This document shows, piece after piece, positions 1 through 64,000 of a stretch of DNA of 64,000 bases. This DNA is from Sulfobacillus thermosulfidooxidans DSM 9293 (GTDB taxonomy: Bacteria; Bacillota; Sulfobacillia; Sulfobacillales; Sulfobacillaceae). A program made the translations under genes and the position numbers. Within the stretch, counting starts at the first letter, position 1. Each line of letters opens with the position of its first letter. The notes beneath the pieces are model-generated. The model made no database searches. It was given only the letters and a program-made list of their open reading frames with translations, and was not told where the DNA came from. Location: assembly GCF_900176145.1 (NCBI RefSeq), contig NZ_FWWY01000001.1:191517-255516 (forward strand), read 5' to 3'.

Positions 1-460
1 ATTTATAACCCCCCCCCCCCTCCCCCTCTTATATATATATATTTTTCGTGCTACATTGCTTACTTACTTACTTAACCCCCCCTCAACCCCACGTTTGATA
101 AGGGTTTCGGCTGTTAGCACTTTTTTCAGCACGATTGCTAACAGCGCTAACAAAAATTCTCAAACGCTTACGTTATAAGGCTTAGAGGGTGTTAGCACAC
201 AACAAACCCCAAAATATCCCATTGGAACTAAATGTAAGTTTATCCCACTTTTTTCAAGTTTTTTCTGTTATTTTCCTTTTTGTGTTCCTGTATATGCCAA
301 ATTATCTAAGAAATACCATTCATGTTATGTCTTACTATTTAAGGGGATTTTCCTCTGTAATGGCTCTTTTTTCCTTTTTCCATGAATTTTTTACCCCCAC
401 CCCACCCCATCAGCAAACATATGTGTAGGGTTTTGAAATTGCTTACATTGCTAACACCCC
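1..460. other. Candidate replication origin: AT-rich tract with TGTTAGCA boxes
   Basis: The first 460 bases hold no convincing gene. They begin with a poly-C and TA-dinucleotide tract and CTTA tandem repeats (about 57-74). The octamer TGTTAGCA or its complement lies at 112-119, 136-143, 190-197 and 449-456, with a 7-base version at 146-152, in both orientations. The interval 220-430 is very AT-rich for this window. Iterons beside an AT-rich stretch upstream of a replication-type gene (978) are the classical plasmid origin layout; that function is inference. The homopolymer start could also be a contig edge. Confidence 0.45.
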
Positions 461-586
461 ACAGTGCAGTTTGAGGCATCTGGTTTGACGCTGCGGAGAA
501 AACCCGTCGTTAGAGAACGCCCCTGAACGATCTAGAAACGGGGGATCACGGTGCGCATCGTGCCATCAGCTCTGGGATGACCATTC

Positions 587-615
587 TTGACAGATCCCGT
601 CCGTTTTGCTATCGT
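587..615 (+). promoter_or_regulatory. Predicted sigma-A promoter upstream of the leader of the DUF927 gene
   Basis: TTGACA at 587-592 is followed after 17 bases by TATCGT at 610-615, a 4/6 match to the -10 consensus. Transcription would start near 622, just before the repeated leader element at 655-762, and run towards the gene at 978. Confidence 0.45.
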
Positions 616-654
616 GAACGTACATTGAGATAGAACTCGACCGCACGATCTCTG

Positions 655-762
655 TGACGTGCAAAAAATCGCAAAAAATCGGCATCCCCTCACAGAGGTG
701 TCGAAAATCGCAAAAAAATGGCATCCCCCTCTCCCGTTGGACGGACAACGGGAGAGTTTTTT
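655..762 (+). promoter_or_regulatory. Terminator-containing leader element, copy 1 (tandem motif)
   Basis: The A-rich motif (GTG, then AAAAATCGCAAAAAA, then GGCATCCCC) occurs twice, at about 658-690 and 697-729. The second copy runs into a clear intrinsic terminator: CTCTCCCGTTG pairs with CAACGGGAGAG (about 729-756) and is followed by seven T. The first copy has a small CCTC/GAGG hairpin. The same motif plus hairpin recurs at 14611-14682 and 27755-27820, each time between a promoter and the first gene of an operon. An attenuator or antitermination leader is inferred. Confidence 0.6.
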
Positions 763-827
763 TGTCTTGATGAATGTTGAGGATCAGGCCCGAGGAAGAC
801 GGATGCGGGAAAGACGGCACAACACGC

Positions 828-862
828 TCACGCGGCGGATCGGGGATCGATCCGCCGCGTGA
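828..862. repeat. 15-bp perfect inverted repeat
   Basis: TCACGCGGCGGATCG at 828-842 and its exact complement at 848-862 flank a 5-base spacer (GGGAT). It sits in the leader between the terminator at 729-760 and the GTG start at 978. No T-run follows, so it is more likely an operator or RNA structure than a terminator. Confidence 0.7.
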
Positions 863-977
863 CGACTTGGGTTCCATATTTCGATTAGCATTCGATTGAC
901 GGACGATGACGGACACCCGCTCCGCCTCATCCTCAGCGTTCCATCCACCAGCATTCCATAAGGAGGCGTGATGCATC

Positions 978-3959
978 GTGCATCCCTTTGATGATACCCC
1001 AGATCACAATCTCATACAATCGTGGGTCGATCATTCCACGCCCCCCGGGGAGGCATCCTCCGCCCGACCGTCGGGGGATCTCGTGGCATCGTCCACTCCG
1101 CCGGATGCGGATCGTGATTCGTCTCCTCAGTCTGACATTCCCGATGCCGAATCCGACGCTCCTGATGCCAAATCCGATGCCCCTCGCGAGAACGTGGATG
1201 AGATTCCGACAGACGATCCGTGGGACGCTATTGAGTCGGGAAATGCCCCGTTATTTGACATTCCATCGGATGCGGCGTCCGATCCCCGTCCGACGCATCC
1301 CGCGACGCCCCCCGGGGCCGAAGATTGGACCCAAACGACCGATCCGACGGCCTGGATTACAGATCTGGCCGCCCGCATGCGCCCCCTCGTTCAAGCGCAT
1401 GCCGTCCCGGAGGAATTGCTCGCGCCGGAGACGATGCAGCGGCTCGTGGTCTTAGCGCACGATCATCCCGACCATTGGGAATTGCTGAAACCGGTCTTGA
1501 CGAAAGCGGTGCCTTGGCGCGTCTGGCGCCGAGCGTTTCAGCAGGCGATGCAAACCTTGACGCAACAATGGGACGAGGCGGAAACCCAATTGATCCTCGA
1601 TCAATTGGGATGGGATCTTGCGCATGATGCGCTGACCACGTGGGAAACCTTAGCCGCCACGGTCGATCAGCTCGTCATCCGACGGGGTGTCGCCGTGCTC
1701 CATCATCGGCTGGTAAAAGCGGCGCTGGCGTTAGCGTGGCCGGCCTGGGCCGATTTACTCCAAGCCCAAGTGCAAAAATGGACGAACGGGCATTGGACCA
1801 AGGCGGAACGGGAAACGTGGATGCAGCAGATCCGCCGGCTCTCGCCGCATCATCCCGCCCGGGTCAAAGCCCGTGAGCAAGGCTGGGACGTGGTGCCCGG
1901 TGGCTCTGACGAATCCGAGGCGTCTCAGACGGCGGCATCCCCCAATCATGCCGCGACAGCATCCGCAGAGTCCCAGCCCGTGACGCTCGGATCGCTATGG
2001 CCCGATGCGCCGGCGGAGTGCGTAGACTGGCCATTGCCCCCGGCGGGTCAGCCGTGGGTGCCTCATCCGCACGGCATCGGACGGGTAGTCCATGTCAACG
2101 AGGAGACGGTGGAGGTCAAACCGGTGAGCTTTACGCCGATCTTTGTCCGGGCCTTAGGCCGATCCCTCGGGGATGCCACCGACGACGTGGCCTGGGTCTG
2201 GCTGACCTGGCGGGATGGATCAACGCAGACGTGGAAATCCCAATGGATGCGGCGCAAAGACGTGTTGACGTTACCCAAAGCGGCGGAAGTGTTCGCCAAT
2301 TGGGACATTGATTTTGCGCCCGGTGAAGCCAAGGCGGTCGTGCAATGGCTCCAAGATCAGCAAAACGCGGTGGGGCGTGAGACACTCCCGTTGCACGCGG
2401 TCGTGACGCAATGTGGCTGGACCATGATTGAAGGCCAGACGGCCTTTGTCTTGCCCGATGCGGCCCTCGGCGTGACCACCCGGTCCCTGGTCTCGCAAAT
2501 TCCGTCTGACATTGCCAAAGTCTATCGCGTGCAGGGTGATCCCGAGGCCGAAGCCGCGATCATTCAGGATGCGCTCCAAGCGGAACCCCAACTCGCGTGG
2601 GCCTTGGGTCATGCGGCGGCGGCGGTCTGGTGTCGGCGGATTTATGCCTTGGGCCTCGTCGATGTCTTGGGGTATGGAATGCAGATGACAGATCGAACCG
2701 GGCACGGCAAAACGTTTGCACTGAAGTTGGCGCTCTTGCCGTGGCAGCAACCGTTGCCTCGGTCCGCGAACTTCTCCACCGCCGGAGCCACGATCTGGCT
2801 GAGTTTGTTTAATGATCTGCCCCACGGGGTCCAAGAAACCCAAGAATATGCGACGGATGCGCTCGGTAAGCCCCGCGCCAGCGCCGCCGATTGGCCGCAA
2901 ATTCTTCATGATTTGTCGGATGCGGGGGGCGCGATTCGGGCGCGGGTGGATGGATCGTTGCGGATGGCGCCCATTCCGGCGGGCACGATTCTTTTTGCCA
3001 ATAACCAATCACTCCTGACGGAAGCGACGAACGCGGGGGCGCAGGTGCGGTTGCTCTCCACGGGATCGTTGTTTCGGGAACGGTCCGATGCGATGGCGCG
3101 GATCGTGGAAGATCTCGAAATGCGGATGGCCCAACACTATGGTCATGGGGGTCGGGCGGTCATTGCGGCGTTGCTGGGCTGGTCCGATGCGCAGATCGTC
3201 GCGGCGTGGCAGGATGCGGTAACGACCGTGCGCGATGTGCTGGATGCGGTCTCCTTGGATCCCGAATCACGGCAAATTGCCCGCCGGCAAAGCAAACTCT
3301 GGGCCTTGGGCCTTTTGGGCCTTCGGACGTTATTGCAGGAGGGATATGGATTCGATTCCACGTTGTGTGAGCGGGCGGAAGCAGGGTATCGGGCGATTGT
3401 CAAGAGTCTTATGCGGCAAATGCTGACGACGTATGTACCTGAATGGCATCGCTGGTGGGATCGTGTCGCGTCTGATTTACGGCAACACGCCGCGGAGTTT
3501 GCGGGATTGGAACTGCAACGGGGAGCTGATGCGGAAGCTCCCCGAGAATATCACGGGAAGTTTGATCCGACCAAAGATGTTCTGGCGGTTGAGGTGGGAT
3601 GGTTCCGGGATCGCTTACAAGCGATGGGGCGTCTCGATGTCACAACGCTCAAAAAAGATTGGGCGCAAGAAGGCTTGTTGATTCCGACGTATCGTGCGGA
3701 TGGTACGATCAAACGATATGATCACGCGACTCGCCTCTTGCGGGCGGATGGTACGAGTTATCTCATGACCGCCATTTGGCTCAAGGCCAGTGCCGTGGGG
3801 TTTGGCGTTCCCGAATCGGATGAGGAAGACGATGCGGATTCCGATTGGGTTCCGGGAGGCCACGGGGCATCGCCACGTCGGAACGATAGTGATCCGCAGA
3901 ACGACGACGACACGGCGTTCCTCGACGCGGACGACGATGCTGATCGCTATCCCTTTTGA
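978..3959 (+). CDS. DUF927-like ATPase/helicase-type protein, probable replication protein
   Basis: A 993-aa protein. Residues 1-115 are acidic and low-complexity (repeated SDAPDA-type units). A region around residues 450-730 resembles DUF927 proteins of plasmids and phages, with a Walker A-like TGHGKT at about 574-579 and a VQETQEY segment about 45 residues later in the Walker B position. The tail (EESDEEDDAD-type) is again acidic. DUF927 proteins are putative ATPases often found with primases. The start is GTG at 978 because AAGGAGG lies at 960-966; the nearer ATG at 971 ends after six codons. It stands alone behind a long regulated leader. A role as replication initiator or helicase is inferred from context. 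Confidence 0.7.
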   Translation: MHPFDDTPDHNLIQSWVDHSTPPGEASSARPSGDLVASSTPPDADRDSSPQSDIPDAESDAPDAKSDAPRENVDEIPTDDPWDAIESGNAPLFDIPSDAASDPRPTHPATPPGAEDWTQTTDPTAWITDLAARMRPLVQAHAVPEELLAPETMQRLVVLAHDHPDHWELLKPVLTKAVPWRVWRRAFQQAMQTLTQQWDEAETQLILDQLGWDLAHDALTTWETLAATVDQLVIRRGVAVLHHRLVKAALALAWPAWADLLQAQVQKWTNGHWTKAERETWMQQIRRLSPHHPARVKAREQGWDVVPGGSDESEASQTAASPNHAATASAESQPVTLGSLWPDAPAECVDWPLPPAGQPWVPHPHGIGRVVHVNEETVEVKPVSFTPIFVRALGRSLGDATDDVAWVWLTWRDGSTQTWKSQWMRRKDVLTLPKAAEVFANWDIDFAPGEAKAVVQWLQDQQNAVGRETLPLHAVVTQCGWTMIEGQTAFVLPDAALGVTTRSLVSQIPSDIAKVYRVQGDPEAEAAIIQDALQAEPQLAWALGHAAAAVWCRRIYALGLVDVLGYGMQMTDRTGHGKTFALKLALLPWQQPLPRSANFSTAGATIWLSLFNDLPHGVQETQEYATDALGKPRASAADWPQILHDLSDAGGAIRARVDGSLRMAPIPAGTILFANNQSLLTEATNAGAQVRLLSTGSLFRERSDAMARIVEDLEMRMAQHYGHGGRAVIAALLGWSDAQIVAAWQDAVTTVRDVLDAVSLDPESRQIARRQSKLWALGLLGLRTLLQEGYGFDSTLCERAEAGYRAIVKSLMRQMLTTYVPEWHRWWDRVASDLRQHAAEFAGLELQRGADAEAPREYHGKFDPTKDVLAVEVGWFRDRLQAMGRLDVTTLKKDWAQEGLLIPTYRADGTIKRYDHATRLLRADGTSYLMTAIWLKASAVGFGVPESDEEDDADSDWVPGGHGASPRRNDSDPQNDDDTAFLDADDDADRYPF

Positions 3960-3992
3960 TGCCCCGGCATGCCGGGGCGTGCGGGGGCATCA
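3957..3992. terminator. GC-rich nested palindrome after the DUF927 gene
   Basis: An 18-bp perfect palindrome (GCCCCGGCATGCCGGGGC) begins just behind the stop codon and is nested in a wider TGATGCCCC/GGGGCATCA pairing. No T-run follows, so Rho-independent termination is possible but unproven. Confidence 0.45.
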
Positions 3993-4092
3993 ATCTCGAA
4001 TCCGCGGGCCAATCACCAGATAGTCCGGCTGTAGTTCCCCCGTTTTTCAGGATGCGCGCATTGAGAATAAGAAAGGAACCACAGCGCATACT

Positions 4093-4260
4093 GAACCTCC
4101 CCATGGCTAAAGCCAGGGGGTTCTAACGGTCTATACCTTTGCACTCTCGCAGGCTCTCACGGTAGCTTGCACCATCGCTACAACATCCTGCGCCTCATGT
4201 TCGGGCAGACTGTCTTTTTCGGACGACCCGCTCTGACTCCGATAGGTGCCGAAGGAGGAC
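4093..4260 (-). ncRNA. Putative omega-RNA (reRNA) at the tnpB 3' end
   Basis: TnpB nucleases use an RNA transcribed from the 3' end of tnpB and the element's right end. Here that region ends with the CCCC-stem hairpin at 4093-4122 followed by GGGGAGGTTCA on the minus strand, the usual scaffold end. The guide would be the flank below 4093. The 5' limit is a guess. Confidence 0.4.
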
Positions 4261-5717
4261 GGCCAGGTTCTGTTATGCCCTGGCTGTCCACTCGCGGGTT
4301 GGTTGGTCGCCTGTTGCCAAGCCGTCCGCAGGAGCGGTTCCGCACCTGGCCAATGCTCGTTCGCATTAGCGACTTGCAGGCATTCGTTCTCCACATGTTT
4401 TGCGAGATATGCACTAAACAGGTCTCGTTGCATTACGATGCCACAATCACAGGCATGAATCCGCTCGGATAACCGTTTCTTGTGTTTCTGTCCGCAAAGA
4501 CACGCTTGGGATAATGCGGTATGGTACGTACTGAATTCCTCCACTGCCCCGCCAGCACTTTCAGCCTTGCGGGTGAGGATGGAGAGAAACAGCTTGGGTG
4601 CACGAACGCTGATCGAACGTCCGTACATCTTCTGAAATGCTTTATAGCTGAGTTTTTCCGTCTTGATATGGGGGCCGATGGCAATGACCTGATTCGCCAG
4701 TTGTCCATGGAGGGTTTTTCGATGGGCAGCCTCCCGACGATGCCGTTCTCTCAGAACCGCTTCCGTTTCTAATTGATGGCGGCTTTTCTGTGTCGGGCGT
4801 TTGCCTTTGATCGCTCGGCCCTTGTCATCGTAGCAATCGGGATTGTTGGCACGACGCTGGCGGTCTTGTTTGCGTTGCAACCGACGAATCTTCTGATGGT
4901 CTCTGACCACGGCATCCGCAAATGGCGTGAGCAGGGCTTGAGTATCGCCAACAATCGCGATCGTCGATGGTCCAATATCCAGCCCGACCGTTTCCTGACC
5001 GATGGGGTGAATACGCTCGCCCTTTTCGTTCACTTTGACATACGGAACACCCTCGCAGACCAGTTGCGCGTAGTAGCGAGTTTTCCCACGCACATCCCGT
5101 CGAACCAAGCGCACATATTTGACACGGGAGGCCAGACCATGCCGGATCACGGGATCACGCTGTGCTCCTTTAGCCATCGGTAGTTCCAGGCCATTCCACA
5201 TGATGCGGTCATCCCGCCAGCGGATACAAGCGGCATTGCTCTTTCCTTCGAGGCTGTGAAGGCCGCGTTCACCTTTGAAGCGTACCGCTTTCGCCTTGCC
5301 CAATGCCACCTTGTACACTGCTTCAAATGCCCGTTTCGCCAGTTTCTGCGCCACATGGGAGTCCAGGTGGTCGCCCAGCCACGTGGTACGACGCATCTTA
5401 TCCGCCACTGCTTCCAGGGCATAGAGGGAAAAACCGTGAGCTTGGCGAGCAGCAGAAAAGTGAGCCTGGCGCTCCTTTTTGTCCGTACTTTTCTTGGCCT
5501 TCGTGTACCAGATAGATTGTCGGACCAGCACCAGTCTGTTTTTCGCCTCACCCAGAAGGGCATTGTACAGTTGGCGCCCTGCTTCAAACCGTTTGTCTAA
5601 TGTGCGTTCTTGGCGGCGCGTGACGCACAGGGGGACTTCACACACAAACGAGGGAGTCTGCCTCTTCACCTTTTTAGACGTTTTTTTGGTTTGCGATGTA
5701 CGGCTTGATAACGGCAA
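4131..5717 (-). CDS. tnpB: TnpB, RNA-guided endonuclease of an IS605-type element
   Basis: A 528-aa OrfB/TnpB protein, longer than the usual 370-420 aa. RuvC residues are visible: Asp in GLDIGPSTIAIVG, Glu in KTEKLSYKAFQ, Asp in MQRDLFSAYLA. A zinc ribbon is seen as CLCG...CDCG between the last two. The start is TTG at 5717, preceded by AGGAGGGG at correct spacing and overlapping the end of the tnpA relic, as in coupled IS605 genes. TnpB cuts DNA next to a target motif using the omega-RNA and favours retention of the element. The nuclease looks intact although its partner transposase is broken. Confidence 0.85.
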   Translation of the reverse strand: MPLSSRTSQTKKTSKKVKRQTPSFVCEVPLCVTRRQERTLDKRFEAGRQLYNALLGEAKNRLVLVRQSIWYTKAKKSTDKKERQAHFSAARQAHGFSLYALEAVADKMRRTTWLGDHLDSHVAQKLAKRAFEAVYKVALGKAKAVRFKGERGLHSLEGKSNAACIRWRDDRIMWNGLELPMAKGAQRDPVIRHGLASRVKYVRLVRRDVRGKTRYYAQLVCEGVPYVKVNEKGERIHPIGQETVGLDIGPSTIAIVGDTQALLTPFADAVVRDHQKIRRLQRKQDRQRRANNPDCYDDKGRAIKGKRPTQKSRHQLETEAVLRERHRREAAHRKTLHGQLANQVIAIGPHIKTEKLSYKAFQKMYGRSISVRAPKLFLSILTRKAESAGGAVEEFSTYHTALSQACLCGQKHKKRLSERIHACDCGIVMQRDLFSAYLAKHVENECLQVANANEHWPGAEPLLRTAWQQATNQPASGQPGHNRTWPSSFGTYRSQSGSSEKDSLPEHEAQDVVAMVQATVRACESAKV

Positions 5718-6066
5718 GTGGGGCCCCTCCTACGGTCGAGACAAAATAGGAATTCATCCACAAGCTCGGCAAGCGACTTCTCAGCCACGGAAACTCTTGG
5801 CGCAAGAGCCGGGCTGATCGGCCTTTGACCGGCTTCACAAAGCGAGGGATGCCCTATTGCGGATCCACCTCAATCAGCAGATGGACATGATCCGGCATGA
5901 CGTCCATCTCGAGGATTTCCACGGTACGCTCTGCGGCGACTTGGTGAATGATGGCTTTCAGCCGTTCATCCACACCCTGTGTCAAGACCCGGCGCCGTTA
6001 CTTTGGGCACCAGACCACATGATATTTGCAGGAGAATACCACGTTATTGTGGGATTGGTAGACCAT
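5674..6066 (-). pseudogene. tnpA: IS200-type Y1 transposase TnpA, two in-frame stops
   Basis: One reading frame of 131 codons from ATG 6066 to TAA 5674 encodes a recognisable IS200 transposase: MVYQSHNNVVFSCKYHVVW at the start, the HUH pair in MPDHVHLLIEV, and FVSTVGGAPLAVIKPYI near the end. It is interrupted by TAA after VVWCPK (normally CPKYRR) and TAG after VDPQ (normally DPQFG). No frameshift is present, so these are simple nonsense mutations in an otherwise preserved gene. Confidence 0.85.
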
Positions 6067-6228
6067 ACTCTGATTATATGGCGCAATGCCGTCTAATCCA
6101 AAGCCTTGAAGATCTTTTGGCCCTAGCGGGCCAACGGGCTTATATCCCCATTCCTAAAGGCAGGGGCTTTACGCCCGATTCGGTAATGATGACAGGACCT
6201 TAAAAATTTTCTCAAGGAGTGCTGGAAT

Positions 6229-6618
6229 ATGTTTAACAAAATCATCTTGATTGGTCGGCTGACCCGCGATCCGGAATTGCGCTACACGCCTCAAGGAGTC
6301 CCTGTGGCCTCGTTCACTCTGGCGGTGGATCGCCCGTTCACGAATGCCCAAGGCCAACGGGACGCTGACTTTGTGGATTGTGTCGCGTGGCGAAAACTCG
6401 GAGAAACTGTGGGGAACCATTTAACCAAAGGCCGTCTTGTGGCCGTGGAAGGGCGTCTCCAAATTCGAGGCTATACCGCCCAAGACGGCAACAAGCGCCG
6501 CGTGGCGGAAGTGATTATCGACACCCTACGATTCTTGGATGCGCCCAAATCCTCCCCGTCTTCGGTCGCTGCTCATAATCATGAGGTGACGATTCCGCCT
6601 GACGATGTGCCCTTTTAG
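6229..6618 (+). CDS. ssb: Single-stranded DNA-binding protein
   Basis: A 129-aa OB-fold SSB: MFNKIILIGRLTRDPELRYT at the N-terminus, FVDCVAWRKLGE mid-domain, RLQIRGYTAQDGNKRRVAEV further on, and an acidic tip DDVPF that normally docks partner proteins. It is shorter than chromosomal SSB (about 150-175 aa), having a short linker, as is common for plasmid or phage copies. CAAGGAG precedes the ATG. It lies between two IS605-type terminal hairpins (6142-6168 and 6653-6688). It likely serves replication of this element with the primase and helicases at 48762-62511. Confidence 0.95.
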   Translation: MFNKIILIGRLTRDPELRYTPQGVPVASFTLAVDRPFTNAQGQRDADFVDCVAWRKLGETVGNHLTKGRLVAVEGRLQIRGYTAQDGNKRRVAEVIIDTLRFLDAPKSSPSSVAAHNHEVTIPPDDVPF

Positions 6619-6652
6619 AGGAGTTGACGTAATCTATCCCCCCAAGGCCTGG

Positions 6653-6688
6653 TGGCTAATCCCCATCGCTAAAGCGCGGGGCTTGCGC
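6653..6688. repeat. Solo IS605-type terminal hairpin
   Basis: GGCTAATCCCCATCGCTAAA followed by GCGCGGGGCTTGCG closely matches the IS605 end at 6137-6175 in order, hairpin (CCCC-ATCGCTAAAGCG-GGGG) and orientation, but no transposase accompanies it. It is most simply the remnant end of a lost copy. It lies just behind ssb. Confidence 0.6.
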
Positions 6689-6719
6689 CGTCAGATTTCT
6701 GATCAAGGAGCGTGTTCCC

Positions 6720-7399
6720 GTGGGATACTCGATTCGCATCGCCTTATCCCGACCACAATTATGGCTGATCGCCTGTACCGCCTTCCTCCCGCTTGGCGGG
6801 TTGTGGCTACTCCCAACCCCGTGGATGACAACCCATCCCACCCTGGCAACATAGACGTTTTGGGGCACCCAACTTCTAGGGATCTTTGGCATCCCCACGT
6901 TGTTGTATCATCAAGCCATTATCACGGTCCTAGGCCTTCGTCATTATCCGGCTCCCACCACGTCTCACGCCTCGTCCGGCTTCCAAACTCTCAGCGTGCT
7001 GAATGTGCTTGTCCCCGTCGTGCTAGCCGCCGGAATCCGTTTGCTGGTTCCGCCCGGCTTGGGACGCCGTATCCCTTGAATCAGCCCCCAGCTCAAGATC
7101 TCATTGGCTTCGTGTTACTGGTGTGGCTTGTGATCGAACCGTGGACCGGTTTGATCATTGCGCGCAACTTCTTGCAAGGCGCCACCCGCACCATCATTCC
7201 GTTGACGTGGCGGGCATCCGCTATTCGCTCGGGTTATCTCGTTATGCTTCTGATGGGCTTGTTGATGGTGTTATTCTTCCTGGGCATGGCTCATGGACGA
7301 TGGCTAGGTAGTCTCGTCTTCTATCAGATGACCGTGTGGTATGGGGTCATCATCACCTACCAAGTGCACGTGATTTATCAAAATCTGTCTCCGTCGTGA
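6720..7399 (+). pseudogene. Decayed membrane-protein gene (TAG plus frameshift)
   Basis: AAGGAG at 6705-6710 precedes GTG 6720, which opens a hydrophobic reading frame (LWLIACTAFLPLGGLWLL). It meets TAG at 6852 and continues in the same frame as clear membrane-protein sequence (FWGTQLLGIFGIPTLLYHQA; TLSVLNVLVPVVLAAGIRLL) to TGA at 7077. Hydrophobic coding then resumes one frame over (IGFVLLVWLVIEPWTGLIIA; SGYLVMLLMGLLMVLFFLG) to 7399. This fits one multi-spanning membrane protein broken by a nonsense mutation and a frameshift, or two adjacent genes of which the first is nonsense-mutated. Family not recognised; a permease-type subunit is possible. Confidence 0.65.
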
Positions 7400-7430
7400 T
7401 TTTTCTCGGTATCGGTAAAGGATGATCAGA

Positions 7431-7828
7431 ATGTCTTCTGACAACGTATTGTTACGTGTCTTCGGCACACTTCTCCCCCAATGGCGCTTTTGGCTCGGCG
7501 CCGCATGGGCGGCTGTTTTAATTAGCTTGACTAATCATTGGTTTTTGTTCTGGGCCTTAGGCATGCCCTTTTCGCTATATACCTGGTTTCATACCGCACA
7601 AGTCCTCTTATCGCTAGACGTGGGCAGTCCGCCTCGTTTTCGCCATATCTGGACCTACCTTTTTCCGCCTATCCCCTTTTGGGCCATCACGACCGGAACG
7701 ATTTTTCTTCTAGGAATCCCGGAAGTTCTCATCATTATGAGCCCTACCGTGTGGCCTCATAGCCCCTGGCGCTCCTTTTTATGGGGACCGCAACACGTTC
7801 AACACGCTGTTTCTATCCTTGTAGCCCT
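7431..7828 (+). pseudogene. Membrane protein, 5' part, split by the IS1182 element
   Basis: ATG 7431 follows AAAGGA and encodes about 130 residues with several membrane segments (FWLGAAWAAVLISL; FWAITTGTIFLLGI) before the IS end at 7829. The 3' part continues at 9781 beyond the IS. The joined product would be about 260 aa and its segment order resembles DUF624/YesL-type membrane proteins, a weak family call. Confidence 0.7.
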
Positions 7829-7908
7829 GGGGCTGTCTCAAAAGGGCGGCCCCTTCTTTGGTAGGTGGGATAGGGAGACAGCATGCGAAGGGCAACAAGC
7901 GTCCCTGA

Positions 7909-9627
7909 TCATCCTTGGAGGGCGGTCTGCTTTAGGAGGTTATGCGCGATACTGAGGAGTCCCCATTCGGTTTTCACTTTGTCCAACCCGCGTAACAAAA
8001 ACCGCCGGAACCGGCGGTTTTCTTTAATCTGTCCGAATACGCTTTCCACTTCGGTGCCTCGGCGTTTCATGAGGACCGCCCCCGCGGCAGTGGCCAATGG
8101 GTCGCGGACTTGCTGCTTGTACCACAGGAGTTTCTGGCTCACGCTGATGGTTCGATACGTCGCAGTGGTGCAGCGGTCACGTAACGCACAGGTCGGACAA
8201 TCCTGGGCCTGGTACTCCCGGAGCTGGACGATATAGCCACTGCCGGTGACTTCCTGCTTCTCGCGGATAAAGCGGAGTCGTTTGTCTGCTGCACAAATCC
8301 ACTCGTCCACCGTCTCGTCATACGTCCCATTCTCTACGCGCTTGATTTGGGACCGCCACTTCCGGGTTTTCTCGAGGCGATAGGTGTTGCATTGGACCAC
8401 CGCCGTGCGGCGGTGCTGCTCGAGATAGGCATCATGTTCTTCGCTGCCGTAACCGGCATCTGCCACAATCGTGTCGGGAAGCCTCCCGAGTTGCTGCTGC
8501 ACATGCTCCCAATGCGGAATCAAGCAGAGGGTATCCCCTGGGCGTTGATGCACACTGTAGCTGACAATGCATGGATTTTCGGTGCCGATTTGGATATTGT
8601 ACGCCGGTTTGAGCTACCCGTTGTTGAGATGATCGTCTTTCATGCGCATAAAGGTGGCATCAGGGTCGGTCTTGCTGAAGCTATTGCGATCCCCGCAGAT
8701 CGCCTGTTGCTGCTCATATTTTTGGAGACGGGGCAGGCTCTCGTGACGCAGCGTCTTCAGGAGTCGGCGTGCCGTTTTTTGTTGCTCAGGGGACAATCGA
8801 AGCCATGGCGTGGCGGTGTCCGCGCGGTTCGGCGAGTTCATGGGCGGCGCTTCGACGAGGGTCTCCGGTGCCGGATCGGCTGTCCGTCGTGGAGACTCCG
8901 GGTCATCCTCAGCCGCTTGCGGTCGCAACCGGTCTTCCCACTGGGCCAGTCGAGCGGCCAAGGCATCCGCGGTAATCGGTTGAGGGTCCACTTCGGGTAA
9001 ATCCCGGTCGCCATATTCCGTATTCTCCGCCTGCACGACGGCCTCGATTTGTTGCAAGAGGTCCCGAACGGCCGCCGTCAACGTGTCCTGATTTCTTTGG
9101 ACGCTTTTCTTCCAGACGTCAGGATACCGATTAGCATTCGCCTCCCTCTGGGTGCCATCCAGAAAATAAGCGTCCAACGTCACATAGCCTTGCTCAATCA
9201 GCAAGGTGAGGATGCCCGTAAATACGTCGTCCACGATGACCTTCATCCGCTCGCCTCGAAAGCGATTGATGGTCCGAAAATCCGGAGTTTGGCGGCCGGT
9301 TAACCACAGAAAGGGAATCTGCTCGCGGACGGCTTTGGCAATCTGGCGAGAGGAGTACAAGCGTTGCGTATACGCGTAGACTAAAATCTTGGCCATGAGC
9401 TTGGGGTGATAGGGCGGACGCCCCCCGCCCGGATAGACGTGCTCAAAGACCGCATCGCTCAGTTGATCCACCGCGTCGTTGACGACGCGAACCACATGAT
9501 GGACCGGAATCATATCAGTAAAGTCCATGGGTAAAAATAATTGGTCTTGCCGGTAGGGCCGAAACTGGCGTAAACCCCGAGGACAATAGGTCGAGACCTC
9601 TTGCGGCTCTGGCAATCCCGTCATCAC
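7909..9627 (-). pseudogene. IS1182-family transposase with in-frame TAG
   Basis: The N-terminal part (9627 to about 8614) has typical IS1182/DUF772 sequence (DLVPxxH-like FTDMIPVHHVVRVV; YHPKLMAKILVYAYTQRLYS; DGTQREANANRY). After KDDHLNNG a TAG at about 8614 stops translation, yet the same frame continues without a shift (LKPAYNIQIGTENPCIVSYS; DTIVADAGYGSEEHDAYLEQ; the C-terminal VESVFGQIKENRRFRRFLLR) to 7909. NNGQLKPAYN is the expected reading, so CAG to TAG is the likely mutation. Any product would be two fragments. Confidence 0.9.
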
Positions 9628-9654
9628 TCATGGCTCTGTTTGATTCGCCATCCC

Positions 9655-9715
9655 AAAAACCGCCTTTCGCAGGATACTTCTCGTTAAGAAGATCTTACCA
9701 AAAAAGGCGGTTTTT
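9655..9715. terminator. Hairpin inside the IS, upstream of the transposase start
   Basis: AAAAACCGCCTTT (9655-9667) pairs with AAAGGCGGTTTTT (9703-9715), enclosing a second small hairpin CTTCTCGTTAAGAAG. It is a bidirectional terminator shape between the IS end and the minus-strand transposase start at 9627, the usual place for protection against impinging transcription. Confidence 0.6.
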
Positions 9716-9780
9716 GTTGATCCGGCAACGTTTTGTCGACGCGATTGACCTCGTTAATTTGTGCCTTTTGGGACAGCCCC

Positions 9781-10167
9781 TTTCTTGCCATTCGGACCCT
9801 GGCTACCGCCTTAGTTACACACGACGATTTATGGACGTGTTTTATTCACAGTTTCCGTCGCGCCGATTTGCGCACGGCTATCCTCTGGGGCTACAGCGTC
9901 ACCTTAGTCGATGCAGCGCTGCTCTTGGGTTTCCATCGTGTCGTTCTGCATCATCCCACATGGAGTGCTCCACTGGATGGCCTCATGGGTGCCCTTTTGA
10001 TTCTCACCGCCGGGATTTTTCTCACCGTCGCCACATTATCGCTAACTATCCCGCGACACGCACCGGATCATACCGTCCTCGCCGATTGGGACCATTCATC
10101 TGACCCTTTGAGGCCGCGTGCTTTGTTTAGTCAGTGCGCGCCTATTCATCGCATTAGCTTGTCCTAG
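9781..10167 (+). pseudogene. Membrane protein, 3' part, downstream of the IS1182 element
   Basis: From the IS end the frame reads FLAIRTLATALVTHDDLWTC, then a charged FIHSFRRADLRTAILWG segment and two membrane spans to a stop at 10165. The SFRRxxLRTAxLW pattern resembles the NFKQATLLW segment of DUF624/YesL proteins. It has no start of its own apart from codons inside the IS. Confidence 0.7.
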
Positions 10168-10383
10168 AGACCTCACCTATTAAACCCCCTTAACAAACCT
10201 GGACAACATGACGCGATGACGGGCGTGGGTGAGGGTCTCGCTCGAGGCGGAGAACGGGGCATGATAGGCTGGAATCGCATGAGTCATAACCCTTTGGCTG
10301 TGTTTGTCCCCATCATGCCCCGAGAGGCTCCGAATCCCACGATCAATGACCGAACTAGAATTAGGGGTTAAGCCGCTCCTGTA

Positions 10384-10500
10384 TTGACAACAGGCCAGTT
10401 ATTTGATAGTATTATTTGACAATTAACAAGCTCGACGGCGAGGTGAAAATCGCTCTCGACAGCGACCGGGCGGTTGGGTTCCGTGCGAGTCCATTTTTTG
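10384..10500 (+). promoter_or_regulatory. Promoter and structured leader of the secreted-protein gene
   Basis: TTGACA at 10384-10389, 17 bases, then TAGTAT at 10407-10412. The leader then holds small hairpins CTCG-ACGG-CGAG (10431-10442) and TCGCT-CTCGAC-AGCGA (10450-10465), and a T6 run at about 10494. The 5' untranslated region would be close to 300 bases. I do not recognise a known riboswitch. The rest of 10168-10714 holds no gene that I can support. Confidence 0.4.
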
Positions 10501-10714
10501 TGCTGGATTTATTATTATATTTCGACAAAAGTGTCAATTTCCTTTTTTGGAACCATTCGAAGAAATTTTTATTTTTTGTGATTCTTCATAATTAAGAGAA
10601 TTATGAGGGCTATTAAGTATGGTTCCTAATCTTGTATGTGTGATGAGTATTGTTTTGTCAATTAGAAAGCAGGTTTGTAGCAAGTAGTCTGATAATTCGT
10701 AAGGAGGAGATTCT

Positions 10715-11587
10715 TTGTTCCATAGAAATTTTTTAATAGCAAGTGTTGTAGGTCTTTGTATTCCATTGACCCTGAGTGTCTTATCTTTTGCAGCATCAAA
10801 ACCATCTCTTTCAACCCCATCTTTTCAGTGGATAAATCATGGTTCATGGGGAATTGAGGGACATATTAAGCCTATTGCTTCTCCTGCAGTATTCAAAGGT
10901 AACAAGTTCAATCCCCCCATTGCTATTACTCTAGAACATCCTTACTATTACACGGTACAAGGCACTGCAACTAACGGAATCTACGAATATTCTTATCAAA
11001 TTTCAGTTAATCCCCATGGTGTTGTGGTGACGGTGCCAATTGGTTACGATCCAACGACTCACCAAGAACTCATAGAGAGTGGTATTCCCACTCCACAGTC
11101 GTTATCTAAGATTCAAAAGCCTTCCGGAGGGAACGGAATTTATACGCCTAAAGTAACCGGTACAGCATCTATTCAGAGCAGTGCTCCTGATCCAACGACC
11201 TCTAATGCTTACTTTACTTCTGGGTGGACTGATCCACTTGGATTAACTGTTGGTCAATTGTACACATATATGACTTTCTCCTGGAATGGGACAGACGTGA
11301 CAAATTGGAGTACCTATGGGTACCTTTGGCACATTGAGGATGGCGATTATTTTTATAACACCAGCAATGGGGGGTATTGGAATAACAACACCGAAGCCAC
11401 TGGATGGTTAAAAACAATCGAAGACGCTCCCGCGTTTGGAAATACAAAAATTCAGTGGAGTGCCAATAATATTCATGGCCACGGCAATGGCTCAGTCACT
11501 GCAACTTTAGATACATGGGCTTACGGTCCGGATGCATGGATGCTCGAGGGCCCGTGGTACGCTTTAAATGACGGCAGTACCAACTAA
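10715..11587 (+). CDS. Secreted protein of unknown function
   Basis: 290 aa from TTG 10715, preceded by AAGGAGGAG. Residues 1-27 form a Sec signal peptide (charged start, hydrophobic IASVVGLCIPLTLSVLS, then FAA). The mature part is rich in Ser, Thr, Tyr, Trp and Asn with no Cys, and contains repeated aromatic-rich stretches (YLWHIEDGDYFYNTSNGGYW), as in exported beta-sheet proteins. No family recognised. The gene is markedly AT-richer than its neighbours, suggesting separate acquisition. It has its own promoter and long leader. Confidence 0.8.
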   Translation: MFHRNFLIASVVGLCIPLTLSVLSFAASKPSLSTPSFQWINHGSWGIEGHIKPIASPAVFKGNKFNPPIAITLEHPYYYTVQGTATNGIYEYSYQISVNPHGVVVTVPIGYDPTTHQELIESGIPTPQSLSKIQKPSGGNGIYTPKVTGTASIQSSAPDPTTSNAYFTSGWTDPLGLTVGQLYTYMTFSWNGTDVTNWSTYGYLWHIEDGDYFYNTSNGGYWNNNTEATGWLKTIEDAPAFGNTKIQWSANNIHGHGNGSVTATLDTWAYGPDAWMLEGPWYALNDGSTN

Positions 11588-11607
11588 GGGTCTGTTGTCA
11601 GCAAAGA

Positions 11608-12111
11608 TTACACAACCCACAAGCACACGGATCCCGCTAATCCTAAAGCCCATAAAACCAAAATGAGGCCATGGATAGAACCATGAACGGGAAATATAGC
11701 CCAGAGCACAATCATAAAAGCTAACCAGAAAACCGTAGCTGTACCCCACTGTTTTAAGGTTCTACGTTCGCCGGGCTCATCCGACGCTGCTGCCACCGTT
11801 TCGCTCAACAATACCCAAAAACTTAGTGAGAGATATCCCATAGCCAGTGTTATGAAAAGAATGCTGATCCACAAAATAGCCCAGATGGGCGCACGAATGC
11901 TACGTATGTGAGGATAGTGTGTTTGAGTATACCATATGGCAAGGGTCGCTGCGAAGGCAATCACGCCTAATTCGTCAATGGATAAGGAACCAAATGTCAC
12001 CACAATTTGGTGTGTCATATGCCAACTAGCGACCATGTCATAGAGGAGGGCTATCCATAACGCCGGGATGGTGAAAGAGCGTCGAGATAAGGAATAGTTC
12101 GTGATTGTCAA
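11608..12111 (-). CDS. Four-span membrane protein of unknown function
   Basis: 167 aa from a TTG start at 12111 with AAAGGAG upstream. Four likely transmembrane helices: about 15-35, 45-62, 75-100 (WAILWISILFITLAMGYLSL) and 125-165 in two parts, with a charged cytoplasmic segment DEPGERRTLKQWG between the third and fourth. The gene is convergent with the secreted-protein gene at 10715 with only 20 bases between stops. No family recognised. Confidence 0.65.
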   Translation of the reverse strand: MTITNYSLSRRSFTIPALWIALLYDMVASWHMTHQIVVTFGSLSIDELGVIAFAATLAIWYTQTHYPHIRSIRAPIWAILWISILFITLAMGYLSLSFWVLLSETVAAASDEPGERRTLKQWGTATVFWLAFMIVLWAIFPVHGSIHGLILVLWALGLAGSVCLWVV

Positions 12112-12310
12112 CGGCCTTTCTCCTTTCTCTTAGGTGCATGGCAAGTCGTATGCACAATCTCTGATGCTTAAGGCTGATCTCCAGCTGTTGTTTAATATCG
12201 TACCATTAGCTGGAGAACCATTCCATAGAATTTCGTAGGCATGCTGATAGGTATGCGAATGAGGAGGCGTAGGGCGGCATAAGCTAGCCATGAATGGAGG
12301 TAAACGCCGT

Positions 12311-12562
12311 ATGAGACGATAGCGGCGGGTGTGGATACTCAGGATCGTCGGTTTGTTGACTGGGTCGATTTCTACGGTGATGCCGACACAATCCTACCCC
12401 GTCTACCGACTCAGGATTCTGGTTTCCAGTAATCCAACTATACCGATTTTGGAGAATTATCTGAGTGCCGGTTTACAGGCCTTATGATTCGGCCTGATGT
12501 TTGTGACGGTCAGCGGAATCATTACCGTGATCCTGCCATTCCGGCGGCAACCTCCTGACTAG
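12311..12562 (+). pseudogene. Decayed small membrane-protein ORF
   Basis: GGAGG precedes ATG 12311, but the frame has TAG as its fourth codon and TGA near codon 59. Otherwise it reads as a two-span protein (VWILRIVGLLTGSISTVM; FGLMFVTVSGIITVILPF) to TAG at 12560. Coding character after both stops suggests a recently inactivated gene. The 12112-13061 interval has nothing else that I can support. Confidence 0.4.
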
Positions 12563-12589
12563 TATCCTGACTAGTATCCTGACTAGTAT
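12554..12589. repeat. Tandem repeat, 12 bp x 3
   Basis: CCTGACTAGTAT is repeated three times without gaps (12554-12565, 12566-12577, 12578-12589). Each unit contains the palindrome ACTAGT. It overlaps the end of the decayed ORF at 12311. Confidence 0.85.
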
Positions 12590-13061
12590 ATAGATGTGGT
12601 TACCAATTCGCGACTCCCATTAGCCAAAACAAGATAGTTGGTGTTCCGCCATCATGGGCCGTTGTCCGCACTCGTTACAACAGGGTTTCCGCACGGGAAT
12701 CTCTTTAAGAGTGAATTTTTGATGTCGCATATTCGGCATATTCCGCAAACTGGATGGATGTAGCGAATCATTTCCGTATGATGACGATTTCTGAACCGAC
12801 CAGCCGGATCGACGGAGCGGACCGGTTTGTCCGTGTGCTGGCCAATCATACATTGAACTCATAGCTCCTTGAATTGTCTGCTGCTGTGGGATGCGGCGCG
12901 GGCCCGAATTTCTCCGGGGGAACGTCTTTTTGTTCTGATCTTGGACCTGTTGATGGGCAGGATGCCGCGGTATCGGGTCGAGGATCGCCTTTTGGAGACG
13001 GATGTGCCCTGAGGTTGTCCCAAGCTTCGTGGAATTTCGCTCGCATATCCTTTCGCGTGAT

Positions 13062-13862
13062 TTAACCAATTGGCTCGGTTTTTTGTTTGGGTTTATTTCG
13101 CACGGCCGATTTTAAGGGCGTTTGCAACACGGGAATCTCACGATAACCGGGGATCCGCGTCAACGGGTCTTCGATGTAAAAGCTCGCCGACGCCAACCAG
13201 CGCAAGACGTGTTGCCCATTGGTCCAATGTTTGACGTTCTGGGCATGGGTCCACCATGGACTATTGATGGATTCCATGGCGTTGGTGTTCGCCAAAGAGG
13301 CCCGGGAGACCCAAACGATGCACGGTTAAGGTCTCGACGAGCCCTTCTCGGAGGCTCCCGGCGGCGCCAGGATGGTCACGTTCCAACTCTTTCGCGAGTG
13401 CTTTGAATGCCTGCGCGGTCCTGTGAATGACCATATCCATCGCCAGACTCCTGTAACGCTCAATTTTCAGCAGATAGATGTCATGACCAGTGTGGTGTTG
13501 GTAAAGGCGCCGAGCCGAGGTAGGACAGGCTCCGTGATTGCAAATGTTGGAGCTTGTCTGCTCGAAAGGGCACATATTGCCACCGTTTCTCTATTAAGCC
13601 ACTCAATTGGGTCGGACACATCCAGGCGAGATCGCGGCGTAAGGCGCTCGGATTCCCGACTACGTGGTTTCGATCTTCCTTTTGGTTTTTTAGTACCAAT
13701 CTCTATGGGTACACCCTGCAAAAGGACGGATCGACTGGGTTTACCCGAGGAGGGGTTTGTAAGGAAACATTGCGAGTATTCCCCGCCCCGAACATCGCAC
13801 CTCGGATTCACATCTTGGTCATCGATCAAGTCTGCTAAGCAGGTTCGGTTGTATACACCCAC
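13062..13862 (-). pseudogene. IS256/mutator-type transposase remnant
   Basis: Frame-broken minus-strand sequence matching the C-terminal half of IS256-family transposases: AFKALAKELERDHPGAAGSL, REGLVETLTVHRLGLPGL, then after a shift near 13290 NTNAMESI (family: TNPIES), NVKHWTNGQHVLRWLASA and IPGYREIPVLQTPLKSA. Upstream (13467-13862) the sequence GTKKPKGRSK and PTFAITEPVLPRLG probably belongs to the same gene in another frame. Several frameshifts make it inactive. Confidence 0.65.
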
Positions 13863-14329
13863 GGAGGATTATCCGATGTCGCTCCAGTTTCGTATGCGCG
13901 AAGTGCTTCCGTTTGCCCTAGCAATTTCTCCTCCATGTTTATGAATAAAGTGCCCACACAATACTCCATTCTTTTATCGGGTTCTGGATGGACATCATCA
14001 TAAAATTCTTCACACAGTGCGACGAATAATGGATTGTCATATGGAACCAGATAGTAAGGATGATCGCGTCCAAGAAGACGTTCATCAATAATGCGTAACC
14101 ACCAGTGATTTGGCGATCCCTCAATGCGCCATTCCCAATCCGCCAGGTCAGTAAGATTCCAATCAGGATGCTGATGGCGAAGCTGTTCACGGGAGAGTTC
14201 AGGATGATGAGAACCTGGTCCCACACGGGGTTGAGATGTGACAAGGCCGCCTTCACTCCGGTTCCACAAGGCCCAATAGAGTTGTTCCAAGAATTCTTGG
14301 CACGCCAGAGACTGCTTGATTGGTTTCAC
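13835..14329 (-). CDS. Hypothetical protein
   Basis: 164 aa. The start is set at GTG 14329 because GGGAGG lies 6-7 bases upstream; longer starts lack a ribosome site. The protein is acidic and Trp/Tyr-rich (LTDLADWEWRIEGSPNHWWL; HPYYLVPYDNPLFVALCEEF), probably cytoplasmic, with no signal peptide or membrane segment. No family recognised. Its stop lies inside the transposase remnant, so the C-terminus may have been altered. Confidence 0.55.
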   Translation of the reverse strand: MKPIKQSLACQEFLEQLYWALWNRSEGGLVTSQPRVGPGSHHPELSREQLRHQHPDWNLTDLADWEWRIEGSPNHWWLRIIDERLLGRDHPYYLVPYDNPLFVALCEEFYDDVHPEPDKRMEYCVGTLFINMEEKLLGQTEALRAYETGATSDNPPWVYTTEPA

Positions 14330-14543
14330 GGAATCCTCCCTCACCATACATTTAGAATATATGTGTTGATTGATATTCTCCTACATTTAATTCATCCGTT
14401 CACTATCTCCTAGCCGTTGCACTCACATTTATGCGACATTTCAGCGCTTGGACCTGAAGACGAGGCCATGTAGGCTAACGGATTACTCCGTTCCCCTAGG
14501 CCCGTACATCTAACGCTTGGGGACTCAATGTTGTGATACCCTC

Positions 14544-14572
14544 TTGACAGCGCTGGGTGCATAGGATAAAAT
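14544..14572 (+). promoter_or_regulatory. Predicted sigma-A promoter of the 14757 operon
   Basis: TTGACA at 14544-14549, exactly 17 bases, then TAAAAT at 14567-14572. Transcription would start near 14579, giving a leader of about 175 bases that contains the repeated leader element at 14611-14682. The 14330-14543 stretch holds nothing I can support. Confidence 0.65.
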
Positions 14573-14610
14573 ACTTTTAATAGATTATGGCGTCTTGCTT
14601 CAAATTCGTT

Positions 14611-14682
14611 CTCTCGACAAAGTGTCAAAAAACGCAAAAAAGTGGCATCCCCCTCACATGGAGAGGGATGCCACTTTTTTAT
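14611..14682 (+). promoter_or_regulatory. Terminator-containing leader element, copy 2
   Basis: GACAAAGTGTC, then AAAAAACGCAAAAAA, then GTGGCATCCCCCTC. The last part pairs with AGAGGGATGCCAC after a 4-6 base loop and is followed by six T (hairpin about 14636-14681). It matches copies at 655-762 and 27755-27820. It lies between the promoter at 14544 and the gene at 14757, as expected for an attenuator. Confidence 0.65.
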
Positions 14683-14756
14683 CCCCCCTGTCTTCTCGGA
14701 TGCCTCGGCTCTGGCTTTGCCTTCTTGATGTCTCTCTAATCAAGGAGGTCTACGCG

Positions 14757-15116
14757 ATGTTTCCCATCATTCACACCACATTAGGTCAACTGCGGCCATT
14801 GTGGACAGCCCACGCCCAGCAACGCTGGCGGGAGCGCGTTCGGCGGGCGATGCCGCGGCGCGGCGTGCTCACGTTTGCCGGCCAAGGAGCGGACTATCAC
14901 GGGTGGCGGATCATCGTGCGGGGACGCGCATGGGTGTTGGTCTGTGTGCTACGGCATCATCGCCCGCTCGTCGTCTCGGTCTGGCGGGAAGCGTGGTGGC
15001 GGATGCGGCTCGCGATGTGGGAGTCCGAGACGGCTGGAGTGTTCGCAAAACGTGGCGTGCTATCTCCAACTAATCCCCCAGAAAGGATGACGATACATGG
15101 ATTTCTCAGAACCTGA
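14757..15116 (+). CDS. Small basic hypothetical protein, first gene of an operon
   Basis: 119 aa from ATG 14757, preceded by AAGGAGG at 14742-14748. Arg- and Trp-rich (HAQQRWRERVRRAMPRRG; VWREAWWRMRLAMWE) with a HAxxRWxERV segment like that in many small phage and plasmid proteins. No catalytic motif or membrane segment is clear. Its end overlaps the next start (15097) by 20 bases, so translation is probably coupled. It is expressed behind leader copy 2. Confidence 0.65.
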   Translation: MFPIIHTTLGQLRPLWTAHAQQRWRERVRRAMPRRGVLTFAGQGADYHGWRIIVRGRAWVLVCVLRHHRPLVVSVWREAWWRMRLAMWESETAGVFAKRGVLSPTNPPERMTIHGFLRT

Positions 15117-15438
15117 TGCTCCGCCCACGGCCTTTGACGCCGTGGTGATGAATGATCACATTGCCGAAGCTACGCATTATTGTGTGATCACCGTGACGCC
15201 GCGATCCGATGACTTAGAGGGAATCGCCGGATCGCGGGTAATCCTGCACGCGGTCCCCGCGCACATCTTGGCGTCGTTAATTGCGGCGCTGTATACGGGC
15301 GTTCAAGCGGAGCATCCCGATGCCCCGTTTAAGGCCGTGACGGAACACGTCACCACGGAGGTCTTACACGCCTTGATGCATGGCATTGACATGGCGGTCG
15401 CGTCCCAGCGTGGCGATGCGGAGGCGGAAACGCCGTGA
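15097..15438 (+). CDS. Hypothetical protein
   Basis: 113 aa from ATG 15097, with GAAAGGATG upstream inside the previous gene. It is acidic, with a likely mixed alpha/beta fold (SRVILHAVPAHILASLIAAL; VTEHVTTEVLHALMHGIDMA). It overlaps the methyltransferase start by GTGA (15435-15438). Function unknown; position suggests a partner or regulator of the downstream methyltransferase or merely operon membership. Confidence 0.65.
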   Translation: MDFSEPDAPPTAFDAVVMNDHIAEATHYCVITVTPRSDDLEGIAGSRVILHAVPAHILASLIAALYTGVQAEHPDAPFKAVTEHVTTEVLHALMHGIDMAVASQRGDAEAETP

Positions 15439-16337
15439 CGATCCCCGTGCTCTGGCCGTGGCAAGGGAGCAAAGCCCGTCTCGCCCCGTTCATTGTGTCG
15501 CGGCTGCCGCCCCATCAGCGGTATGTCGAACCGTTTGCAGGTACGGCGGCGGTGTTGCTGGCAAAGTCCCGGGCCCCCATCGAAGTGATCAATGACGTGA
15601 ATCAGGATTTGGTTGCCGTCTATCGGTGCCTGCAAGATCCCGTGCTCACCCGGCGTCTCTATCGGCGTGTGCAGTGGACGCCCGTGAGTCGCGCGGAGTG
15701 GATCCGGGCCCAAGAACCGCTGGCGTCGCCGGATGTCGTGGAACAAGCCGCCCGGTTTCTCGTGCGCATGACACAGAGTTTTAACGGTTTGCCGAGTCGG
15801 AAAACCTGGGGTGGCGGATTGGGGCCGATTGTTCCCCGCATTGACCGCACCTTGCACCGACTGGCACCGGTCGCCGACCGCTTACGTGGCGTGGCACTAG
15901 AATGTGCCCCGTGGGATGCCGTCGCCGCCCGGTTCGAGTCGCCCGAGACGCTGTTTTTTGTGGATCCCCCCTATCGCACGGATCACGAAGATGCTGAGAC
16001 CGCGTATGACGCGAACGCGCCGTGGACGGCGGCGGATTGGGATGCCCTGCTGACGTGGGCTCTCGGGTCACCGGCCATGATAGTGCTCACGCATTATCCT
16101 CATCCGGATCTGCACCGATTGGCGGATGCCGGATGGCACCACGAAACGCTCTCGGTGTGGGTCAATGCCAAAGCCCGTACACAGCGTCTCGGCATTGCGC
16201 AGGGGCATCTGGATGCAGAGCGTGACCGGCGGGACGAGCAAATTTGGTGGTCTCCGCGTGCGTGGAACCGCGTGGTGCACCAGCTTACGCTCTGGGATTT
16301 CGTCTCGGATGACCCCCATGCGGAGGATTTGGGATGA
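15435..16337 (+). CDS. D12-class DNA adenine methyltransferase
   Basis: 300 aa. SAM-binding segments PWQGSKARLAPFIVSRLP and YVEPFAGTAAVLL, acidic loop INDVNQDLVAVY, and catalytic DPPY in LFFVDPPYRTD at about residue 174-180, as in Dam/D12 enzymes that methylate adenine N6. No restriction endonuclease gene is adjacent, so it is probably an orphan methylase protecting or marking the element. GTG start overlaps the preceding stop. It overlaps the next gene by four bases (ATGA). Target sequence cannot be told. Confidence 0.88.
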   Translation: MTIPVLWPWQGSKARLAPFIVSRLPPHQRYVEPFAGTAAVLLAKSRAPIEVINDVNQDLVAVYRCLQDPVLTRRLYRRVQWTPVSRAEWIRAQEPLASPDVVEQAARFLVRMTQSFNGLPSRKTWGGGLGPIVPRIDRTLHRLAPVADRLRGVALECAPWDAVAARFESPETLFFVDPPYRTDHEDAETAYDANAPWTAADWDALLTWALGSPAMIVLTHYPHPDLHRLADAGWHHETLSVWVNAKARTQRLGIAQGHLDAERDRRDEQIWWSPRAWNRVVHQLTLWDFVSDDPHAEDLG

Positions 16338-16672
16338 GGATCTATCTCTCCGGGCCCATGTCCGGACTCCCCGACTTTAATTATCCCGCTTTTCATACGA
16401 CGGCCGCGTTACTCCGTCACGTCGGATACTGCGTCATGAACCCCGCCGAGACCGGTGTGCGGCCCGATTGGGCCTATGCCGACTATTTGCGTCACGATTT
16501 GCAGATTCTGCTGGCGCAGGCGGAGGGCGTGGCGACCTTGCCCGGATGGCGCACATCCCGGGGAGCGCGTCTCGAAGTCACGGTGGCCGAAATGCTCGGA
16601 TTACCGATAGCCCCCGTGATCACGTGGCTCCGACGGGCGGGACGTCCGGATGCTCAGACGAAAGGGTGTTGA
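16334..16672 (+). CDS. DUF4406 family protein
   Basis: 112 aa. MRIYLSGPMSGLPDFNYPAF, VMNPAETG, YLRHDLQILLAQAEGVATL, PGWRTSRGARLEVTVAEML are in the order of DUF4406, a Rossmann-like family related to nucleoside 2-deoxyribosyltransferases and frequent in phages. Its substrate is not established. Located directly after the adenine methyltransferase (ATGA overlap), a role in nucleotide or DNA modification is possible but not shown. Confidence 0.85.
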   Translation: MRIYLSGPMSGLPDFNYPAFHTTAALLRHVGYCVMNPAETGVRPDWAYADYLRHDLQILLAQAEGVATLPGWRTSRGARLEVTVAEMLGLPIAPVITWLRRAGRPDAQTKGC

Positions 16673-16744
16673 GAAGTCTTCCGAATGACTTTGTTACGCC
16701 GGAATCGGAATGGAACCCGGCGTTTTGAGAAAGGAGACCAGGAA

Positions 16745-17185
16745 ATGGCTGTGTGGGATGGACAACAATGGGATGCCGAAATTCTCCGTATGCGGATCCC
16801 CGAGACGCGCCCGATGACCACACGGGAACGCATTGCCCAACATTTGCGCCACGTGCTGGCGCCGTGGTGTGAACGGGAGGCTCCGTTGACGTGGCGGTGG
16901 ACCAATCCTGGGCGGAGTCCGGAGCAACGCCACGCCCGCATTCAGGCCCTCACGTCCGAGGGCGTGGTGCTGGAGATTGTGGATGGCGTGACGCCGTGGC
17001 GTACGTTTGTGAGTTGGATCGATCTGTGGGCGGAGCATGTGCATGTGGTGACGCCGGCGACTTGTGATCACGATATTCAAACCGCACGATCACGGTTGCA
17101 GACGTTGACCGTGGTGAATCCGCCCGTCCGATTGTCTCGCGGGCCGCGAAAGGAGCAGAACGTATGGATCTCCTTGAATGGTTAG
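16745..17185 (+). CDS. Hypothetical protein
   Basis: 146 aa. ATG 16745 is chosen since AAGGAG lies at 16731-16736. Trp-rich and mixed charge (WDGQQWDAEILRMRIPETRP; GVTPWRTFVSWIDLWAEHVH). The middle looks like a small beta-sheet domain binding a ligand or nucleic acid, but no family is recognised. The 3' end overlaps the next gene at 17164 by 22 bases. Confidence 0.6.
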   Translation: MAVWDGQQWDAEILRMRIPETRPMTTRERIAQHLRHVLAPWCEREAPLTWRWTNPGRSPEQRHARIQALTSEGVVLEIVDGVTPWRTFVSWIDLWAEHVHVVTPATCDHDIQTARSRLQTLTVVNPPVRLSRGPRKEQNVWISLNG

Positions 17186-17493
17186 CATTGATTAGTGGCA
17201 TCGGGGCCTGTGTCACCGGGGTGTGGGATGTTGTCGCGCAGACAGCCGCCTGGGATCGAGAGCAATCCGTGGCGTTTCGCCGGGCCGTGCGCAAAGCGGA
17301 ATTGGCCGGGCGGCTGCCCCCTGATTGGGAGACCTGGAATGACGCGCAAATTGTGCAAGCGTTGCGGGAACTCGCCACGGCCACGGGGCATCCCGAGGTG
17401 GCGGACGGGGTCTATGCCCCCGCTCCGGATCCCCCGGCGTCGTCCGATCTGGAGCGGTTGAACAACGTGATCCCCGGTCCGTGGCGCCCATAA
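17164..17493 (+). CDS. Small membrane-anchored hypothetical protein
   Basis: 109 aa from ATG 17164 with AAAGGAG upstream. One N-terminal hydrophobic helix (LLEWLALISGIGACVTGVWD, residues 3-22) and a charged cytoplasmic part (REQSVAFRRAVRKAELAG; DWETWNDAQIVQALRELA). No family recognised. Last gene of the tightly packed run from 14757. Confidence 0.6.
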   Translation: MDLLEWLALISGIGACVTGVWDVVAQTAAWDREQSVAFRRAVRKAELAGRLPPDWETWNDAQIVQALRELATATGHPEVADGVYAPAPDPPASSDLERLNNVIPGPWRP

Positions 17494-17559
17494 GATGCGA
17501 GACGGTCATGGACGCCACATGAAACATATTCCAATAAAATGCTCAAGGAGGTCATCACA

Positions 17560-18657
17560 ATGGCTCTTTCATCATCGTCGGGCCCCCGGTGGAAAGCGTG
17601 GCAACAACATCATCCGTGGGGATTTGCCGTGGGCATCGGTATTCTTGCGTATTTTCTAGCGGAACGGGTTCCGCCGAACGATAAATTTCAGATCGCCGGA
17701 CGCCGCGTGAAACTACCGAAAATCGGCTGGGTGCGCTTGCGGGAATCGCTGCGATTCCCGGGCAAAATTCTGGGCGCCCGCGTGGTCCGGGAAGCGGATC
17801 AATGGTTTTTCGCGGTGCACGTGTCCGTGCCGGATTCCATCTATTACCGGACCCGTACGGGGCATGGTATTGAAGGCGTGGATGTGGGCGTCAAGACGTT
17901 TGCCACGCTGTCTACGGGAGAGAAGATGACCGGACCTCAAGCCCATCGGCGGGCTTTGCGCCGCTTGAAAATCCGGCAACGGCGTCTCACCCGGAAAATA
18001 CAAGCCGCCAAAGTCTCAATGGGCTTCGCGCCGCAGGATCCCCTCCCGAAAGGCATTCGGTTGCCGCGGAGCCGGAATTGGGACCAAGCTAAACTCTCGG
18101 TAGCCCGAACCCACCTGCGGATCACCCACATTCGCCAAGATTTCTTGCATAAAACCTCGACCCAGCTCTGTCGCGAAAACCAAGCGATAGGGATCGAGAC
18201 ATTATCGGTGCAAGGCATGTTGGCGAATCATCGGTTAGCTCGAGCTGTCGCCGATCAGGGGTTCGGACGATTCTTCTCCCTGCTCAAGTACAAAGCTCGA
18301 CGGTATGGCACGTGTTTAGTGGAAGCCGACCGTTGGTTTCCCAGTAGTAAACTCTGCTCGACACCCAGATGTGGTTATCTCAAGACGGACCTCACCTTAA
18401 AAGATCGCACGTGGACATGCCCATCGTGTGGCCTTACGCATGACCGTGATGTCAACGCGGCGACCAATCTGAAAGGGCTGGCAACCCGAACTGCCCTACC
18501 TGTGGCGACGCGGCCAGTAATGGCCGCGACGATGCCGGAAACGGCCGACATCGGCGGGAAAGTCACGCCTGTCAGACACGAAGCGATACCCGAGAGCTTG
18601 CTCTCGGCTTCGGGGCAGGAAGAAGCCGGTGATCACAATCGAGCACCGACTTTATAG
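17560..18657 (+). CDS. Chimera: small membrane-protein N-terminus fused to truncated TnpB
   Basis: 365 aa from ATG 17560 (AAGGAGG at 17545-17551). Residues 1-37 (MALSSSSGPRWKAW, then WGFAVGIGILAYFLAERV) are not TnpB-like and contain a membrane span. From about residue 38 the sequence is TnpB lacking its first 100 or so residues (FQIAGRRVKLPKIGWVRL onward). The RuvC residues remain: GVDVGVKTFATLS, IGIETLSVQGM, THDRDVNAATNL, with zinc-ribbon cysteines at CSTPRCG and CPSCG. The fusion is in frame. It may be a relic of insertion plus deletion; a functional membrane-tethered product is speculative. Confidence 0.75.
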   Translation: MALSSSSGPRWKAWQQHHPWGFAVGIGILAYFLAERVPPNDKFQIAGRRVKLPKIGWVRLRESLRFPGKILGARVVREADQWFFAVHVSVPDSIYYRTRTGHGIEGVDVGVKTFATLSTGEKMTGPQAHRRALRRLKIRQRRLTRKIQAAKVSMGFAPQDPLPKGIRLPRSRNWDQAKLSVARTHLRITHIRQDFLHKTSTQLCRENQAIGIETLSVQGMLANHRLARAVADQGFGRFFSLLKYKARRYGTCLVEADRWFPSSKLCSTPRCGYLKTDLTLKDRTWTCPSCGLTHDRDVNAATNLKGLATRTALPVATRPVMAATMPETADIGGKVTPVRHEAIPESLLSASGQEEAGDHNRAPTL

Positions 18658-18670
18658 CAGGTGGAGGGCG

Positions 18671-18871
18671 ATGCCCAATGACGTAGTGCCCTGTCCCCAG
18701 TGTCACGCCCGATCTGCAGCCTATCTCGTCGTGGTGCAACCCGACGAGATCCCCTTGCTCCGGGACGCCCCGCATGCGGGAATCTGGTGTCGGCGGTGTG
18801 GCACGGTGTATGATCCCATTCCGCCCGCGACGTCCCGAGTTCTCGGCACGTATTGGCGTGTCGGATATTAG
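18671..18871 (+). CDS. Small zinc-ribbon protein
   Basis: 66 aa from ATG 18671 behind GGAGGG. Two cysteine pairs, CPQC at residues 8-11 and CRRC 29 residues or so later, form a likely zinc ribbon; the rest is beta-strand-like (SAAYLVVVQPDEIPLLRDAP). Function unknown; a nucleic-acid-binding or accessory role is usual for such proteins. Confidence 0.6.
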   Translation: MPNDVVPCPQCHARSAAYLVVVQPDEIPLLRDAPHAGIWCRRCGTVYDPIPPATSRVLGTYWRVGY

Positions 18872-19067
18872 GGGACGTCCCTTCTCCGGTTTCTCTGGGT
18901 GGGCAACGTCCACTTCCCGTTCCATCGTGGAAGGTCTGTTTCACGGCGATGAAGCACAAAGTCGGTACGAATCGTGGCCTGGCCCCTAGAACGGGTCGGG
19001 CTTTTTGCGGGGCACTCCCACAACGGAGGAAGACCCTGCCTTATTATCCTAGAAGGAGGACTACGTT

Positions 19068-19259
19068 ATGAAACGTCTCAAGTCGTCCCATTCTGATGCT
19101 GACAACGGGGCCCTCGCGGTGACCCGGATCGCGTGGCTCAGCGTTCTGGTCGCGATTATCATGATTCCGGTAGGTCTGCTCATGCTGCCTGTGGCATGGG
19201 TGATGAAGGTTGTGCGGCGGTTCTGGCATCGCCCCACGCCGCCAGGAGCCTCAGCATGA
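19068..19259 (+). CDS. Small single-span membrane protein
   Basis: 63 aa from ATG 19068 behind AAGGAGG. One strong hydrophobic helix (IAWLSVLVAIIMIPVGLLML, residues 21-40) followed by a basic tail (KVVRRFWHRP), so N-out or hairpin topology. Overlaps the next gene by ATGA. Function unknown. Confidence 0.6.
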   Translation: MKRLKSSHSDADNGALAVTRIAWLSVLVAIIMIPVGLLMLPVAWVMKVVRRFWHRPTPPGASA

Positions 19260-19477
19260 TTCCGTGCACGCCATTGGATCGAATGCCGCCGGATCTGCGG
19301 TATCTCGGCGACATCGAGGGGTTGGGAGTGTGGGCCAATGCCGTCGGGACCCGCGTGGTGTTTCGCGGACCCTCTGGCGCGTTGTATGGTCTTACGTTGG
19401 ATCCGGCGACGGACTACGGCGATCTGACGGAATTATTGGCGATTTTCTTGCGGTCCCCGTGTGGAAAACGCCTCTAA
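19256..19477 (+). CDS. Hypothetical protein, possibly truncated by a nonsense codon
   Basis: 73 aa from ATG 19256. Mixed alpha/beta (LGVWANAVGTRVVFRGPSGA; LTELLAIFLRSPCGKRL). After TAA at 19475 the same frame continues with plausible coding sequence (RLETLRQVMSAPVQLASQGV, LALTMSLGTVRVDITP) to TAG at 19598, as if CAA had become TAA. If so, the original protein had about 114 residues. Confidence 0.5.
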   Translation: MIPCTPLDRMPPDLRYLGDIEGLGVWANAVGTRVVFRGPSGALYGLTLDPATDYGDLTELLAIFLRSPCGKRL

Positions 19478-19740
19478 CGGCCTCGTCAGCGATTAGAGAC
19501 CTTGCGTCAGGTCATGTCGGCCCCGGTTCAATTGGCGTCACAGGGTGTGTTGGCCCTCACGATGTCACTGGGTACGGTGAGGGTCGATATCACGCCATAG
19601 GATCTCACGGGTGCGGGGAAGATCGCTGATACCAGATCGTATCGCATCAAACAGCATGGGCGAAATTAAGCGTGGTGGCAACGGAATGCCGGAAGCATGG
19701 CATCCGTTGTGCGCCGCTTCTCTCCAGGAGGGATCGTAAC

Positions 19741-20022
19741 ATGATACCCACAGAATGGCCATGGACGGTCGAAACCGCCTGGGGTCGGGCTATGCCCCAG
19801 GCCGAATCCGCAGACGGCGTGATCTTTCCGGATTTACCCATCACGCCACAAGGGGCGACGGTGACGATTCGCATTACACGGCATCATTCCGCCTGGATCT
19901 GGGAATTAGTGCAAACCGCGTGGGTAGGCACGGGCTATGCGACGCCCAAGGCGGCCCTGGTGGCCGCGTGTCAGCAGATTACGCAAACATTTGGGACGCC
20001 CTGCTTAGTAGTCGGCGACTAA
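19741..20022 (+). CDS. Hypothetical protein
   Basis: 93 aa from ATG 19741 behind CAGGAGGGATC. Sequence suggests a small beta-rich domain with a terminal helix (TVTIRITRHHSAWIWELVQT; PKAALVAACQQITQTFG). No cysteine motif or membrane segment. No family recognised. First of three closely spaced small genes (19741, 20043, 20315). Confidence 0.6.
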   Translation: MIPTEWPWTVETAWGRAMPQAESADGVIFPDLPITPQGATVTIRITRHHSAWIWELVQTAWVGTGYATPKAALVAACQQITQTFGTPCLVVGD

Positions 20023-20042
20023 CATGACAGGAGGCATCGCTC

Positions 20043-20318
20043 ATGATTTCTCCCTCGAACCCCCTGGATGACTTTCGGTGGATGCGGCCGGATGCCGCTC
20101 ATGCCTGGTGTTGGTGTCGGCGGCATCCGGCCGTGATCCAACGGACCACGTTGGACGGGACGGTGACGACGGCCTATTGTCTTGTGCATTGGCGCTTGTG
20201 GTGGTTGCAACAATACGGGGATACGCCACCGGCCTTGGATGACGTGCTGAGGATGCCCACTGAGCCCGATACGGGGGCACCTCGGCGGTCCCGACGGGGC
20301 CGGAGGTCCCGGCCATGA
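20043..20318 (+). CDS. Small Cys/His/Trp-rich protein
   Basis: 91 aa from ATG 20043 with AGGAGGC upstream. It has WCWCRRHP and YCLVHW, so CxC-x2-H plus C-x2-H could bind one zinc ion. The tail is strongly basic (PRRSRRGRRSRP), which fits nucleic-acid binding. Function is not recognised. Overlaps the next gene by ATGA. Confidence 0.6.
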   Translation: MISPSNPLDDFRWMRPDAAHAWCWCRRHPAVIQRTTLDGTVTTAYCLVHWRLWWLQQYGDTPPALDDVLRMPTEPDTGAPRRSRRGRRSRP

Positions 20319-20578
20319 TTCGCCCCGAATGGATCGTGCGGGCCATCATGATTGGTCTGGGATGGCTGACGGCGTGGAGTCTTTATAGTGCTGAGTCCCA
20401 CGTCTCCGTGGGATTCTTTGTTCTTGGCATGCAAACCGGACTGACGCTCTGGGCAGGATGGGCGACGGCCGCGGAATGGCGGCGATCCCGCCGTCCCTGG
20501 CGGTCCCGACGCATGCGGCACTTGCGGGTGATTGGCCGAGACGGGGTGTCTCATAGTGCCGGGGGCTCGCGGAGATAA
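20315..20578 (+). CDS. Small two-span membrane protein with basic tail
   Basis: 87 aa from ATG 20315. Two hydrophobic helices (WIVRAIMIGLGWLTAWSLY; VGFFVLGMQTGLTLWAGWA) and a very basic C-terminal third (RRSRRPWRSRRMRHLR), predicted cytoplasmic. Function unknown. Confidence 0.6.
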   Translation: MIRPEWIVRAIMIGLGWLTAWSLYSAESHVSVGFFVLGMQTGLTLWAGWATAAEWRRSRRPWRSRRMRHLRVIGRDGVSHSAGGSRR

Positions 20579-20594
20579 ACGCCCTGCCCGTCAT

Positions 20595-20827
20595 TGAACA
20601 TCACCCCGCGCATTCCCCTTCTTAGGCGCAAACCAAGACCCACAAACCGACAAAAATTTTTCGCAAACTAGGATCGGAACGGTCCGAAGTCACGTCTGGG
20701 GATGATCGGATAAGACACGGGGCGTCAGAGGATCCCGCGCAATGGTCGATGAACCAGGAACTTCCGGGAGCGATCCCAGATCCCCCCTCGGCGTAGCCAG
20801 GTGGCGGGAGAGTTCATCTTGGCGAAT
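20595..20827 (+). mobile_element. 233-bp IS605 deletion derivative retaining both ends and the omega-RNA region
   Basis: The left part (TGAACA, then CGCGCATTCCCCTTC) matches the left end of the full element at 39917. The right part aligns with the 3' end of its tnpB and omega-RNA region: 20641-20700 aligns base for base with 41761-41820, including an identical CGGAACGGTCCGAAGTCACG at 20675-20694. Further right AACCAGGAAC-TCCGGGAGCGATCCC, GAGAGTTCAT and GGCGAAT also match. tnpA and nearly all of tnpB are missing. It would be non-autonomous. A 15-base palindrome GGCTCTGTCAGAGCC follows directly (20829-20843). The 20844-21015 stretch holds nothing I can support. Confidence 0.8.
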
Positions 20828-21015
20828 CGGCTCTGTCAGAGCCGCTAGATAGGTATCAATGTCTTTCGTGATCTCTCTTTCCTAGTACAAGAGCCATCCA
20901 CGCCCTTTCTGCAACAACAATTTCGATCTGATGATCTTGGTGGCGCAAGGTATCCGTCAGCAATTCCAATTGGTGAATCCTTTCCGTTGTTACGCTGATC
21001 TGTGGAGGTAATGAC

Positions 21016-21363
21016 ATGATACCCACGACACAGGAAACTCTATCCCAGGCCCGCCGTTGGGTTCGCGTTCCGTGGGACGCGGGGCCGTGGGATGTCGAGA
21101 TTGCCCGGCTGTGCATCACACAGACGGAACAGCGCGTCGATGCTACCCTCGGCCATCGGTCGTCCGCGTGGTGGGCGACCGTCGAGCAGGATCATTGGGA
21201 GGCGTATCGGGCGTGGCTGGTGGCCCATCACACGATGATTCAAGCGTGGGCGGATCAGGATGCACCCGCGCTGGCTCAAGCCTGTGTCGATTGGTGGCAT
21301 ATGACACGGCAGCTCGCAGATGCAAAGAAATTGGCGTCTCCCGCCGAGAAAAGGATTCGGTAA
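21016..21363 (+). CDS. Helical hypothetical protein
   Basis: 115 aa from ATG 21016 with GGAGG upstream. Mostly helical, Trp- and Ala-rich (VEQDHWEAYRAWLVAHHTMI; DQDAPALAQACVDWWHMTRQ). No motif or membrane segment. No family recognised. Confidence 0.6.
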   Translation: MIPTTQETLSQARRWVRVPWDAGPWDVEIARLCITQTEQRVDATLGHRSSAWWATVEQDHWEAYRAWLVAHHTMIQAWADQDAPALAQACVDWWHMTRQLADAKKLASPAEKRIR

Positions 21364-21422
21364 TTCCCGAGTGGCAAGGCGAACAATTATGCCGTTGCGC
21401 CAACAATCAATCGGGGGGCTTT

Positions 21423-22178
21423 ATGAACACAGCAGTCTTATTTGACGATTTAACATTGTCCCCGGTACTAAAGATGGTTTGCCCGTTCGTTGATTGTGCA
21501 TCGGTTTATCTGGTTGGAGGGGCAATTCGAGATCGCATCGCGGGTCAGAGCCCCCGAGATTGGGACGTGGTCATAAATACTCCCCGTGTTCCAGTCGCTT
21601 TGCGCGAGAGAGGTAGTCCCAACTCGTTGGGCGGCATCAAAATTCGCGGAGTAGCAGGGACGCTTGACATCTGGCCCTTGGCCGATACGTGGGCTATGCG
21701 GATCGGAGCCCTCAAGCCCAAACCGGACTGTTTTCCTTTGTCGGTTGTCTTTAATGTGGATAGCGGCATTTTGCATGCAGAGACTCGTCAAGGATGGATT
21801 GACGCCGTAGTTCAGGGATTCCGTGATCGACATCTGACCATCGTGTTGGAAGAGTCTCTGCTGTTACAGAATCCAACACCATATCGCAATGTAGCTAAAG
21901 CCTTGTGGCTCCGTGCTCGGTATGGGCTAAGATGGAGTACAAACGTGGGAGATTATGTTGCATGGGTCTTGGGTCAGGATTCCGGGGCCGTCTATCGGGT
22001 AATTGCCGAAGCGCAGGCCCGTTACCAAGGTGGGACGTGGTTGACCCCGTTACTCAAACCCTTTGTGTCGAACTCTCTTGGAACCCGTTTTGATCCATCA
22101 GCCTTCGATGTGATAGGCGAAAGCCAGCGGCTCTCCGCCTCTAAGCGAAGGGAAGACGGGACCGTTGACGGAGGATAG
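21423..22178 (+). CDS. Nucleotidyltransferase related to the CCA-adding enzyme head domain
   Basis: 251 aa from ATG 21423. VYLVGGAIRDRIAGQ followed by SPRDWDVVI is the pol-beta-superfamily signature of class II tRNA nucleotidyltransferases (GG...RD, then DxD-like DWD). A third carboxylate may be the Asp in GTLDIWPLADTW. The later part lacks the full RNA-binding neck and body, so it is shorter than real CCA enzymes (about 400 aa). It may act on tRNA or another acceptor; stand-alone relatives occur in phages and defence loci. Alone between small hypothetical genes. Confidence 0.7.
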   Translation: MNTAVLFDDLTLSPVLKMVCPFVDCASVYLVGGAIRDRIAGQSPRDWDVVINTPRVPVALRERGSPNSLGGIKIRGVAGTLDIWPLADTWAMRIGALKPKPDCFPLSVVFNVDSGILHAETRQGWIDAVVQGFRDRHLTIVLEESLLLQNPTPYRNVAKALWLRARYGLRWSTNVGDYVAWVLGQDSGAVYRVIAEAQARYQGGTWLTPLLKPFVSNSLGTRFDPSAFDVIGESQRLSASKRREDGTVDGG

Positions 22179-22335
22179 TAGGATACACGCAGGAGGTTAA
22201 ACGAGTGATGATCGAAGTGCCAGGACCGGGATATAATCTCAAGAGGAAAAGAATTCCCGCTCATACGACAATCGCTTTGGAAAGAGTATTTCTGGTCACG
22301 CAGTTTCTGCTTGCTCACGACAGGAGGAGCCTCGA

Positions 22336-22659
22336 TTGAGACCATTAAAACGCACAGCGAAAACCAAGAAAAACGAAATCGTTGGCGTGTTGTGCTTTCG
22401 CTTAAAACCTACCAAAGAACAGGAACAAAAGCTCTACAACCAGGCTCTGGAGAACCGCATCACCTATCACCGAGAAAAGGGCACCTCCATTCGCTACACC
22501 GATCAACAAAACCAACTCCCCACACGGAAACAGGAACATCCCGAGTCCAAGGAAGTTCATTCGTTGGAAGAGTTTTTCGGCATTGGGCGAGACTGGTTTG
22601 GCAAGCAGTCTTCCGGTGAACTTACCCATCAGTTGTGGGAAAACAATGCGGGGTGGTAA
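22336..22659 (+). CDS. TnpB N-terminal fragment with unrelated tail
   Basis: 107 aa from TTG 22336 behind AGGAGGAG. Residues 1-75 resemble the start of IS605 TnpB (VLCFRLKPTKEQEQKLYNQA; YTDQQNQLPTRKQEHPESKE, then VHS, where TnpB normally continues QVLQ). After VHS it turns into SLEEFFGIGRDWFGKQSSGE and stops at 22659. It has no RuvC domain. Probably a relic, but the reading frame and ribosome site are preserved, so a small product is possible. Confidence 0.55.
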   Translation: MRPLKRTAKTKKNEIVGVLCFRLKPTKEQEQKLYNQALENRITYHREKGTSIRYTDQQNQLPTRKQEHPESKEVHSLEEFFGIGRDWFGKQSSGELTHQLWENNAGW

Positions 22660-22676
22660 AAAAGGAGACGACAAAC

Positions 22677-22964
22677 ATGAGTCAATCGTATAATGAGATT
22701 CTCGCCGCCGCGTGGCCGGAACATCCTGTTAGGGTATTCCGTTGGGACAATCAGAACCAAAAATGGCTAGAAGCAATGCCGTGGGACCCCCAAGATCCAC
22801 AACTTCACAGAGAAGGAATTTTGGGTGATCCTCTGCCACTTCTTATCATCTGTACCGAGTCAGGATCGTGGATCGTTCCAGCCACTGATGGTCGTGTCTG
22901 GTGGTGGACTAAGCAATCTGTGAGACCTGACAGGATTCCCTTGATTGAGGCCGAGATAGAATGA
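22677..22964 (+). CDS. Hypothetical protein
   Basis: 95 aa from ATG 22677 with AAGGAG upstream, 17 bases after the TnpB fragment. Trp-rich beta-type sequence (VRVFRWDNQNQKWLEAMPWD; GSWIVPATDGRVWWWT). No family recognised. Confidence 0.6.
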   Translation: MSQSYNEILAAAWPEHPVRVFRWDNQNQKWLEAMPWDPQDPQLHREGILGDPLPLLIICTESGSWIVPATDGRVWWWTKQSVRPDRIPLIEAEIE

Positions 22965-23197
22965 TCCCTCCTGCTCCTGACGTGGAAGTCGTCCTCCAAA
23001 AGGTGTGATGCTATACGTCAGTATTCGCTCCTCACCGAGGATAGGCCGATTACCGTGCAAGGAAACCTTGACCGCTGTCCAATATGGGCTTATCCGGTAA
23101 AGCAACCGGATAAGCCCGATGAAATTACTCGGACGGGTCGATCACAGAATGGCAGGAACGGTTTTAGCACGCCCCGGGAGAAGCCGGGCAGTGTGAC

Positions 23198-23491
23198 TTA
23201 GCGCCGGAATTTGTCTGTGGGATGCATTTTTTGGAGTGGGAACAAGCGGCTATGCGGCGTAGCTCCTAAAGCTATCGCAGCGATCACCAAGCCGTTGGCA
23301 CTCCACAACACCGTATGTACCCACGACCACGTGGTACTCCCTAGACCATAAGCCCATACGAGACCTTCGGCAGTTACCAAGGCGATCAATGGGCGAGAGC
23401 GTTGAGGCCAAAATTGTTTGGTCAAGTATAACACTATGTGCACAAGGAGAACGGCCCCCGCAGTTGTTCCCAGTGTGCCCCACGATAGCAT
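23198..23491 (-). CDS. Three-span membrane protein, possibly of the bacteriocin cassette
   Basis: 97 aa from ATG 23491 with GAGGTGA upstream. Three hydrophobic helices (GAVLLVHIVLYLTKQF; LIALVTAEGLVWAYGL; TVLWSANGLVIAAIALGA) and a basic C-terminus. It lies on the same strand as the Cys-rich peptide gene at 23838, though a plus-strand gene sits between. Immunity or export roles are possible but not shown. Confidence 0.55.
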   Translation of the reverse strand: MLSWGTLGTTAGAVLLVHIVLYLTKQFWPQRSRPLIALVTAEGLVWAYGLGSTTWSWVHTVLWSANGLVIAAIALGATPHSRLFPLQKMHPTDKFRR

Positions 23492-23598
23492 GGTTTGTCA
23501 CCTCGCAATAGGAGGGATGGGGAATGTTGTCAAGCGCATCGGGTGTGCGTATACTGATAAACAAATACGCAATAGACGGTTCAAAAGGAGAATCAGTT

Positions 23599-23796
23599 AT
23601 GCGTCGAGTTCGGACACGGTGGAACGCATTGTCGTTAGCCCGGAAAAGCACCGTGGTTTTAATGTTGTTATCTGCGCTGATTCTGGTAAGCTCTCGCCTG
23701 TTGCCAGGTTTTTGGCCTCTGAGAGGATGGATCATCGCTGTGATTCTCACGGTGATTGCGTTCGTTTTATCGTTTTATCCCGCCCGCCGATCCTAG
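23599..23796 (+). CDS. Small two-span membrane protein
   Basis: 65 aa from ATG 23599 with AAGGAG upstream. A basic start (MRRVRTRWNALSLARK) and two hydrophobic helices (STVVLMLLSALILVSSRLL; GWIIAVILTVIAFVLSFY). Function unknown; opposite in strand to the neighbouring bacteriocin-like genes. Confidence 0.55.
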   Translation: MRRVRTRWNALSLARKSTVVLMLLSALILVSSRLLPGFWPLRGWIIAVILTVIAFVLSFYPARRS

Positions 23797-23837
23797 TCAT
23801 CACAAGTCTGGGTGAGGCGAAGAGGATGGGACGAACC

Positions 23838-24437
23838 TTAAAGACCGCAAGCGCCCAAGCAAAACGATAATTCCCCTGCATAACCTCCCAAAACTCCATA
23901 GAGGCATTCGGGGCACGCAATGAGATCTGTGGCTGCACAAACGACGGCACAAACCGCCCCCGCAACACCAATAAGCCACGACGGGATGCCTAACGCATTG
24001 AGACAATTATTCACACAGCTTAACGGATTTGTCGCTTCACTAAGATCCGATGAAACATTGTGTGGCGGCGTGTTCATACGTTGGTCAAGCACCACAGACT
24101 GCTGATCTTGATCATTGATCACAATAGCACGCAGATTGCCTGACGGTTCCGGCACACCGCAGATAGCCAGAGCTTGACGAATGGTCCAGTCGTCCGCGTT
24201 CACAATGCGGGTATAAGCACTGCCGGAGGCTAAATTTAAGAGAGGGATGCTTTGCACATACGCCGTTACTTTAGCTTGGGTGCCGAGGGCGAAATAGGTC
24301 GCATGATCCCAATCTCCCTGACTACTCGGCGCATAGTGCTGAATGCGCTGAATGATTTCGGCCTGAGTCACCGGATTTAACATCAAATGATTCAAAGCGT
24401 TCTGCGTAATCGGAAAGAGATGCAAGCGTGTCGGCAT
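23838..24437 (-). CDS. Halocin-C8-like bacteriocin precursor (candidate)
   Basis: 199 aa from ATG 24437. Residues 1-138 form a soluble leader or immunity-type domain without cysteine except one. The last 60 residues are hydrophobic and Cys-rich: CVNNCLNALGIPSWLIGVAG, then AVCAVVCAATDLIACPECLY, ending LSFCLGACGL. Ten or so cysteines as CxxxC, CxxxC, CxxC and CxxxC pairs in a glycine-rich hydrophobic core resemble the halocin C8-like domain of archaeal and Gram-positive bacteriocins, where a long N-terminal part is cleaved and can give immunity. Family assignment is from pattern only. No dedicated protease is visible. Confidence 0.5.
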   Translation of the reverse strand: MPTRLHLFPITQNALNHLMLNPVTQAEIIQRIQHYAPSSQGDWDHATYFALGTQAKVTAYVQSIPLLNLASGSAYTRIVNADDWTIRQALAICGVPEPSGNLRAIVINDQDQQSVVLDQRMNTPPHNVSSDLSEATNPLSCVNNCLNALGIPSWLIGVAGAVCAVVCAATDLIACPECLYGVLGGYAGELSFCLGACGL

Positions 24438-24520
24438 TGGGATGACCTCCTACATGAGAATTATGATCTCCCTTTACGTTAACGCGCGAATCTGATCCTT
24501 GTTTGCAAACGTGATGCAGA

Positions 24521-24886
24521 TTAGGTTGAGATTATCTGTGAGACTCGGCGGGAGTCCATTTGGTTATGGGGAATGGCTGTCCATAAGTAGCCCGCATCCC
24601 GGCGCGTGACTAATAAGCGGGGATGCCGAGGATCGGATTCAATAACCCGACGCAACCGATAGATATGACCATAAAGATCCCGAGGGGTGCGCACTTCATC
24701 CGGCCAACCGATGTGAAGTAACTGAGGTATCGGGATAATCTGGCGAGGATGATGAACGAAATATAATAAAAAGCGATACGCTCGGGCTGTTAGTGGGACA
24801 AACTGATTGTGTCGCCAAATTCCTTGTTGCGCGCAATCTAATAGAATCTCGTCATCAATCCAAACGCTGTCGATAGGTGCCTCCAT
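24521..24886 (-). CDS. OmpR/PhoB-type winged-helix DNA-binding protein
   Basis: 121 aa, only the DNA-binding half of a response regulator: LTARAYRFLLYFVHHPRQII, then PRDLYGHIYRLRRVIESDPR and LLVTRRDAGYLW are the standard alpha-loop-recognition-helix-wing pattern. There is no receiver domain, so control is not by phosphorylation. It lies directly upstream of the bacteriocin-like gene on the same strand (84-base gap), making it the likely local regulator. Confidence 0.75.
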   Translation of the reverse strand: MEAPIDSVWIDDEILLDCAQQGIWRHNQFVPLTARAYRFLLYFVHHPRQIIPIPQLLHIGWPDEVRTPRDLYGHIYRLRRVIESDPRHPRLLVTRRDAGYLWTAIPHNQMDSRRVSQIIST

Positions 24887-25107
24887 ATCTAGTGTTTCCC
24901 CTTTGATTCTTCTTGTGATGCACAGTATATCATGTTCATCTATGACCCGGCAGGCAATTCAGAATGCTGTCGATAAAAAGGGATTCATCGTGGGAGGATA
25001 TGAGGAATGATCCCAATCAGAGGTTCCATCCAGTTTTCGTGTAATCCGGCAAATTTGATCGTACAATCAGAGGCATAGAGTTCGGATCAGAATCCGGAGG
25101 TGTGTTT

Positions 25108-25368
25108 ATGGTATTTCCCGACACCCTGCGCTACCAAGGTCGCCCATTTACGGCGCTCTGGCCGTGGGAAGACTGGCAGGTCTACATGGATGATGAGGAA
25201 ACGCATTTGGTGTTCGTATCCCGCACGGACTTTGTCGCCTACCTTCTCGAACTGCAGCATCCTGATGACGGGGCCGACATGGATCACTTGATGGCCGTGT
25301 TTCGCGAACGACGGGTCCGCATTCCCGGAGACGCGCGCAGATTGTGGCAGGAGGAATTATCCCAATGA
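25108..25368 (+). CDS. Hypothetical protein
   Basis: 86 aa. ATG 25108 is chosen because GGAGG ends at 25100; GTG 25102 is too close. Acidic, Trp-containing (FTALWPWEDWQVYMDDEETH; DFVAYLLELQHPDDGADMDH). No family recognised. Overlaps the lipoprotein start by ATGA. Confidence 0.6.
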   Translation: MVFPDTLRYQGRPFTALWPWEDWQVYMDDEETHLVFVSRTDFVAYLLELQHPDDGADMDHLMAVFRERRVRIPGDARRLWQEELSQ

Positions 25369-25898
25369 CGGGGCGTCACAGGATGCGGTTGATCGGATTG
25401 GGGGGACTGCTCATGGCCGGCGTGAGCGGGTGCGGTCCCGGCGTTCCCTCGGGATCTCCGGCGATTGTCGTGCGATCTTCGACAGGGACGACGTCTCCCC
25501 CGTCCCCAGTCTCGTCAGCAGCATCCTCGGCCGTTTCCCCGTCCGCAACGCTAATCGGACACTGGTCCCTCATGGCTCCGTCGGCTCCGGCTCACGACAC
25601 CAGCCCCGTGCCGCTGAGTTTTCACGGTTTGACGCAGGCCGCGGCGAGCGAGACGATTGCGGTCAGCTATTCCTTTGCGCACTATTACACGTGGCAAATT
25701 TGGAGCATTGCGCTGTGGGATTATGGCAATCCCGGCGGGTCCTATGCCACGACGTATTGGGGTACCAATGCGAGCGGGGCAGAAACGTTTGTCATTCCGA
25801 TGGCTTTGCAAAACACGCGGGATCGCATTATCGTCCAGCTTCTTGGGCCTCAGGGGCAATTGGTCACGGAAACGAGTCCCGTCTTTGTGATACACTAG
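25365..25898 (+). CDS. Lipoprotein of unknown function
   Basis: 177 aa from ATG 25365 (CAGGAGGAATT upstream). Signal with lipobox LMAGVSGC, Cys about residue 23, then a long Ser/Pro/Thr linker and a C-terminal beta-rich domain (ETIAVSYSFAHYYTWQIWSI; ALQNTRDRIIVQLLGPQGQL). It should be anchored on the outer face of the membrane. Ligand unknown. Confidence 0.75.
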   Translation: MTGRHRMRLIGLGGLLMAGVSGCGPGVPSGSPAIVVRSSTGTTSPPSPVSSAASSAVSPSATLIGHWSLMAPSAPAHDTSPVPLSFHGLTQAAASETIAVSYSFAHYYTWQIWSIALWDYGNPGGSYATTYWGTNASGAETFVIPMALQNTRDRIIVQLLGPQGQLVTETSPVFVIH

Positions 25899-25934
25899 AC
25901 GGCGTGTAAGTTCACAAGAGGAGGATCGCAGGTT

Positions 25935-26297
25935 ATGGAGAGCGATTATCGTTCAATTTACGAAAAGCTCTGGCTCGCGCATGAAATTTATCTGGCGAGT
26001 TGGGACGGCAACAAATACCGGATGTACGCCGAAGATCCGGTGCAATATGTGCTCTCGGCGGCGGATCGGCAAACGGGCGCGTATGCGCAATACGCCTGGT
26101 TAGGCGGGCGGTCGTCGGAGTTTTTTGCCTTTATCGAGGCCGCCCTCGGCATCACGGAGGCCAACCGTGACGCCGTGCGAGCCACGCTCTGGGAGCAATG
26201 GGCGACGCCCGCTGTGCGGGCTTTTGTCCGCAAGAGTCTCGACACGCATAAACTGCTGGCCTGGCCGTTGCCGGCGTCCGAGGAGGTGACGCCGTAA
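25935..26297 (+). CDS. Hypothetical protein
   Basis: 120 aa from ATG 25935 with AGGAGGATCG upstream. Helical and aromatic-rich (YRSIYEKLWLAHEIYLASWD; SSEFFAFIEAALGITEANRD). No family recognised. Shares a base with the next start at 26297. Confidence 0.6.
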   Translation: MESDYRSIYEKLWLAHEIYLASWDGNKYRMYAEDPVQYVLSAADRQTGAYAQYAWLGGRSSEFFAFIEAALGITEANRDAVRATLWEQWATPAVRAFVRKSLDTHKLLAWPLPASEEVTP

Positions 26298-26614
26298 TGG
26301 ATCCGGTCGAACGCCGCATTGCCGCGAAATTGTTAGCTGTGGACGTGGATCCGACGATTCCGCTAGCCCAGAAAATGAACGCCGTGGTCGGCCGCTTCAC
26401 GCCCGAGGAGCAAGTGCATCCGTTGGGCCAATGGATTCGACAACAAGCGTCTCGGTTAGACTGGATGGAAAACGTCGGTCCGTTTTTACAAACGGTCTGG
26501 GATCTGCCGCGTTATCCCTGGAATCCTATGGGGTCTGATCCGGAAGCGCAGACCTATCGGACGGCGGCGGCGACGGTGATCGCCCGTTTACAAGCCGAAG
26601 GCATTCAGGTATGA
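26297..26614 (+). CDS. Hypothetical protein
   Basis: 105 aa. ATG 26297 uses the last base of the preceding stop. Helical (RRIAAKLLAVDVDPTIPLAQ; LGQWIRQQASRLDWMENVGP). No motif recognised. Overlaps the next gene by ATGA. Part of a coupled run 25935-26961. Confidence 0.6.
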   Translation: MDPVERRIAAKLLAVDVDPTIPLAQKMNAVVGRFTPEEQVHPLGQWIRQQASRLDWMENVGPFLQTVWDLPRYPWNPMGSDPEAQTYRTAAATVIARLQAEGIQV

Positions 26615-26961
26615 CGGATCGGGATCGCGCGCTCCAGCTCTGTCGGGAGATTGCGGCGCATCCGTTACATCCGTCATTGGACTGTACGGAGATTGTGGAT
26701 CGCTTTCTCACCGTCAGCCCCACGGGGCAACGACGCTTCATTCATGCGGGATCGCCCCCGCAATGGTTTGTGATTTGGGAACGGGGCCACTGGGTGCCGT
26801 ATGTGTATCATGCCGTCTTTGTGTGGGGACAGGAGGTGTTTGATCCCTATTGGTCATCGGATCCCGTGCCCGAAGATCAGTATTGGGATCAGATCACCCG
26901 CCGCAATCCCGGTATTCCGTTGCGATGGGATACGACGTTGCCACCGGATTATGTGCAATAA
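26611..26961 (+). CDS. Hypothetical protein
   Basis: 116 aa from ATG 26611. A helical N-half and a Trp/His-rich C-half (QWFVIWERGHWVPYVYHAVF; VWGQEVFDPYWSSDPVPEDQ). HAVFVW...VFDPYW loosely recalls the His-Asp part of papain-like folds, but no matching Cys segment is clear, so I make no functional call. Confidence 0.6.
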   Translation: MTDRDRALQLCREIAAHPLHPSLDCTEIVDRFLTVSPTGQRRFIHAGSPPQWFVIWERGHWVPYVYHAVFVWGQEVFDPYWSSDPVPEDQYWDQITRRNPGIPLRWDTTLPPDYVQ

Positions 26962-27064
26962 CGTCCCTGATCTATCTCAGGAGGGATAGTCATGCCGATG
27001 TTGTCAACCACCCCGGTCTGAAGCCCGAAGCTCGTTTCCATCAGCTTCCGTCTCCGACAACGGT

Positions 27065-27305
27065 TGACCAGCCCTAGCCGCCGGGATCTCGGGAGCGAGC
27101 GGCTCCGTTCGAAACGTCACGACACCTTGGAGTGCTTCTCCAGCTCCAGGCTCTGTCGTCCGTAGTTAAACGCCAGCTCGGGGTAGTGCGAGCCGTGCTG
27201 CGGGCAAGACAAGCGTTTTGAACATGGGCGAGGAGAGACCCTCGCACGAGGGCGTTACCAGCCCCGTAAGGGGCCTTCTACGGAAGGACTGAAAGAAAGG
27301 CAGGA
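27065..27305 (+). ncRNA. HEARO-type omega-RNA of an IscB element
   Basis: IscB nucleases are guided by an RNA encoded directly upstream of iscB, known as HEARO. Here the 240 bases before the iscB start are GC-rich and highly paired, e.g. CTTGGAGTGCTTCTCCAG, GACCCTCGCACGAGGGCGTT, CCAGCCCCGTAAGGGGCC and CTTCTACGGAAG, ending in GAAAGGCAGG before ATG 27312. The identification rests on position and the iscB start that follows. The guide would be the element's left flank. Confidence 0.65.
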
Positions 27306-27311
27306 TTCTCC

Positions 27312-27446
27312 ATGGTGTTTGTGCTGGATCGTCACCAAAAACCCTTGATGCCGTGTTCCGAAAAACGCGCACGCCAAGACGGTTGGCAGTATAGCCAAAA
27401 GCTGCGCAATCTGACAAAAGACGAGCCGGCTTCCTCCCCGGCCTGA
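27312..27446 (+). pseudogene. iscB: iscB, internally deleted
   Basis: MVFVLDRHQKPLMPCSEKRA is the invariant N-terminus (PLMP domain) of IscB. After ARQ the frame reads DGWQYSQKLRNLTKDEPASS and stops at 27444, leaving 44 residues. The RuvC, bridge-helix and HNH domains are absent, so no nuclease can be made. Confidence 0.85.
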
Positions 27447-27674
27447 ACGCCGGGGGCCCGGCCGCCTATTTGTTGGTGGACAGCCCCCGCGGGATTGTCG
27501 GATCGTCACGGTCGTGATTCCCGGACGATCCGAGGCCGATCCGGCGATCCCATATGTGGGCGTATGGGCTGAGACCGATGATCCAGCATACACGGCCTAT
27601 GCCGCCCAAGTGGCCGCGTGGTGGGTAGCCCAGCATCCGGGCACTGGGGTCGTCCCGAACGATTCCGTTCAGGA

Positions 27675-27704
27675 TTGACACGGCGCGCACCGGCGACGTA
27701 TACT
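27675..27704 (+). promoter_or_regulatory. Predicted sigma-A promoter of the 27942 operon
   Basis: TTGACA at 27675-27680, 18 bases, then TATACT at 27699-27704. It overlaps the end of the interrupted small gene. Transcripts would start near 27711 and pass through leader copy 3. Confidence 0.6.
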
Positions 27705-27754
27705 ATACACAAATCTTCTGTTATGATCCGTTTTTTCTATTTTGGATTCCCGTC

Positions 27755-27820
27755 TTGATCGACAAAGTGTCAAAAACCGCAAAAAACCGGCATCCCCCCT
27801 CCCTTGAGGGGGGATTTTTG
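27755..27820 (+). promoter_or_regulatory. Terminator-containing leader element, copy 3
   Basis: GACAAAGTGTC, AAAAACCGCAAAAAA, then CGGCATCCCCCCTC pairing as CCCCCCTC/GAGGGGGG with a 4-base loop, followed by ATTTTTG. Same order and spacing as the copies at 655-762 and 14611-14682; identical to copy 2 over GACAAAGTGTCAAAAA. It lies about 120 bases upstream of the first gene (27942). Confidence 0.65.
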
Positions 27821-27941
27821 TGAGTCTCGGGACTCAATTTTAGCCGGAGATGGTGTGTCGCGGCCCCCTTTCCGTGAAGGGGGTATTGTGATTTCCCAGA
27901 ATTGAGGCGAAGTGCCGAGGCTATCCCAAGGAGGCGGTACT

Positions 27942-28271
27942 ATGTGGCGGGTCGTGGGCTTAACGGTTTCGGGTTCTCCGCATGAACCGTCCGCGAACAT
28001 CACCGTACAGTGTCATAATCCGGTGTCGGAACTCTGTATTCCGAGTGAGGCCGTGCTCAGGGCCTTGGAACACTGTCCGGCACTGCCTCATGATGGAACG
28101 GCCCGCATCGTGGTCGCCAATGCGCACGACCGCGTGGTCGCGGTGTATCACTGGGATCCTCCGGTGGGAGCCTGGTGCTTGGCGCCCGATGATGCATCGT
28201 CTGATCCGATATCGGCGAGCTTGTATGCTCTAACGCCGGATGTCGTGCGGACGTGGATTGACGGTTCGTGA
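27942..28271 (+). CDS. Hypothetical protein, one-unit member of a repeated-domain family
   Basis: 109 aa from ATG 27942 (AAGGAGG upstream). Its C-terminal half (ARIVVANAHDRVVAVYHWDP; DPISASLYALTPDVVRTWID) matches twice, in tandem, in the 225-aa protein at 30494 (IRIVHVF...; DPFTAFLYGLAPEDVESLLR). This suggests a small self-contained domain with conserved Asp-Pro and LYxLxPxxV. Function unknown. First gene behind leader copy 3. Confidence 0.65.
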   Translation: MWRVVGLTVSGSPHEPSANITVQCHNPVSELCIPSEAVLRALEHCPALPHDGTARIVVANAHDRVVAVYHWDPPVGAWCLAPDDASSDPISASLYALTPDVVRTWIDGS

Positions 28272-28303
28272 ACCGGTCGAAGACAAACAGGAGGGACATG
28301 GGC

Positions 28304-28549
28304 ATGATCACGCAGTTTTGCATTCAATGCGGGCGGCCGTTAACCGATGGGACCCAGGTTGTGGGGGATCCGATTTGTGGCCTCTGTGTGCGTTTTAATC
28401 AACGTCGGGTGCCCTTGCCCCCACCCCGTCCCCGCTACTGTACCACATGCGGCGCTTCGGCTCCGTTGGCCGATGGAATGCGGTGCGGAGCATGTTGTGG
28501 TGAGCAGGGATACGTGCAGATTGTGCACCAACGGAGGGATGGTATGTGA
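28304..28549 (+). CDS. Double zinc-ribbon protein
   Basis: 81 aa. ATG 28304 is preferred for spacing to AGGAGGG at 28289-28294. Four CxxC knuckles: CIQC, CGLC, CTTC (in YCTTCGASAPL) and CGAC, giving two zinc ribbons separated by a Pro-rich linker (VPLPPPRPR). Likely structural or nucleic-acid-binding. Function unknown. Confidence 0.7.
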   Translation: MITQFCIQCGRPLTDGTQVVGDPICGLCVRFNQRRVPLPPPRPRYCTTCGASAPLADGMRCGACCGEQGYVQIVHQRRDGM

Positions 28550-28776
28550 CGCAGAGATCTCTCGTCGATAGCGATCAGTTGGCCATAGCACGGGCGACCA
28601 CCTACGCGGCGGATCCGGTGGCGCAAGCCGCCTTCATGCACGGCTTTCGATCCCAGTGGGCGCAGCTCATGGCCCATCTATTAAGCCCCCAAATGCTTCT
28701 AGACATCTCCTACGCAAAGCGATACGATCCCATACAGTTATCGCTGCGGAAAATTCTGACATCATTTTCATCATGA
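28546..28776 (+). CDS. Hypothetical protein, C-terminus probably altered by the IS3 element
   Basis: 76 aa from GTG 28546, overlapping the previous stop (GTGA). Helical (QLAIARATTYAADPVAQAAF; RSQWAQLMAHLLSPQMLLDI). The IS3 left end at 28757 falls inside it, so the last seven residues (ILTSFSS region) are IS sequence and the original gene was probably longer. Confidence 0.5.
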   Translation: MTQRSLVDSDQLAIARATTYAADPVAQAAFMHGFRSQWAQLMAHLLSPQMLLDISYAKRYDPIQLSLRKILTSFSS

Positions 28777-28782
28777 AAGGAT

Positions 28783-29100
28783 GTGAACCCCATGGGAGAG
28801 TCGAAAACAATCACCCCAGAATTGAAAGCCCAGTGCATCCAAGAAGCGCTGGACATCCGGAATGCGGCGGCTGTCGCCCGCCGGCATGGGTTATCGGTTC
28901 GTCTCGTACAAAAATGGGTGCAAACGGCCACGAAACACGGGACACCCGAAGAAGCGCGTGCCTTAAAGAAAGCTTTACAGCAAGCCACTACGGAAAATCA
29001 CCAGTTGAAACAATTATTAGGGGAGAAAGATTTAGAGATTGCGATATTGCATGATCTCCTAAAAAAAGCCCCCCGGGCCTCTCTGACCGATGTGAAGTAG
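28783..29100 (+). CDS. IS3-family OrfA (helix-turn-helix)
   Basis: 105 aa. HTH in IQEALDIRNAAAVARRHGLS, then VRLVQKWVQ, followed by a leucine-zipper-like helix (LKKALQQATTENHQLKQLLG) that in this family mediates dimerisation. It ends at TAG 29098. Fusion with OrfB by frameshift at 29061 gives the active transposase. The exact start (28783 or the ATG at 28792) is uncertain. Confidence 0.85.
   Translation: MNPMGESKTITPELKAQCIQEALDIRNAAAVARRHGLSVRLVQKWVQTATKHGTPEEARALKKALQQATTENHQLKQLLGEKDLEIAILHDLLKKAPRASLTDVK
29061..29067 (+). other. Programmed -1 frameshift site A-AAA-AAA-G
   Basis: Seven A before G in the OrfA codons for KKA. A -1 slip gives KKSPPGLSDRCEVAHRWIQQ, open through to OrfB without a stop, which is how IS3 elements make OrfAB. 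Confidence 0.8.
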
Positions 29101-29147
29101 CCCATCGGTGGATCCAGCAGGGATACCCGCCTACCCGCGTTTGTCAG

Positions 29148-30041
29148 TTGGCGGGAGTGGCCCGGGCCACGTATTACGCATGGCGCGCTCGAAGACAGCG
29201 TCCGGCGTCCTGGACGCCGAAACGCGGGGGAGGTCGACCCCGGCGGGGCTATGTGTGGACGGCAAACGACACCAAAGTGGCGGAAGGGCAGGTCCTGGAA
29301 TGGCTCAGCGAGTTTATCATCGCGGGAGACGGTCAGGCTTATGGATATCGGAAGTTGACGACATGGCTCCGACGAGAACACGGATTGATCATCAACAAAA
29401 AGACGGTCTATCGTCTCTTGCGATCCGCCGATCTCTTACAAGGACAACCCTTGCGGCCCTCCGGAAACCGACCGCCCCGTGTTCTGGCCGCCAATCGGAT
29501 GGTGACGGGCCCCAATCAACTCTGGGAAATGGATTTGAAATACGGATACATTGCGGGAGAAGATCGGTTTTTTTATCTCTGCAGTGTCATCGATGTCTTT
29601 GATCGATGCATTCTGGCGTATCATCTCGGATCTCACTGTATCGCTGTTCAAGCCTTAGGCGCCTTGGAAGGCGCCGTGCGAGCTCGCCAAGCCGACTGGG
29701 GTAACCACGTTCCGGTGATTCGCACCGACAACGGGCCCCAATTTGTGGCTCAGCGGTGGGCCATAGGGTGTCAGGTCTTAGGGATAACTCATGAACGCAT
29801 TCCGGTGGCGACTCCTAACAAGAATGCCCACATCGAATCCTGGCACAGTCTGCTCGAAGGAGAATGTTGGCGGAATCAGGTCTTTCAGACTTTGGCAGAG
29901 GCGTATACAGTGACTGCCGAGTGGATCCGTTTTTACAATGAACGCCGCATGCATGGGAGTTTGCACGATTGGGCTCCCGCCGTGTACTATGCACAGTGCC
30001 AAACGGGCACCGCACCACCAATTCACCCGGTGCGGTGTTAA
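29148..30041 (+). CDS. IS3-family transposase OrfB (DDE integrase core)
   Basis: 297 aa as an independent frame; more likely the C-terminal part of OrfAB. HTH_21-like YGYRKLTTWLRREHGLIINK, then the rve core with catalytic Asp in LWEMDLKYGY, Asp in VIRTDNGPQFV and Glu in NAHIESWHSLLEGE, 35 residues apart for the last two as in IS3. The YNERRMHGSLHDWAP end is also typical. All key residues are present, so it appears active. Confidence 0.92.
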   Translation: MAGVARATYYAWRARRQRPASWTPKRGGGRPRRGYVWTANDTKVAEGQVLEWLSEFIIAGDGQAYGYRKLTTWLRREHGLIINKKTVYRLLRSADLLQGQPLRPSGNRPPRVLAANRMVTGPNQLWEMDLKYGYIAGEDRFFYLCSVIDVFDRCILAYHLGSHCIAVQALGALEGAVRARQADWGNHVPVIRTDNGPQFVAQRWAIGCQVLGITHERIPVATPNKNAHIESWHSLLEGECWRNQVFQTLAEAYTVTAEWIRFYNERRMHGSLHDWAPAVYYAQCQTGTAPPIHPVRC

Positions 30042-30046
30042 GGAGC

Positions 30047-30195
30047 CAGCCCGAGACGGGCTCGTCGCTTCGCTCTTGACCGCGGGTTTTTGCCCGGGGG
30101 CCGAGGGGGTCCAGAGCGCTGCGGAGCAGCGGCCTCGCGTACTCTGGACGGCCGGCCCGCCGGGCGGTATCCTCGACGCGGCGAGCGAAGCGGAG
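30047..30195 (+). ncRNA. Highly structured 150-nt segment between orfB and the IS3 right end
   Basis: Nested pairings: AGCCCG/CGGGCT (30047-30061), an outer CGCTTCGCTC/GAGCGAAGCG joining 30066-30075 to 30183-30192, and GTCCAGAG/CTCTGGAC enclosing CGCTGC/GCAGCG (about 30109-30150). IS3 elements normally end soon after orfB, so this is extra. Whether it is an RNA, a recombination site or a terminator is unknown. Confidence 0.35.
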
Positions 30196-30254
30196 GAATG
30201 TCCCCTGACTGGATTGGCATTTTTCACCATAACATCGATATCAAGTGAAATATC

Positions 30255-30497
30255 ATGCGAACAGGACCATTGTCTAGATATTGGGGGTTAAACCGCCATC
30301 GCGCCACGCTGTCATCCGACGAAGCCTGGTCCACGTATCTGGACGCTGCCTTGGATGCGTGCCTCGCCGCCCGGGGCCGTGCCGCGTCCGAATCGGACTG
30401 GGATACCGCCACCGGGGCCGTGGATGCCGTGCAAATGGCCACGCGCTATGTGCCGCACGTGTCGGATAACTCCTGGGCAGGAGGCTTCCTTCCGTGA
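30255..30497 (+). CDS. Hypothetical protein next to the IS3 right end
   Basis: 80 aa from ATG 30255, 11 bases from the IS end and without a good ribosome site, so it may be the 3' part of a gene cut by the IS. Helical (STYLDAALDACLAARGRAAS; DTATGAVDAVQMATRYVPH). Overlaps the next start by four bases (GTGA). No family recognised. Confidence 0.45.
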   Translation: MRTGPLSRYWGLNRHRATLSSDEAWSTYLDAALDACLAARGRAASESDWDTATGAVDAVQMATRYVPHVSDNSWAGGFLP

Positions 30498-31171
30498 TGA
30501 TGTTGTGGACGGTGCTTGCCGTCGAAGAAAAGCCCGATCATACCGGATTGGTCACGGTGTTTGTCGATCCCGCGATCCCCGCGTGGTCGGTGGATGGCGC
30601 CATGGCCACGGCGACCATGCATTGGCATCCGGACTGGTCTCACGCGGATGCGTTGCGATTGCTCGTGGTTGGAGGATCGGAGACGGTCGCGGCCGTGTAT
30701 GCCCCCGGTTGGGGTGGTGAATGGCACCGCAGTCCCCGCACGGATGATCTCACGCGCTGTTGCTACGGATTATCGACCGCCATGCTGCAGGCGTTGATGC
30801 GTGAGGGTGCGACGCCGTGGGATGCATTGTGTGCCATGCCATTCGCGACGCTCCTGATTCGACACGCTGGCGGTCAGTTAGATGCCTACCGGTGGCCCGA
30901 TAATCGCTGGACCGATCTGCCTCCGCGAACCGATCTCGTACTCCATAACATCATTGGTCAACAGGATCCTATCAGCCGTATTCGGATTGTCCACGTTTTT
31001 CCGATTTTGCGCACGGCCATGGTTCAGGGATGGGACGCCACGGCAAGCCAGTGGACGGTACTCTCGGATCTCGATCCGGATGATCCCTTCACCGCGTTTT
31101 TGTACGGATTGGCGCCCGAGGATGTGGAGTCCCTCCTACGGCGGGCCAAATCGTGGCCTGCCGCTCCCTAG
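30494..31171 (+). CDS. Hypothetical protein with two tandem copies of the 27942-type domain
   Basis: 225 aa from GTG 30494 (CAGGAGGC upstream). Repeat one, about residues 50-105: LRLLVVGGSETVAAVYAPGW and CCYGLSTAMLQALMRE. Repeat two, about 155-220: IRIVHVFPILRTAMVQGWD, DPDDPFTAFLYGLAPEDVES. Both match the single unit at 27942. No catalytic motif recognised. The gene belongs to the same ancestral operon, split by the IS3 element. Confidence 0.65.
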   Translation: MMMLWTVLAVEEKPDHTGLVTVFVDPAIPAWSVDGAMATATMHWHPDWSHADALRLLVVGGSETVAAVYAPGWGGEWHRSPRTDDLTRCCYGLSTAMLQALMREGATPWDALCAMPFATLLIRHAGGQLDAYRWPDNRWTDLPPRTDLVLHNIIGQQDPISRIRIVHVFPILRTAMVQGWDATASQWTVLSDLDPDDPFTAFLYGLAPEDVESLLRRAKSWPAAP

Positions 31172-31252
31172 TCGATTCCTCGTTCGCCAAGACGGAGTCC
31201 CCACCGCACCATGCGGATGGGACAACACTCACAGTAGAAAGAAGGATTGATC

Positions 31253-31531
31253 ATGCGTTCTGCATACTGGTCTCATCCCGGGGATGATCTCAAAGCCTTA
31301 ATGGCCACGGTGCGCGCTTACGGCAGCATTCGGGCTCTGCTCTGTGCCTTATGGCAAGCGGGACTGATTCTGGACCATCCCCCGGAGCGGTGGAGTAGCG
31401 CGCAAGAACCACTCCGCGAGTTGATGGCCGCAATTAGGCAACATTGGGGGTCAATTGCCGCCTTTTTGATCGAGATTCAGACGGCGGCGATAGTGGGCGA
31501 AGGGATTCGGCCATGTCGGGATCAAAACTAA
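31253..31531 (+). CDS. Helical hypothetical protein
   Basis: 92 aa from ATG 31253, AAGGA upstream. Three or four helices (DDLKALMATVRAYGSIRALL; LRELMAAIRQHWGSIAAFLI). It reads like two similar helical halves (ALMATVRAYGSIRALL against ELMAAIRQHWGSIAAFL), a small internal duplication. Function unknown. Confidence 0.6.
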   Translation: MRSAYWSHPGDDLKALMATVRAYGSIRALLCALWQAGLILDHPPERWSSAQEPLRELMAAIRQHWGSIAAFLIEIQTAAIVGEGIRPCRDQN

Positions 31532-31586
31532 CTGCGGTTCCTCTGTGTCGTCTACATCATAACGTCAATCGTGAGGTGATTTGATT

Positions 31587-32618
31587 ATGTTTCGATTCAA
31601 GGTGGGTCGTGCCGTGGGGACAATGCTCCTGGCGGGTGTTGTCACCGCGTGCGGTCCGACGCACGAATCCCATTCGCCGACATCTCAGACCGTCAAGTCT
31701 ACCGCCGTCAACGATTTGGTTCCCGTGCCCGCCACGCCTCGTCCGTCTCATCGGTTAGCTCTTACGGATCCGGCGCAATACATTCAGCAATACAACACTT
31801 GGCAAATGGATCAAATGCTTGCTACCCATCGGGCAAGTAATCCCGGCGTGCTACTGACGGGACCAGGCGCTGGTACCTTTACGCTCACCGCGCTAAACGG
31901 CGTGTTGCATCAGCGGTATGGCGGTCCAATTCTGCCCGCGTCTCTGACTGCAGCCGGCATTCATCAAGCGTTTCCCACTGACGGAACTATCCAAGGTTTG
32001 TCTCATTTTGTCCATGCGACGTATACGCCGCTCATTCAGGCGGGATTGTTTCCCCATATGGCGTTCTCGGTGTATCAACAAGCCTTTACCACCGCGGCCG
32101 CCTATGCTTTGGATGCGGTGGGCAACGATCCGGCGGCTCTGATGACGACCGGATTGGGGCCCGCGCGGTGGCCAGGGGAATCACGACCGTTAGCGGCCGC
32201 GCTCGCTCAGACCATTGGCGGGTCATATCGCGCGAGCAACGGCGTCGCGGCCCTTCGGGAATACACCTATGATGCGTGGGGCACGATGAGCCCCGTGCCT
32301 GCGCAAGTGGCCCAGAGTTCACTGATTCAAGAACCGGATTGGTCAGGAGAAGACATCACGTTACCGACCGGTCTTCCTGCTCCGACGTGGACTATGCTCT
32401 TGGATCATCCTATGACGGTCACGTTTGTCCGATCTCAAAAATACACAGCGCATCATAAAACCGTGGTGTTAATCAATCACGTCAGCGTCCCCGTGACGCA
32501 AGCCTTGTTGGCCTTTATGCCCGGGAATCATCACGCCGGGCGGTGGTTTGTGGTCACGGAACAATTCGGGACGCCGCAGTATCAATGGGAATACACCGTG
32601 CCATCCCGAGCCCACTAG
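31587..32618 (+). CDS. Lipoprotein of unknown function
   Basis: 343 aa from ATG 31587 (GAGGTGATTT upstream). Signal with lipobox LLAGVVTAC, Cys at about 22, then a Ser/Thr/Pro linker. The exported domain is about 280 residues, rich in Ala, Thr, Tyr (PAQYIQQYNTWQMDQMLATH; FVVTEQFGTPQYQWEYTVPS). No family recognised. Likely on the outer membrane face, near the other exported proteins at 25365 and 32643. Confidence 0.75.
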   Translation: MFRFKVGRAVGTMLLAGVVTACGPTHESHSPTSQTVKSTAVNDLVPVPATPRPSHRLALTDPAQYIQQYNTWQMDQMLATHRASNPGVLLTGPGAGTFTLTALNGVLHQRYGGPILPASLTAAGIHQAFPTDGTIQGLSHFVHATYTPLIQAGLFPHMAFSVYQQAFTTAAAYALDAVGNDPAALMTTGLGPARWPGESRPLAAALAQTIGGSYRASNGVAALREYTYDAWGTMSPVPAQVAQSSLIQEPDWSGEDITLPTGLPAPTWTMLLDHPMTVTFVRSQKYTAHHKTVVLINHVSVPVTQALLAFMPGNHHAGRWFVVTEQFGTPQYQWEYTVPSRAH

Positions 32619-32642
32619 GTCGGGTACACAGGAGGGATCGTC

Positions 32643-33650
32643 ATGCTCAAACCGAGTAGGCGGAGAATGGCTTTCGTGTTAGGCATCGTCAGTGTCGGTT
32701 TTCTGGGCGGGATTCTGTCGTCTCCTGCGGCCGCGTACTGGCAACGAGTGCCGATTATTCGCTTTCCCATGATCCATCCGCCCCACTATCATCCGATTTC
32801 GGTGTCGCCGATTCAAACGCACACGGGGGCGGGTGGGAGTGTAACCGGGTGTGGTTCGTCAAACGTGTATTTGCAACCGTTTTTTCACTATTGTACGACG
32901 CCGAATCCGTCACACCAGGGGGGGGCGCTCGAACTGCCTGATCCGATATTTGATCCGCCGTCTCCTCGCATAGGATGGACGCGCGTGTCCGCCGGGCCCC
33001 AAGGATGCGAATTCACCAAAGATACCACAACGGTAACGCCGGGGCATTTTGGCTTTGAGCAACCGGGTTCGACCGGGCCTTTTGGCTATTGTCCGACTTC
33101 GACATCGCCACCTGCCGGTGGACCCCCGGGAAACAATCCGCCCGGCGGAAACAAATCGCCTGGTGGAAATCACACCCGGTTAATCGCCTCGCAAAACACG
33201 GCGGTACCGCTCACGCCGTACTATTTCAACGGCTGTGAACCGCGCCCGGCTTTGACCACGGTCCAAAACGGGCCGCATTTTGTGCTGGCGCCCGGGGAGA
33301 CGGCCGGGACGGCGATCACGCCGCCGACGCCGAACACGGTGGCGATGGGCACGGAGCCGCAGTTGAGTCCGGGAGCGGTGTTTTCCGGGCAATTGACGAG
33401 TGCGCCCGCGTTGTGGGATGCCATGCAAAATGAACAAGCGACCGGGCAAGTGTTGCCGGGGCCCATGTGGGGCGTGGTCTCCCAAGAATGGCAAAACGAA
33501 ACGATCAACACGTATCAGACGGTCAACGCCCAGGGCCAAGTCGTCAACACCGTTACGCAGACCGTGAAAGACGGCGCGCCCTACTGGGTCGCCAATGAAA
33601 GCTACAACATCAACAGTTGTCCTGTGCCCGCGCCGGATTTTACACCATGA
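32643..33650 (+). CDS. Secreted Pro/Gly-rich protein, paralogue of 45125
   Basis: 335 aa from ATG 32643. Signal peptide (AFVLGIVSVGFLGGILSS, then PAAA). Mature part has six or more Cys, a Pro/Gly/Asn repeat (PPGNNPPGGNKSPGGN) and a C-terminal region with FNGCEPRPALTTV, VLPGPMWGVV and SCPVPAPDF. The order matches FAACMPNPEETT, LLPGPGWAID and DCPYPVVQF in the protein at 45125. Probably an exported structural or adhesive surface protein; this role is inference. Confidence 0.7.
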   Translation: MLKPSRRRMAFVLGIVSVGFLGGILSSPAAAYWQRVPIIRFPMIHPPHYHPISVSPIQTHTGAGGSVTGCGSSNVYLQPFFHYCTTPNPSHQGGALELPDPIFDPPSPRIGWTRVSAGPQGCEFTKDTTTVTPGHFGFEQPGSTGPFGYCPTSTSPPAGGPPGNNPPGGNKSPGGNHTRLIASQNTAVPLTPYYFNGCEPRPALTTVQNGPHFVLAPGETAGTAITPPTPNTVAMGTEPQLSPGAVFSGQLTSAPALWDAMQNEQATGQVLPGPMWGVVSQEWQNETINTYQTVNAQGQVVNTVTQTVKDGAPYWVANESYNINSCPVPAPDFTP

Positions 33651-33837
33651 GCCCCCTGACAGCGCCGGATCTGGTGGCAAGGGTCGGGCAAATCGCCCCG
33701 GCTCACGCAACCCGGACCTTGGGACGGTCTCTCGTCCGCTGACCGTTCCCCGAAGTGGATGGGATGGATTCGGTACCCGAGGACCAGATTGCGAGAGTCA
33801 AGATCAGCCCACCTGGGGTGATCCTTTCGAGGCATCT

Positions 33838-33875
33838 CCGAGGCCACGAATCCCAGTACGGATTCATGGCCTCGG
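33838..33875. terminator. Long hairpin downstream of the secreted-protein gene
   Basis: CCGAGGCCACGAATCC and GGATTCATGGCCTCGG pair with one mismatch around a short loop. It is located between convergent genes (33650 and 33892). No strong T-run, so termination is inferred from position. Otherwise 33651-33891 is empty. Confidence 0.45.
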
Positions 33876-33891
33876 AATCTTGTGGGATGAA

Positions 33892-34083
33892 TCAGAACGG
33901 CGCGACGCCCGAACCTTTGCAAACGGTACATCTTCCGGTGCTGGTGGGATGACCGTCCCAACACCTTGGACACCAGTCGCCGCCTGCATTGCCGTTGGTG
34001 TAGTATCCCGCGCCGTTTGAAACGTGGGCCGTTCCCTCGCATGTATTGCACTTGCCAGTGCCATTGCAACCTGGACACATCAT
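33892..34083 (-). CDS. Small DnaJ-type zinc-finger protein
   Basis: 63 aa from ATG 34083 (AAAGGAGGT upstream). MMCPGCNGTGKCNTCEGTAH, then WCPRCWDG, RCTVCKGSG: four CxxC units with the CxxCxGxG pattern of the DnaJ cysteine-rich domain, without J-domain or substrate domain. It may bind zinc and unfolded polypeptide or act as an adaptor. The ribosome site is strong, so it is likely expressed. Confidence 0.75.
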   Translation of the reverse strand: MMCPGCNGTGKCNTCEGTAHVSNGAGYYTNGNAGGDWCPRCWDGHPTSTGRCTVCKGSGVAPF

Positions 34084-34167
34084 GATATTTTACCTCCTTT
34101 GTTTTGGATTCGTTGATTAACACTCTGTCTTGCTGATACTAATTCCTGCCAGAGGACGCGGTACTGA

Positions 34168-34875
34168 ATGTCAAAAACTTGGACCGAGTTAGTTAACCAA
34201 CAACGGGAGTTGCGTGCACAGCACATCCGACAATGTACTCTGGCTGGAGGCGGACAGCCAGTAGATGACGAGATGTGGCCCATCATAGACCGGTTGTGGA
34301 GTCTGGGCATCATGACGACGGGATCGTGTCAAGGTCATCCGCAAGCCGACGGGTCGTGGAGTCCCTCGTATGTGGTGGTTCGCGGGTGTCGCGATGGAAC
34401 GGTTGAACGATGGCACGAGGTGGTCTTAGGGCTTTTAGACGTTCCGGCTGTGGCGGGTATTGAGCATAGAATCACCAAGTTGGGATGGGCATGTCATTAT
34501 AGTGATTGCCTCGGGGAACTCACGCTTGAAACCAAATGGCGTCATGGACTGAATGATTTCATGGAAGTGCTTGATCGGGTGGGAACGCGCATTCTTCAAC
34601 GGCAAGGTCTCACCTGGGAACCGTGGGCCGGTCCGGCGTTAGAAGTTCCCCCCACTATCCAGGTGATCCCTGATTTTACGACAAAATATTTAGCATTTCG
34701 GCAGCGATTATCTGCTGAAGAACTCATGATCTTCGATCTGGGCTTGGAGTTTTCTTCATTGGCAGAGGTGGCACCTCTTATCAAACGGTCGATAGAGCAG
34801 GTGCGTGATACATGGCACCGCTTATGGAATCAGTTTGCTCCGTCAGCCCAAAATCGGGAATCGCCAGAACGATGA
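34168..34875 (+). CDS. Hypothetical protein with phage-type SCxGH segment
   Basis: 235 aa. IIDRLWSLGIMTTGSCQGHP is a segment common in small phage/plasmid proteins of unknown function. The rest is alpha/beta with a helical C-terminal part (LAFRQRLSAEELMIFDLGLE; APLIKRSIEQVRDTWHRLW), the last part possibly a sigma-70-region-4-like helix pair. No catalytic motif is clear. Confidence 0.6.
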   Translation: MSKTWTELVNQQRELRAQHIRQCTLAGGGQPVDDEMWPIIDRLWSLGIMTTGSCQGHPQADGSWSPSYVVVRGCRDGTVERWHEVVLGLLDVPAVAGIEHRITKLGWACHYSDCLGELTLETKWRHGLNDFMEVLDRVGTRILQRQGLTWEPWAGPALEVPPTIQVIPDFTTKYLAFRQRLSAEELMIFDLGLEFSSLAEVAPLIKRSIEQVRDTWHRLWNQFAPSAQNRESPER

Positions 34876-34922
34876 GAAGAAGCCCCGCCATGTCGGGGAC
34901 ATTCGCCAAGGGGGAATAAGGC

Positions 34923-35627
34923 TTGTCCATAACCGTGTCACGCAAACTGGTCGGAGGCTTGCTCGCCGTCGTTGCGGGAAGTCTGTTTCTCGGGGGCTGG
35001 GCCCTGGGAGTGCTCACGGCGCAACCGCGTAGTGCTCTAACCGTGAAAACAGCCCCATCATCCCCGCCCTCGCACGCCGCGGGAACGTCCACGGCCTCGA
35101 ATCCCTTTGTCGTCGGGACCTCCTTCCCCTTCACGACCAGCCAGGTCGAGACGCTGACGGGGCACGTGACGCATCTCGCCCGGGGATCCCGCGCGACTAT
35201 CGTCATGGCGATGGCGTCGTGGTGCCTCTTTTGCGGGTATGAGGACAAATATGTCCTCCCCGTGTTGGCCCGAACGCCCGGTGTCGTCGTAGATATTGTG
35301 GATGTGTCGCCCCAAGGGGGCATTGCCGATCCGGGTCCCGCAACGCCGCCCTTTCACGGACACGATGGCGCGGGAGGCCCGCTCACCGTAGCAGGCATGA
35401 GGACCACCATGCAGCACTATGTGCAGACGTATGGATTGGCCAAGACGGCTATTCATGTCTACGTGGCTCCCACCGCCACCCAACAGGCGTGGCACGTCTC
35501 GGCATTCCCGTCACTGGCGTTTCTGAATGCCCGGGGCACAGTCGTCGTGGCCCCGCCCGGGGCGCTGACGATAGCGCAAGGTCGAACGGCGTTGGACGAA
35601 GCGCTATCGGGATCTAGTGCCTCGTGA
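34923..35627 (+). CDS. Exported thioredoxin-like protein
   Basis: 234 aa from TTG 34923. N-terminal signal anchor (LVGGLLAVVAGSLFLGGWAL), a Ser/Pro linker, then a thioredoxin fold with redox motif WCLFC at about residues 98-102 (IVMAMASWCLFCGYE), cis-Pro segment AFPSLAFLNARGTVV and a C-terminal helix. An insertion (about 120-165) lies between motif and the later strands. Probably forms or reduces disulphides in the Cys-rich exported proteins encoded nearby; that link is inference. Confidence 0.75.
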   Translation: MSITVSRKLVGGLLAVVAGSLFLGGWALGVLTAQPRSALTVKTAPSSPPSHAAGTSTASNPFVVGTSFPFTTSQVETLTGHVTHLARGSRATIVMAMASWCLFCGYEDKYVLPVLARTPGVVVDIVDVSPQGGIADPGPATPPFHGHDGAGGPLTVAGMRTTMQHYVQTYGLAKTAIHVYVAPTATQQAWHVSAFPSLAFLNARGTVVVAPPGALTIAQGRTALDEALSGSSAS

Positions 35628-35872
35628 TTTGTTGCGCACCGATCTCAGAACATCATCGGATAGAGATGGGGTCATAGCGCGATGGGCAATGGGGAATATG
35701 AGTTCGGCATTTCTCTTTGCGCCGTGTAGCTCTTTCAGTTCCCCCCACGAAAAAGACGTAATTAGGGTGGATGGCAGACATATTTTTTGTGATGAATCAA
35801 TTCCTGGCAATAAAAAACCATTCGGAAGTGATAAAATCAATGAAAAATAATTCAAGTAAGGATTTGACAAGA

Positions 35873-37159
35873 ATGTATCTTTCCGAGATCAAGTTAACAA
35901 ATTTTCGGAGTTTTAGAGAGACTGAAACGAAATTAAGTGAAATTGTCATCTTTATCGGGCGTAATGGAGAAGGTAAAAGCAATTTGTTGGAAGCGATCCG
36001 ATTCCTGCGTACCATAGCTACGTTTGGCATTGACGCGGGTATCCAAACAGTCGGAGGAGCAAAATATTTCGCACGATTAGAGGGAAATCAACCCCAGTTC
36101 CCCGTTAATGTATCTTTTCGTGTAGATTTTGACCCTCCTCTACATTTTCCTCAAGATCCTACCACAAGTTTGGATGCTGCAACGTATACTCTGACCATTA
36201 AAAACCCCAATAACACTCATAATAATGGAGTAAGTCTCAATTACGTATGGGAAGAAACTATTACTCTGGAAAATGTTCAGACGCGAGATTCGGCAGATAC
36301 ATCTCCTATTAGAATTATTGTCAGTCAATCGAGCAACGATCCTGATGCACCGGCTCAAGTGTTGAGCGAATCGCTAGTACGCACGTCTTCCCATGATAAA
36401 CTGTTATCAAAGCTCTTCCCGACCGATCAGCGCGTCTGGATCAACCATCAATGGGGATCCAATAGACCCGTCCAAATATCTCTTTTGCAATCCGTTCAAA
36501 CCTCCCCATTGAATTTTTGGCTGTCGGCCAACGTTTTTTTCTTTGATCCCGATCCTAATCAAGCTAAGAGAATCATTGACCCAATCGGACTATTAACCTT
36601 GACCGAAGACGGAAATAATCTTGCCGAGGTTATTCGGGCTTTGGAGCCGAATCAAATCGAACAACTGAACACCTACTGTCGCACACTCTTTCCTCGAATT
36701 CTGGGTATTGAACCTATGGATTTGGGTGATGGACGATGGACGTGGAGTCTAAGAGAACAAAACGGCAATACATTCCCTGCTCGATTTCTCTCTCCCGGAA
36801 TGGTTCGTGGAATTATCTTATTAGTCGCATTGGTACAAGCAACTGGTTCTGCTTGTTTAATTCTGGAAGAACCAGAACGGTTTCTCGATCCTTCTCTGTT
36901 GGCACCTTTGATGGCCATTATTCAAGACGTGGTTAAAACTCAAAAATGTCAAGTAATATTTACCACTCAATCTCCCGAGATTCTAGCGCACGTTAATGTA
37001 GATCGGGTCTATTGGATTCGTCGAGATGATGAATGGTCCGTTATTAATCATCCCGCAACCGATGAGCGATTAAGGGATTGGGTGCAAGACTTAGGTATTG
37101 CTAATCTTTACATCGATGATTTTATCGATACTGTAGTCAAGGAGAGACCCCGTGAATGA
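35873..37159 (+). CDS. RecF/OLD-type ABC ATPase of a probable two-gene defence system
   Basis: 428 aa. Walker A IGRNGEGKSNLLEA, signature-like FLSPGMVRGIILLV, Walker B CLILEEPERFLDP and switch QVIFTTQSPEIL: an AAA_15/AAA_21 ATPase of the OLD/RecF group. ATG 35873 is chosen because MYLSEIKLTNFRSFRE is the usual beginning; an upstream ATG at 35840 is possible. It overlaps the TOPRIM-like gene by ATGA. The pair is much AT-richer than its surroundings. PARIS (AriA/AriB) and related systems join such an ATPase to a TOPRIM protein; exact type undetermined. Confidence 0.75.
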   Translation: MYLSEIKLTNFRSFRETETKLSEIVIFIGRNGEGKSNLLEAIRFLRTIATFGIDAGIQTVGGAKYFARLEGNQPQFPVNVSFRVDFDPPLHFPQDPTTSLDAATYTLTIKNPNNTHNNGVSLNYVWEETITLENVQTRDSADTSPIRIIVSQSSNDPDAPAQVLSESLVRTSSHDKLLSKLFPTDQRVWINHQWGSNRPVQISLLQSVQTSPLNFWLSANVFFFDPDPNQAKRIIDPIGLLTLTEDGNNLAEVIRALEPNQIEQLNTYCRTLFPRILGIEPMDLGDGRWTWSLREQNGNTFPARFLSPGMVRGIILLVALVQATGSACLILEEPERFLDPSLLAPLMAIIQDVVKTQKCQVIFTTQSPEILAHVNVDRVYWIRRDDEWSVINHPATDERLRDWVQDLGIANLYIDDFIDTVVKERPRE

Positions 37160-37836
37160 AGTCAACGTATCAACAGCATAATATTTACTTTGAAGGTGGC
37201 GATGATTATTGTGTCATTAAATCGTTACTTTTATTCTTTTTAGGACAACCACTAAATCTCACCGACGATTTAGAAGACAAGCCAATTCACGAATTATCTT
37301 TTCAACATCCGAACCAGCAAAATGTCGTTATGACATTTATATTAGAGGGTTATGCAAACAACAAAACCTGGGCCCGGTGGAAAGAACGAATTAGTTCAAT
37401 GAATAAGAGAGGGATTTCGTATTTTTGGATTAAAGATACAGACTTCAAGACCAAGCCTTCCGAAAAAAAATTAAGCGATTTCACAAAAGATTTGGCAAAA
37501 AGGCTGAACGCCATAGAATGCAGAGTTATACCCGTTCAACCTGAAATTGAAGGATGGGTTTCGGCAGTGGCTATAGATCCCGATGTTCAAAACTCTATTT
37601 TCATGAACGATGAGCGAGGACTGCGTCAATTTAAACGAATAACACAACGTGAGCATACAGAAGATGTAACCAAAGAGCTATTGGACACGGTCATTGAGAA
37701 ATCATCCCAATATGCAAACCGTAAGGAATTTTTAACTGTTTGTGTCACTAAGGCAAATTGGGAAAATGCTAAAGAATATAATCGAACCTTGGAATATTTC
37801 TATAGTTTGTTAGAAAAAACTATATGTATCTTATGA
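37156..37836 (+). CDS. TOPRIM-like protein, partner of the ATPase
   Basis: 226 aa. IYFEGGDDYCVIKSLL gives the glutamate of a TOPRIM-type first strand, and SYFWIKDTDFKTKPSEKK supplies DxD about 75 residues on. This is the pattern of OLD-nuclease and DUF3226/DUF4435-like TOPRIM proteins. In PARIS-like systems such a subunit is a nuclease released on phage sensing. Start ATG lies in the ATPase stop. Family assignment is by motif only. Confidence 0.6.
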   Translation: MKSTYQQHNIYFEGGDDYCVIKSLLLFFLGQPLNLTDDLEDKPIHELSFQHPNQQNVVMTFILEGYANNKTWARWKERISSMNKRGISYFWIKDTDFKTKPSEKKLSDFTKDLAKRLNAIECRVIPVQPEIEGWVSAVAIDPDVQNSIFMNDERGLRQFKRITQREHTEDVTKELLDTVIEKSSQYANRKEFLTVCVTKANWENAKEYNRTLEYFYSLLEKTICIL

Positions 37837-38001
37837 GAAACGAAAGATTGCAATGGTTAATTGTTGTGTTAATTATTGACTAATTCAAGAAACAACCATT
37901 CAAGACATAGCATCACATTGGAAAACTCAAACCTAGATCATGAAAATGCTACTCCCCACGAATCTACGATCTCAAGTCTGAGTCCCCACAAACTCTTGTT
38001 C

Positions 38002-38025
38002 CGGCGCTTCGGCGCCGTTTTTTTT
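38002..38025 (+). terminator. Intrinsic terminator
   Basis: CGGCGC-TTCG-GCGCCG followed by eight T. It ends transcription from the defence pair or anything upstream, before the gene at 38057. Bases 37837-38001 hold no gene. Confidence 0.9.
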
Positions 38026-38056
38026 GTCTGGCCTCGTTGGGTTGTGAGGAGGGATT

Positions 38057-38263
38057 GTGCATGAAAATTTTGCATCGGTAGGTCGGTTCGGGGAACCTCG
38101 AATTAGTGTTGCCTCAATTAGAAGACGATGCTCCCAACCGTATGCCACATACTGGCACAATCTGATCACGGATGCCTATTTTTGGGGTCATTACTTTGCC
38201 ACTCGCGAGGAAGCCGAGTACGATTTTCCGATGCAGGTAGTCGCGGCGTGGCCCAATGAATAA
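38057..38263 (+). CDS. Small hypothetical protein
   Basis: 68 aa from GTG 38057 behind GGAGGGATT. C-terminal half looks coding (YWHNLITDAYFWGHYFATRE, then EAEYDFPMQVVAAW). The N-terminal part is less convincing; a competing ATG (38061) stops after six codons, so an early mutation is possible. No family recognised. Confidence 0.45.
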   Translation: MHENFASVGRFGEPRISVASIRRRCSQPYATYWHNLITDAYFWGHYFATREEAEYDFPMQVVAAWPNE

Positions 38264-38301
38264 ACGTGTGTTCGAGGATTTAGAGAAAGGACGTGGGATG
38301 A

Positions 38302-38529
38302 ATGCTCAAATTGCAGGATACCGCCTCCTTGGTGCGGAGTGCGTGTGCGAATGCCTTTGGGGGGCCGGATGCCGTGCACTGCTTATTAACGGATCAGCCA
38401 TGCGCGGTGCTTCGCGGGGAACCGTGTACCTGGTGGGCGCAAGCGGTGTGGCCGGGATTAGCCCCCGATGAGCAACGGCGCTTCATGGCCCTCACACCCG
38501 AACCCCGATCACGGACGGTGGCCCGATGA
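38302..38529 (+). CDS. Small hypothetical protein
   Basis: 75 aa from ATG 38302, GAAAGGA upstream. Sequence LVRSACANAFGGPDAVHCLL, CAVLRGEPCTWWAQAVWPGL has four Cys and several Trp. Overlaps the propeller gene by ATGA, so it is translated with it. Function unknown. Confidence 0.6.
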   Translation: MLKLQDTASLVRSACANAFGGPDAVHCLLTDQPCAVLRGEPCTWWAQAVWPGLAPDEQRRFMALTPEPRSRTVAR

Positions 38530-39905
38530 TCCCGGTCCGTCGGCCCCGGGCGACGCGCTCCGGCATCCGGCCCTTCGTCACCACGCTCCTGATCGCTACC
38601 GGACTGATCGGAGTCGGCATCCTAGCCTCTCTGCGCGGAGAACCGACAACGACGACGGGAGTCTTTGCCCAATATGGATCCAATGCAGATCACAACCCCA
38701 TTCTCTCCGGCAGTGTGGGGACCTGGTCCAGTCCCCCGTTGCGCGGGCGTGGCGTGTTTGAAGTGGCGTATGATCCCACAACCCATCTCGTGTTGACGGA
38801 GACCATGACGGCGCATCACGGATGGCTGTATGCCCTCAATGCCGGGACGGGGCGAATTCAGTGGGCCTGGCACGCGCCCAATCAATTGATGGCCACGCCT
38901 ATCCTCAATCCGAGCGGCACCATTGTCTTTGTCGGTTGGGGCAACGGGGCCATGTCCAACGTCTCGCCCCACAGCGTCGGCAATGCGTTTTTGGTGCGGG
39001 GTAGCGGATCATCCGGGGTCGCGGCGGTGACTGCGCAAACCGGTCAGATCCGCTGGCATCACACGACGCATGGGGCCGTGATGCCGACGCTGACCTACGC
39101 GGATGGGTGGGTCTATGTCGCCACGGGAAATCGGCACTTGGATAGTTGGAATGCCCAGACCGGCCAGGAGGGACTGCATCAATGGGTGGCCGGCTTTGAT
39201 TCGATGAGCGCCACGCCGATAACCCCCTCGGGTCTGGCCATTGTGCCCACGATGGCTCCCGCCGCCGTCTGGGGCATTGCCGTCCCGTCGGGCGCCATCC
39301 GCTGGGTGACCGCCAATCCCGTGTGGACCGGCGGGTTGACGGATACGAATCCCTTGATTCACGGACAGACCGTCTGGCTCAGTACGTTGACGACGCCACT
39401 GACGGTCAAAACCGTGCCCATTGGAGCGACGGTGACGGTCAGCGCGGTGGAACTCAACACGCGCACAGGGCAGATTGTGCGGCAAATCGCCTTGGGGCAG
39501 GGACACCGGCCCATCCACACCGAGACGGGCAATTATACGTGGGCGAACGGGCGGCTGTATTTAACCTCCCCCGTCACCGATACCCTGTATGCGCTCAATC
39601 CTGCCACCGGGCGCGTCCTCTGGGAATTTGAGCCCCGCACGCCGATTCGAGCAGGCGTCCTCGTGTGGCACAACCACTGTTATGTGCCGACCGGCCACAC
39701 GCTGTGGGTCTTAAACGCCCGCACGGGCACCATTCAAGGATCGCAGCCGTTTGCTGCAACCGTAACGTTTGGTATTGATTCCCCGATTCTCGTGGGGGAC
39801 CATCTCATTCTCGCGGTGCCCGGCCCCCAGACTAGCCACGTGGTCAGTCTCCCGGTGCAGGCGAATGGGATGCTCACGATGCCATCCGTGCCTTCCAGAA
39901 CTTAG
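38526..39905 (+). CDS. Membrane-anchored PQQ-like beta-propeller protein
   Basis: 459 aa. Signal anchor at 15-36 (FVTTLLIATGLIGVGILASL), then six or seven blades with the PQQ_2 pattern: WLYALNAGTGRIQWAWHA, VAAVTAQTGQIRWHH, VWGIAVPSGAIRWVT, VSAVELNTRTGQIVRQIAL, LYALNPATGRVLWEFEP, LWVLNARTGTIQGSQ. Such propellers bind proteins or act as quinoprotein-like scaffolds; no dehydrogenase catalytic residues are evident. Exposed outside the membrane. Its stop is 11 bases before the IS605 left end. Confidence 0.85.
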   Translation: MIPVRRPRATRSGIRPFVTTLLIATGLIGVGILASLRGEPTTTTGVFAQYGSNADHNPILSGSVGTWSSPPLRGRGVFEVAYDPTTHLVLTETMTAHHGWLYALNAGTGRIQWAWHAPNQLMATPILNPSGTIVFVGWGNGAMSNVSPHSVGNAFLVRGSGSSGVAAVTAQTGQIRWHHTTHGAVMPTLTYADGWVYVATGNRHLDSWNAQTGQEGLHQWVAGFDSMSATPITPSGLAIVPTMAPAAVWGIAVPSGAIRWVTANPVWTGGLTDTNPLIHGQTVWLSTLTTPLTVKTVPIGATVTVSAVELNTRTGQIVRQIALGQGHRPIHTETGNYTWANGRLYLTSPVTDTLYALNPATGRVLWEFEPRTPIRAGVLVWHNHCYVPTGHTLWVLNARTGTIQGSQPFAATVTFGIDSPILVGDHLILAVPGPQTSHVVSLPVQANGMLTMPSVPSRT

Positions 39906-39965
39906 CAGGAATCACGTGAACAAAACGCCCGCGCATTCCCCTTCCCTGGCGAAGCCGGGAGGGGG

Positions 39966-40415
39966 TCAAGCGGGCGGCGGCCTCTTGGCCGCCTTCCGTG
40001 ATTTTTCTTTCGTCCCTTGGGCTTCGACGTAGCGTTTCACCGTCTCCAACGAAGCCCCGCCCACACTCCCGACGTAATAGGCACGATGCCAAAAGTACGG
40101 TTTCCAGTAGTATTTTCGTAAGTGATCTGCGAAGCGATTCCGCATGCGACGCGAACTGGCGGATTTGAGGTTGTTGATTAAGGTGGAGATGGTGAGGGCT
40201 GGATGGATGCCTATCAGCAGATGTACATGGTCGGCTTCCCCGCCAAATTCGATCAAGGTGCAACGCCAGTCTGCCAGAATCTCCGCGAAGGCGTCCCGCA
40301 AAGCCCCCAGCATCTCCGGCGTCAAGACTGGTCGCCGATACTTGGTTACGAACACGACATGCAACCTAAGGGAGTATACGGCATGCGACGCTGATACCAA
40401 TTCGTTTTCGCTCAT
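39966..40415 (-). CDS. tnpA: TnpA, Y1 transposase of IS605
   Basis: 149 aa from ATG 40415. HVVFVTKYRRPVLTPEML at the start, HUH pair in EADHVHLLIGIHP, and catalytic Tyr region FWHRAYYVGSVGGASLETVK with YVEAQGTK after it. All key residues are present. It carries out single-strand excision and insertion of the element and could also act on the deleted copy at 20595. Confidence 0.92.
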   Translation of the reverse strand: MSENELVSASHAVYSLRLHVVFVTKYRRPVLTPEMLGALRDAFAEILADWRCTLIEFGGEADHVHLLIGIHPALTISTLINNLKSASSRRMRNRFADHLRKYYWKPYFWHRAYYVGSVGGASLETVKRYVEAQGTKEKSRKAAKRPPPA

Positions 40416-40464
40416 GGTAGCTTAATGGTATAATGGAAACACAAGCTTGTGCAAGGGGGGCGCC

Positions 40465-41922
40465 ATGCTCACGGGGTACCGGTTTCGCCTGTATCCTACG
40501 AAAGCCCAGCAACAGATTTTGCTGCGCTGGATCGGGTGTCAGCGGCTGATCTACAATGCCAAAGTGCAGGAAGACCGGTACTACCGGGCGTTCCAGCGAC
40601 GGTTTGTGGGTACGGCAGGGATGACCATTCCGGTGGATCAGGAATACGCACGCTTTATCTCGGAGGAGACGGCGTTTCTGCGAGAGGTGCCATCCCAGGT
40701 TCTGCGGAACGGCACGGTGCGATTCCGGCAAGCCTATCAGCGATTCTTTCAAAAGCGGGGCGGCCGTCCGAAGCTCAAGAAAAAATCCGGACGGCAGGCG
40801 GTGTGGCTGACGTCGGAACTCTTTCAGTTCATCCCGCTGACAGATAAGGCGACCGGTGAGGTTAACGGCTATCAGCTTCACGTGGGGACCACGAAGTTTC
40901 CAGTGGGCATGATCCCGTATGTGGCGCATCGTCCCCATGCCGTGCCTGCCTCGATTTATATCGCCGTAGAAGGCGGCCAATGGTGGCTCTCCTTTGCGGC
41001 AGACGATTCGACGGTCGCGATACCGGGAAACGGTGCCGACGTCGCGACCGAGCGAATCGCCGACGATTTGCGCCATCTCTCCGCTGAGCAACTGACCGAG
41101 CGGACGCTCGGCGGGGATCGGGGCGTGGCGAAACCCTTGATGACCTCCGATGGACACATTTTCGATCTCCAGCCTGTGCAAAAGGCCCGCATCGCCAAGC
41201 ACCGGCGGCAACGCCAAAAATGGCAACGACGGGCCGCCCGGCGCAAGAAAGGATCCAAGAATCAACAGAAGGCGTATCGCAAAGTCGCTCGATACCAGCG
41301 GTACGAAAAGAACGTCCGACAGGATTATGCCCACCAAACGAGCCATCGTTTGGTCGTCAATAACGCCTATGATTTGTATGTCTTCGAAGATCTCAAAATC
41401 GCCCACATGACCAAACGCCCGAAGGCCAAAAAGGATGTCCAAGGCCGGTTTCTGCCGAACGGGCGCCAAGCGAAGGCGGCCCTCCATCGCGCGATCTTAT
41501 CGTCCGCGTGGGGCGAGGTCGTCGCGTTTACCCGCTATAAAGCCTTGCGCCGAGGCAAACTCGTGATCACGGTTCCGCCCCAATCCAGTTCGCAGGAATG
41601 TGCGGTATGCACGTTCACTTCCCCGGACAATCGGCGCAGCCAGGCCGAATTTGTCTGCCAACGCTGCGGACATCGGGATAATGCGGATCACAACGCAGCG
41701 TGCGTGATTGCCAAACGCGGCATCCACACACTGCTCTCCGGAATTCCGCTCACCAAGGAGCACAAACGGATGCGGATTTTTCGGAAACTAGGGCCGGAAC
41801 GGTCCGAAGTCACGCCTGGGGAGATCCGCGTAAGACGCCTCCCGCCAATGGCGGAGCCGCAGGGGTCGCAGAACCAGGAACCTCCGGGAGCGATCCCGGA
41901 AACCCCCGCCTCGGCCTCGTAG
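40465..41922 (+). CDS. tnpB: TnpB, RNA-guided endonuclease of IS605
   Basis: 485 aa from ATG 40465 (AAGGGGGG upstream). N-terminal GYRFRLYPTKAQQQILLRWI, RuvC Asp in LGGDRGVAKPLMTSDG, Glu in YDLYVFEDLKIAHMTKR, Asp in HRDNADHNAACVIAKRG, zinc ribbon CAVC...CQRC. The last 50 residues are encoded by the omega-RNA region and are low-complexity. A TATAAT lies at 40432-40437 between the divergent genes. The protein looks active. Confidence 0.92.
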   Translation: MLTGYRFRLYPTKAQQQILLRWIGCQRLIYNAKVQEDRYYRAFQRRFVGTAGMTIPVDQEYARFISEETAFLREVPSQVLRNGTVRFRQAYQRFFQKRGGRPKLKKKSGRQAVWLTSELFQFIPLTDKATGEVNGYQLHVGTTKFPVGMIPYVAHRPHAVPASIYIAVEGGQWWLSFAADDSTVAIPGNGADVATERIADDLRHLSAEQLTERTLGGDRGVAKPLMTSDGHIFDLQPVQKARIAKHRRQRQKWQRRAARRKKGSKNQQKAYRKVARYQRYEKNVRQDYAHQTSHRLVVNNAYDLYVFEDLKIAHMTKRPKAKKDVQGRFLPNGRQAKAALHRAILSSAWGEVVAFTRYKALRRGKLVITVPPQSSSQECAVCTFTSPDNRRSQAEFVCQRCGHRDNADHNAACVIAKRGIHTLLSGIPLTKEHKRMRIFRKLGPERSEVTPGEIRVRRLPPMAEPQGSQNQEPPGAIPETPASAS

Positions 41923-41950
41923 AGGCCAGGCGGAGGGAGAGTTCATTGCG
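41770..41950 (+). ncRNA. Omega-RNA (reRNA) of the IS605 element
   Basis: GC-rich region covering the tnpB 3' end and the right end, with GGAACGGTCCGAAG, CCTCCCGCC/GGCGGAG and CTCGGCCTCGTAGAGGCCAG pairings, ending GAGAGTTCAT. Its conservation in the deleted copy at 20641-20820, where the protein is lost, points to RNA or end function. The guide would begin near 41950. Confidence 0.6.
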
Positions 41951-42058
41951 TGGCGAATGCTGATGGGGGTGCGGATCACGCCCGCATCGTGGCGATGTTC
42001 TGCCCTCACCCAATAAAAAATCACGCACGATATAAAACACCGAAAGGATGATCATGTT

Positions 42059-44002
42059 ATGCGATTACACCAATGGATCCGTCGGATGAGGCATGCCACA
42101 CCCCCGCAGCGCGCGGGACTGGTCCTCCTCGGTACGGGCGTTTTACTCAGTATCATGGGCGCCGGTCAGACGCCCCACGTCTCGAACCTCATGGCGAAAG
42201 GCCCCAACGGTCCCCAACAACCGGGGACAACCTTAACCTACACCGCGACCGCCAACGGCAATGGCGGCACCGTCGAGTATCAATGGTGGGAAGACGGCCC
42301 GTCGGGATGGAAAATGGTGCGCAATTATTCCCCCAACAATACGTTTACCATTCCCGATGCGGCGGCGGGATCGTATCCCGTGGTCGTGTACGCCTTGGAC
42401 GCCAATCAAATTGCAGCCGGAGAGTGGTCCCAGGCGCAGTATCAGCAGTTCATTGCGAACGTGGCGAGCCAAGTGGTCTTGAACGCTCCCGTGAATCCGG
42501 AGTTCCCGTCGTCTCAGCCACAACCTCTTCAAGGTCTTCTCCTGCCCGTCAACAATCCGGTGACGGTGACGGCGCAAGCAACCAATCTCATTAATCCGGT
42601 GTATCAATTTTGGTATGAAACCCCGAGCGGACACTGGATCGGAAGCAATTACACATCGCAAAACACGTTTACGTTTACTCCCTCGGCTGCGGGAACGTAT
42701 AAAGTTGTCGTGTACGCGAAAGATCCGAGTGCCCCGAATAATGCTACCTTTGCGGTGTGGAGTCATCCTGTGAGCCTCAGCGTGGCCAACGTGACGCCGA
42801 GTCAACCCATTCCCGTCAATCAGCTTCCGGCATCGTTACAGGCGTTGGCCCCGCGGCCAACCAACAACGCCATGCCACCGGCTCCGTATGCGCAAATTTT
42901 TGCGTTAACCCAAAATAATGCAGAAATCGGGCCCAACCATCCCATGCAGGCGGGAATACCTGTCGTGATTCAAGCCATGACAGCGGGAGATGGCGCGCCC
43001 AACCTGAATGGCAACAAATGGCCTACTTTCGTGAATCTCAATGCGTTTGCGAATCCCTACCATTTTCCGCATCCCGTGCCCGACACCATTCCGTTGTATT
43101 GGGTCAAGCCCACGCCCCAATCATCCTGGGAGTTGCTCCCCCAACCCGACTGGGCCAATCCGCCATCCGGCAATCAATGGGCTATCGCTGTGACCCTCGC
43201 CGATGTCAATTTGTCTTCGACGCCTCCATCGTCCGCGTTACAATTAGCCCAGATGTCAGGTCCGGTGGTGTTTGGGGGACAGCGCATTTATACGGCGGCG
43301 AGTTGGAATCGCAAACAAGCGGATTTGCACTTGTTACCAGAACTCTGGCCGACTTTGTCTGCTGCGAACATGCCATATTCGGAGTGGGTGACGTTGTTAA
43401 TGGGATTCACCAATCCCCCCAGTCAACGGTTCTACATTAGAAATTTGAACAACGTTCCATCTGTGCATCAAACCCGAACCATCGCGCAAAATGCTGGATG
43501 GGGTTCCAATCAATTAACCGGCACGGCCCAGGCCGACGCCACCTTGTCTGCCGTGCCCAGCTCCGTGTTGTCGTCTGCGTTCTCGGTCGCTGAACAAGAT
43601 GTCATTACGTATTTGAATAATCCCGCCCGGGCATTATGGCAAATGCCTCCTGCCGTGATCAAAGAGGACGCGGTCAGCTTGTGGGATGTACAAAAACAAC
43701 TGGATTTCAAATCGTGGCGGTTTGTCGATAGCTTGGCGATCCAAAATCACGTCACAATTCCGACCACTGTCTCGCATTTCACGCAATCCGTCAGTCCGTC
43801 TTTGAGTGCTAAACAAAACGGAGCCGGAGAATGGATCCTCACCATTCCGATGCTCGTCACGAGCCAAGGCGAAAAACTGGTTAACGGGCACTATGTGCCC
43901 ACATCGTTTTCACCGACACCCGTGGTTATTGTGCTACAACAAGTTCCGGATGTGGGCGCCTCGAACGGCATGGGATGGGCCGTGGATCAATTTATCTACT
44001 AA
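42059..44002 (+). CDS. Large exported protein with two Ig-like repeats
   Basis: 647 aa from ATG 42059. Basic start and signal anchor (AGLVLLGTGVLLSIMGAG). Two Y_Y_Y-type repeats: LTYTATANGNGGTVEYQWW... AAGSYPVVVYALD (about 60-120) and VTVTAQATNLINPVYQFWY... AAGTYKVVVYAKD (about 165-225). The remaining 420 residues are Asn/Pro/Ala-rich, with no catalytic motif recognised. Probably a cell-surface protein. Followed by a strong terminator. Confidence 0.75.
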   Translation: MRLHQWIRRMRHATPPQRAGLVLLGTGVLLSIMGAGQTPHVSNLMAKGPNGPQQPGTTLTYTATANGNGGTVEYQWWEDGPSGWKMVRNYSPNNTFTIPDAAAGSYPVVVYALDANQIAAGEWSQAQYQQFIANVASQVVLNAPVNPEFPSSQPQPLQGLLLPVNNPVTVTAQATNLINPVYQFWYETPSGHWIGSNYTSQNTFTFTPSAAGTYKVVVYAKDPSAPNNATFAVWSHPVSLSVANVTPSQPIPVNQLPASLQALAPRPTNNAMPPAPYAQIFALTQNNAEIGPNHPMQAGIPVVIQAMTAGDGAPNLNGNKWPTFVNLNAFANPYHFPHPVPDTIPLYWVKPTPQSSWELLPQPDWANPPSGNQWAIAVTLADVNLSSTPPSSALQLAQMSGPVVFGGQRIYTAASWNRKQADLHLLPELWPTLSAANMPYSEWVTLLMGFTNPPSQRFYIRNLNNVPSVHQTRTIAQNAGWGSNQLTGTAQADATLSAVPSSVLSSAFSVAEQDVITYLNNPARALWQMPPAVIKEDAVSLWDVQKQLDFKSWRFVDSLAIQNHVTIPTTVSHFTQSVSPSLSAKQNGAGEWILTIPMLVTSQGEKLVNGHYVPTSFSPTPVVIVLQQVPDVGASNGMGWAVDQFIY

Positions 44003-44024
44003 ATCGTTCGATTCTCCCCCTGGG

Positions 44025-44070
44025 AAGCTCCGAAAACCGATATCCAAAGGTTTTCGGAGCTTTTTCTTTT
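44025..44070 (+). terminator. Intrinsic terminator after the Ig-repeat protein
   Basis: AAGCTCCGAAAACC (44025-44038) pairs with GGTTTTCGGAGCTT (44049-44062), then TTTCTTTT. Confidence 0.9.
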
Positions 44071-44103
44071 ATGAAAGATTCACGAAAGGAGAATCGGATC
44101 ATC

Positions 44104-45015
44104 ATGCAACGCAGGAAGTGGCTGATTGCTGGAGGCGTCTTCGTGTTGATATGCGGGATGGTCGGATATTGGGCAACGCGGGGACATGGTACGCGATTTT
44201 TCACACACGCTCCCCGGGTGATATCCGTTCCATCGCATCGTTCGCGTCCTCACTTGGAGGCGTTGTCCCTCCAGAGCTCTCAAGCATCAGCATGGACAGC
44301 CTTACAACGTCGCCATCAAACTTTGATGACCATCGAATGGCGCAGCATCAGCCAGCAAATACCGGGGTTTTCGTCAGCATCTTTGGGACAGTTAACCCCC
44401 ACTCTTCTGGGAGCTTCCAGCTCATTAAAAGATCCCGTTCTAGAGACTCCCGGATTTCAGCACACAATCGCGATTTGGCAACAGGATCTGTCTCACATCC
44501 CCCACACCGTTGCGCCATCAGGAATTCCTACGGCTGTGTGGGATGCCGCTTGGAATCAAACACTTCAGGATGTTGACCAAGCTGTAGGGCCCGATCCTCT
44601 CGCACTCGATGAGCAATTGGCTCCGCACGAAGGTCACGCTTTTCAACGACTGATTGTTCATCGTTATGCATTGTGGCACACGTGGCAAGCCCAACACGCC
44701 TGGATGACGACCATATTTGTGTCCGTGGGACCGTTTAGACGTCCATATCATCGAGTCGTGTCTTGGACGGTGATTCGTCCCCCAGTCCATCTCAGCACGA
44801 GTCAATTGCATGTCATTACGATGACCCGCGTCCCCTTTATTGTCACAGAATATCTCATCACGGCTCAGCATCAAACTCTCTCGTTCGCTCAAAGTGGTTT
44901 TGTTGTTTTAGGATTGTTCCGGGTGAACCAAACATGGCATTGGGCGTTGGAAACGCTGGTTTTGAGTCCCCCAACAACTCTTCCCGCTTATCCGAAGCCC
45001 TCTTCCACAAAGTAG
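44104..45015 (+). CDS. Membrane-anchored exported protein of unknown function
   Basis: 303 aa from ATG 44104 (AAAGGAG upstream). Signal anchor KWLIAGGVFVLICGMVGYWA at 5-24; extracytoplasmic domain rich in Ser, Thr, His, Gln (LGQLTPTLLGASSSLKDPVL; AWMTTIFVSVGPFRRPYHRV). Its layout resembles the lipoprotein at 31587 (similar length and composition), but I cannot align them securely. Confidence 0.65.
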   Translation: MQRRKWLIAGGVFVLICGMVGYWATRGHGTRFFTHAPRVISVPSHRSRPHLEALSLQSSQASAWTALQRRHQTLMTIEWRSISQQIPGFSSASLGQLTPTLLGASSSLKDPVLETPGFQHTIAIWQQDLSHIPHTVAPSGIPTAVWDAAWNQTLQDVDQAVGPDPLALDEQLAPHEGHAFQRLIVHRYALWHTWQAQHAWMTTIFVSVGPFRRPYHRVVSWTVIRPPVHLSTSQLHVITMTRVPFIVTEYLITAQHQTLSFAQSGFVVLGLFRVNQTWHWALETLVLSPPTTLPAYPKPSSTK

Positions 45016-45124
45016 GGTGAGAGCATCCGGAAGCGTGGGATCGATGTACGGTCGAAGCCCTGTACAATGAAAAGCAATCACGCAACATTGTGAACACGTT
45101 GACACGAAAGGAGGACATCATATC

Positions 45125-46369
45125 ATGTCTCGTCTGGTGGGGCGTCTCGCGGGAAGTTTGGGTGCGCTCGCACTTCTGACTTTGCTTCCCGTTCCGGCTT
45201 ATGCATGGAGTTGGTCCGGGGGTTCGTCATCCGGCGGCTGGTCATCGGGTGGCTGGAGTACGCCTACGACCACTACAGGAGGTTGGAGTTCTGGCGGAGG
45301 ATATACGAGTAGCAATTACACTAGCGGCGGTTCCAGTGGCGGATGGGATCCGAGTCTTTATGGCATGTCATCGGGCAACAGTTTCGTGGGGGGGTATACG
45401 ATTGGCGGCGTGAGCATTCCTACGGCGTCCATTATCGGCACCTCGACGGGCTATGTTCCGCCGGGATCATCCACCACAGGATTCTCGTTCGGTAATGCCT
45501 ATGGGAATTCCCAAACCGGTATTCACTCCAGCGGCACGTCCTGGACGCCGGCAAGTGGTACCTCTGATCCGCTCACGCAAACCATTGGCACGAGTACCCC
45601 AGGTTTTCAGCCGACGGGAAACGGCCAATATACGTATAATGGGTGTGCGGCTCAAGGGGGCATCACCGCCTATAACGTAGCTACTGGAAAGTCCTATTGC
45701 CAAACGGGGACGTTTGTGAATGGGCAATATATTCCCCCACAATGTCCGGCCGGCGAAGCGCAAATTGACAACGATGGCGTGTGTCAAGGAACCGGGAGTG
45801 ATAGTCCGGGCATCTACCCGCAATGGACGTTTTCCGCGTGTGTGAACGGGCAGCAAACGGAATACACGCACAACGTCCAAACCGATGCGGTCGTCAGTCA
45901 GAGTACGGTGTCGTGTGTGGCGAATCCGGCCCCTACGTCCAATCCGCCCACCGGTGGGTCCTCGACGCCGATCTACACGCCGCCACCGACCTATACCCCG
46001 CCCACCTATACGCCGCCGCCCGTGGTGACGACGAGCACGCAAACGGTGGTCGGCACCTTCACGTTTGCGGCCTGTATGCCGAATCCGGAAGAGACGACCT
46101 ATAATGGGCAGCCGATTCAGCCGCCGCAAAACGACCAATGGGTCACAGCAGGGAATGCCCCACCCAATACCTTGTTGCCGGGGCCCGGGTGGGCGATTGA
46201 CGTGGCCCCGCAAACGTTGGTGACCACCACGTGCACGGGGACCGGGGCCGATCAGTCGTGCACGCAATCCTCGCAGCCCGATGGGAGCGTGTACCAGGAA
46301 GCCTACGATCCCAATGATTGCCCGTATCCTGTGGTGCAGTTTGCGCCCAATCCGACGGTGCAGAAGTAA
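45125..46369 (+). CDS. Secreted Ser/Gly/Pro-rich protein, paralogue of 32643
   Basis: 414 aa from ATG 45125 (AAAGGAGG upstream). Signal peptide LAGSLGALALLTLLPVPAYA; then a Ser/Gly/Trp/Tyr low-complexity segment with repeats of SSGGW (about 30-75), a Cys-containing middle (YNGCAAQGG; SACVNGQQTEYTHNVQTDAV), a Pro/Thr/Tyr repeat TPPPTYTPPTYTPPP (about 280-295) and a C-terminal domain shared with 32643. Likely a surface or matrix protein. A terminator follows. Confidence 0.75.
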   Translation: MSRLVGRLAGSLGALALLTLLPVPAYAWSWSGGSSSGGWSSGGWSTPTTTTGGWSSGGGYTSSNYTSGGSSGGWDPSLYGMSSGNSFVGGYTIGGVSIPTASIIGTSTGYVPPGSSTTGFSFGNAYGNSQTGIHSSGTSWTPASGTSDPLTQTIGTSTPGFQPTGNGQYTYNGCAAQGGITAYNVATGKSYCQTGTFVNGQYIPPQCPAGEAQIDNDGVCQGTGSDSPGIYPQWTFSACVNGQQTEYTHNVQTDAVVSQSTVSCVANPAPTSNPPTGGSSTPIYTPPPTYTPPTYTPPPVVTTSTQTVVGTFTFAACMPNPEETTYNGQPIQPPQNDQWVTAGNAPPNTLLPGPGWAIDVAPQTLVTTTCTGTGADQSCTQSSQPDGSVYQEAYDPNDCPYPVVQFAPNPTVQK

Positions 46370-46393
46370 CGAACCATAACGCCTAATGCGTAT

Positions 46394-46438
46394 CCCCCGT
46401 CCGTAATCCGACTCTGCGGTCTCGGACGGGGGTTTTTT
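46394..46438 (+). terminator. Intrinsic terminator
   Basis: CCCCCGTCCG (46394-46403) pairs with CGGACGGGGG (46423-46432) and is followed by six T. Confidence 0.92.
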
Positions 46439-46476
46439 GGGTCTGATGATTCCGGCAAAAGGAGGCGACAGCACGG

Positions 46477-47136
46477 GTGCGCGCACTCACGTTATGGACC
46501 CAACCGATTTGTGCCACGACATCCGGGGATGTCGTCGGCGTCGAATGGCTCACCCGATGGAACGGCGAGACGACCGCCGCGGGATTGTGGCAGTGGGCTG
46601 AGCAAACCGCACAGATTACACGGCTCGAAACCCGCGTGTTAGAAGTGTTACAAGCCTGGCGGCAGACGTCCGAAGCCCCGCAAGGCATTTGGTTTATCAA
46701 TTTGCATCCGCACGGGATTGTGACAACGCCCGAATTTCCGTCGGCTCTCGCGCTCTGGAGTCGCCGATTGGATCCGGTCGTATGGGAATTGCTCGAACAC
46801 CCGGGATGGACCGCTCCTGTGGTGAAGGCATTGGCTCAGGCTGGTCAAATTGCCCTCGATGATTGGGGCGACAGCGTGGAATCGACCACACGTCTCGTGA
46901 CGTGGCCCATTCGATGGGTCAAACTCGACCGCACAATCACCCGTCAGCTCATTCGGCCGGACATGCTGGCGTGGGTTCGCTGGATTCAGCACTTTGCGTT
47001 TGGGGGGCCGCTCTCGTGGATCGCAGAAGGGGTCGAAACGCCGGAAGAACGGACCGCGTGTGCGGCGGCCCACATTCCGTTTGTGCAAGGCTTTGGGGTG
47101 TCGCCACCACGACCGTATCGGACTATTGGGTGGTAA
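46477..47136 (+). CDS. EAL-domain protein, probable c-di-GMP phosphodiesterase
   Basis: 219 aa from GTG 46477 (AAGGAGG upstream), an EAL domain only. The signature is EWL in VVGVEWLTRW; Asn in FINLHP; DDWG at IALDDWGDS; Lys in WVKLDR; AEGVET; QGFGVSPP. These match the metal and catalytic positions, so hydrolysis of c-di-GMP to pGpG is plausible, although the usual DDFGTG loop is DDWGDS. No sensor or GGDEF part. It may couple element carriage to surface or biofilm behaviour, given the exported proteins upstream. Confidence 0.8.
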   Translation: MRALTLWTQPICATTSGDVVGVEWLTRWNGETTAAGLWQWAEQTAQITRLETRVLEVLQAWRQTSEAPQGIWFINLHPHGIVTTPEFPSALALWSRRLDPVVWELLEHPGWTAPVVKALAQAGQIALDDWGDSVESTTRLVTWPIRWVKLDRTITRQLIRPDMLAWVRWIQHFAFGGPLSWIAEGVETPEERTACAAAHIPFVQGFGVSPPRPYRTIGW

Positions 47137-47213
47137 TGTCGGATCGTCTTGACGTACAATGATCGGGAGAAAGGTTCTGGGCCACAACGCAAGGAACACG
47201 AGGAGGAAATGTA

Positions 47214-47429
47214 GTGTACTGTATGCAACGGATTACGGATCCGGCCGCGATCCAGGCCGTGATCACGCAAGCCCCGCCGTTTGGTCCCGGCTGGGATCCG
47301 GCGGTGATGACGGGAGCAGATGCCTTGGAGATCTGGGCGACCACGATCACGGATCCCACCGATTATGTGGCCTTTCGCTTAATGCACGGCTCACAGATCC
47401 TGCGAGAACTGCAAATTCCAGGATATTAA
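47214..47429 (+). CDS. Small hypothetical protein
   Basis: 71 aa from GTG 47214 (or ATG 47223), AGGAGG upstream. Acidic and helical (ITDPAAIQAVITQAPPFGPG; ALEIWATTITDPTDYVAFRL). No family recognised. Confidence 0.6.
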   Translation: MYCMQRITDPAAIQAVITQAPPFGPGWDPAVMTGADALEIWATTITDPTDYVAFRLMHGSQILRELQIPGY

Positions 47430-47469
47430 CGGGGGCGGGAGACGTCCCCAGGCATCAGGGGGGATGGTC

Positions 47470-47820
47470 ATGGAACGTTTGACATGGCGCACCTGGTGGG
47501 ATCGCCTACGCCGGGGACCCGACATTGCCGAAGGTTCGGGCGTTGTTCCGTTCATCCCGCCGCGTCGGATCTTGCCGGTCCGTCCCACCCCTCCCTCTCC
47601 GGTCTTATCGCCCCCTACGTGGTCGACCGTGTTACGCACGGTGCGGCAATGGCCGTCGGGCATGCCGATCACGTCCGATTTGTTGGCCCAACGCTTTGGC
47701 GTGGGCCGAGGCCAGGCGTGGCGCTGGCTGCAACGGCTCGAACGGGCGGGGTTAGTGCGGGTCGTGCTAGGGCCGCCAGATCGTCACGGCACCCGCCGCA
47801 AGCAACGCTTTGTCTCCTAG
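47470..47820 (+). CDS. Winged-helix DNA-binding protein
   Basis: 116 aa from ATG 47470 (six G at 47458-47463). A Pro-rich linker (VPFIPPRRILPVRPTPPSP) is followed by a winged HTH: PITSDLLAQRFGVGRGQAWR, then WLQRLERAGLVRVVLGPPDR. GntR/MarR-like local regulator or replication accessory; target unknown. Confidence 0.7.
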   Translation: MERLTWRTWWDRLRRGPDIAEGSGVVPFIPPRRILPVRPTPPSPVLSPPTWSTVLRTVRQWPSGMPITSDLLAQRFGVGRGQAWRWLQRLERAGLVRVVLGPPDRHGTRRKQRFVS

Positions 47821-47889
47821 TTCATCATCCCCCGCATTCCAAAATTGGTCTGAGACTCCCTGTCCGTGACACAAGGAGAAGAGATCATC

Positions 47890-48234
47890 ATGGCCGCCTT
47901 TTCTATGACAGATCGTCCGACGATTTTGCTCGCGTGTTTGGGCTTGCATCGAGAGGATTTTGATCGGTTTCGGTCCGCCGGCCTGGTGTCGGACTATATT
48001 TGGGTAGAAACTCGCTGTGGTGGAGACAATCGGCAATTGTGCGCATCCGCCTTGCAACGTCTGACCACCCACCCATGTTGGGATGGAATTGAAGACGACG
48101 AAGAAGATTCTACGTATGCGACGTGTTGGTTTCGGTTTCCTTCGGCCTATCAGGATGCGCTAGTGCAGATCACGCATCACCCCGACGATGCGACCGCGTG
48201 GCAGCATCTGGCTGATCGGATCATGCTCTCGTGA
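47890..48234 (+). CDS. Hypothetical protein
   Basis: 114 aa from ATG 47890 with AAGGAG upstream. Cys-containing acidic protein (LLACLGLHREDFDRFRSAGL; DGIEDDEEDSTYATCWFRF). No family recognised. Confidence 0.6.
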   Translation: MAAFSMTDRPTILLACLGLHREDFDRFRSAGLVSDYIWVETRCGGDNRQLCASALQRLTTHPCWDGIEDDEEDSTYATCWFRFPSAYQDALVQITHHPDDATAWQHLADRIMLS

Positions 48235-48293
48235 ACATGATGCCCTAGGTCCTCTTTCCTAGAGGTGATGGTTGCAGACAAAGAAGGTGCGAC

Positions 48294-48755
48294 ATGGGAT
48301 CTTTCTCGGCGTTCTGGGGGCTGACAGGTGCGTGGATTCTGCTCATCGCCGCGCAAGTGTGGTCTGACGCGCGCCATCGCCAATTGCCCTTTGAATGGAC
48401 GGGCCTGGCCGGCCTCGTCGGATTGATCACGTTTGCGGTCGTCCATCCGGTCGTGCACGGGGCCATCTGGATCGGGCATGTAGCGGCCGCACTCGGATGG
48501 GGCGGTCTGGGATGGGGCCTGTGGGTGTTGGGGTTTTTGGGATTAGGGGATGCGGCGACGTTCGCCATCTTTGGTCTCTTGTTTGGCGCGGGGCTCACGC
48601 TTCTCGTGGTCGCCGCCAGTTACGGGCTGATCGGATGGCTTGTCATTGTCTGGCGCGGCGTGTTCCGCCGCCCGGTTCCGGATGCTTGGCCCTTTGGCGT
48701 CTTCTTGTGGCCGCTTTCGTTGGGTGCGTGGATCTGGATGTGGATACCGCACTAA
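48294..48755 (+). CDS. Prepilin-peptidase-like (A24) membrane protein
   Basis: 153 aa with about five membrane helices. An Asp at the end of the first helix (AAQVWSDARHRQLPFEWT) and GLGD in GFLGLGDAATFAIFGL match the two aspartates of type IV prepilin peptidases of the short CpaA/TadV kind. These cleave leader peptides of pilins. No pilin or assembly ATPase gene is visible here, so the substrate may be encoded elsewhere. The family call rests on the two motifs. Confidence 0.5.
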   Translation: MGSFSAFWGLTGAWILLIAAQVWSDARHRQLPFEWTGLAGLVGLITFAVVHPVVHGAIWIGHVAAALGWGGLGWGLWVLGFLGLGDAATFAIFGLLFGAGLTLLVVAASYGLIGWLVIVWRGVFRRPVPDAWPFGVFLWPLSLGAWIWMWIPH

Positions 48756-48761
48756 GTACCT

Positions 48762-49856
48762 TCACCGCTCCGATTGGGCGTGCATGGTACAGATCGTGGA
48801 CCAGGTGCGGCTCTGACAATGCTCGTGCTGGCACCGAAAGCCCACCGCATGGGTGCGGGCATTCCAGAACACGGCGGTTTCGGACATCCCACTATATCCC
48901 GAGTGCTCAGCCTGCCAGGGGCACTCTACAAAGATGCGGACCCCCTCGTTGTATGGATGGGGATCGGATCGCACAGGAATCTGCCAGGTGGTTAACAAGG
49001 CCAACAAGGCATCCGGCGTGGGAACCCGATGTCCTGCTCCTTCGACTTCCGGTGCGGCGGGGCGCAGGTCGTGGGACGATTCCGGCGTCGGAATCCAGGC
49101 CCAAATCCGCCGGGCCTGATGGATCGTCAGCGGATGCTGGCGGTCTGGCACCGCGAGCAATCGCGCGGGCCACCACGGACGCTCCGACGTGGGATCGCCT
49201 TTCCGGGGCGTGGTGCCATAAATTTTGGAAATGCGGGAAGCATTAAAGACACTACCGTCTACGTTCACGGTGGTAGTGGTAAAGCGTTGGGCCAAAATTT
49301 GCAACATCTCCCGCACGAACACGGTCATTTCGGGTGTATTCGGCCAATCCGCTAGCGGATACACGAGGTGCACGCCGTTGCCCGACAATCCTTGGGCAGG
49401 GCGGGGCCATCCGAGCTGAGCCAAGGCGTGGCCGATTTGTTGCGCCGTCACAATAGCGGCCCGGCGTTCCGCGACCGTGGCGTTGGTGTGCGCTGGGCGT
49501 TGGGGATCGAGATCCACGAGCAGCCACCGCCGCACGAGAATATCAGCATCCCCGGCCGCTCGTCCCCCACGGTGCAACCGATTGCGGGGATACGGCCAAT
49601 TGGGATCGAGCCGCACGGGATTCAAGGTGGCATAAATACCGGAGACCGCCGGATCGGTATCGGACTGGCGGACGGCTTGCTGAAACGCCCGGCCATCCGT
49701 AAATCGCCCAATCGCCGGCAGGCCATCCCGATAGAGCACGCGTACTTCGACTTCGGCGTCGGGCGTGATAAGATACGCCCACCAGCGGGCAATATCCGCC
49801 GCGTTGGGCTGATCACGTCCCCCATCAGTGGGTAAGATGGTAGAGCCAGGCGGCAC
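48762..49856 (-). CDS. Primase-like replication protein
   Basis: 364 aa from GTG 49856 (AAGGAG upstream). LLVDLDPQRPAHTNATVAER and QGLSGNGVHLVYPL resemble the catalytic part of archaeo-eukaryotic-type primases of phages and plasmids (acidic DxD, later GxGxHL). The C-terminus has a Cys/His cluster (FVECPWQAEHSGYS; VGFRCQHEHCQSRTW) like primase zinc modules. It lies last in the helicase operon and should prime replication of the element. Confidence 0.75.
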   Translation of the reverse strand: MPPGSTILPTDGGRDQPNAADIARWWAYLITPDAEVEVRVLYRDGLPAIGRFTDGRAFQQAVRQSDTDPAVSGIYATLNPVRLDPNWPYPRNRLHRGGRAAGDADILVRRWLLVDLDPQRPAHTNATVAERRAAIVTAQQIGHALAQLGWPRPAQGLSGNGVHLVYPLADWPNTPEMTVFVREMLQILAQRFTTTTVNVDGSVFNASRISKIYGTTPRKGDPTSERPWWPARLLAVPDRQHPLTIHQARRIWAWIPTPESSHDLRPAAPEVEGAGHRVPTPDALLALLTTWQIPVRSDPHPYNEGVRIFVECPWQAEHSGYSGMSETAVFWNARTHAVGFRCQHEHCQSRTWSTICTMHAQSER

Positions 49857-49938
49857 CGTGGATCACTCCTTCCCACCACAATCCCGCTATCGCCATTTCC
49901 TTGACGATTTGCCCCCACGAAGGTCCGCGTTTAGCCAT
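49825..49938 (-). CDS. 37-aa ORF overlapping helicase end and primase start
   Basis: ATG 49938 overlaps the helicase stop by eight bases, and its TGA (49825) lies 32 bases inside the primase-like gene. It encodes MAKRGPSWGQIVKEMAIAGL plus WWEGVIHGAAWLYHLTH, a small amphipathic or hydrophobic helix. AAGGAAGG precedes it. It may exist for translational coupling or encode a real microprotein. Confidence 0.5.
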   Translation of the reverse strand: MAKRGPSWGQIVKEMAIAGLWWEGVIHGAAWLYHLTH

Positions 49939-52900
49939 GGCGCACCTTCCTTGCAGCCTGTCGGGGTAGGCGATCAATGAGCCACGAGGCTTCCCCTTTG
50001 GTCAACCCCTCAATCAGCGCCTCGGGTGTCCCGTGTTGACGCAACCACGCTTTTTGCTTGGGGGTCGCGGGGGCCAATTTCCACAAGGCATCCGCCAAGG
50101 CTTGCTGCGCGGCACGGGGCGGCGTGCCGAGCAGGTCGGCCCATCGGGTAGCCCGCCCCACGGTCCACGCTTGCAACGCCTCGCGATGGCGATCCAACAC
50201 CCACGACGCGGCCCATTTGGGTAGGGATTGTGCTTCGGATGCGGGCCAACCGAACTCTTGCAAGCGTTGCTGTTGAAGCGGCGTGCTCGGGCCGTCGGGG
50301 TTAATCATGCCAAACTGGACACATCGTGCGACGATCTCCTGCTGACTATCCGGATCGTCCGCGATTTCGGCCAATGCGTCGGCCAAATCCCGCCAGTCCA
50401 CACTCGGAGCCGCATCCTCGACTAGATCCGTAAACAAATCGGGCACGTGTTCGCTGTGGAGCCGATCAAGGGGCACGAGCTGCATCAGCCATTGTTCATC
50501 GTCGGTGGACAACCGAGCTTCGCGGGCCAAAGCCGTACTCACCCGGGTCCCAGAGACCAGGTCCCGTCGCAACCCCAGCAAATCGCGCACGGAGATAATT
50601 TTATGACGCCGGGTGTTGTCCGCAACGTCGATCAGAATCATCTGATCTTTGCCGGGGGCGGGGCGCGTCCCGCGCCCGACCGTTTGGGTAAACAGGGCCA
50701 GCGATTTGGTGGGACGAGCTAGTATGATGGTTTCGACTGTGGGTTCATCGAAGCCCTCACTATTTCCCATCACAGTGACCGTGCCATGCCGTCGCGTGAT
50801 AATATTGCCAGACGTTGTTCTCACACACCACACTCGCTCGGATTTCCAATCGGTCTCAAATTGCAGCGTATACTTTGACTTTCGATTGCTGATCCGATGG
50901 ACATCTTCACGCTCAATGGACAGTGAATATTGCGGAGACCATCCAGGAGGTATCGAGCGAACAGGTTTTAAGGACGCTCGATACCCTCGACAGACAGCAA
51001 TTGCTTGGAGCAGTTCGAGGAGTGCTCGGTGAGTTTTCGTAATGACGTAAGTTTGAGGTCGTAGGCGTCCGTCGCCATGATTTCCATCCGCGAGCCACAG
51101 TCCCTCAATCAGCGCCGCGAATTGTTCTTGAGAGAGTCCCCAGAGCAATGGGGAACCTTTTTTGTTTAAATAAGGTTCCAACGGAAAGAGGCCACGACGT
51201 TTTTGTGAACCAAATCCTGTGCCTCGAGGAAAGCTCCAAGACCAGTGTGCAACGAGATTGTCACCCGATGCTCGTTCTTGATAACGGCGACGAAAATCGA
51301 CATCCAATTGCGCAATCACGCCTTCAATCCACGCGATTATCCAGGCATTATGAACGTTTTCAACGATTTTGTACTCGATCCCGCCACTTAATAATCGGTT
51401 GGCTGAACCATCACCTAGCCAATACCCAATAAATCGGCATTCTGCGAGCGTCAGCTCCGATGGCGCTTTGTATCGCAATCCATATCGGACGTTAAATCGC
51501 CGCGTCGCTTCTTTAATCGATTCTTTGAACCCATATCCTTCTCGTTTGCGTAAGGTGTACGCATTGGCTGAAATCATGCGTTGATATTGTTGTGGAGATA
51601 AGTCGGGTGGTTGTTCTGGTTGGATATCTAACGGATCAGCTATCCCGGAAATTGGTAATTGAAGGGCGCGTCCGACAAGATCGCGGGCCGGGGCTTTTTT
51701 AAACTGTCCTTCGCGACTAGTCCGATATAAAAGCCGATGTCCTTCGGTTACACGGATGCTCCGATGCGGGGTTTCCAAGACCACCATACGTTCCCACCAC
51801 GCACGCGGGCGACGCACAATATCCAAGGGGGGTTCAAAGGTAATTTGACCGTTTGCCCAATTTGCTACGCGATGGGCAGGGGTCATCGCATCGATGCCCA
51901 CAAATCCCTCGCTCGTTAAGATTTCGGTCTCTTCGTCCAAGCAGAGCACGGCTGCATTAGTGACAATCCGCGTTGTTCCAGATCGCAACCGCGTCAACAC
52001 ATCTCGGCGCGCTTCAAGCGGCATGGTGCCGTCCACCGCTTCCGCGGCCAAACCAACACTTCGGAACGTTTGAGCTAAATCATGGGCATGTTGAACCCCG
52101 GCGGCAAATACAATCGCTTTGGTGCCCGGGGCGTGGGTTTGGTACGCGGATACAATCAGCGCATTCCGCTCGGACGAATTCAACACGCTTTGCAATTGCC
52201 CTTCCACAAAGTCCCCGCCCCGAGTCGGGACCGCATCGAGATCGGCCGATCCCTGCACGCGCACCGCTTGAATATCGACCAACCAGCCGTCTTGAATGGC
52301 CTCCCGAATGCCATAGCTATACACAATTTTGTCAAACACGGTCTCTAAACTCGTGAGATCGGTACGAAACGGTGTGGCACTCACGCCGAGCAAGAGATCC
52401 GGCTGCAGATAATCGAGAATTTTTCTGTAGGACGGCGCGGGGGCGTGATGGCAGTTGTGAACGACAATGCCAGCCTGTCCCACTGAGTACGTATGAGGGA
52501 AAGCCACATCTAAGTTAAATACGTCGACCGGGGTTGCCATACGCATGGGCATCGCTTCTACCACGTTGACCCAACCCCTTCGACTCAAAACCGAATCGCC
52601 AGGTTGTAAAAATTCGGCTTCAATCCATCCTTCGCGGGTATAAAATGGGTGATTGCACGTACAACGAAGAATTTCGGAGGTGTTCAGTGTGATTTGCATT
52701 AACCCCGTGGTTGACCGGTGATGCGTCATGATGACAGGCACGGATACCCAACGGTGGGTATCGGGATCAAATGTGCGTAAAATCTCGCCCGGCCGCCACC
52801 TTTCAATCGGCCGTCCATCGACCAATGTCCCCGCCGGAAAACATTCATCCACCACCACGGTGGCAAACCGATCCCGGGGCCACCGATGTAACCGCCGAGC

Positions 52901-53197
52901 ATGGAGCGATTGCACGCTCGCCACCACGACCGGGGCTTCCCATTGATCTTCGGGTCCCTTGACGATGCCCACCGACGCCTCCGGCCACACGTGCTGGATT
53001 TTGTCGGCAGCCTGACGAACGAGTTCGTCGCGATGCGCCAGGACCAACGCCGTTCCGCCCTGACGACGTAGTAATTCGGACAGCACGATGGTCTTCCCTG
53101 TACCGGTAGCCATGCTCACCACCGGCCTCTTTACCCCTTGACGATGGGCTTGCGTGATAGCATTCAAGGCGGCTTCCTGATAGGGACGCAGTTCCAT
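49931..53197 (-). CDS. SF2 DEAH-type helicase interrupted by two inteins
   Basis: 1088 aa precursor, 564 aa after splicing. ATG 53197 is chosen because GGAGGAGGGG lies just upstream and MELRPYQEAALNAI is the usual start. Motifs: Q/I region with MATGTGKT (residues 29-36), motif Ia LAHRDEL, II VVVDE-[intein]-CHH, III LLGVSATPFR, IV-V IVTNAAVL-[intein]-SEGFD, VI QTVGRGTRPAPGK. It resembles plasmid/phage DEAD-box translocases of the UvsW/RecG-like type I-restriction helicase group. The C-terminal 200 residues are helical. Works with SSB and primase in replication or recombination. Confidence 0.92.
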   Translation of the reverse strand: MELRPYQEAALNAITQAHRQGVKRPVVSMATGTGKTIVLSELLRRQGGTALVLAHRDELVRQAADKIQHVWPEASVGIVKGPEDQWEAPVVVASVQSLHARRLHRWPRDRFATVVVDECFPAGTLVDGRPIERWRPGEILRTFDPDTHRWVSVPVIMTHHRSTTGLMQITLNTSEILRCTCNHPFYTREGWIEAEFLQPGDSVLSRRGWVNVVEAMPMRMATPVDVFNLDVAFPHTYSVGQAGIVVHNCHHAPAPSYRKILDYLQPDLLLGVSATPFRTDLTSLETVFDKIVYSYGIREAIQDGWLVDIQAVRVQGSADLDAVPTRGGDFVEGQLQSVLNSSERNALIVSAYQTHAPGTKAIVFAAGVQHAHDLAQTFRSVGLAAEAVDGTMPLEARRDVLTRLRSGTTRIVTNAAVLCLDEETEILTSEGFVGIDAMTPAHRVANWANGQITFEPPLDIVRRPRAWWERMVVLETPHRSIRVTEGHRLLYRTSREGQFKKAPARDLVGRALQLPISGIADPLDIQPEQPPDLSPQQYQRMISANAYTLRKREGYGFKESIKEATRRFNVRYGLRYKAPSELTLAECRFIGYWLGDGSANRLLSGGIEYKIVENVHNAWIIAWIEGVIAQLDVDFRRRYQERASGDNLVAHWSWSFPRGTGFGSQKRRGLFPLEPYLNKKGSPLLWGLSQEQFAALIEGLWLADGNHGDGRLRPQTYVITKTHRALLELLQAIAVCRGYRASLKPVRSIPPGWSPQYSLSIEREDVHRISNRKSKYTLQFETDWKSERVWCVRTTSGNIITRRHGTVTVMGNSEGFDEPTVETIILARPTKSLALFTQTVGRGTRPAPGKDQMILIDVADNTRRHKIISVRDLLGLRRDLVSGTRVSTALAREARLSTDDEQWLMQLVPLDRLHSEHVPDLFTDLVEDAAPSVDWRDLADALAEIADDPDSQQEIVARCVQFGMINPDGPSTPLQQQRLQEFGWPASEAQSLPKWAASWVLDRHREALQAWTVGRATRWADLLGTPPRAAQQALADALWKLAPATPKQKAWLRQHGTPEALIEGLTKGEASWLIDRLPRQAARKVRHG
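50762..51943 (-). other. Intein 2 in the helicase, with LAGLIDADG homing endonuclease
   Basis: 394 residues (precursor residues 419-812). Begins CLDEETEILTSEGF (block A), has VTEGHRLLYRT (block B), two LAGLIDADG helices FIGYWLGDGS and ALIEGLWLADGN, and ends RHGTVTVMGN before Ser. C1, terminal Asn and Ser+1 needed for splicing are present; the penultimate residue is Gly instead of His. Insert point is helicase motif V. Confidence 0.9.
52454..52843 (-). other. Mini-intein 1 in the helicase DEAH box
   Basis: 130 residues (precursor residues 119-248), no endonuclease. CFPAGTLVDGRPIERW is block A, CTCNHPFYTREGW block B, DVFNLDVAFPHTYSVG block F, and it ends VVHN before Cys. It splits motif II between DE and CHH, so the helicase cannot hydrolyse ATP until spliced. 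Confidence 0.92.
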
Positions 53198-53198
53198 A

Positions 53199-53552
53199 TC
53201 AGATCCCCTCCTCCGAATGCGTGACCGCCCACTGCAAAATGGACCACAACGCGGTACTCCACGATGCTGATCCACGAGCTTGGTTCACCCATGCATTAAG
53301 CGAAGGGGGTAAATATACCCACATCATGCGATCCCGGATCAGGGATTCGCGGGGCGGCGCGGGTGGCAATTGAGGAACTGACGACGCGATAGTCCACCGG
53401 ATCACCGCTTGGCGCATCCATTCACTGAGCGTTTGTTCGGACTGTCGGGCATGCATTTCGATCATCTCGTAAAGCTGTTGAGAGACATACACAGGATGAC
53501 GTACAGTGTTCCCAGGGGCAGACCCCTCTTCCCGCACAGTAAGCGTGACCAT
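53199..53552 (-). CDS. Small ribbon-helix-helix-like protein
   Basis: 117 aa from ATG 53552 (AAGGAGG upstream). HPVYVSQQLYEMIEMHARQS, then EQTLSEWMRQAVIRW is an Arc/MetJ-like strand-helix-helix pattern, followed by a Pro-rich linker and a second similar unit (MMWVYLPPSLNAWVNQARG). Possibly an operon regulator or partition-type DNA binder. Its TGA is one base before the helicase start region. Confidence 0.55.
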   Translation of the reverse strand: MVTLTVREEGSAPGNTVRHPVYVSQQLYEMIEMHARQSEQTLSEWMRQAVIRWTIASSVPQLPPAPPRESLIRDRMMWVYLPPSLNAWVNQARGSASWSTALWSILQWAVTHSEEGI

Positions 53553-53589
53553 ATTAGCCAACCTCCTTATATCCAAGAACGGTATTGAG

Positions 53590-53620
53590 ACGTTGGGAAG
53601 GGCCTAGCCCTTCCCAACGT
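53590..53620. terminator. 14-bp perfect hairpin with T-run on the plus side
   Basis: ACGTTGGGAAGGGC (53590-53603), loop CTA, exact complement to 53620, then TTTTATTTTT on the plus strand. It lies between minus-strand genes 53623 and 53552; on that strand it has A-run upstream instead, so it may only attenuate. It could act as an RNA processing or stability hairpin. Confidence 0.6.
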
Positions 53621-53622
53621 TT

Positions 53623-54402
53623 TTATTTTTCGTGGGCAAAAGCCCACGCGGACGGATCTGCTTGGGTCGCACGCCATACACCGCGTACCCGAACGCTCCC
53701 CATCGTCGCGGGGAACAAGATTTCTTCGGTGATCTCCGTGCGGATTGGAATCTCTGGAGCCGATTGAACATGGAAGGAAGAGGAATCTGGGTGCCGGTTG
53801 GACACCTGTTCGTAGAGCTGCGAGATCAGTGCGGGAGCTTCCGCGCGGCTTCGGCCCCGGACTTTCAGGTGGGCTTCAAGGGCCAGCAACCGTAACGTGT
53901 GCTGCAGAGCCGGTTTGCCGGTTGCGTGTTCCAGTGCCGCATTCAAAGCCTGATCAATGGCTTCCATGGCCTCCTGTTGAGCGGCCGACTCCAGCCAATT
54001 TTTGTGCTCTCGGAGCAAGCGCTCTCGGCCACGCCCGCTGAGTGTTTCCCATTGTGCGTGCAGCCACAAAAACTCCGCGATCTGGCGGAGGCTGGGGGCC
54101 TGCCCGCGGGTTCGGGACGGGGCTACGGGTTCCTCGGTGAGCCACCACACGTCGGAACCTGCGGACTGAAATTGCGACAAATACTCACGTAGCCAGCGGA
54201 TTTCATCCCGAGCAGCACGTATTGCAATCCGGTAGTTCGCGAGGATCTGCCGTAACGTGCGCTGGAGTTGTTGTCGAATCACGCGCCGCTGTTGGGTTCG
54301 ATCTGCGGCTTTTTGGAGTTTGACTTTGGGGGTTTTGGTTGTCTTTTTTGGTTCGGTCGGCTGGTCCGACGCAGGAGAAACGGATAAAATTGAACCGTTC
54401 AT
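53623..54402 (-). CDS. Helical hypothetical protein
   Basis: 259 aa from ATG 54402 (AGGAGGC upstream). Lys/Pro-rich N-terminus, then long charged helices with coiled-coil character (AADRTQQRRVIRQQLQRTLR; QEAMEAIDQALNAALEHATG) and a beta-type C-terminal end (MGSVRVRGVWRATQ). Sits between the Cys4 protein and the helicase, so it is likely part of the replication-recombination module. No family recognised. Confidence 0.65.
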   Translation of the reverse strand: MNGSILSVSPASDQPTEPKKTTKTPKVKLQKAADRTQQRRVIRQQLQRTLRQILANYRIAIRAARDEIRWLREYLSQFQSAGSDVWWLTEEPVAPSRTRGQAPSLRQIAEFLWLHAQWETLSGRGRERLLREHKNWLESAAQQEAMEAIDQALNAALEHATGKPALQHTLRLLALEAHLKVRGRSRAEAPALISQLYEQVSNRHPDSSSFHVQSAPEIPIRTEITEEILFPATMGSVRVRGVWRATQADPSAWAFAHEK

Positions 54403-54506
54403 GATTTTTGCCTCCTGAATTAGGGTAAGGGGTAAAAAGTCGTGGACACGTGATGTTGATGTTGACTAGGCCGAGGTGGGTGGCAGCCCGCCTCGGTTGA
54501 TTGTTT

Positions 54507-55208
54507 TTACACTGAACGATCCGCATAGGCGAGGGCGGAGACATACTCTTGGTACATGCGGGCTAAAGGACCATCCTGCAACCGTTGCGCGAGATCGGTC
54601 TGCGCTGCATCATCAAGCACGCCTAGCTCGTCGATGCGGAGTACACCCCACTCCTGCCCCCCGCGTTTTTGCGGCGTGATCGTGAGGGACACGTGAATTT
54701 GTCCCAACTTGAGTCTCCGGGCTGCAGCGCGGGTCACAAAGCGGCTGACCACGCGCAAACTGGTAGGGGGCGCGACCACGACAATCGGTAAATATTCGCC
54801 GTCGCGGAGGAACAATAAGAGCCGCTTCTCCCGACACGCTTTGCCTTTGCCCCCGTTCGGCGCGGACCGCCAGCGGTTCAACGGACACGTTGCGCATTCT
54901 CTCATTTCGGTGGGACCAGTTTCACCTGCCACCGGATCTAGCCGATACAACCCGTGCTGTGAATCCACCAATTCGCACACCGTAAGCTGATCGTCTGGGT
55001 TTTTGTCATCGGGAATCGCGTACCAACGACTGGGCCGGACGGCCAAGATCACCCCTGTCATCGTAGAGATTGCTTCGCCTTCGGATTCGAACGCCCGGGC
55101 TTTGATCCGGTAGCGTTCAGGTTGCAGGTCAGCCTCCGGGAAATCGGGTGCGGTCGGGAGCGCGGGAATGGGAACGTTATTTTCAGAAATTTGGGGCACG
55201 GTGGCCAT
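54507..55208 (-). CDS. Phage-type Cys4 ssDNA-associated protein
   Basis: 233 aa. A conserved Cys block CATCPLNRWRSAPNGGKGKA, then CREKRLLLFLRDG, with VVAPPTSLRVVSRFVTRA after it. Proteins with this CxxCPxN...GKGKxC arrangement occur in phage and plasmid recombination cassettes next to Cas4-like nucleases. DNA binding or annealing is plausible but the biochemistry is not established. Confidence 0.6.
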   Translation of the reverse strand: MATVPQISENNVPIPALPTAPDFPEADLQPERYRIKARAFESEGEAISTMTGVILAVRPSRWYAIPDDKNPDDQLTVCELVDSQHGLYRLDPVAGETGPTEMRECATCPLNRWRSAPNGGKGKACREKRLLLFLRDGEYLPIVVVAPPTSLRVVSRFVTRAAARRLKLGQIHVSLTITPQKRGGQEWGVLRIDELGVLDDAAQTDLAQRLQDGPLARMYQEYVSALAYADRSV

Positions 55209-55324
55209 TGTTTCATCATCCTTTCTGTTGGTTGATCGGTGTCATGGTCCGGGGGTGTGTCCCCCGGCCTCCTCGCGGAGGTGGGCGCATCGTTCTTCGA
55301 CGGTGCCCCCATCCCCGCGAGCCA

Positions 55325-56128
55325 TTACGCGAGCGTTGGGAACCCAAACCGGTCGGCACACACGGCAACGAACGGGCACCCGGAGCATCCGTAAGCGCTG
55401 TAGGGATTGGGCACAATGCGGTCCGGATCGTCTGCTTGTTCTTGCGCCCACGCCAATTGCTGGCGGACGCGGTCGATGCTCTGCTCTGTCACCGGGACCG
55501 GGATCGTGAGGGTTTGCGGGGTTTTCGTTCGAATCAGGTAGTCCAGCGCAAACGGCGCCGTTTCCCCGGTTTTTTGCGCCCACGCCAGGACGTACAGGGG
55601 CGCTTGCAGGGATTTGCGGATCACGTCGGTCCCATTCGGTGTACGTTTGGTGGTTTTAAGGTCGCGAATTTGACCTTGTTCGTCGATCACGTCGATCACA
55701 CAAGTCACCGGGATGCCGTCGATGTCCGCTTCCAGTCGCTGTTCCGTGGCTTGCGGCGTTCCGATTGCCGGGCGAATCGCGCTGTCCCAGAGGTCGGTCA
55801 GAGGCAGCCAGCTCTCGGGGTCCACGCCGACGGCCTCGTCCGCCGCGGCCAGTGCCGCTTCCTCGCGGTCGGCACCTTGCAATCGCGATTCCACAAAGCG
55901 GTGGACCGCTTTACCGATGGCCGCATCGGGACGGGATGGCCATTCAAAGTCATCCGGGAGATCAAAAACGCCGGTACTCCATGCGCCACGGGCGGGACAC
56001 ATGAGCCAGTCGACCAAGCGGGTTGGCGACCAGTTGCCGCAGGGCAACGGCCCGGTGGCGTACGATGCGGTATCGGTTGCCAAAATGTCTTCGAGGGTAA
56101 AGCGGTCGGACGCTTTGGAGGGAGTCAT
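55325..56128 (-). CDS. RecB/Cas4-like PD-(D/E)XK nuclease
   Basis: 267 aa. GKAVHRFVESRLQ (motif with His), VTCVIDVIDEQGQIRDLKTT (Asp...DLK core: D, then D-x-K), QAPLYVLAWAQ (QxxxY), and Cys at WLMCPARG with CSGCPFVAVC at the C-terminus, so a 4Fe-4S cluster as in Cas4/AddB is likely. Expected to resect or process DNA ends during recombination or replication. Not a CRISPR gene: no array or other cas gene is seen. Confidence 0.85.
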   Translation of the reverse strand: MTPSKASDRFTLEDILATDTASYATGPLPCGNWSPTRLVDWLMCPARGAWSTGVFDLPDDFEWPSRPDAAIGKAVHRFVESRLQGADREEAALAAADEAVGVDPESWLPLTDLWDSAIRPAIGTPQATEQRLEADIDGIPVTCVIDVIDEQGQIRDLKTTKRTPNGTDVIRKSLQAPLYVLAWAQKTGETAPFALDYLIRTKTPQTLTIPVPVTEQSIDRVRQQLAWAQEQADDPDRIVPNPYSAYGCSGCPFVAVCADRFGFPTLA

Positions 56129-56133
56129 TCAAA

Positions 56134-56343
56134 TTACCGTCCTTTCTCTGAATTATCGGGTGGAAGAATGCGCTCGATAGGCACTTGCAAAATTGATGCC
56201 AGTCTTCTGTAGATCTGCACATTTCCCTGCCGTTCGCCGCGCTCAATCCGAGCAAGATAGGACTGCGAAACGCCCACACTGTCCGCTAATTCTTTTTGCG
56301 TCAGATGATGCGCTTGTCGAAGTTGCCGAAGTACCATCGTCAC
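56134..56343 (-). CDS. XRE-family HTH regulator
   Basis: 69 aa, a single helix-turn-helix domain: LRQLRQAHHLTQKELADSVG, then VSQSYLARIERGERQGN. Followed after five bases by the nuclease gene, so it is probably the first gene and autoregulator of the minus-strand operon 56343-48762. The GTG at 56343 or the ATG at 56337 may be used. Confidence 0.85.
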   Translation of the reverse strand: MTMVLRQLRQAHHLTQKELADSVGVSQSYLARIERGERQGNVQIYRRLASILQVPIERILPPDNSEKGR

Positions 56344-56498
56344 CCTGTCCTTTCCGCCACTCTTTTTCTATTATTATATTCCTCACAGGCCATTTGTCAA
56401 TGCGGACAGTGCCTTTACGAAAGGTTTTTTGCCTTGATATGTCTCCGTGTCATAAACTGGTCGTACACTACAAGGTAAAGAGCAATTGACATGTTGGG

Positions 56499-57107
56499 GT
56501 GACGCCATTGTTAGGAGACCGACTCCGAGCTGTTCGGAAAGATCGGGGATACACGCAAGCACAAGTCGCGGATGCAGCGGGGGTTTCCCAATTCACGCTG
56601 AGCCATTATGAAAACGGCACCAGACAACCTCCTTGTGACGTTTTGGTCAGCATTTCTGACTTTTTGGATGTGTCCGTTGATTTTCTGCTTGGTCGATCTG
56701 ATGAGCGTCATTACTCTCATCTCCCGGGCCGTCAAGTGCCTCTCGACGTGGGAAAGCGATTGACTATCGTGCGCGAGGCCCGGCATTTATCCATCGAACA
56801 ATGCGCGACGCTTGTAAAAGTGTCATCGGATCGTTGGAGACAATGGGAAGCGGAAGAACGCCCCCCCACATGGCCGCAAATTCTCCAAATCGCTGATACG
56901 TTTCAAATTAGTCTGGACTGGTTGCTCAATCGTCCCCAGATGCTGTTCCCCACGAGCGAACCGGCTACAATTTCCGAAGCCGAGTGGAAACGGACACAAG
57001 TCACGATTGCCGTCATGGAAGCTTTATGGCGTCAACGTATATCCAGCAAGGAATGGGAGGCCACGGAACGCCGCGTCACCGCGTCGGCCACTGATCGTCT
57101 GGAATAG
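56499..57107 (+). CDS. Regulator with two XRE-type HTH domains
   Basis: 202 aa. First domain: LRAVRKDRGYTQAQVADAAG, VSQFTLSHYENGTRQPP, FLLGRSDE. Second: LTIVREARHLSIEQCATLVK, VSSDRWRQWEAEERPPT, DWLLNRPQ. A tail of about 50 residues follows. Divergent from the regulator at 56343 with 155 bases between, the natural place for shared operators. It likely acts with the S24 repressor as a switch for the replication operon. Confidence 0.8.
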   Translation: MTPLLGDRLRAVRKDRGYTQAQVADAAGVSQFTLSHYENGTRQPPCDVLVSISDFLDVSVDFLLGRSDERHYSHLPGRQVPLDVGKRLTIVREARHLSIEQCATLVKVSSDRWRQWEAEERPPTWPQILQIADTFQISLDWLLNRPQMLFPTSEPATISEAEWKRTQVTIAVMEALWRQRISSKEWEATERRVTASATDRLE

Positions 57108-57270
57108 GTGGTCCCGCACATCCGGACGCAATCCAGCGGTCGTATTGGCCGGCGTGAATACCGTCAAAGCGGCGCACGAGATCTTCGAGCTGTTCCGGTG
57201 TCCAGGTGGCAAAGGGATTGTCGTGCTCCGCGAGAGCCACCACCCGCAGATACTCGGGCATTTTGTGCAT
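57076..57270 (-). CDS. Small hypothetical protein
   Basis: 64 aa from ATG 57270 (AGGAGGT upstream). HKMPEYLRVVALAEHDNPFA and TWTPEQLEDLVRRFDGIHAG. Its 3' end overlaps the convergent regulator by 32 bases. No family recognised. Confidence 0.6.
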   Translation of the reverse strand: MHKMPEYLRVVALAEHDNPFATWTPEQLEDLVRRFDGIHAGQYDRWIASGCAGPPIPDDQWPTR

Positions 57271-57417
57271 CGGATATACCTCCTGACAACCTCCAAAGCG
57301 CTGGAGAGCTTTGGATGAATTACAAAATTGCAACCAGCTCTACAACAACATAACAACGCACATCAATTAACAATATGCTATCTGGTATTATTTTATTACC
57401 ATATGGGATATCTGTCA

Positions 57418-57448
57418 AGGCATTTATGCCATCCCAATAAGATATAAT
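57418..57448 (+). promoter_or_regulatory. Promoter/operator region of the S24 repressor
   Basis: TATAAT at 57443-57448, 30 bases before the start codon. The palindrome GGCATTTATGCC (57418-57429) lies at the -35 position and is a likely self-operator. The surrounding 57290-57440 is AT-rich. The matching -35 is poor, so activation or repression control is expected. Confidence 0.5.
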
Positions 57449-57478
57449 AGAGATATGACAAATACGGGAGGATGCTAT

Positions 57479-59089
57479 GTGAAAGAGCAGTCGTTTGGAG
57501 TCAAACTTCAAGCCATCCGCAAGCGTTTGGGATTGAGCCAGACGGATTTAGCCAAGATGATCGGCACGACGCAAAACAACATCAGTCGTTATGAGCAAGG
57601 ATTGCGACGCCCGAGTTTTGACACCTTAAAAAGGATCTCGGATGCTCTGAATGTGTCCATGGACGAACTTTCGGACGGTGCCATTATCGAATTCAATCGA
57701 AACCCGATCGGAGTAACATCCCCATCATGGGCATCCTTCGTGTTTTCGTTGCAAAACGCTTATCAATGGACGACAGAGCAGTTGGCCCAACAGCTACAAA
57801 TTCCTTTGGATGAACTCTTGCCTCCCCGCTCCACCGGACGCCCATCGGTGCAGGCCGTGCAAGCAATCGCTTCGTTTTTGGGCGTTTCTCAATTATCAAT
57901 AGCCATTCTCGCGGGATACATGGATCGGGATACCACTCTCGATGCCATCATAGATCTCATGCAGTGGCCGTGGCGGAAACTCGCTCCCTATCATTCTGAC
58001 TGGTACAACCGTCATGGAGGAGCTTTTTTGCGGGCGTGCCGCACCGCGCAAGATCAGTCGATAGATACGGTAGTCCATCGGTGGAATACTTACTGGGATC
58101 GGTCTCTCACAATTGATGATTGGAACCTATTGGAAAGTCAGGGTGTCTTGCGCACTCCGTGGGACTCTCACCATCCCACGGCTCGATTAGATGAACTGCC
58201 CGGAATTTGGCTCTGGGCCTTGGTCATGGCGTGTGAAACGATTCCTGGCTCCTTGTACTCGGATGTGGTGGGACTAACCGCTCTGTTAGGCCGTATATCC
58301 ACGAAAGGCCCCCTCCGTCAAGTGTGGTTTACTGGGAATCGTGATTATGAGATGTTGATAGCGGCGTTTGATATAACCCTCGACAAAGCGCATGACACGC
58401 TAGACGTGGTATCTTTTCGTGAGCGAGTTCGGACAGCACTGGAGTCAACTCCAGCTTCAGTTGCCCCTTCCACTACCCCACCTTTGCCCGTTCGGTCGAT
58501 TCCTCTTCTCGGTCGCGTCGTCGCCGGCATTCCGGTCGAAGCGCAGGCCGATCAGCAAGGCGAACTCCGGATTCCCCAGGAAGATCCCGGCGATTTCGCC
58601 GTCATCGTGCACGGGGATAGCATGGTGCACGCGGGCATTACCGAAGGCGATGTCGTCATTGCGGAACAGGTGCAGCCCGGTCAGGACGTGCCCTCTCAGT
58701 CCCTGGTGATTGCCCTCGTGAACGGGGAGCAAACGCTCAAATGGCTTATGCGCGATACGGATGGGACGTGGTGGCTGCGCGCGGCCAATCCGCAATATCC
58801 CGATATCCCGCTAGATCCCCAACGCGATCGCGTGGTGGGACTAGTGCGCGGGATTCAACGGCGTCCCCCGGCCCCATCATCGGCCTCATCCCGTCCGGTC
58901 GCATCGTCCGATTCCTGGGATGATCTGACCCCGGATCAACGGGACCTGCTCGCCGCCCAACAACAGATGATTGCCGAGCAACAGCAGCTTCTTCAAGCTA
59001 TGCTCGTCCGTTTTCGTCGGATGAACCAGGCGGCGCGATCGCGCGCATCGCGGCCCGATGACAACGATCCCCAGGATCCCCCGTTTTAA
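57479..59089 (+). CDS. XRE-HTH and S24-peptidase repressor with long middle region
   Basis: 536 aa from GTG 57479 (GGGAGG at 57466-57471). HTH: LQAIRKRLGLSQTDLAKMIG, TTQNNISRYEQGLRRPS. A 250-residue middle, including a second weak HTH-like part (AYQWTTEQLAQQLQIPLDEL). C-terminal LexA/CI-type peptidase: cleavage Ala-Gly in GRVVAGIPVEA, Ser in IVHGDSMVHAGITEGDVVI, Lys in GEQTLKWLM. Then a Gln-rich coiled coil (LLAAQQQMIAEQQQLLQAML). CI repressors are about 230 aa, so this one is more than twice that. Likely self-cleaves on RecA-ssDNA and couples DNA damage to element activity. Confidence 0.88.
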   Translation: MKEQSFGVKLQAIRKRLGLSQTDLAKMIGTTQNNISRYEQGLRRPSFDTLKRISDALNVSMDELSDGAIIEFNRNPIGVTSPSWASFVFSLQNAYQWTTEQLAQQLQIPLDELLPPRSTGRPSVQAVQAIASFLGVSQLSIAILAGYMDRDTTLDAIIDLMQWPWRKLAPYHSDWYNRHGGAFLRACRTAQDQSIDTVVHRWNTYWDRSLTIDDWNLLESQGVLRTPWDSHHPTARLDELPGIWLWALVMACETIPGSLYSDVVGLTALLGRISTKGPLRQVWFTGNRDYEMLIAAFDITLDKAHDTLDVVSFRERVRTALESTPASVAPSTTPPLPVRSIPLLGRVVAGIPVEAQADQQGELRIPQEDPGDFAVIVHGDSMVHAGITEGDVVIAEQVQPGQDVPSQSLVIALVNGEQTLKWLMRDTDGTWWLRAANPQYPDIPLDPQRDRVVGLVRGIQRRPPAPSSASSRPVASSDSWDDLTPDQRDLLAAQQQMIAEQQQLLQAMLVRFRRMNQAARSRASRPDDNDPQDPPF

Positions 59090-59138
59090 CGGGAGACACC
59101 GTTTTGCCCATCTTGATAAGGAAAAGGAGATGACCTCC

Positions 59139-59945
59139 GTGGCGTTCACGACTCCCATCTTCGTCTTTGATTTGGAAACCATCCCGGACTGGACCCGTTT
59201 GCAGGCCGCCTCGCCCCCCAGCGAGGCACCTGGCGAGGCAGATGCCCCCGCATCGGCCCCTACTCGGATGCCCAAACCCGCTTTTCATCAAATTGTCGCC
59301 ATTGCCGGCGCGTGGATTGCCCCCAATGGCGCGCTCCGCCAACTCCGGGCGCTAGGGGAACCTGTCTGGTCGGAAGCCGAACTCGTGCGCGAAGCCTTCC
59401 GGATCATTAGCGAAGGCCGGCCCCGGCTGGTGGGATGGAATTCGCACGGATTCGATCTGCCGGTCTTGGTCTATCGGGCCATGGTGCATGGCATCGCCGC
59501 GCCGCAGTTTTATGTCTGGGGCGAACCCTACCACGGCTATCGCAAACGCTTTGACGAAGACAATCATCTCGACTTGATGGATGTCTTGAGCTTTTATGGT
59601 TCCAGTCCCCGCTTGAGCCTCCATGAAATGGCGCGGGCCTTGGACATTCCCGGCAAACTGGACATGGATGGAAGCCAGGTCTGGGATCGGTATCAAGCGG
59701 GCGATCTCGCCGCGATTCGAACCTACTGTACCGCCGACGTCCTGACGACCGCGCTGGTCTTTGGGCGGTACGCCTATCACCGCGGCTGGTGGAGCCCAGA
59801 GCAGATGACCACCTGGGAAAATTCCGTCGCGGCATGGCTCGATGCGCAAACCGATCCGGTGTGGATTCGGTTCCAAGCGCAATGGCGCCCGATGACCGCG
59901 ACCGTGATGGGGCGGGCCCCGTGGGATGCAGAGACCTCGGTCTGA
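59139..59945 (+). CDS. PolB-type 3'-5' exonuclease domain protein
   Basis: 268 aa. GTG 59139 is preferred for spacing from AAGGAG (59124-59129). Exo I TPIFVFDLETIPDW, Exo II RLVGWNSHGFDLPVLVYR, a DLMDVLSFYG segment and Exo III YCTADVLTTALVFGRY correspond to the predicted 3'-5' exonuclease family related to the PolB proofreading domain (DNA_pol_B_exo2). Stand-alone proofreading or end processing is expected. 49 bases after the repressor, so probably the same transcript. Confidence 0.85.
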   Translation: MAFTTPIFVFDLETIPDWTRLQAASPPSEAPGEADAPASAPTRMPKPAFHQIVAIAGAWIAPNGALRQLRALGEPVWSEAELVREAFRIISEGRPRLVGWNSHGFDLPVLVYRAMVHGIAAPQFYVWGEPYHGYRKRFDEDNHLDLMDVLSFYGSSPRLSLHEMARALDIPGKLDMDGSQVWDRYQAGDLAAIRTYCTADVLTTALVFGRYAYHRGWWSPEQMTTWENSVAAWLDAQTDPVWIRFQAQWRPMTATVMGRAPWDAETSV

Positions 59946-60165
59946 TTATCAGCGGACTCCGAAGCAAGGACAGTCATTCTCTTGGGAAGTCCTTGTCATC
60001 ATTTCTCAAGGCTCTAGAGGCTCACGTTGCCGAGAGGCACTGGCCTCACCCTGTCAGATAAGAAGTGTGGTATAGCAATCGGTACGAAAAGCCTTATTTC
60101 GCCTCATAGGGGTGTTGAATCGATCCCTTCTACGGTAAGAAAAAATCCTGCTGGAGGTGTCCTGT

Positions 60166-62511
60166 ATGTTAGATTCTGTGAAACCTTATTGGGAAACCTT
60201 CGAAGTACCTGTGGCATGGGACTCGTTTCGCGAACCTCATCCTGTATTTCCATCTGACGCGTGCAAGCATGTCAAATATTATTGCCCGGAATGTAGAGGC
60301 GCTGTGCAATTACGATCCGGCTCCAAGATCCGCCCTCATTTTTACCACGTTAATCCGAATGCCACGTGTTCTAGCGAAGGGATCATTCATCAGGCGGCCA
60401 AGGCGCTACTGCTGTATTGGATAAATTCGGGGCATCCCCTGCGCATTGCTTATCATTGCCCTCAGTGTCATCATGAAGGATCCTATTCCTTGCCTTTTCC
60501 AAATGGACTTACGGCTATCCAGGAATACCAAGTAGAGCCTTATCGCGGCGACGTTGTTTTAGTGGACACTCGCGGACATCCCCACGGCGATTTGGAAATT
60601 TTATCCTCGCATCCGGTTGATGACCAAAAAGCCACTTATCTGCCAGTCCCCTGGGCAGAATTTGAGGCCGAACTTATTTTAAAGTGCCCAACCGTTCTGT
60701 GGCCGATTCGATCAGGTGGTGGATGGCCTCAACCCACCGATTGTGACCATTGCCGCCCCCATTGGATTCCGATCGACCCTGCTGTCCGGATGATTCGCGC
60801 AAAGTGCCCACGTTTTAAGGCCCACGATGTTCACGAAACCATCTGTGCCAATTGTCGTTTTCATCAGCGTATCCATGAGGGGTCTGACGAAATCCCGCAT
60901 GTGCATTGCTCGTTTTTACCAAGCGAAGCACACAAGTGGAAAGACGAAACAGCGAAAATGCTGCAAGAAATTCAGACCATTACCTATCGTCATCGGAATC
61001 ACTGGAAGTGGTCGTATCATCGTGGGGAACGTGTACGTGGCAAGAACGCCCCAGAGGTGGTCGAGCTCACCAAAGAACAGCAGCAGATCATCGCTGCCAC
61101 GGATTCCATCCTGCGTGTGACCGCCTATGCAGGCACTGGAAAGACGTTTACGCTTTCAGAAATGGTAAAAAATAAACCTCACTCTCAAATTCTTTATCTC
61201 GCGTTTAATAAGGCTATAATAAAACGGGCCGCTACCCAGATGCCAAAACATGTTACGCTAAAGACTATCCACTCCTTAGCCTATAATCAGTTTAAGAGAA
61301 GGAAGTTCAAGGTCGAGGAACTCACGGTACCTACGTTGCTACGAACCGTACGATTTGATTGGATAGAAAAAAACCTTCGCAATCATCACGCCCATGCCAT
61401 CATTGATACCCTGCATCAATTTTGGGCGTCCGCCGAAAATGAGTTGACGTCTGCAATGTTACCAGATTACGCCAATGATACCACTGTGTTCGCCCCTGAT
61501 CTTATTTTGCGAGATGCCCGTCGTATATGGGGCATCATGCAGGATGTGAATGACCACCGGATTCCCATCACCTATGACGGATATCTCAAGCAAATCGCTG
61601 TGAGGGCTCCAAAATTGCCATATGACATTATCATTGTCGATGAAGTCCAGGATATCACGCCAGCGGCCCTTCATTGGATTCTTCGCCAGAAACATGCTCA
61701 ACAAGTGTACGTCGGCGATCCCTTTCAAGCCATTTATCAATTTCGCGGAGCCATTAACACTCTGAATCATATTCCCGTCACCCATACCTATACGTTAACG
61801 GAATCTTTTCGCTTTGGCTCGCACATTGCGGGACTAGCCTCCAAATGGATTACTAGCCCAGATGCGCCAGCGTTACCGATTGCGGGTCGGGGTCCAACTC
61901 TAAAGAGCCGGGAACCATGGCAAGAGGTGATTCTAGCCCGCACAAATTGGGGAGTTTTACGGATGGCATTGCAAATTATTTCCCAAAATCCCAGGGCACG
62001 ATTAGTTTTTCAAGATGGGTTGGAGCGATATCGAATGAATGAGATTGCCAAAATATGGCGCATCTGGCGGTATGGACAACAAGAAATGACGTCTCTTGGC
62101 TTATTTAGCCGTTTTGAGTCTCTCAAGAAGACTGCCCACGATACACAGAACGTTCAATACATGCAATGGTGCGAAATTGTCGAAAGTCTTGGAAACCAGA
62201 TACCACAGATTTTCCAGACGATTCGACAAGCCACCGTGTCAGGCGAGGGGTCATTTCTCCTCACCACCATTCACCGGGCCAAAGGTCTTGAGTTTCCCAA
62301 AGTCGTCCTCGGAGATGATTTGCCTGATATAGGCACGGTAACCATTGACGGAAATCCCTATTTAACCACATCCGCAGAGGAGCGAAACTTGTGGTACGTT
62401 GCCATTACCCGCGCTCAAGAACAACTGGTACTTCCGTCCCGCGAGGTCTATACTCAAATGTTTTCTGCCAAAGGATGGGCAATTCAGGATGCGGATTATA
62501 TCCGTGGATAG
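60166..62511 (+). CDS. CoiA-like nuclease domain fused to UvrD-family helicase
   Basis: 781 aa from ATG 60166 (GGAGG at 60153-60157). Residues 1-200: zinc knuckle YYCPECRGAVQLRSG, RPHFYHVNPNATCSSEGIIH, QAAKALLLYWI and a second CPQC, the competence protein CoiA pattern with its DxxxE-type core (YRGDVVLV...HGDLEIL). A second Cys/His part is at 200-265 (CDHC; CANC). From 310: VTAYAGTGKTFTLSEM, LAFNKAIIKRA, TIHSLAYNQF, IIIVDEVQD, VGDPFQAIYQFRG, LLTTIHRAKGLEFPKV, YVAITRAQEQL, a complete SF1A helicase of the Fbh1/UvrD kind. Likely DNA uptake or recombination processing. Confidence 0.85.
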   Translation: MLDSVKPYWETFEVPVAWDSFREPHPVFPSDACKHVKYYCPECRGAVQLRSGSKIRPHFYHVNPNATCSSEGIIHQAAKALLLYWINSGHPLRIAYHCPQCHHEGSYSLPFPNGLTAIQEYQVEPYRGDVVLVDTRGHPHGDLEILSSHPVDDQKATYLPVPWAEFEAELILKCPTVLWPIRSGGGWPQPTDCDHCRPHWIPIDPAVRMIRAKCPRFKAHDVHETICANCRFHQRIHEGSDEIPHVHCSFLPSEAHKWKDETAKMLQEIQTITYRHRNHWKWSYHRGERVRGKNAPEVVELTKEQQQIIAATDSILRVTAYAGTGKTFTLSEMVKNKPHSQILYLAFNKAIIKRAATQMPKHVTLKTIHSLAYNQFKRRKFKVEELTVPTLLRTVRFDWIEKNLRNHHAHAIIDTLHQFWASAENELTSAMLPDYANDTTVFAPDLILRDARRIWGIMQDVNDHRIPITYDGYLKQIAVRAPKLPYDIIIVDEVQDITPAALHWILRQKHAQQVYVGDPFQAIYQFRGAINTLNHIPVTHTYTLTESFRFGSHIAGLASKWITSPDAPALPIAGRGPTLKSREPWQEVILARTNWGVLRMALQIISQNPRARLVFQDGLERYRMNEIAKIWRIWRYGQQEMTSLGLFSRFESLKKTAHDTQNVQYMQWCEIVESLGNQIPQIFQTIRQATVSGEGSFLLTTIHRAKGLEFPKVVLGDDLPDIGTVTIDGNPYLTTSAEERNLWYVAITRAQEQLVLPSREVYTQMFSAKGWAIQDADYIRG

Positions 62512-63138
62512 CCGACCGACATATCTATTCTCCCTTCGTTATGTCGCGCTGTCAGTCAGCAATCATGTTCCAACATTCTGCGGTGACAATCTTTTAAGCA
62601 TGGGGTGTCCAAGGTTTAGATTTCATCATGGCCTCCCGGGCCAAAGGCGGTGATTTCGATGTTCATCGGAGAATCGGCTTGCGCGATAGATGACACGGAC
62701 CGATAGGTATTTAAGCTTAATATTGGGTGAACCTATGGAATTGATCGTGCAACGACTCGCCAACATTCTGGGGGTTGATAAGTAGCCCGTCTTGCCCGAA
62801 CGGACAATCAGGCGCAAAGACCTTGCGGCTTATGACCCGTCGCGTGTCCCGGCGGATGATAAAAGACTTTGACCTGCCTATGCACCAAATCTAAAATGCG
62901 CGAACTTCTCCGACACAAATGCCTCCACGCGTGTATCCAAACCGCCAACTTCGCATGTAACAGCTTGTTCTCAGGCAAGCCTGTTGATCCGCAATCCGGA
63001 GCACCGGGACACGGATGGCCCAGCATACTTCTCTCATGAAGGCAGCAAACTCCAAAATGATCGACACCCCCGATCGTCAGGTCACGGTTTACCCGCTCAC
63101 CGTTCGTGGTCCCGTACCCACGGGACTGAGTATCAATG
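62512..63138. other. No gene supported
   Basis: About 630 bases with only short or shadow frames on both strands and no good ribosome sites. A few segments could be transposase or phage-gene debris, but I cannot name any. Confidence 0.5.
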
Positions 63139-63699
63139 TCATCCACCCTTTTTCTGCGGATTCTCCAGCGGAGGATTACTCTGCAGTGTGGAGTGGCCAA
63201 AGGCGGTGGTGTGAGTAGGATGGGATAACAGTTGGGTTTGTCGAGAAAAGACGCCCCGGGAGGCCATCGAATCGCCAGAGGTTTCAGCAGACATGGGTGT
63301 TGGTCCACGGGAGCCTTGCACGAATTCATGAAAGGCCTCATGCCCCGGATGCCGGGAGGCGGCCCATAAAAATAAGGCCCATGCCAAAGTGCGGAAGATC
63401 GAAGCTTGTGCACGATTTTGCGGGGATATCTGGAACACTAAACGCTGCCGTTGACGGATCGTCCACGTGCGACGCACAGGGATTGAGCCCGCTCGAGACA
63501 TAATCCGCACCGCTTGGCGAAGTGCGGATCCCGCCAATACCGAAACTTGGATCTGTGTGGTTTCTCCCGGAATAAGCCGCAACATCAGTTCCTCAGCACG
63601 ATCACTGCCTTGAAGGTGCCACCCATAGAGGTAGGAGTCGAGCATCTTAACCAGCGCCGATGACGAATCGGCATCAATCGCTATGCGAAATTCGTTCAT
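63139..63699 (-). CDS. Hypothetical protein
   Basis: 186 aa from ATG 63699, GGGGGAATG upstream. N-terminal 110 residues look like a compact alpha/beta domain (EFRIAIDADSSSALVKMLDS; MLRLIPGETTQIQVSVLAGS; ALRQAVRIMSRAGSIPVRRT), the C-terminal 70 residues are low-complexity (Ser/Thr/Pro). The N-terminal residues MNEFRIAIDADSSSA recall proteins encoded beside effector genes, but no family is recognised. Confidence 0.5.
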   Translation of the reverse strand: MNEFRIAIDADSSSALVKMLDSYLYGWHLQGSDRAEELMLRLIPGETTQIQVSVLAGSALRQAVRIMSRAGSIPVRRTWTIRQRQRLVFQISPQNRAQASIFRTLAWALFLWAASRHPGHEAFHEFVQGSRGPTPMSAETSGDSMASRGVFSRQTQLLSHPTHTTAFGHSTLQSNPPLENPQKKGG

Positions 63700-64000
63700 T
63701 GTTCATTCCCCCGACTTATCCTATGTCACCCCTTTCGCAAAGGTTCCCCATCACGTACCATATAACCCGGTTTCTCGGATTTCTGCCAGGGACATCGCAT
63801 CCTCATTCCCTTCTGAACAAGAGTGCTTCGTTCCGTGCAACAAGTCTCTCCGACGGTCGCCACCATGACGAATTTTTCAGTGAACAAACAGGGACATTTT
63901 ACCAAAAACGGACATAGGATACCCCGAAATGAGTTCGCGGTGTGGACTCATTTTGTCAAAATCATACGGATTCTAGACGATGAAAGGGGGATCGTTCATT
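63700..64000. other. No gene supported; possible insertion-sequence end at the edge
   Basis: No gene found. GGACATTTTACCAAAAACGG, then ACATAGG (63893-63919) and repeated short ACTCATTTTG-like words recall the repeated ends of IS21-type elements, but the element itself is not in view. Confidence 0.2.

Follow-up and report, generated by a model that had tools for sequence, protein, structure and literature searches.

What would a single protein do that carries a CoiA-like domain at one end and a UvrD-type helicase at the other, and is such a protein really encoded at this locus? The first-pass annotation had proposed a fusion of a CoiA-like nuclease domain with a UvrD/Fbh1-type helicase that handles incoming or damaged DNA, and knew of no described system of this kind. 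Here, we consider in turn the gene itself, its two halves, its relatives and its neighbours, and the functions that these suggest.

The fusion gene

The gene lies at 60166..62511 on the forward strand of the window, by which we mean the whole 64,000-nucleotide stretch that was analysed (contig positions 191517–255516). The ORF listing and translation give 781 amino acids in a single intact ORF, from the ATG at 60166 to the stop at 62511, and a GGAGGTG ribosome-binding site is read at 60153–60159, ahead of the ATG; the mechanically assigned GTG start at 60157 falls within this site. Together with the domain models described below, the intact ORF bears out the central claim of the first-pass annotation, that a CoiA-related PD-(D/E)XK domain is fused to an Fbh1/UvrD helicase. 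The fusion was met nowhere else in the genomes, plasmid, phage or viral records searched, as might be the case if an error of assembly or reading had joined two genes. However, the frame is uninterrupted over 784 codons and has one ribosome-binding site, the gene is single-copy in a genome of 3.86 Mb (2 contigs, 99.9% completeness), and a frame-preserving join by chance is unlikely, which makes an artefact highly improbable.

A CoiA homologue with an altered active site

By sequence comparison, the N-terminal part is a CoiA homologue but not a canonical CoiA, and belongs to a separate branch with the motif E-[IV]-x-x-[T/S]-H and no E-x-Q. Residues 34–70 (60265..60375, forward strand), a zinc-binding domain with CPEC...HFYH, score 38.9 bits with the Pfam model CoiA_N (PF25164), above its cut-off of 26.3. 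At E ≤ 1, neither CoiA_nuc (PF06054) nor CoiA_C (PF25166) has a match in the fusion, whereas canonical CoiA (L030) matches all three models. When the variant alignment was compared with canonical CoiA by HHalign, the probability was 99.5% (E 2.5e-22) with CoiA_N included and 95.7% (E 8.7e-9) with CoiA_N left out, and because of this second value we extend the homology to the nuclease part.

The AF2 model of residues 1–300, built from 11 sequences, reaches a pLDDT of ~80–95 over residues 12–185. Its core (residues 70–190; 60373..60735, forward strand) is of the PD-(D/E)XK type and has the order alpha-beta-beta-beta-alpha-beta: a helix at 70–87, strands at 116–119, 130–133 and 139–146, a helix at 153–158, and a strand at 163–167. 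After the first helix, a Zn-ribbon-like insert occupies residues 93–108 (C98, C101). Restriction-endonuclease-like or PD-(D/E)XK proteins form the top structural matches in VIA-align, led by 3ijm_B (Z 6.5 over 94 residues at 3.2 A) and followed by 3hrl (5.9), 9y1l (5.5), 3r3p (5.2) and DrdV (5.1), all of these being modest Z values. Foldseek of the N-terminal model against the PDB returned no match at E ≤ 0.001, and for this reason the fold call rests on the VIA-align matches, the order of elements and the HHalign comparison to CoiA. As a control, canonical CoiA was modelled with AF2 (pLDDT 92.6); its elements follow one another in the same order but the insert is missing, and PD-(D/E)XK nucleases again ranked high. 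The CoiA core fold, on whose presence the first-pass annotation had staked its reading, is thus found in the N-terminal domain by AF2, structural comparison and HHalign together.

The fusion shares with CoiA the CoiA_N zinc domain, the core fold and an E...D...E order of residues, and differs in having E-x-L, H149, K155, the zinc ribbon and a helicase. In an 11-sequence alignment (A3), E120, D129, E144, H149, K155, W163 and E165 are invariant, and the first five of these are candidate active-site residues (60523..60630, forward strand). We defined the variant branch from stand-alone plasmid relatives, found by similarity, and from 17 GTDB contigs that a motif search had brought up. Since the search motif included several of these residues, their invariance among the GTDB hits is partly built in, and the independent evidence comes from the plasmid relatives, which were found by similarity alone. 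In addition, the cyanobacterial relatives L057 and L058, and also L202, do not have K155, so that only E120, D129, E144 and H149 are general in the wider branch. The position two residues after E144 is L146 in the fusion and varies across the branch; in canonical CoiA this position holds the catalytic Q of E109-x-Q111, which is invariant in the canonical set. As PF06054 and PF25166 are unmatched and E-x-Q is replaced by E-x-L, this domain is a putative nuclease. Of the first-pass claim of a CoiA-like nuclease domain, then, the CoiA_N domain and the homologous core hold, and the domain is no canonical CoiA.

Given L146, the N-terminal domain could be catalytically dead or could use another residue, and because the usual Q/K is a leucine, we treat its nuclease activity as a candidate property. 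A dead domain would serve the helicase as a zinc-stabilised module for binding DNA or protein. This is a serious minority reading, and the main rival on chemistry: the leucine at a position that varies in the branch and the unmatched PF06054 favour it, while the five residues invariant in A3 suggest that selection still acts on a site of active-site type. Between the two domains lie further putative zinc ligands that the first-pass annotation had not listed, namely C193xxC196 and a third cysteine cluster, CP(214)-CANC-C(248) (60742..60909, forward strand).

A complete Fbh1-type helicase

The C-terminal half (residues 297–757; 61054..62436, forward strand) is a helicase of the Fbh1-type SF1A group. 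The Pfam models UvrD-helicase (PF00580), AAA_19 and UvrD_C (PF13361) all exceed their cut-offs at residues 301–756, among solved structures, F-box DNA helicase 1 is the closest in sequence (phmmer against the PDB, E=2e-52, residues 297–757), and PHROG 1967, "DNA helicase", is matched at 2.7e-75. As the first-pass annotation had claimed, the set of SF1A motifs is complete (I, Ia, Ib, II, III, IV, IVa, V and VI), with AYAGTGKT at 320–327, VDEVQD within 489–496, VGDPFQAIYQFRGA at 516–529, TESFRFG at 545–551, TTIHRAKGLEF at 700–710 and YVAITRA within 742–751. Judged by these motifs, helicase activity of the fusion protein is very likely. Fbh1 and the Fbh1-like helicases of plasmids and phages (PHROG 1967) have the whole SF1A core in common with the fusion, at ~30–38% identity and with the DGYLK and SFRFG signatures. 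The fusion differs from Fbh1 in having a nuclease-type domain at its N-terminus and no F-box, for which Pfam gave no match at E ≤ 1; a RecB nuclease domain of the PF12705 type was likewise unmatched in the fusion at E ≤ 1.

Helicase relatives without the N-terminal domain are numerous on mobile DNA: at the thresholds applied, they amount to 1,884 records from plasmids, 257 from phages and 330 viral contigs. In most phage Fbh1-like relatives whose start falls inside the fetched locus, the motor begins ~25–65 residues from the N-terminus. Two viral contigs (L164, L175) have an Fbh1-like helicase within a reading frame of >3,100 codons that is open at both locus ends, and the Fbh1-like helicase of Vibrio phage RYC (L060:3058-5712) has an apparent intein inside motif III. 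In the ML tree, the helicase of the window groups at 100/100 with two helicase-only proteins, one from the same genus (L033) and one from the same family (L032), on a branch that is long in comparison with theirs (1.49 vs 0.53 and 0.72). The L033 helicase adjoins a DnaG-type primase and a RecA-like AAA_24 ATPase.

Origin of the fusion and its stand-alone relatives

Stand-alone variant-CoiA proteins of bacteria, annotated as "competence protein CoiA family protein" (e.g., WP_004578771; L102–L118, L201), share the motif E-[IV]-x-x-[T/S]-H...K with the fusion; they have no helicase, and some carry a different C-terminal zinc domain. One of them, a 247-residue protein from the same class (L201), has its parts in the order of residues 1–250 of the fusion, i.e., CoiA_N, variant core, CxxC, and the CP...CxxC...C cluster (BLASTP 5e-18). 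Because L201 mirrors residues 1–250, the simplest account is that two whole genes were fused in this lineage. The best reading of these comparisons is thus a recent whole-gene fusion of a stand-alone variant-CoiA protein to a whole Fbh1-type helicase. The sister helicase L032 also carries, at its C-terminus, a cysteine cluster like the third one of the fusion.

No second fusion was found among 398 genomes of the phylum, 154 of the class and 41 relatives, nor in the plasmid and phage records, the best 80 of the 330 viral contigs with helicase relatives, or the 17 GTDB contigs. Among the viral contigs, the whole fusion protein had no relative and the strict variant-CoiA motif had no match. As the searched sets are samples, we regard the fusion as rare and not as proven unique; with a single known instance and a long branch, it could be an oddity of its lineage. 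A link of the Rosetta-stone kind was considered in a phage, where a variant-CoiA-like gene lies two genes upstream of an Fbh1-like helicase (L160:2231-5527), and was treated as weak because sister contigs carry a different gene at that place.

Several stand-alone relatives occur in defence neighbourhoods. In two Alteromonadaceae loci, L109 (2897–7378) and, by sequence, L115 (5913–8000) with the same arrangement, a variant-CoiA gene lies next to GajA/GajB in divergent orientation (E 9e-249 and 5e-194 in L109), and this gene is possibly a Gabija-associated one. Others have a BsuBI/PstI restriction-modification pair (L106) or a type IV restriction enzyme (L108) in their vicinity. In L107, the variant-CoiA gene follows, after 48 bp, an SF1 helicase that is cut by the locus edge and resembles the RT-associated NERD-helicase. 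In addition, a CoiA-domain protein was among the anti-phage systems selected in E. coli (PMC9519451). On one hand, these observations speak for the fusion as a Gabija-like or restriction-like defence enzyme for the degradation of invading DNA, in which the helicase would be the sensor or motor and the variant-CoiA domain the effector. On the other hand, no GajA partner or modification gene adjoins the fusion, its PADLOC matches are generic UvrD/GajB, the sister helicase L033 sits among replication genes, and several stand-alone variant-CoiA genes have ordinary or plasmid surroundings. The fusion gene has an exonuclease and an HTH-S24 repressor as its typed neighbours, and the frames listed after it include no gene of GajA size. 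In terms of function, defence is the main rival and is possible, although we think it unlikely; it is not mutually exclusive with a dead nuclease fold or with the role in DNA processing that we prefer.

Relation to known systems

Both halves of the protein are of kinds already known, and the fusion and the CoiA branch with its altered active site are apparently undescribed in the literature searched. In that literature, which was mostly without subscription journals, we found no paper that treats CoiA and UvrD together, in agreement with the first-pass annotation, and CoiA is unmentioned in papers on polyvalent proteins (PMC5512222), jumbo phages, BREX and Dnd systems. Among the closest known systems are Dna2/Bad and AddA/RecB, which, like the fusion, join a PD-(D/E)XK-type domain to an SF1 helicase in one chain. 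However, their nuclease is of the RecB type, a different family from that of the fusion; in addition, Dna2/Bad have an Fe-S cluster in the nuclease (PMC7430649), and Bad is a 5'->3' motor. Gabija (GajA and GajB) also combines a UvrD-type helicase with a nuclease, and it has variant-CoiA genes beside it in Alteromonas, but the fusion is without GajA and its nuclease is of another fold, in one chain with the helicase. Polyvalent proteins of phages and conjugative elements have several domains and are transferred together with the DNA of their element; in the fusion, a multi-domain protein that is probably element-borne, none of their signature domains was seen.

The literature searched does not establish what CoiA does biochemically. 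The fusion to a helicase suggests that a CoiA-type domain acts where DNA unwinds, and offers one protein in which to test this. The variant branch, some members of which adjoin Gabija or restriction genes, may be regarded as a candidate family of defence or recombination nucleases. It is also conceivable, though we would not expect it, that this is the first CoiA-type helicase-nuclease, from an unnamed branch in which E120, D129, E144, H149 and K155 replace D...E-x-Q as the active site and in which stand-alone members pair with SF1 helicases in defence, the two partners having here been merged into one polypeptide.

Genomic context and proposed role

The fusion gene is surrounded by genes of DNA metabolism. 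Upstream, after a gap of 220 bp, lies a 3'-5' exonuclease of the PolB-exo2 family (59058..59945, forward strand; PF10108, 1.9e-57), whose ORF is overlapped by the end of a gene for an HTH and Peptidase_S24 (LexA/CI-like) repressor (57455..59089, forward strand; PF01381, PF00717). A RecB/Cas4-like PD-(D/E)XK nuclease, separate from the fusion, is encoded on the reverse strand (55325..56128; PF12705, 6.3e-17; phrog_69 exonuclease), and an SSB gene (6229–6615; PF00436), which may belong to the same element, lies 54 kb from the fusion gene. These correspond to the DNA-damage-type repressor, the RecB-like nuclease and the SSB that the first-pass annotation had reported. A gene with a weak LigD-primase match and one for a RadD-like helicase are also near the fusion, on the opposite strand. 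Before the start of the window, at 20–40 kb (L044, contig 151517–171516), there are a T2SSE-type and a TraG-type ATPase, because of which a large mobile element is likely; this suggests a conjugative or secretion module on the element that carries the fusion. Scans for promoters and terminators gave about the level of shuffled sequence, and matches to an SOS-box-like pattern were fewer than expected by chance.

This context bears on whether the protein replaces CoiA in natural transformation and handles incoming single-stranded DNA. The CoiA homology of the N-terminal domain points that way, the competence pole of B. subtilis recruits CoiA (YjbF) (PMC2727465), and the genome has no other CoiA_N gene. 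However, the fusion is without CoiA_C and E-x-Q and sits among mobile-element DNA genes, and none of the other genomes sampled from the genus has the variant-CoiA domain. A role in transformation, which the first-pass annotation had raised, finds no support in this analysis, and we consider it quite improbable.

Rather, we favour, with a probability of about one half, a single-chain helicase-nuclease, made up of a variant-CoiA part (~residues 1–250) and an Fbh1-type part (~residues 297–781), that serves DNA processing and recombination of the mobile element. Along single-stranded DNA, the helicase half would move in the 3'->5' direction, unwinding branched DNA or stripping proteins off it. At the single-strand/double-strand junction exposed by the motor, the N-terminal PD-(D/E)XK module, with its zinc elements, would bind the DNA and probably nick or trim it. 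Much better support exists for the motor step than for the cutting step. Eukaryotic Fbh1 disrupts Rad51 filaments (PMC4148199), and by analogy, clearing a recombinase from single-stranded DNA is one plausible job for the motor of the fusion. The protein would work as part of the element's DNA-processing and recombination module together with the adjacent exonuclease and S24 repressor, with which it may be co-regulated.

Two loci in the window gave side observations. The RadD-like helicase on the reverse strand (49931–53275) has two apparent inteins, with Hint at residues 157–274 and a weak LAGLIDADG match near residues 720–794. At 35771–37836 on the forward strand, an AAA_21 ATPase with best PADLOC matches to HEC-01A/AriA-like proteins is followed by an unassigned gene for 226 amino acids, and may form with it a two-gene defence pair.
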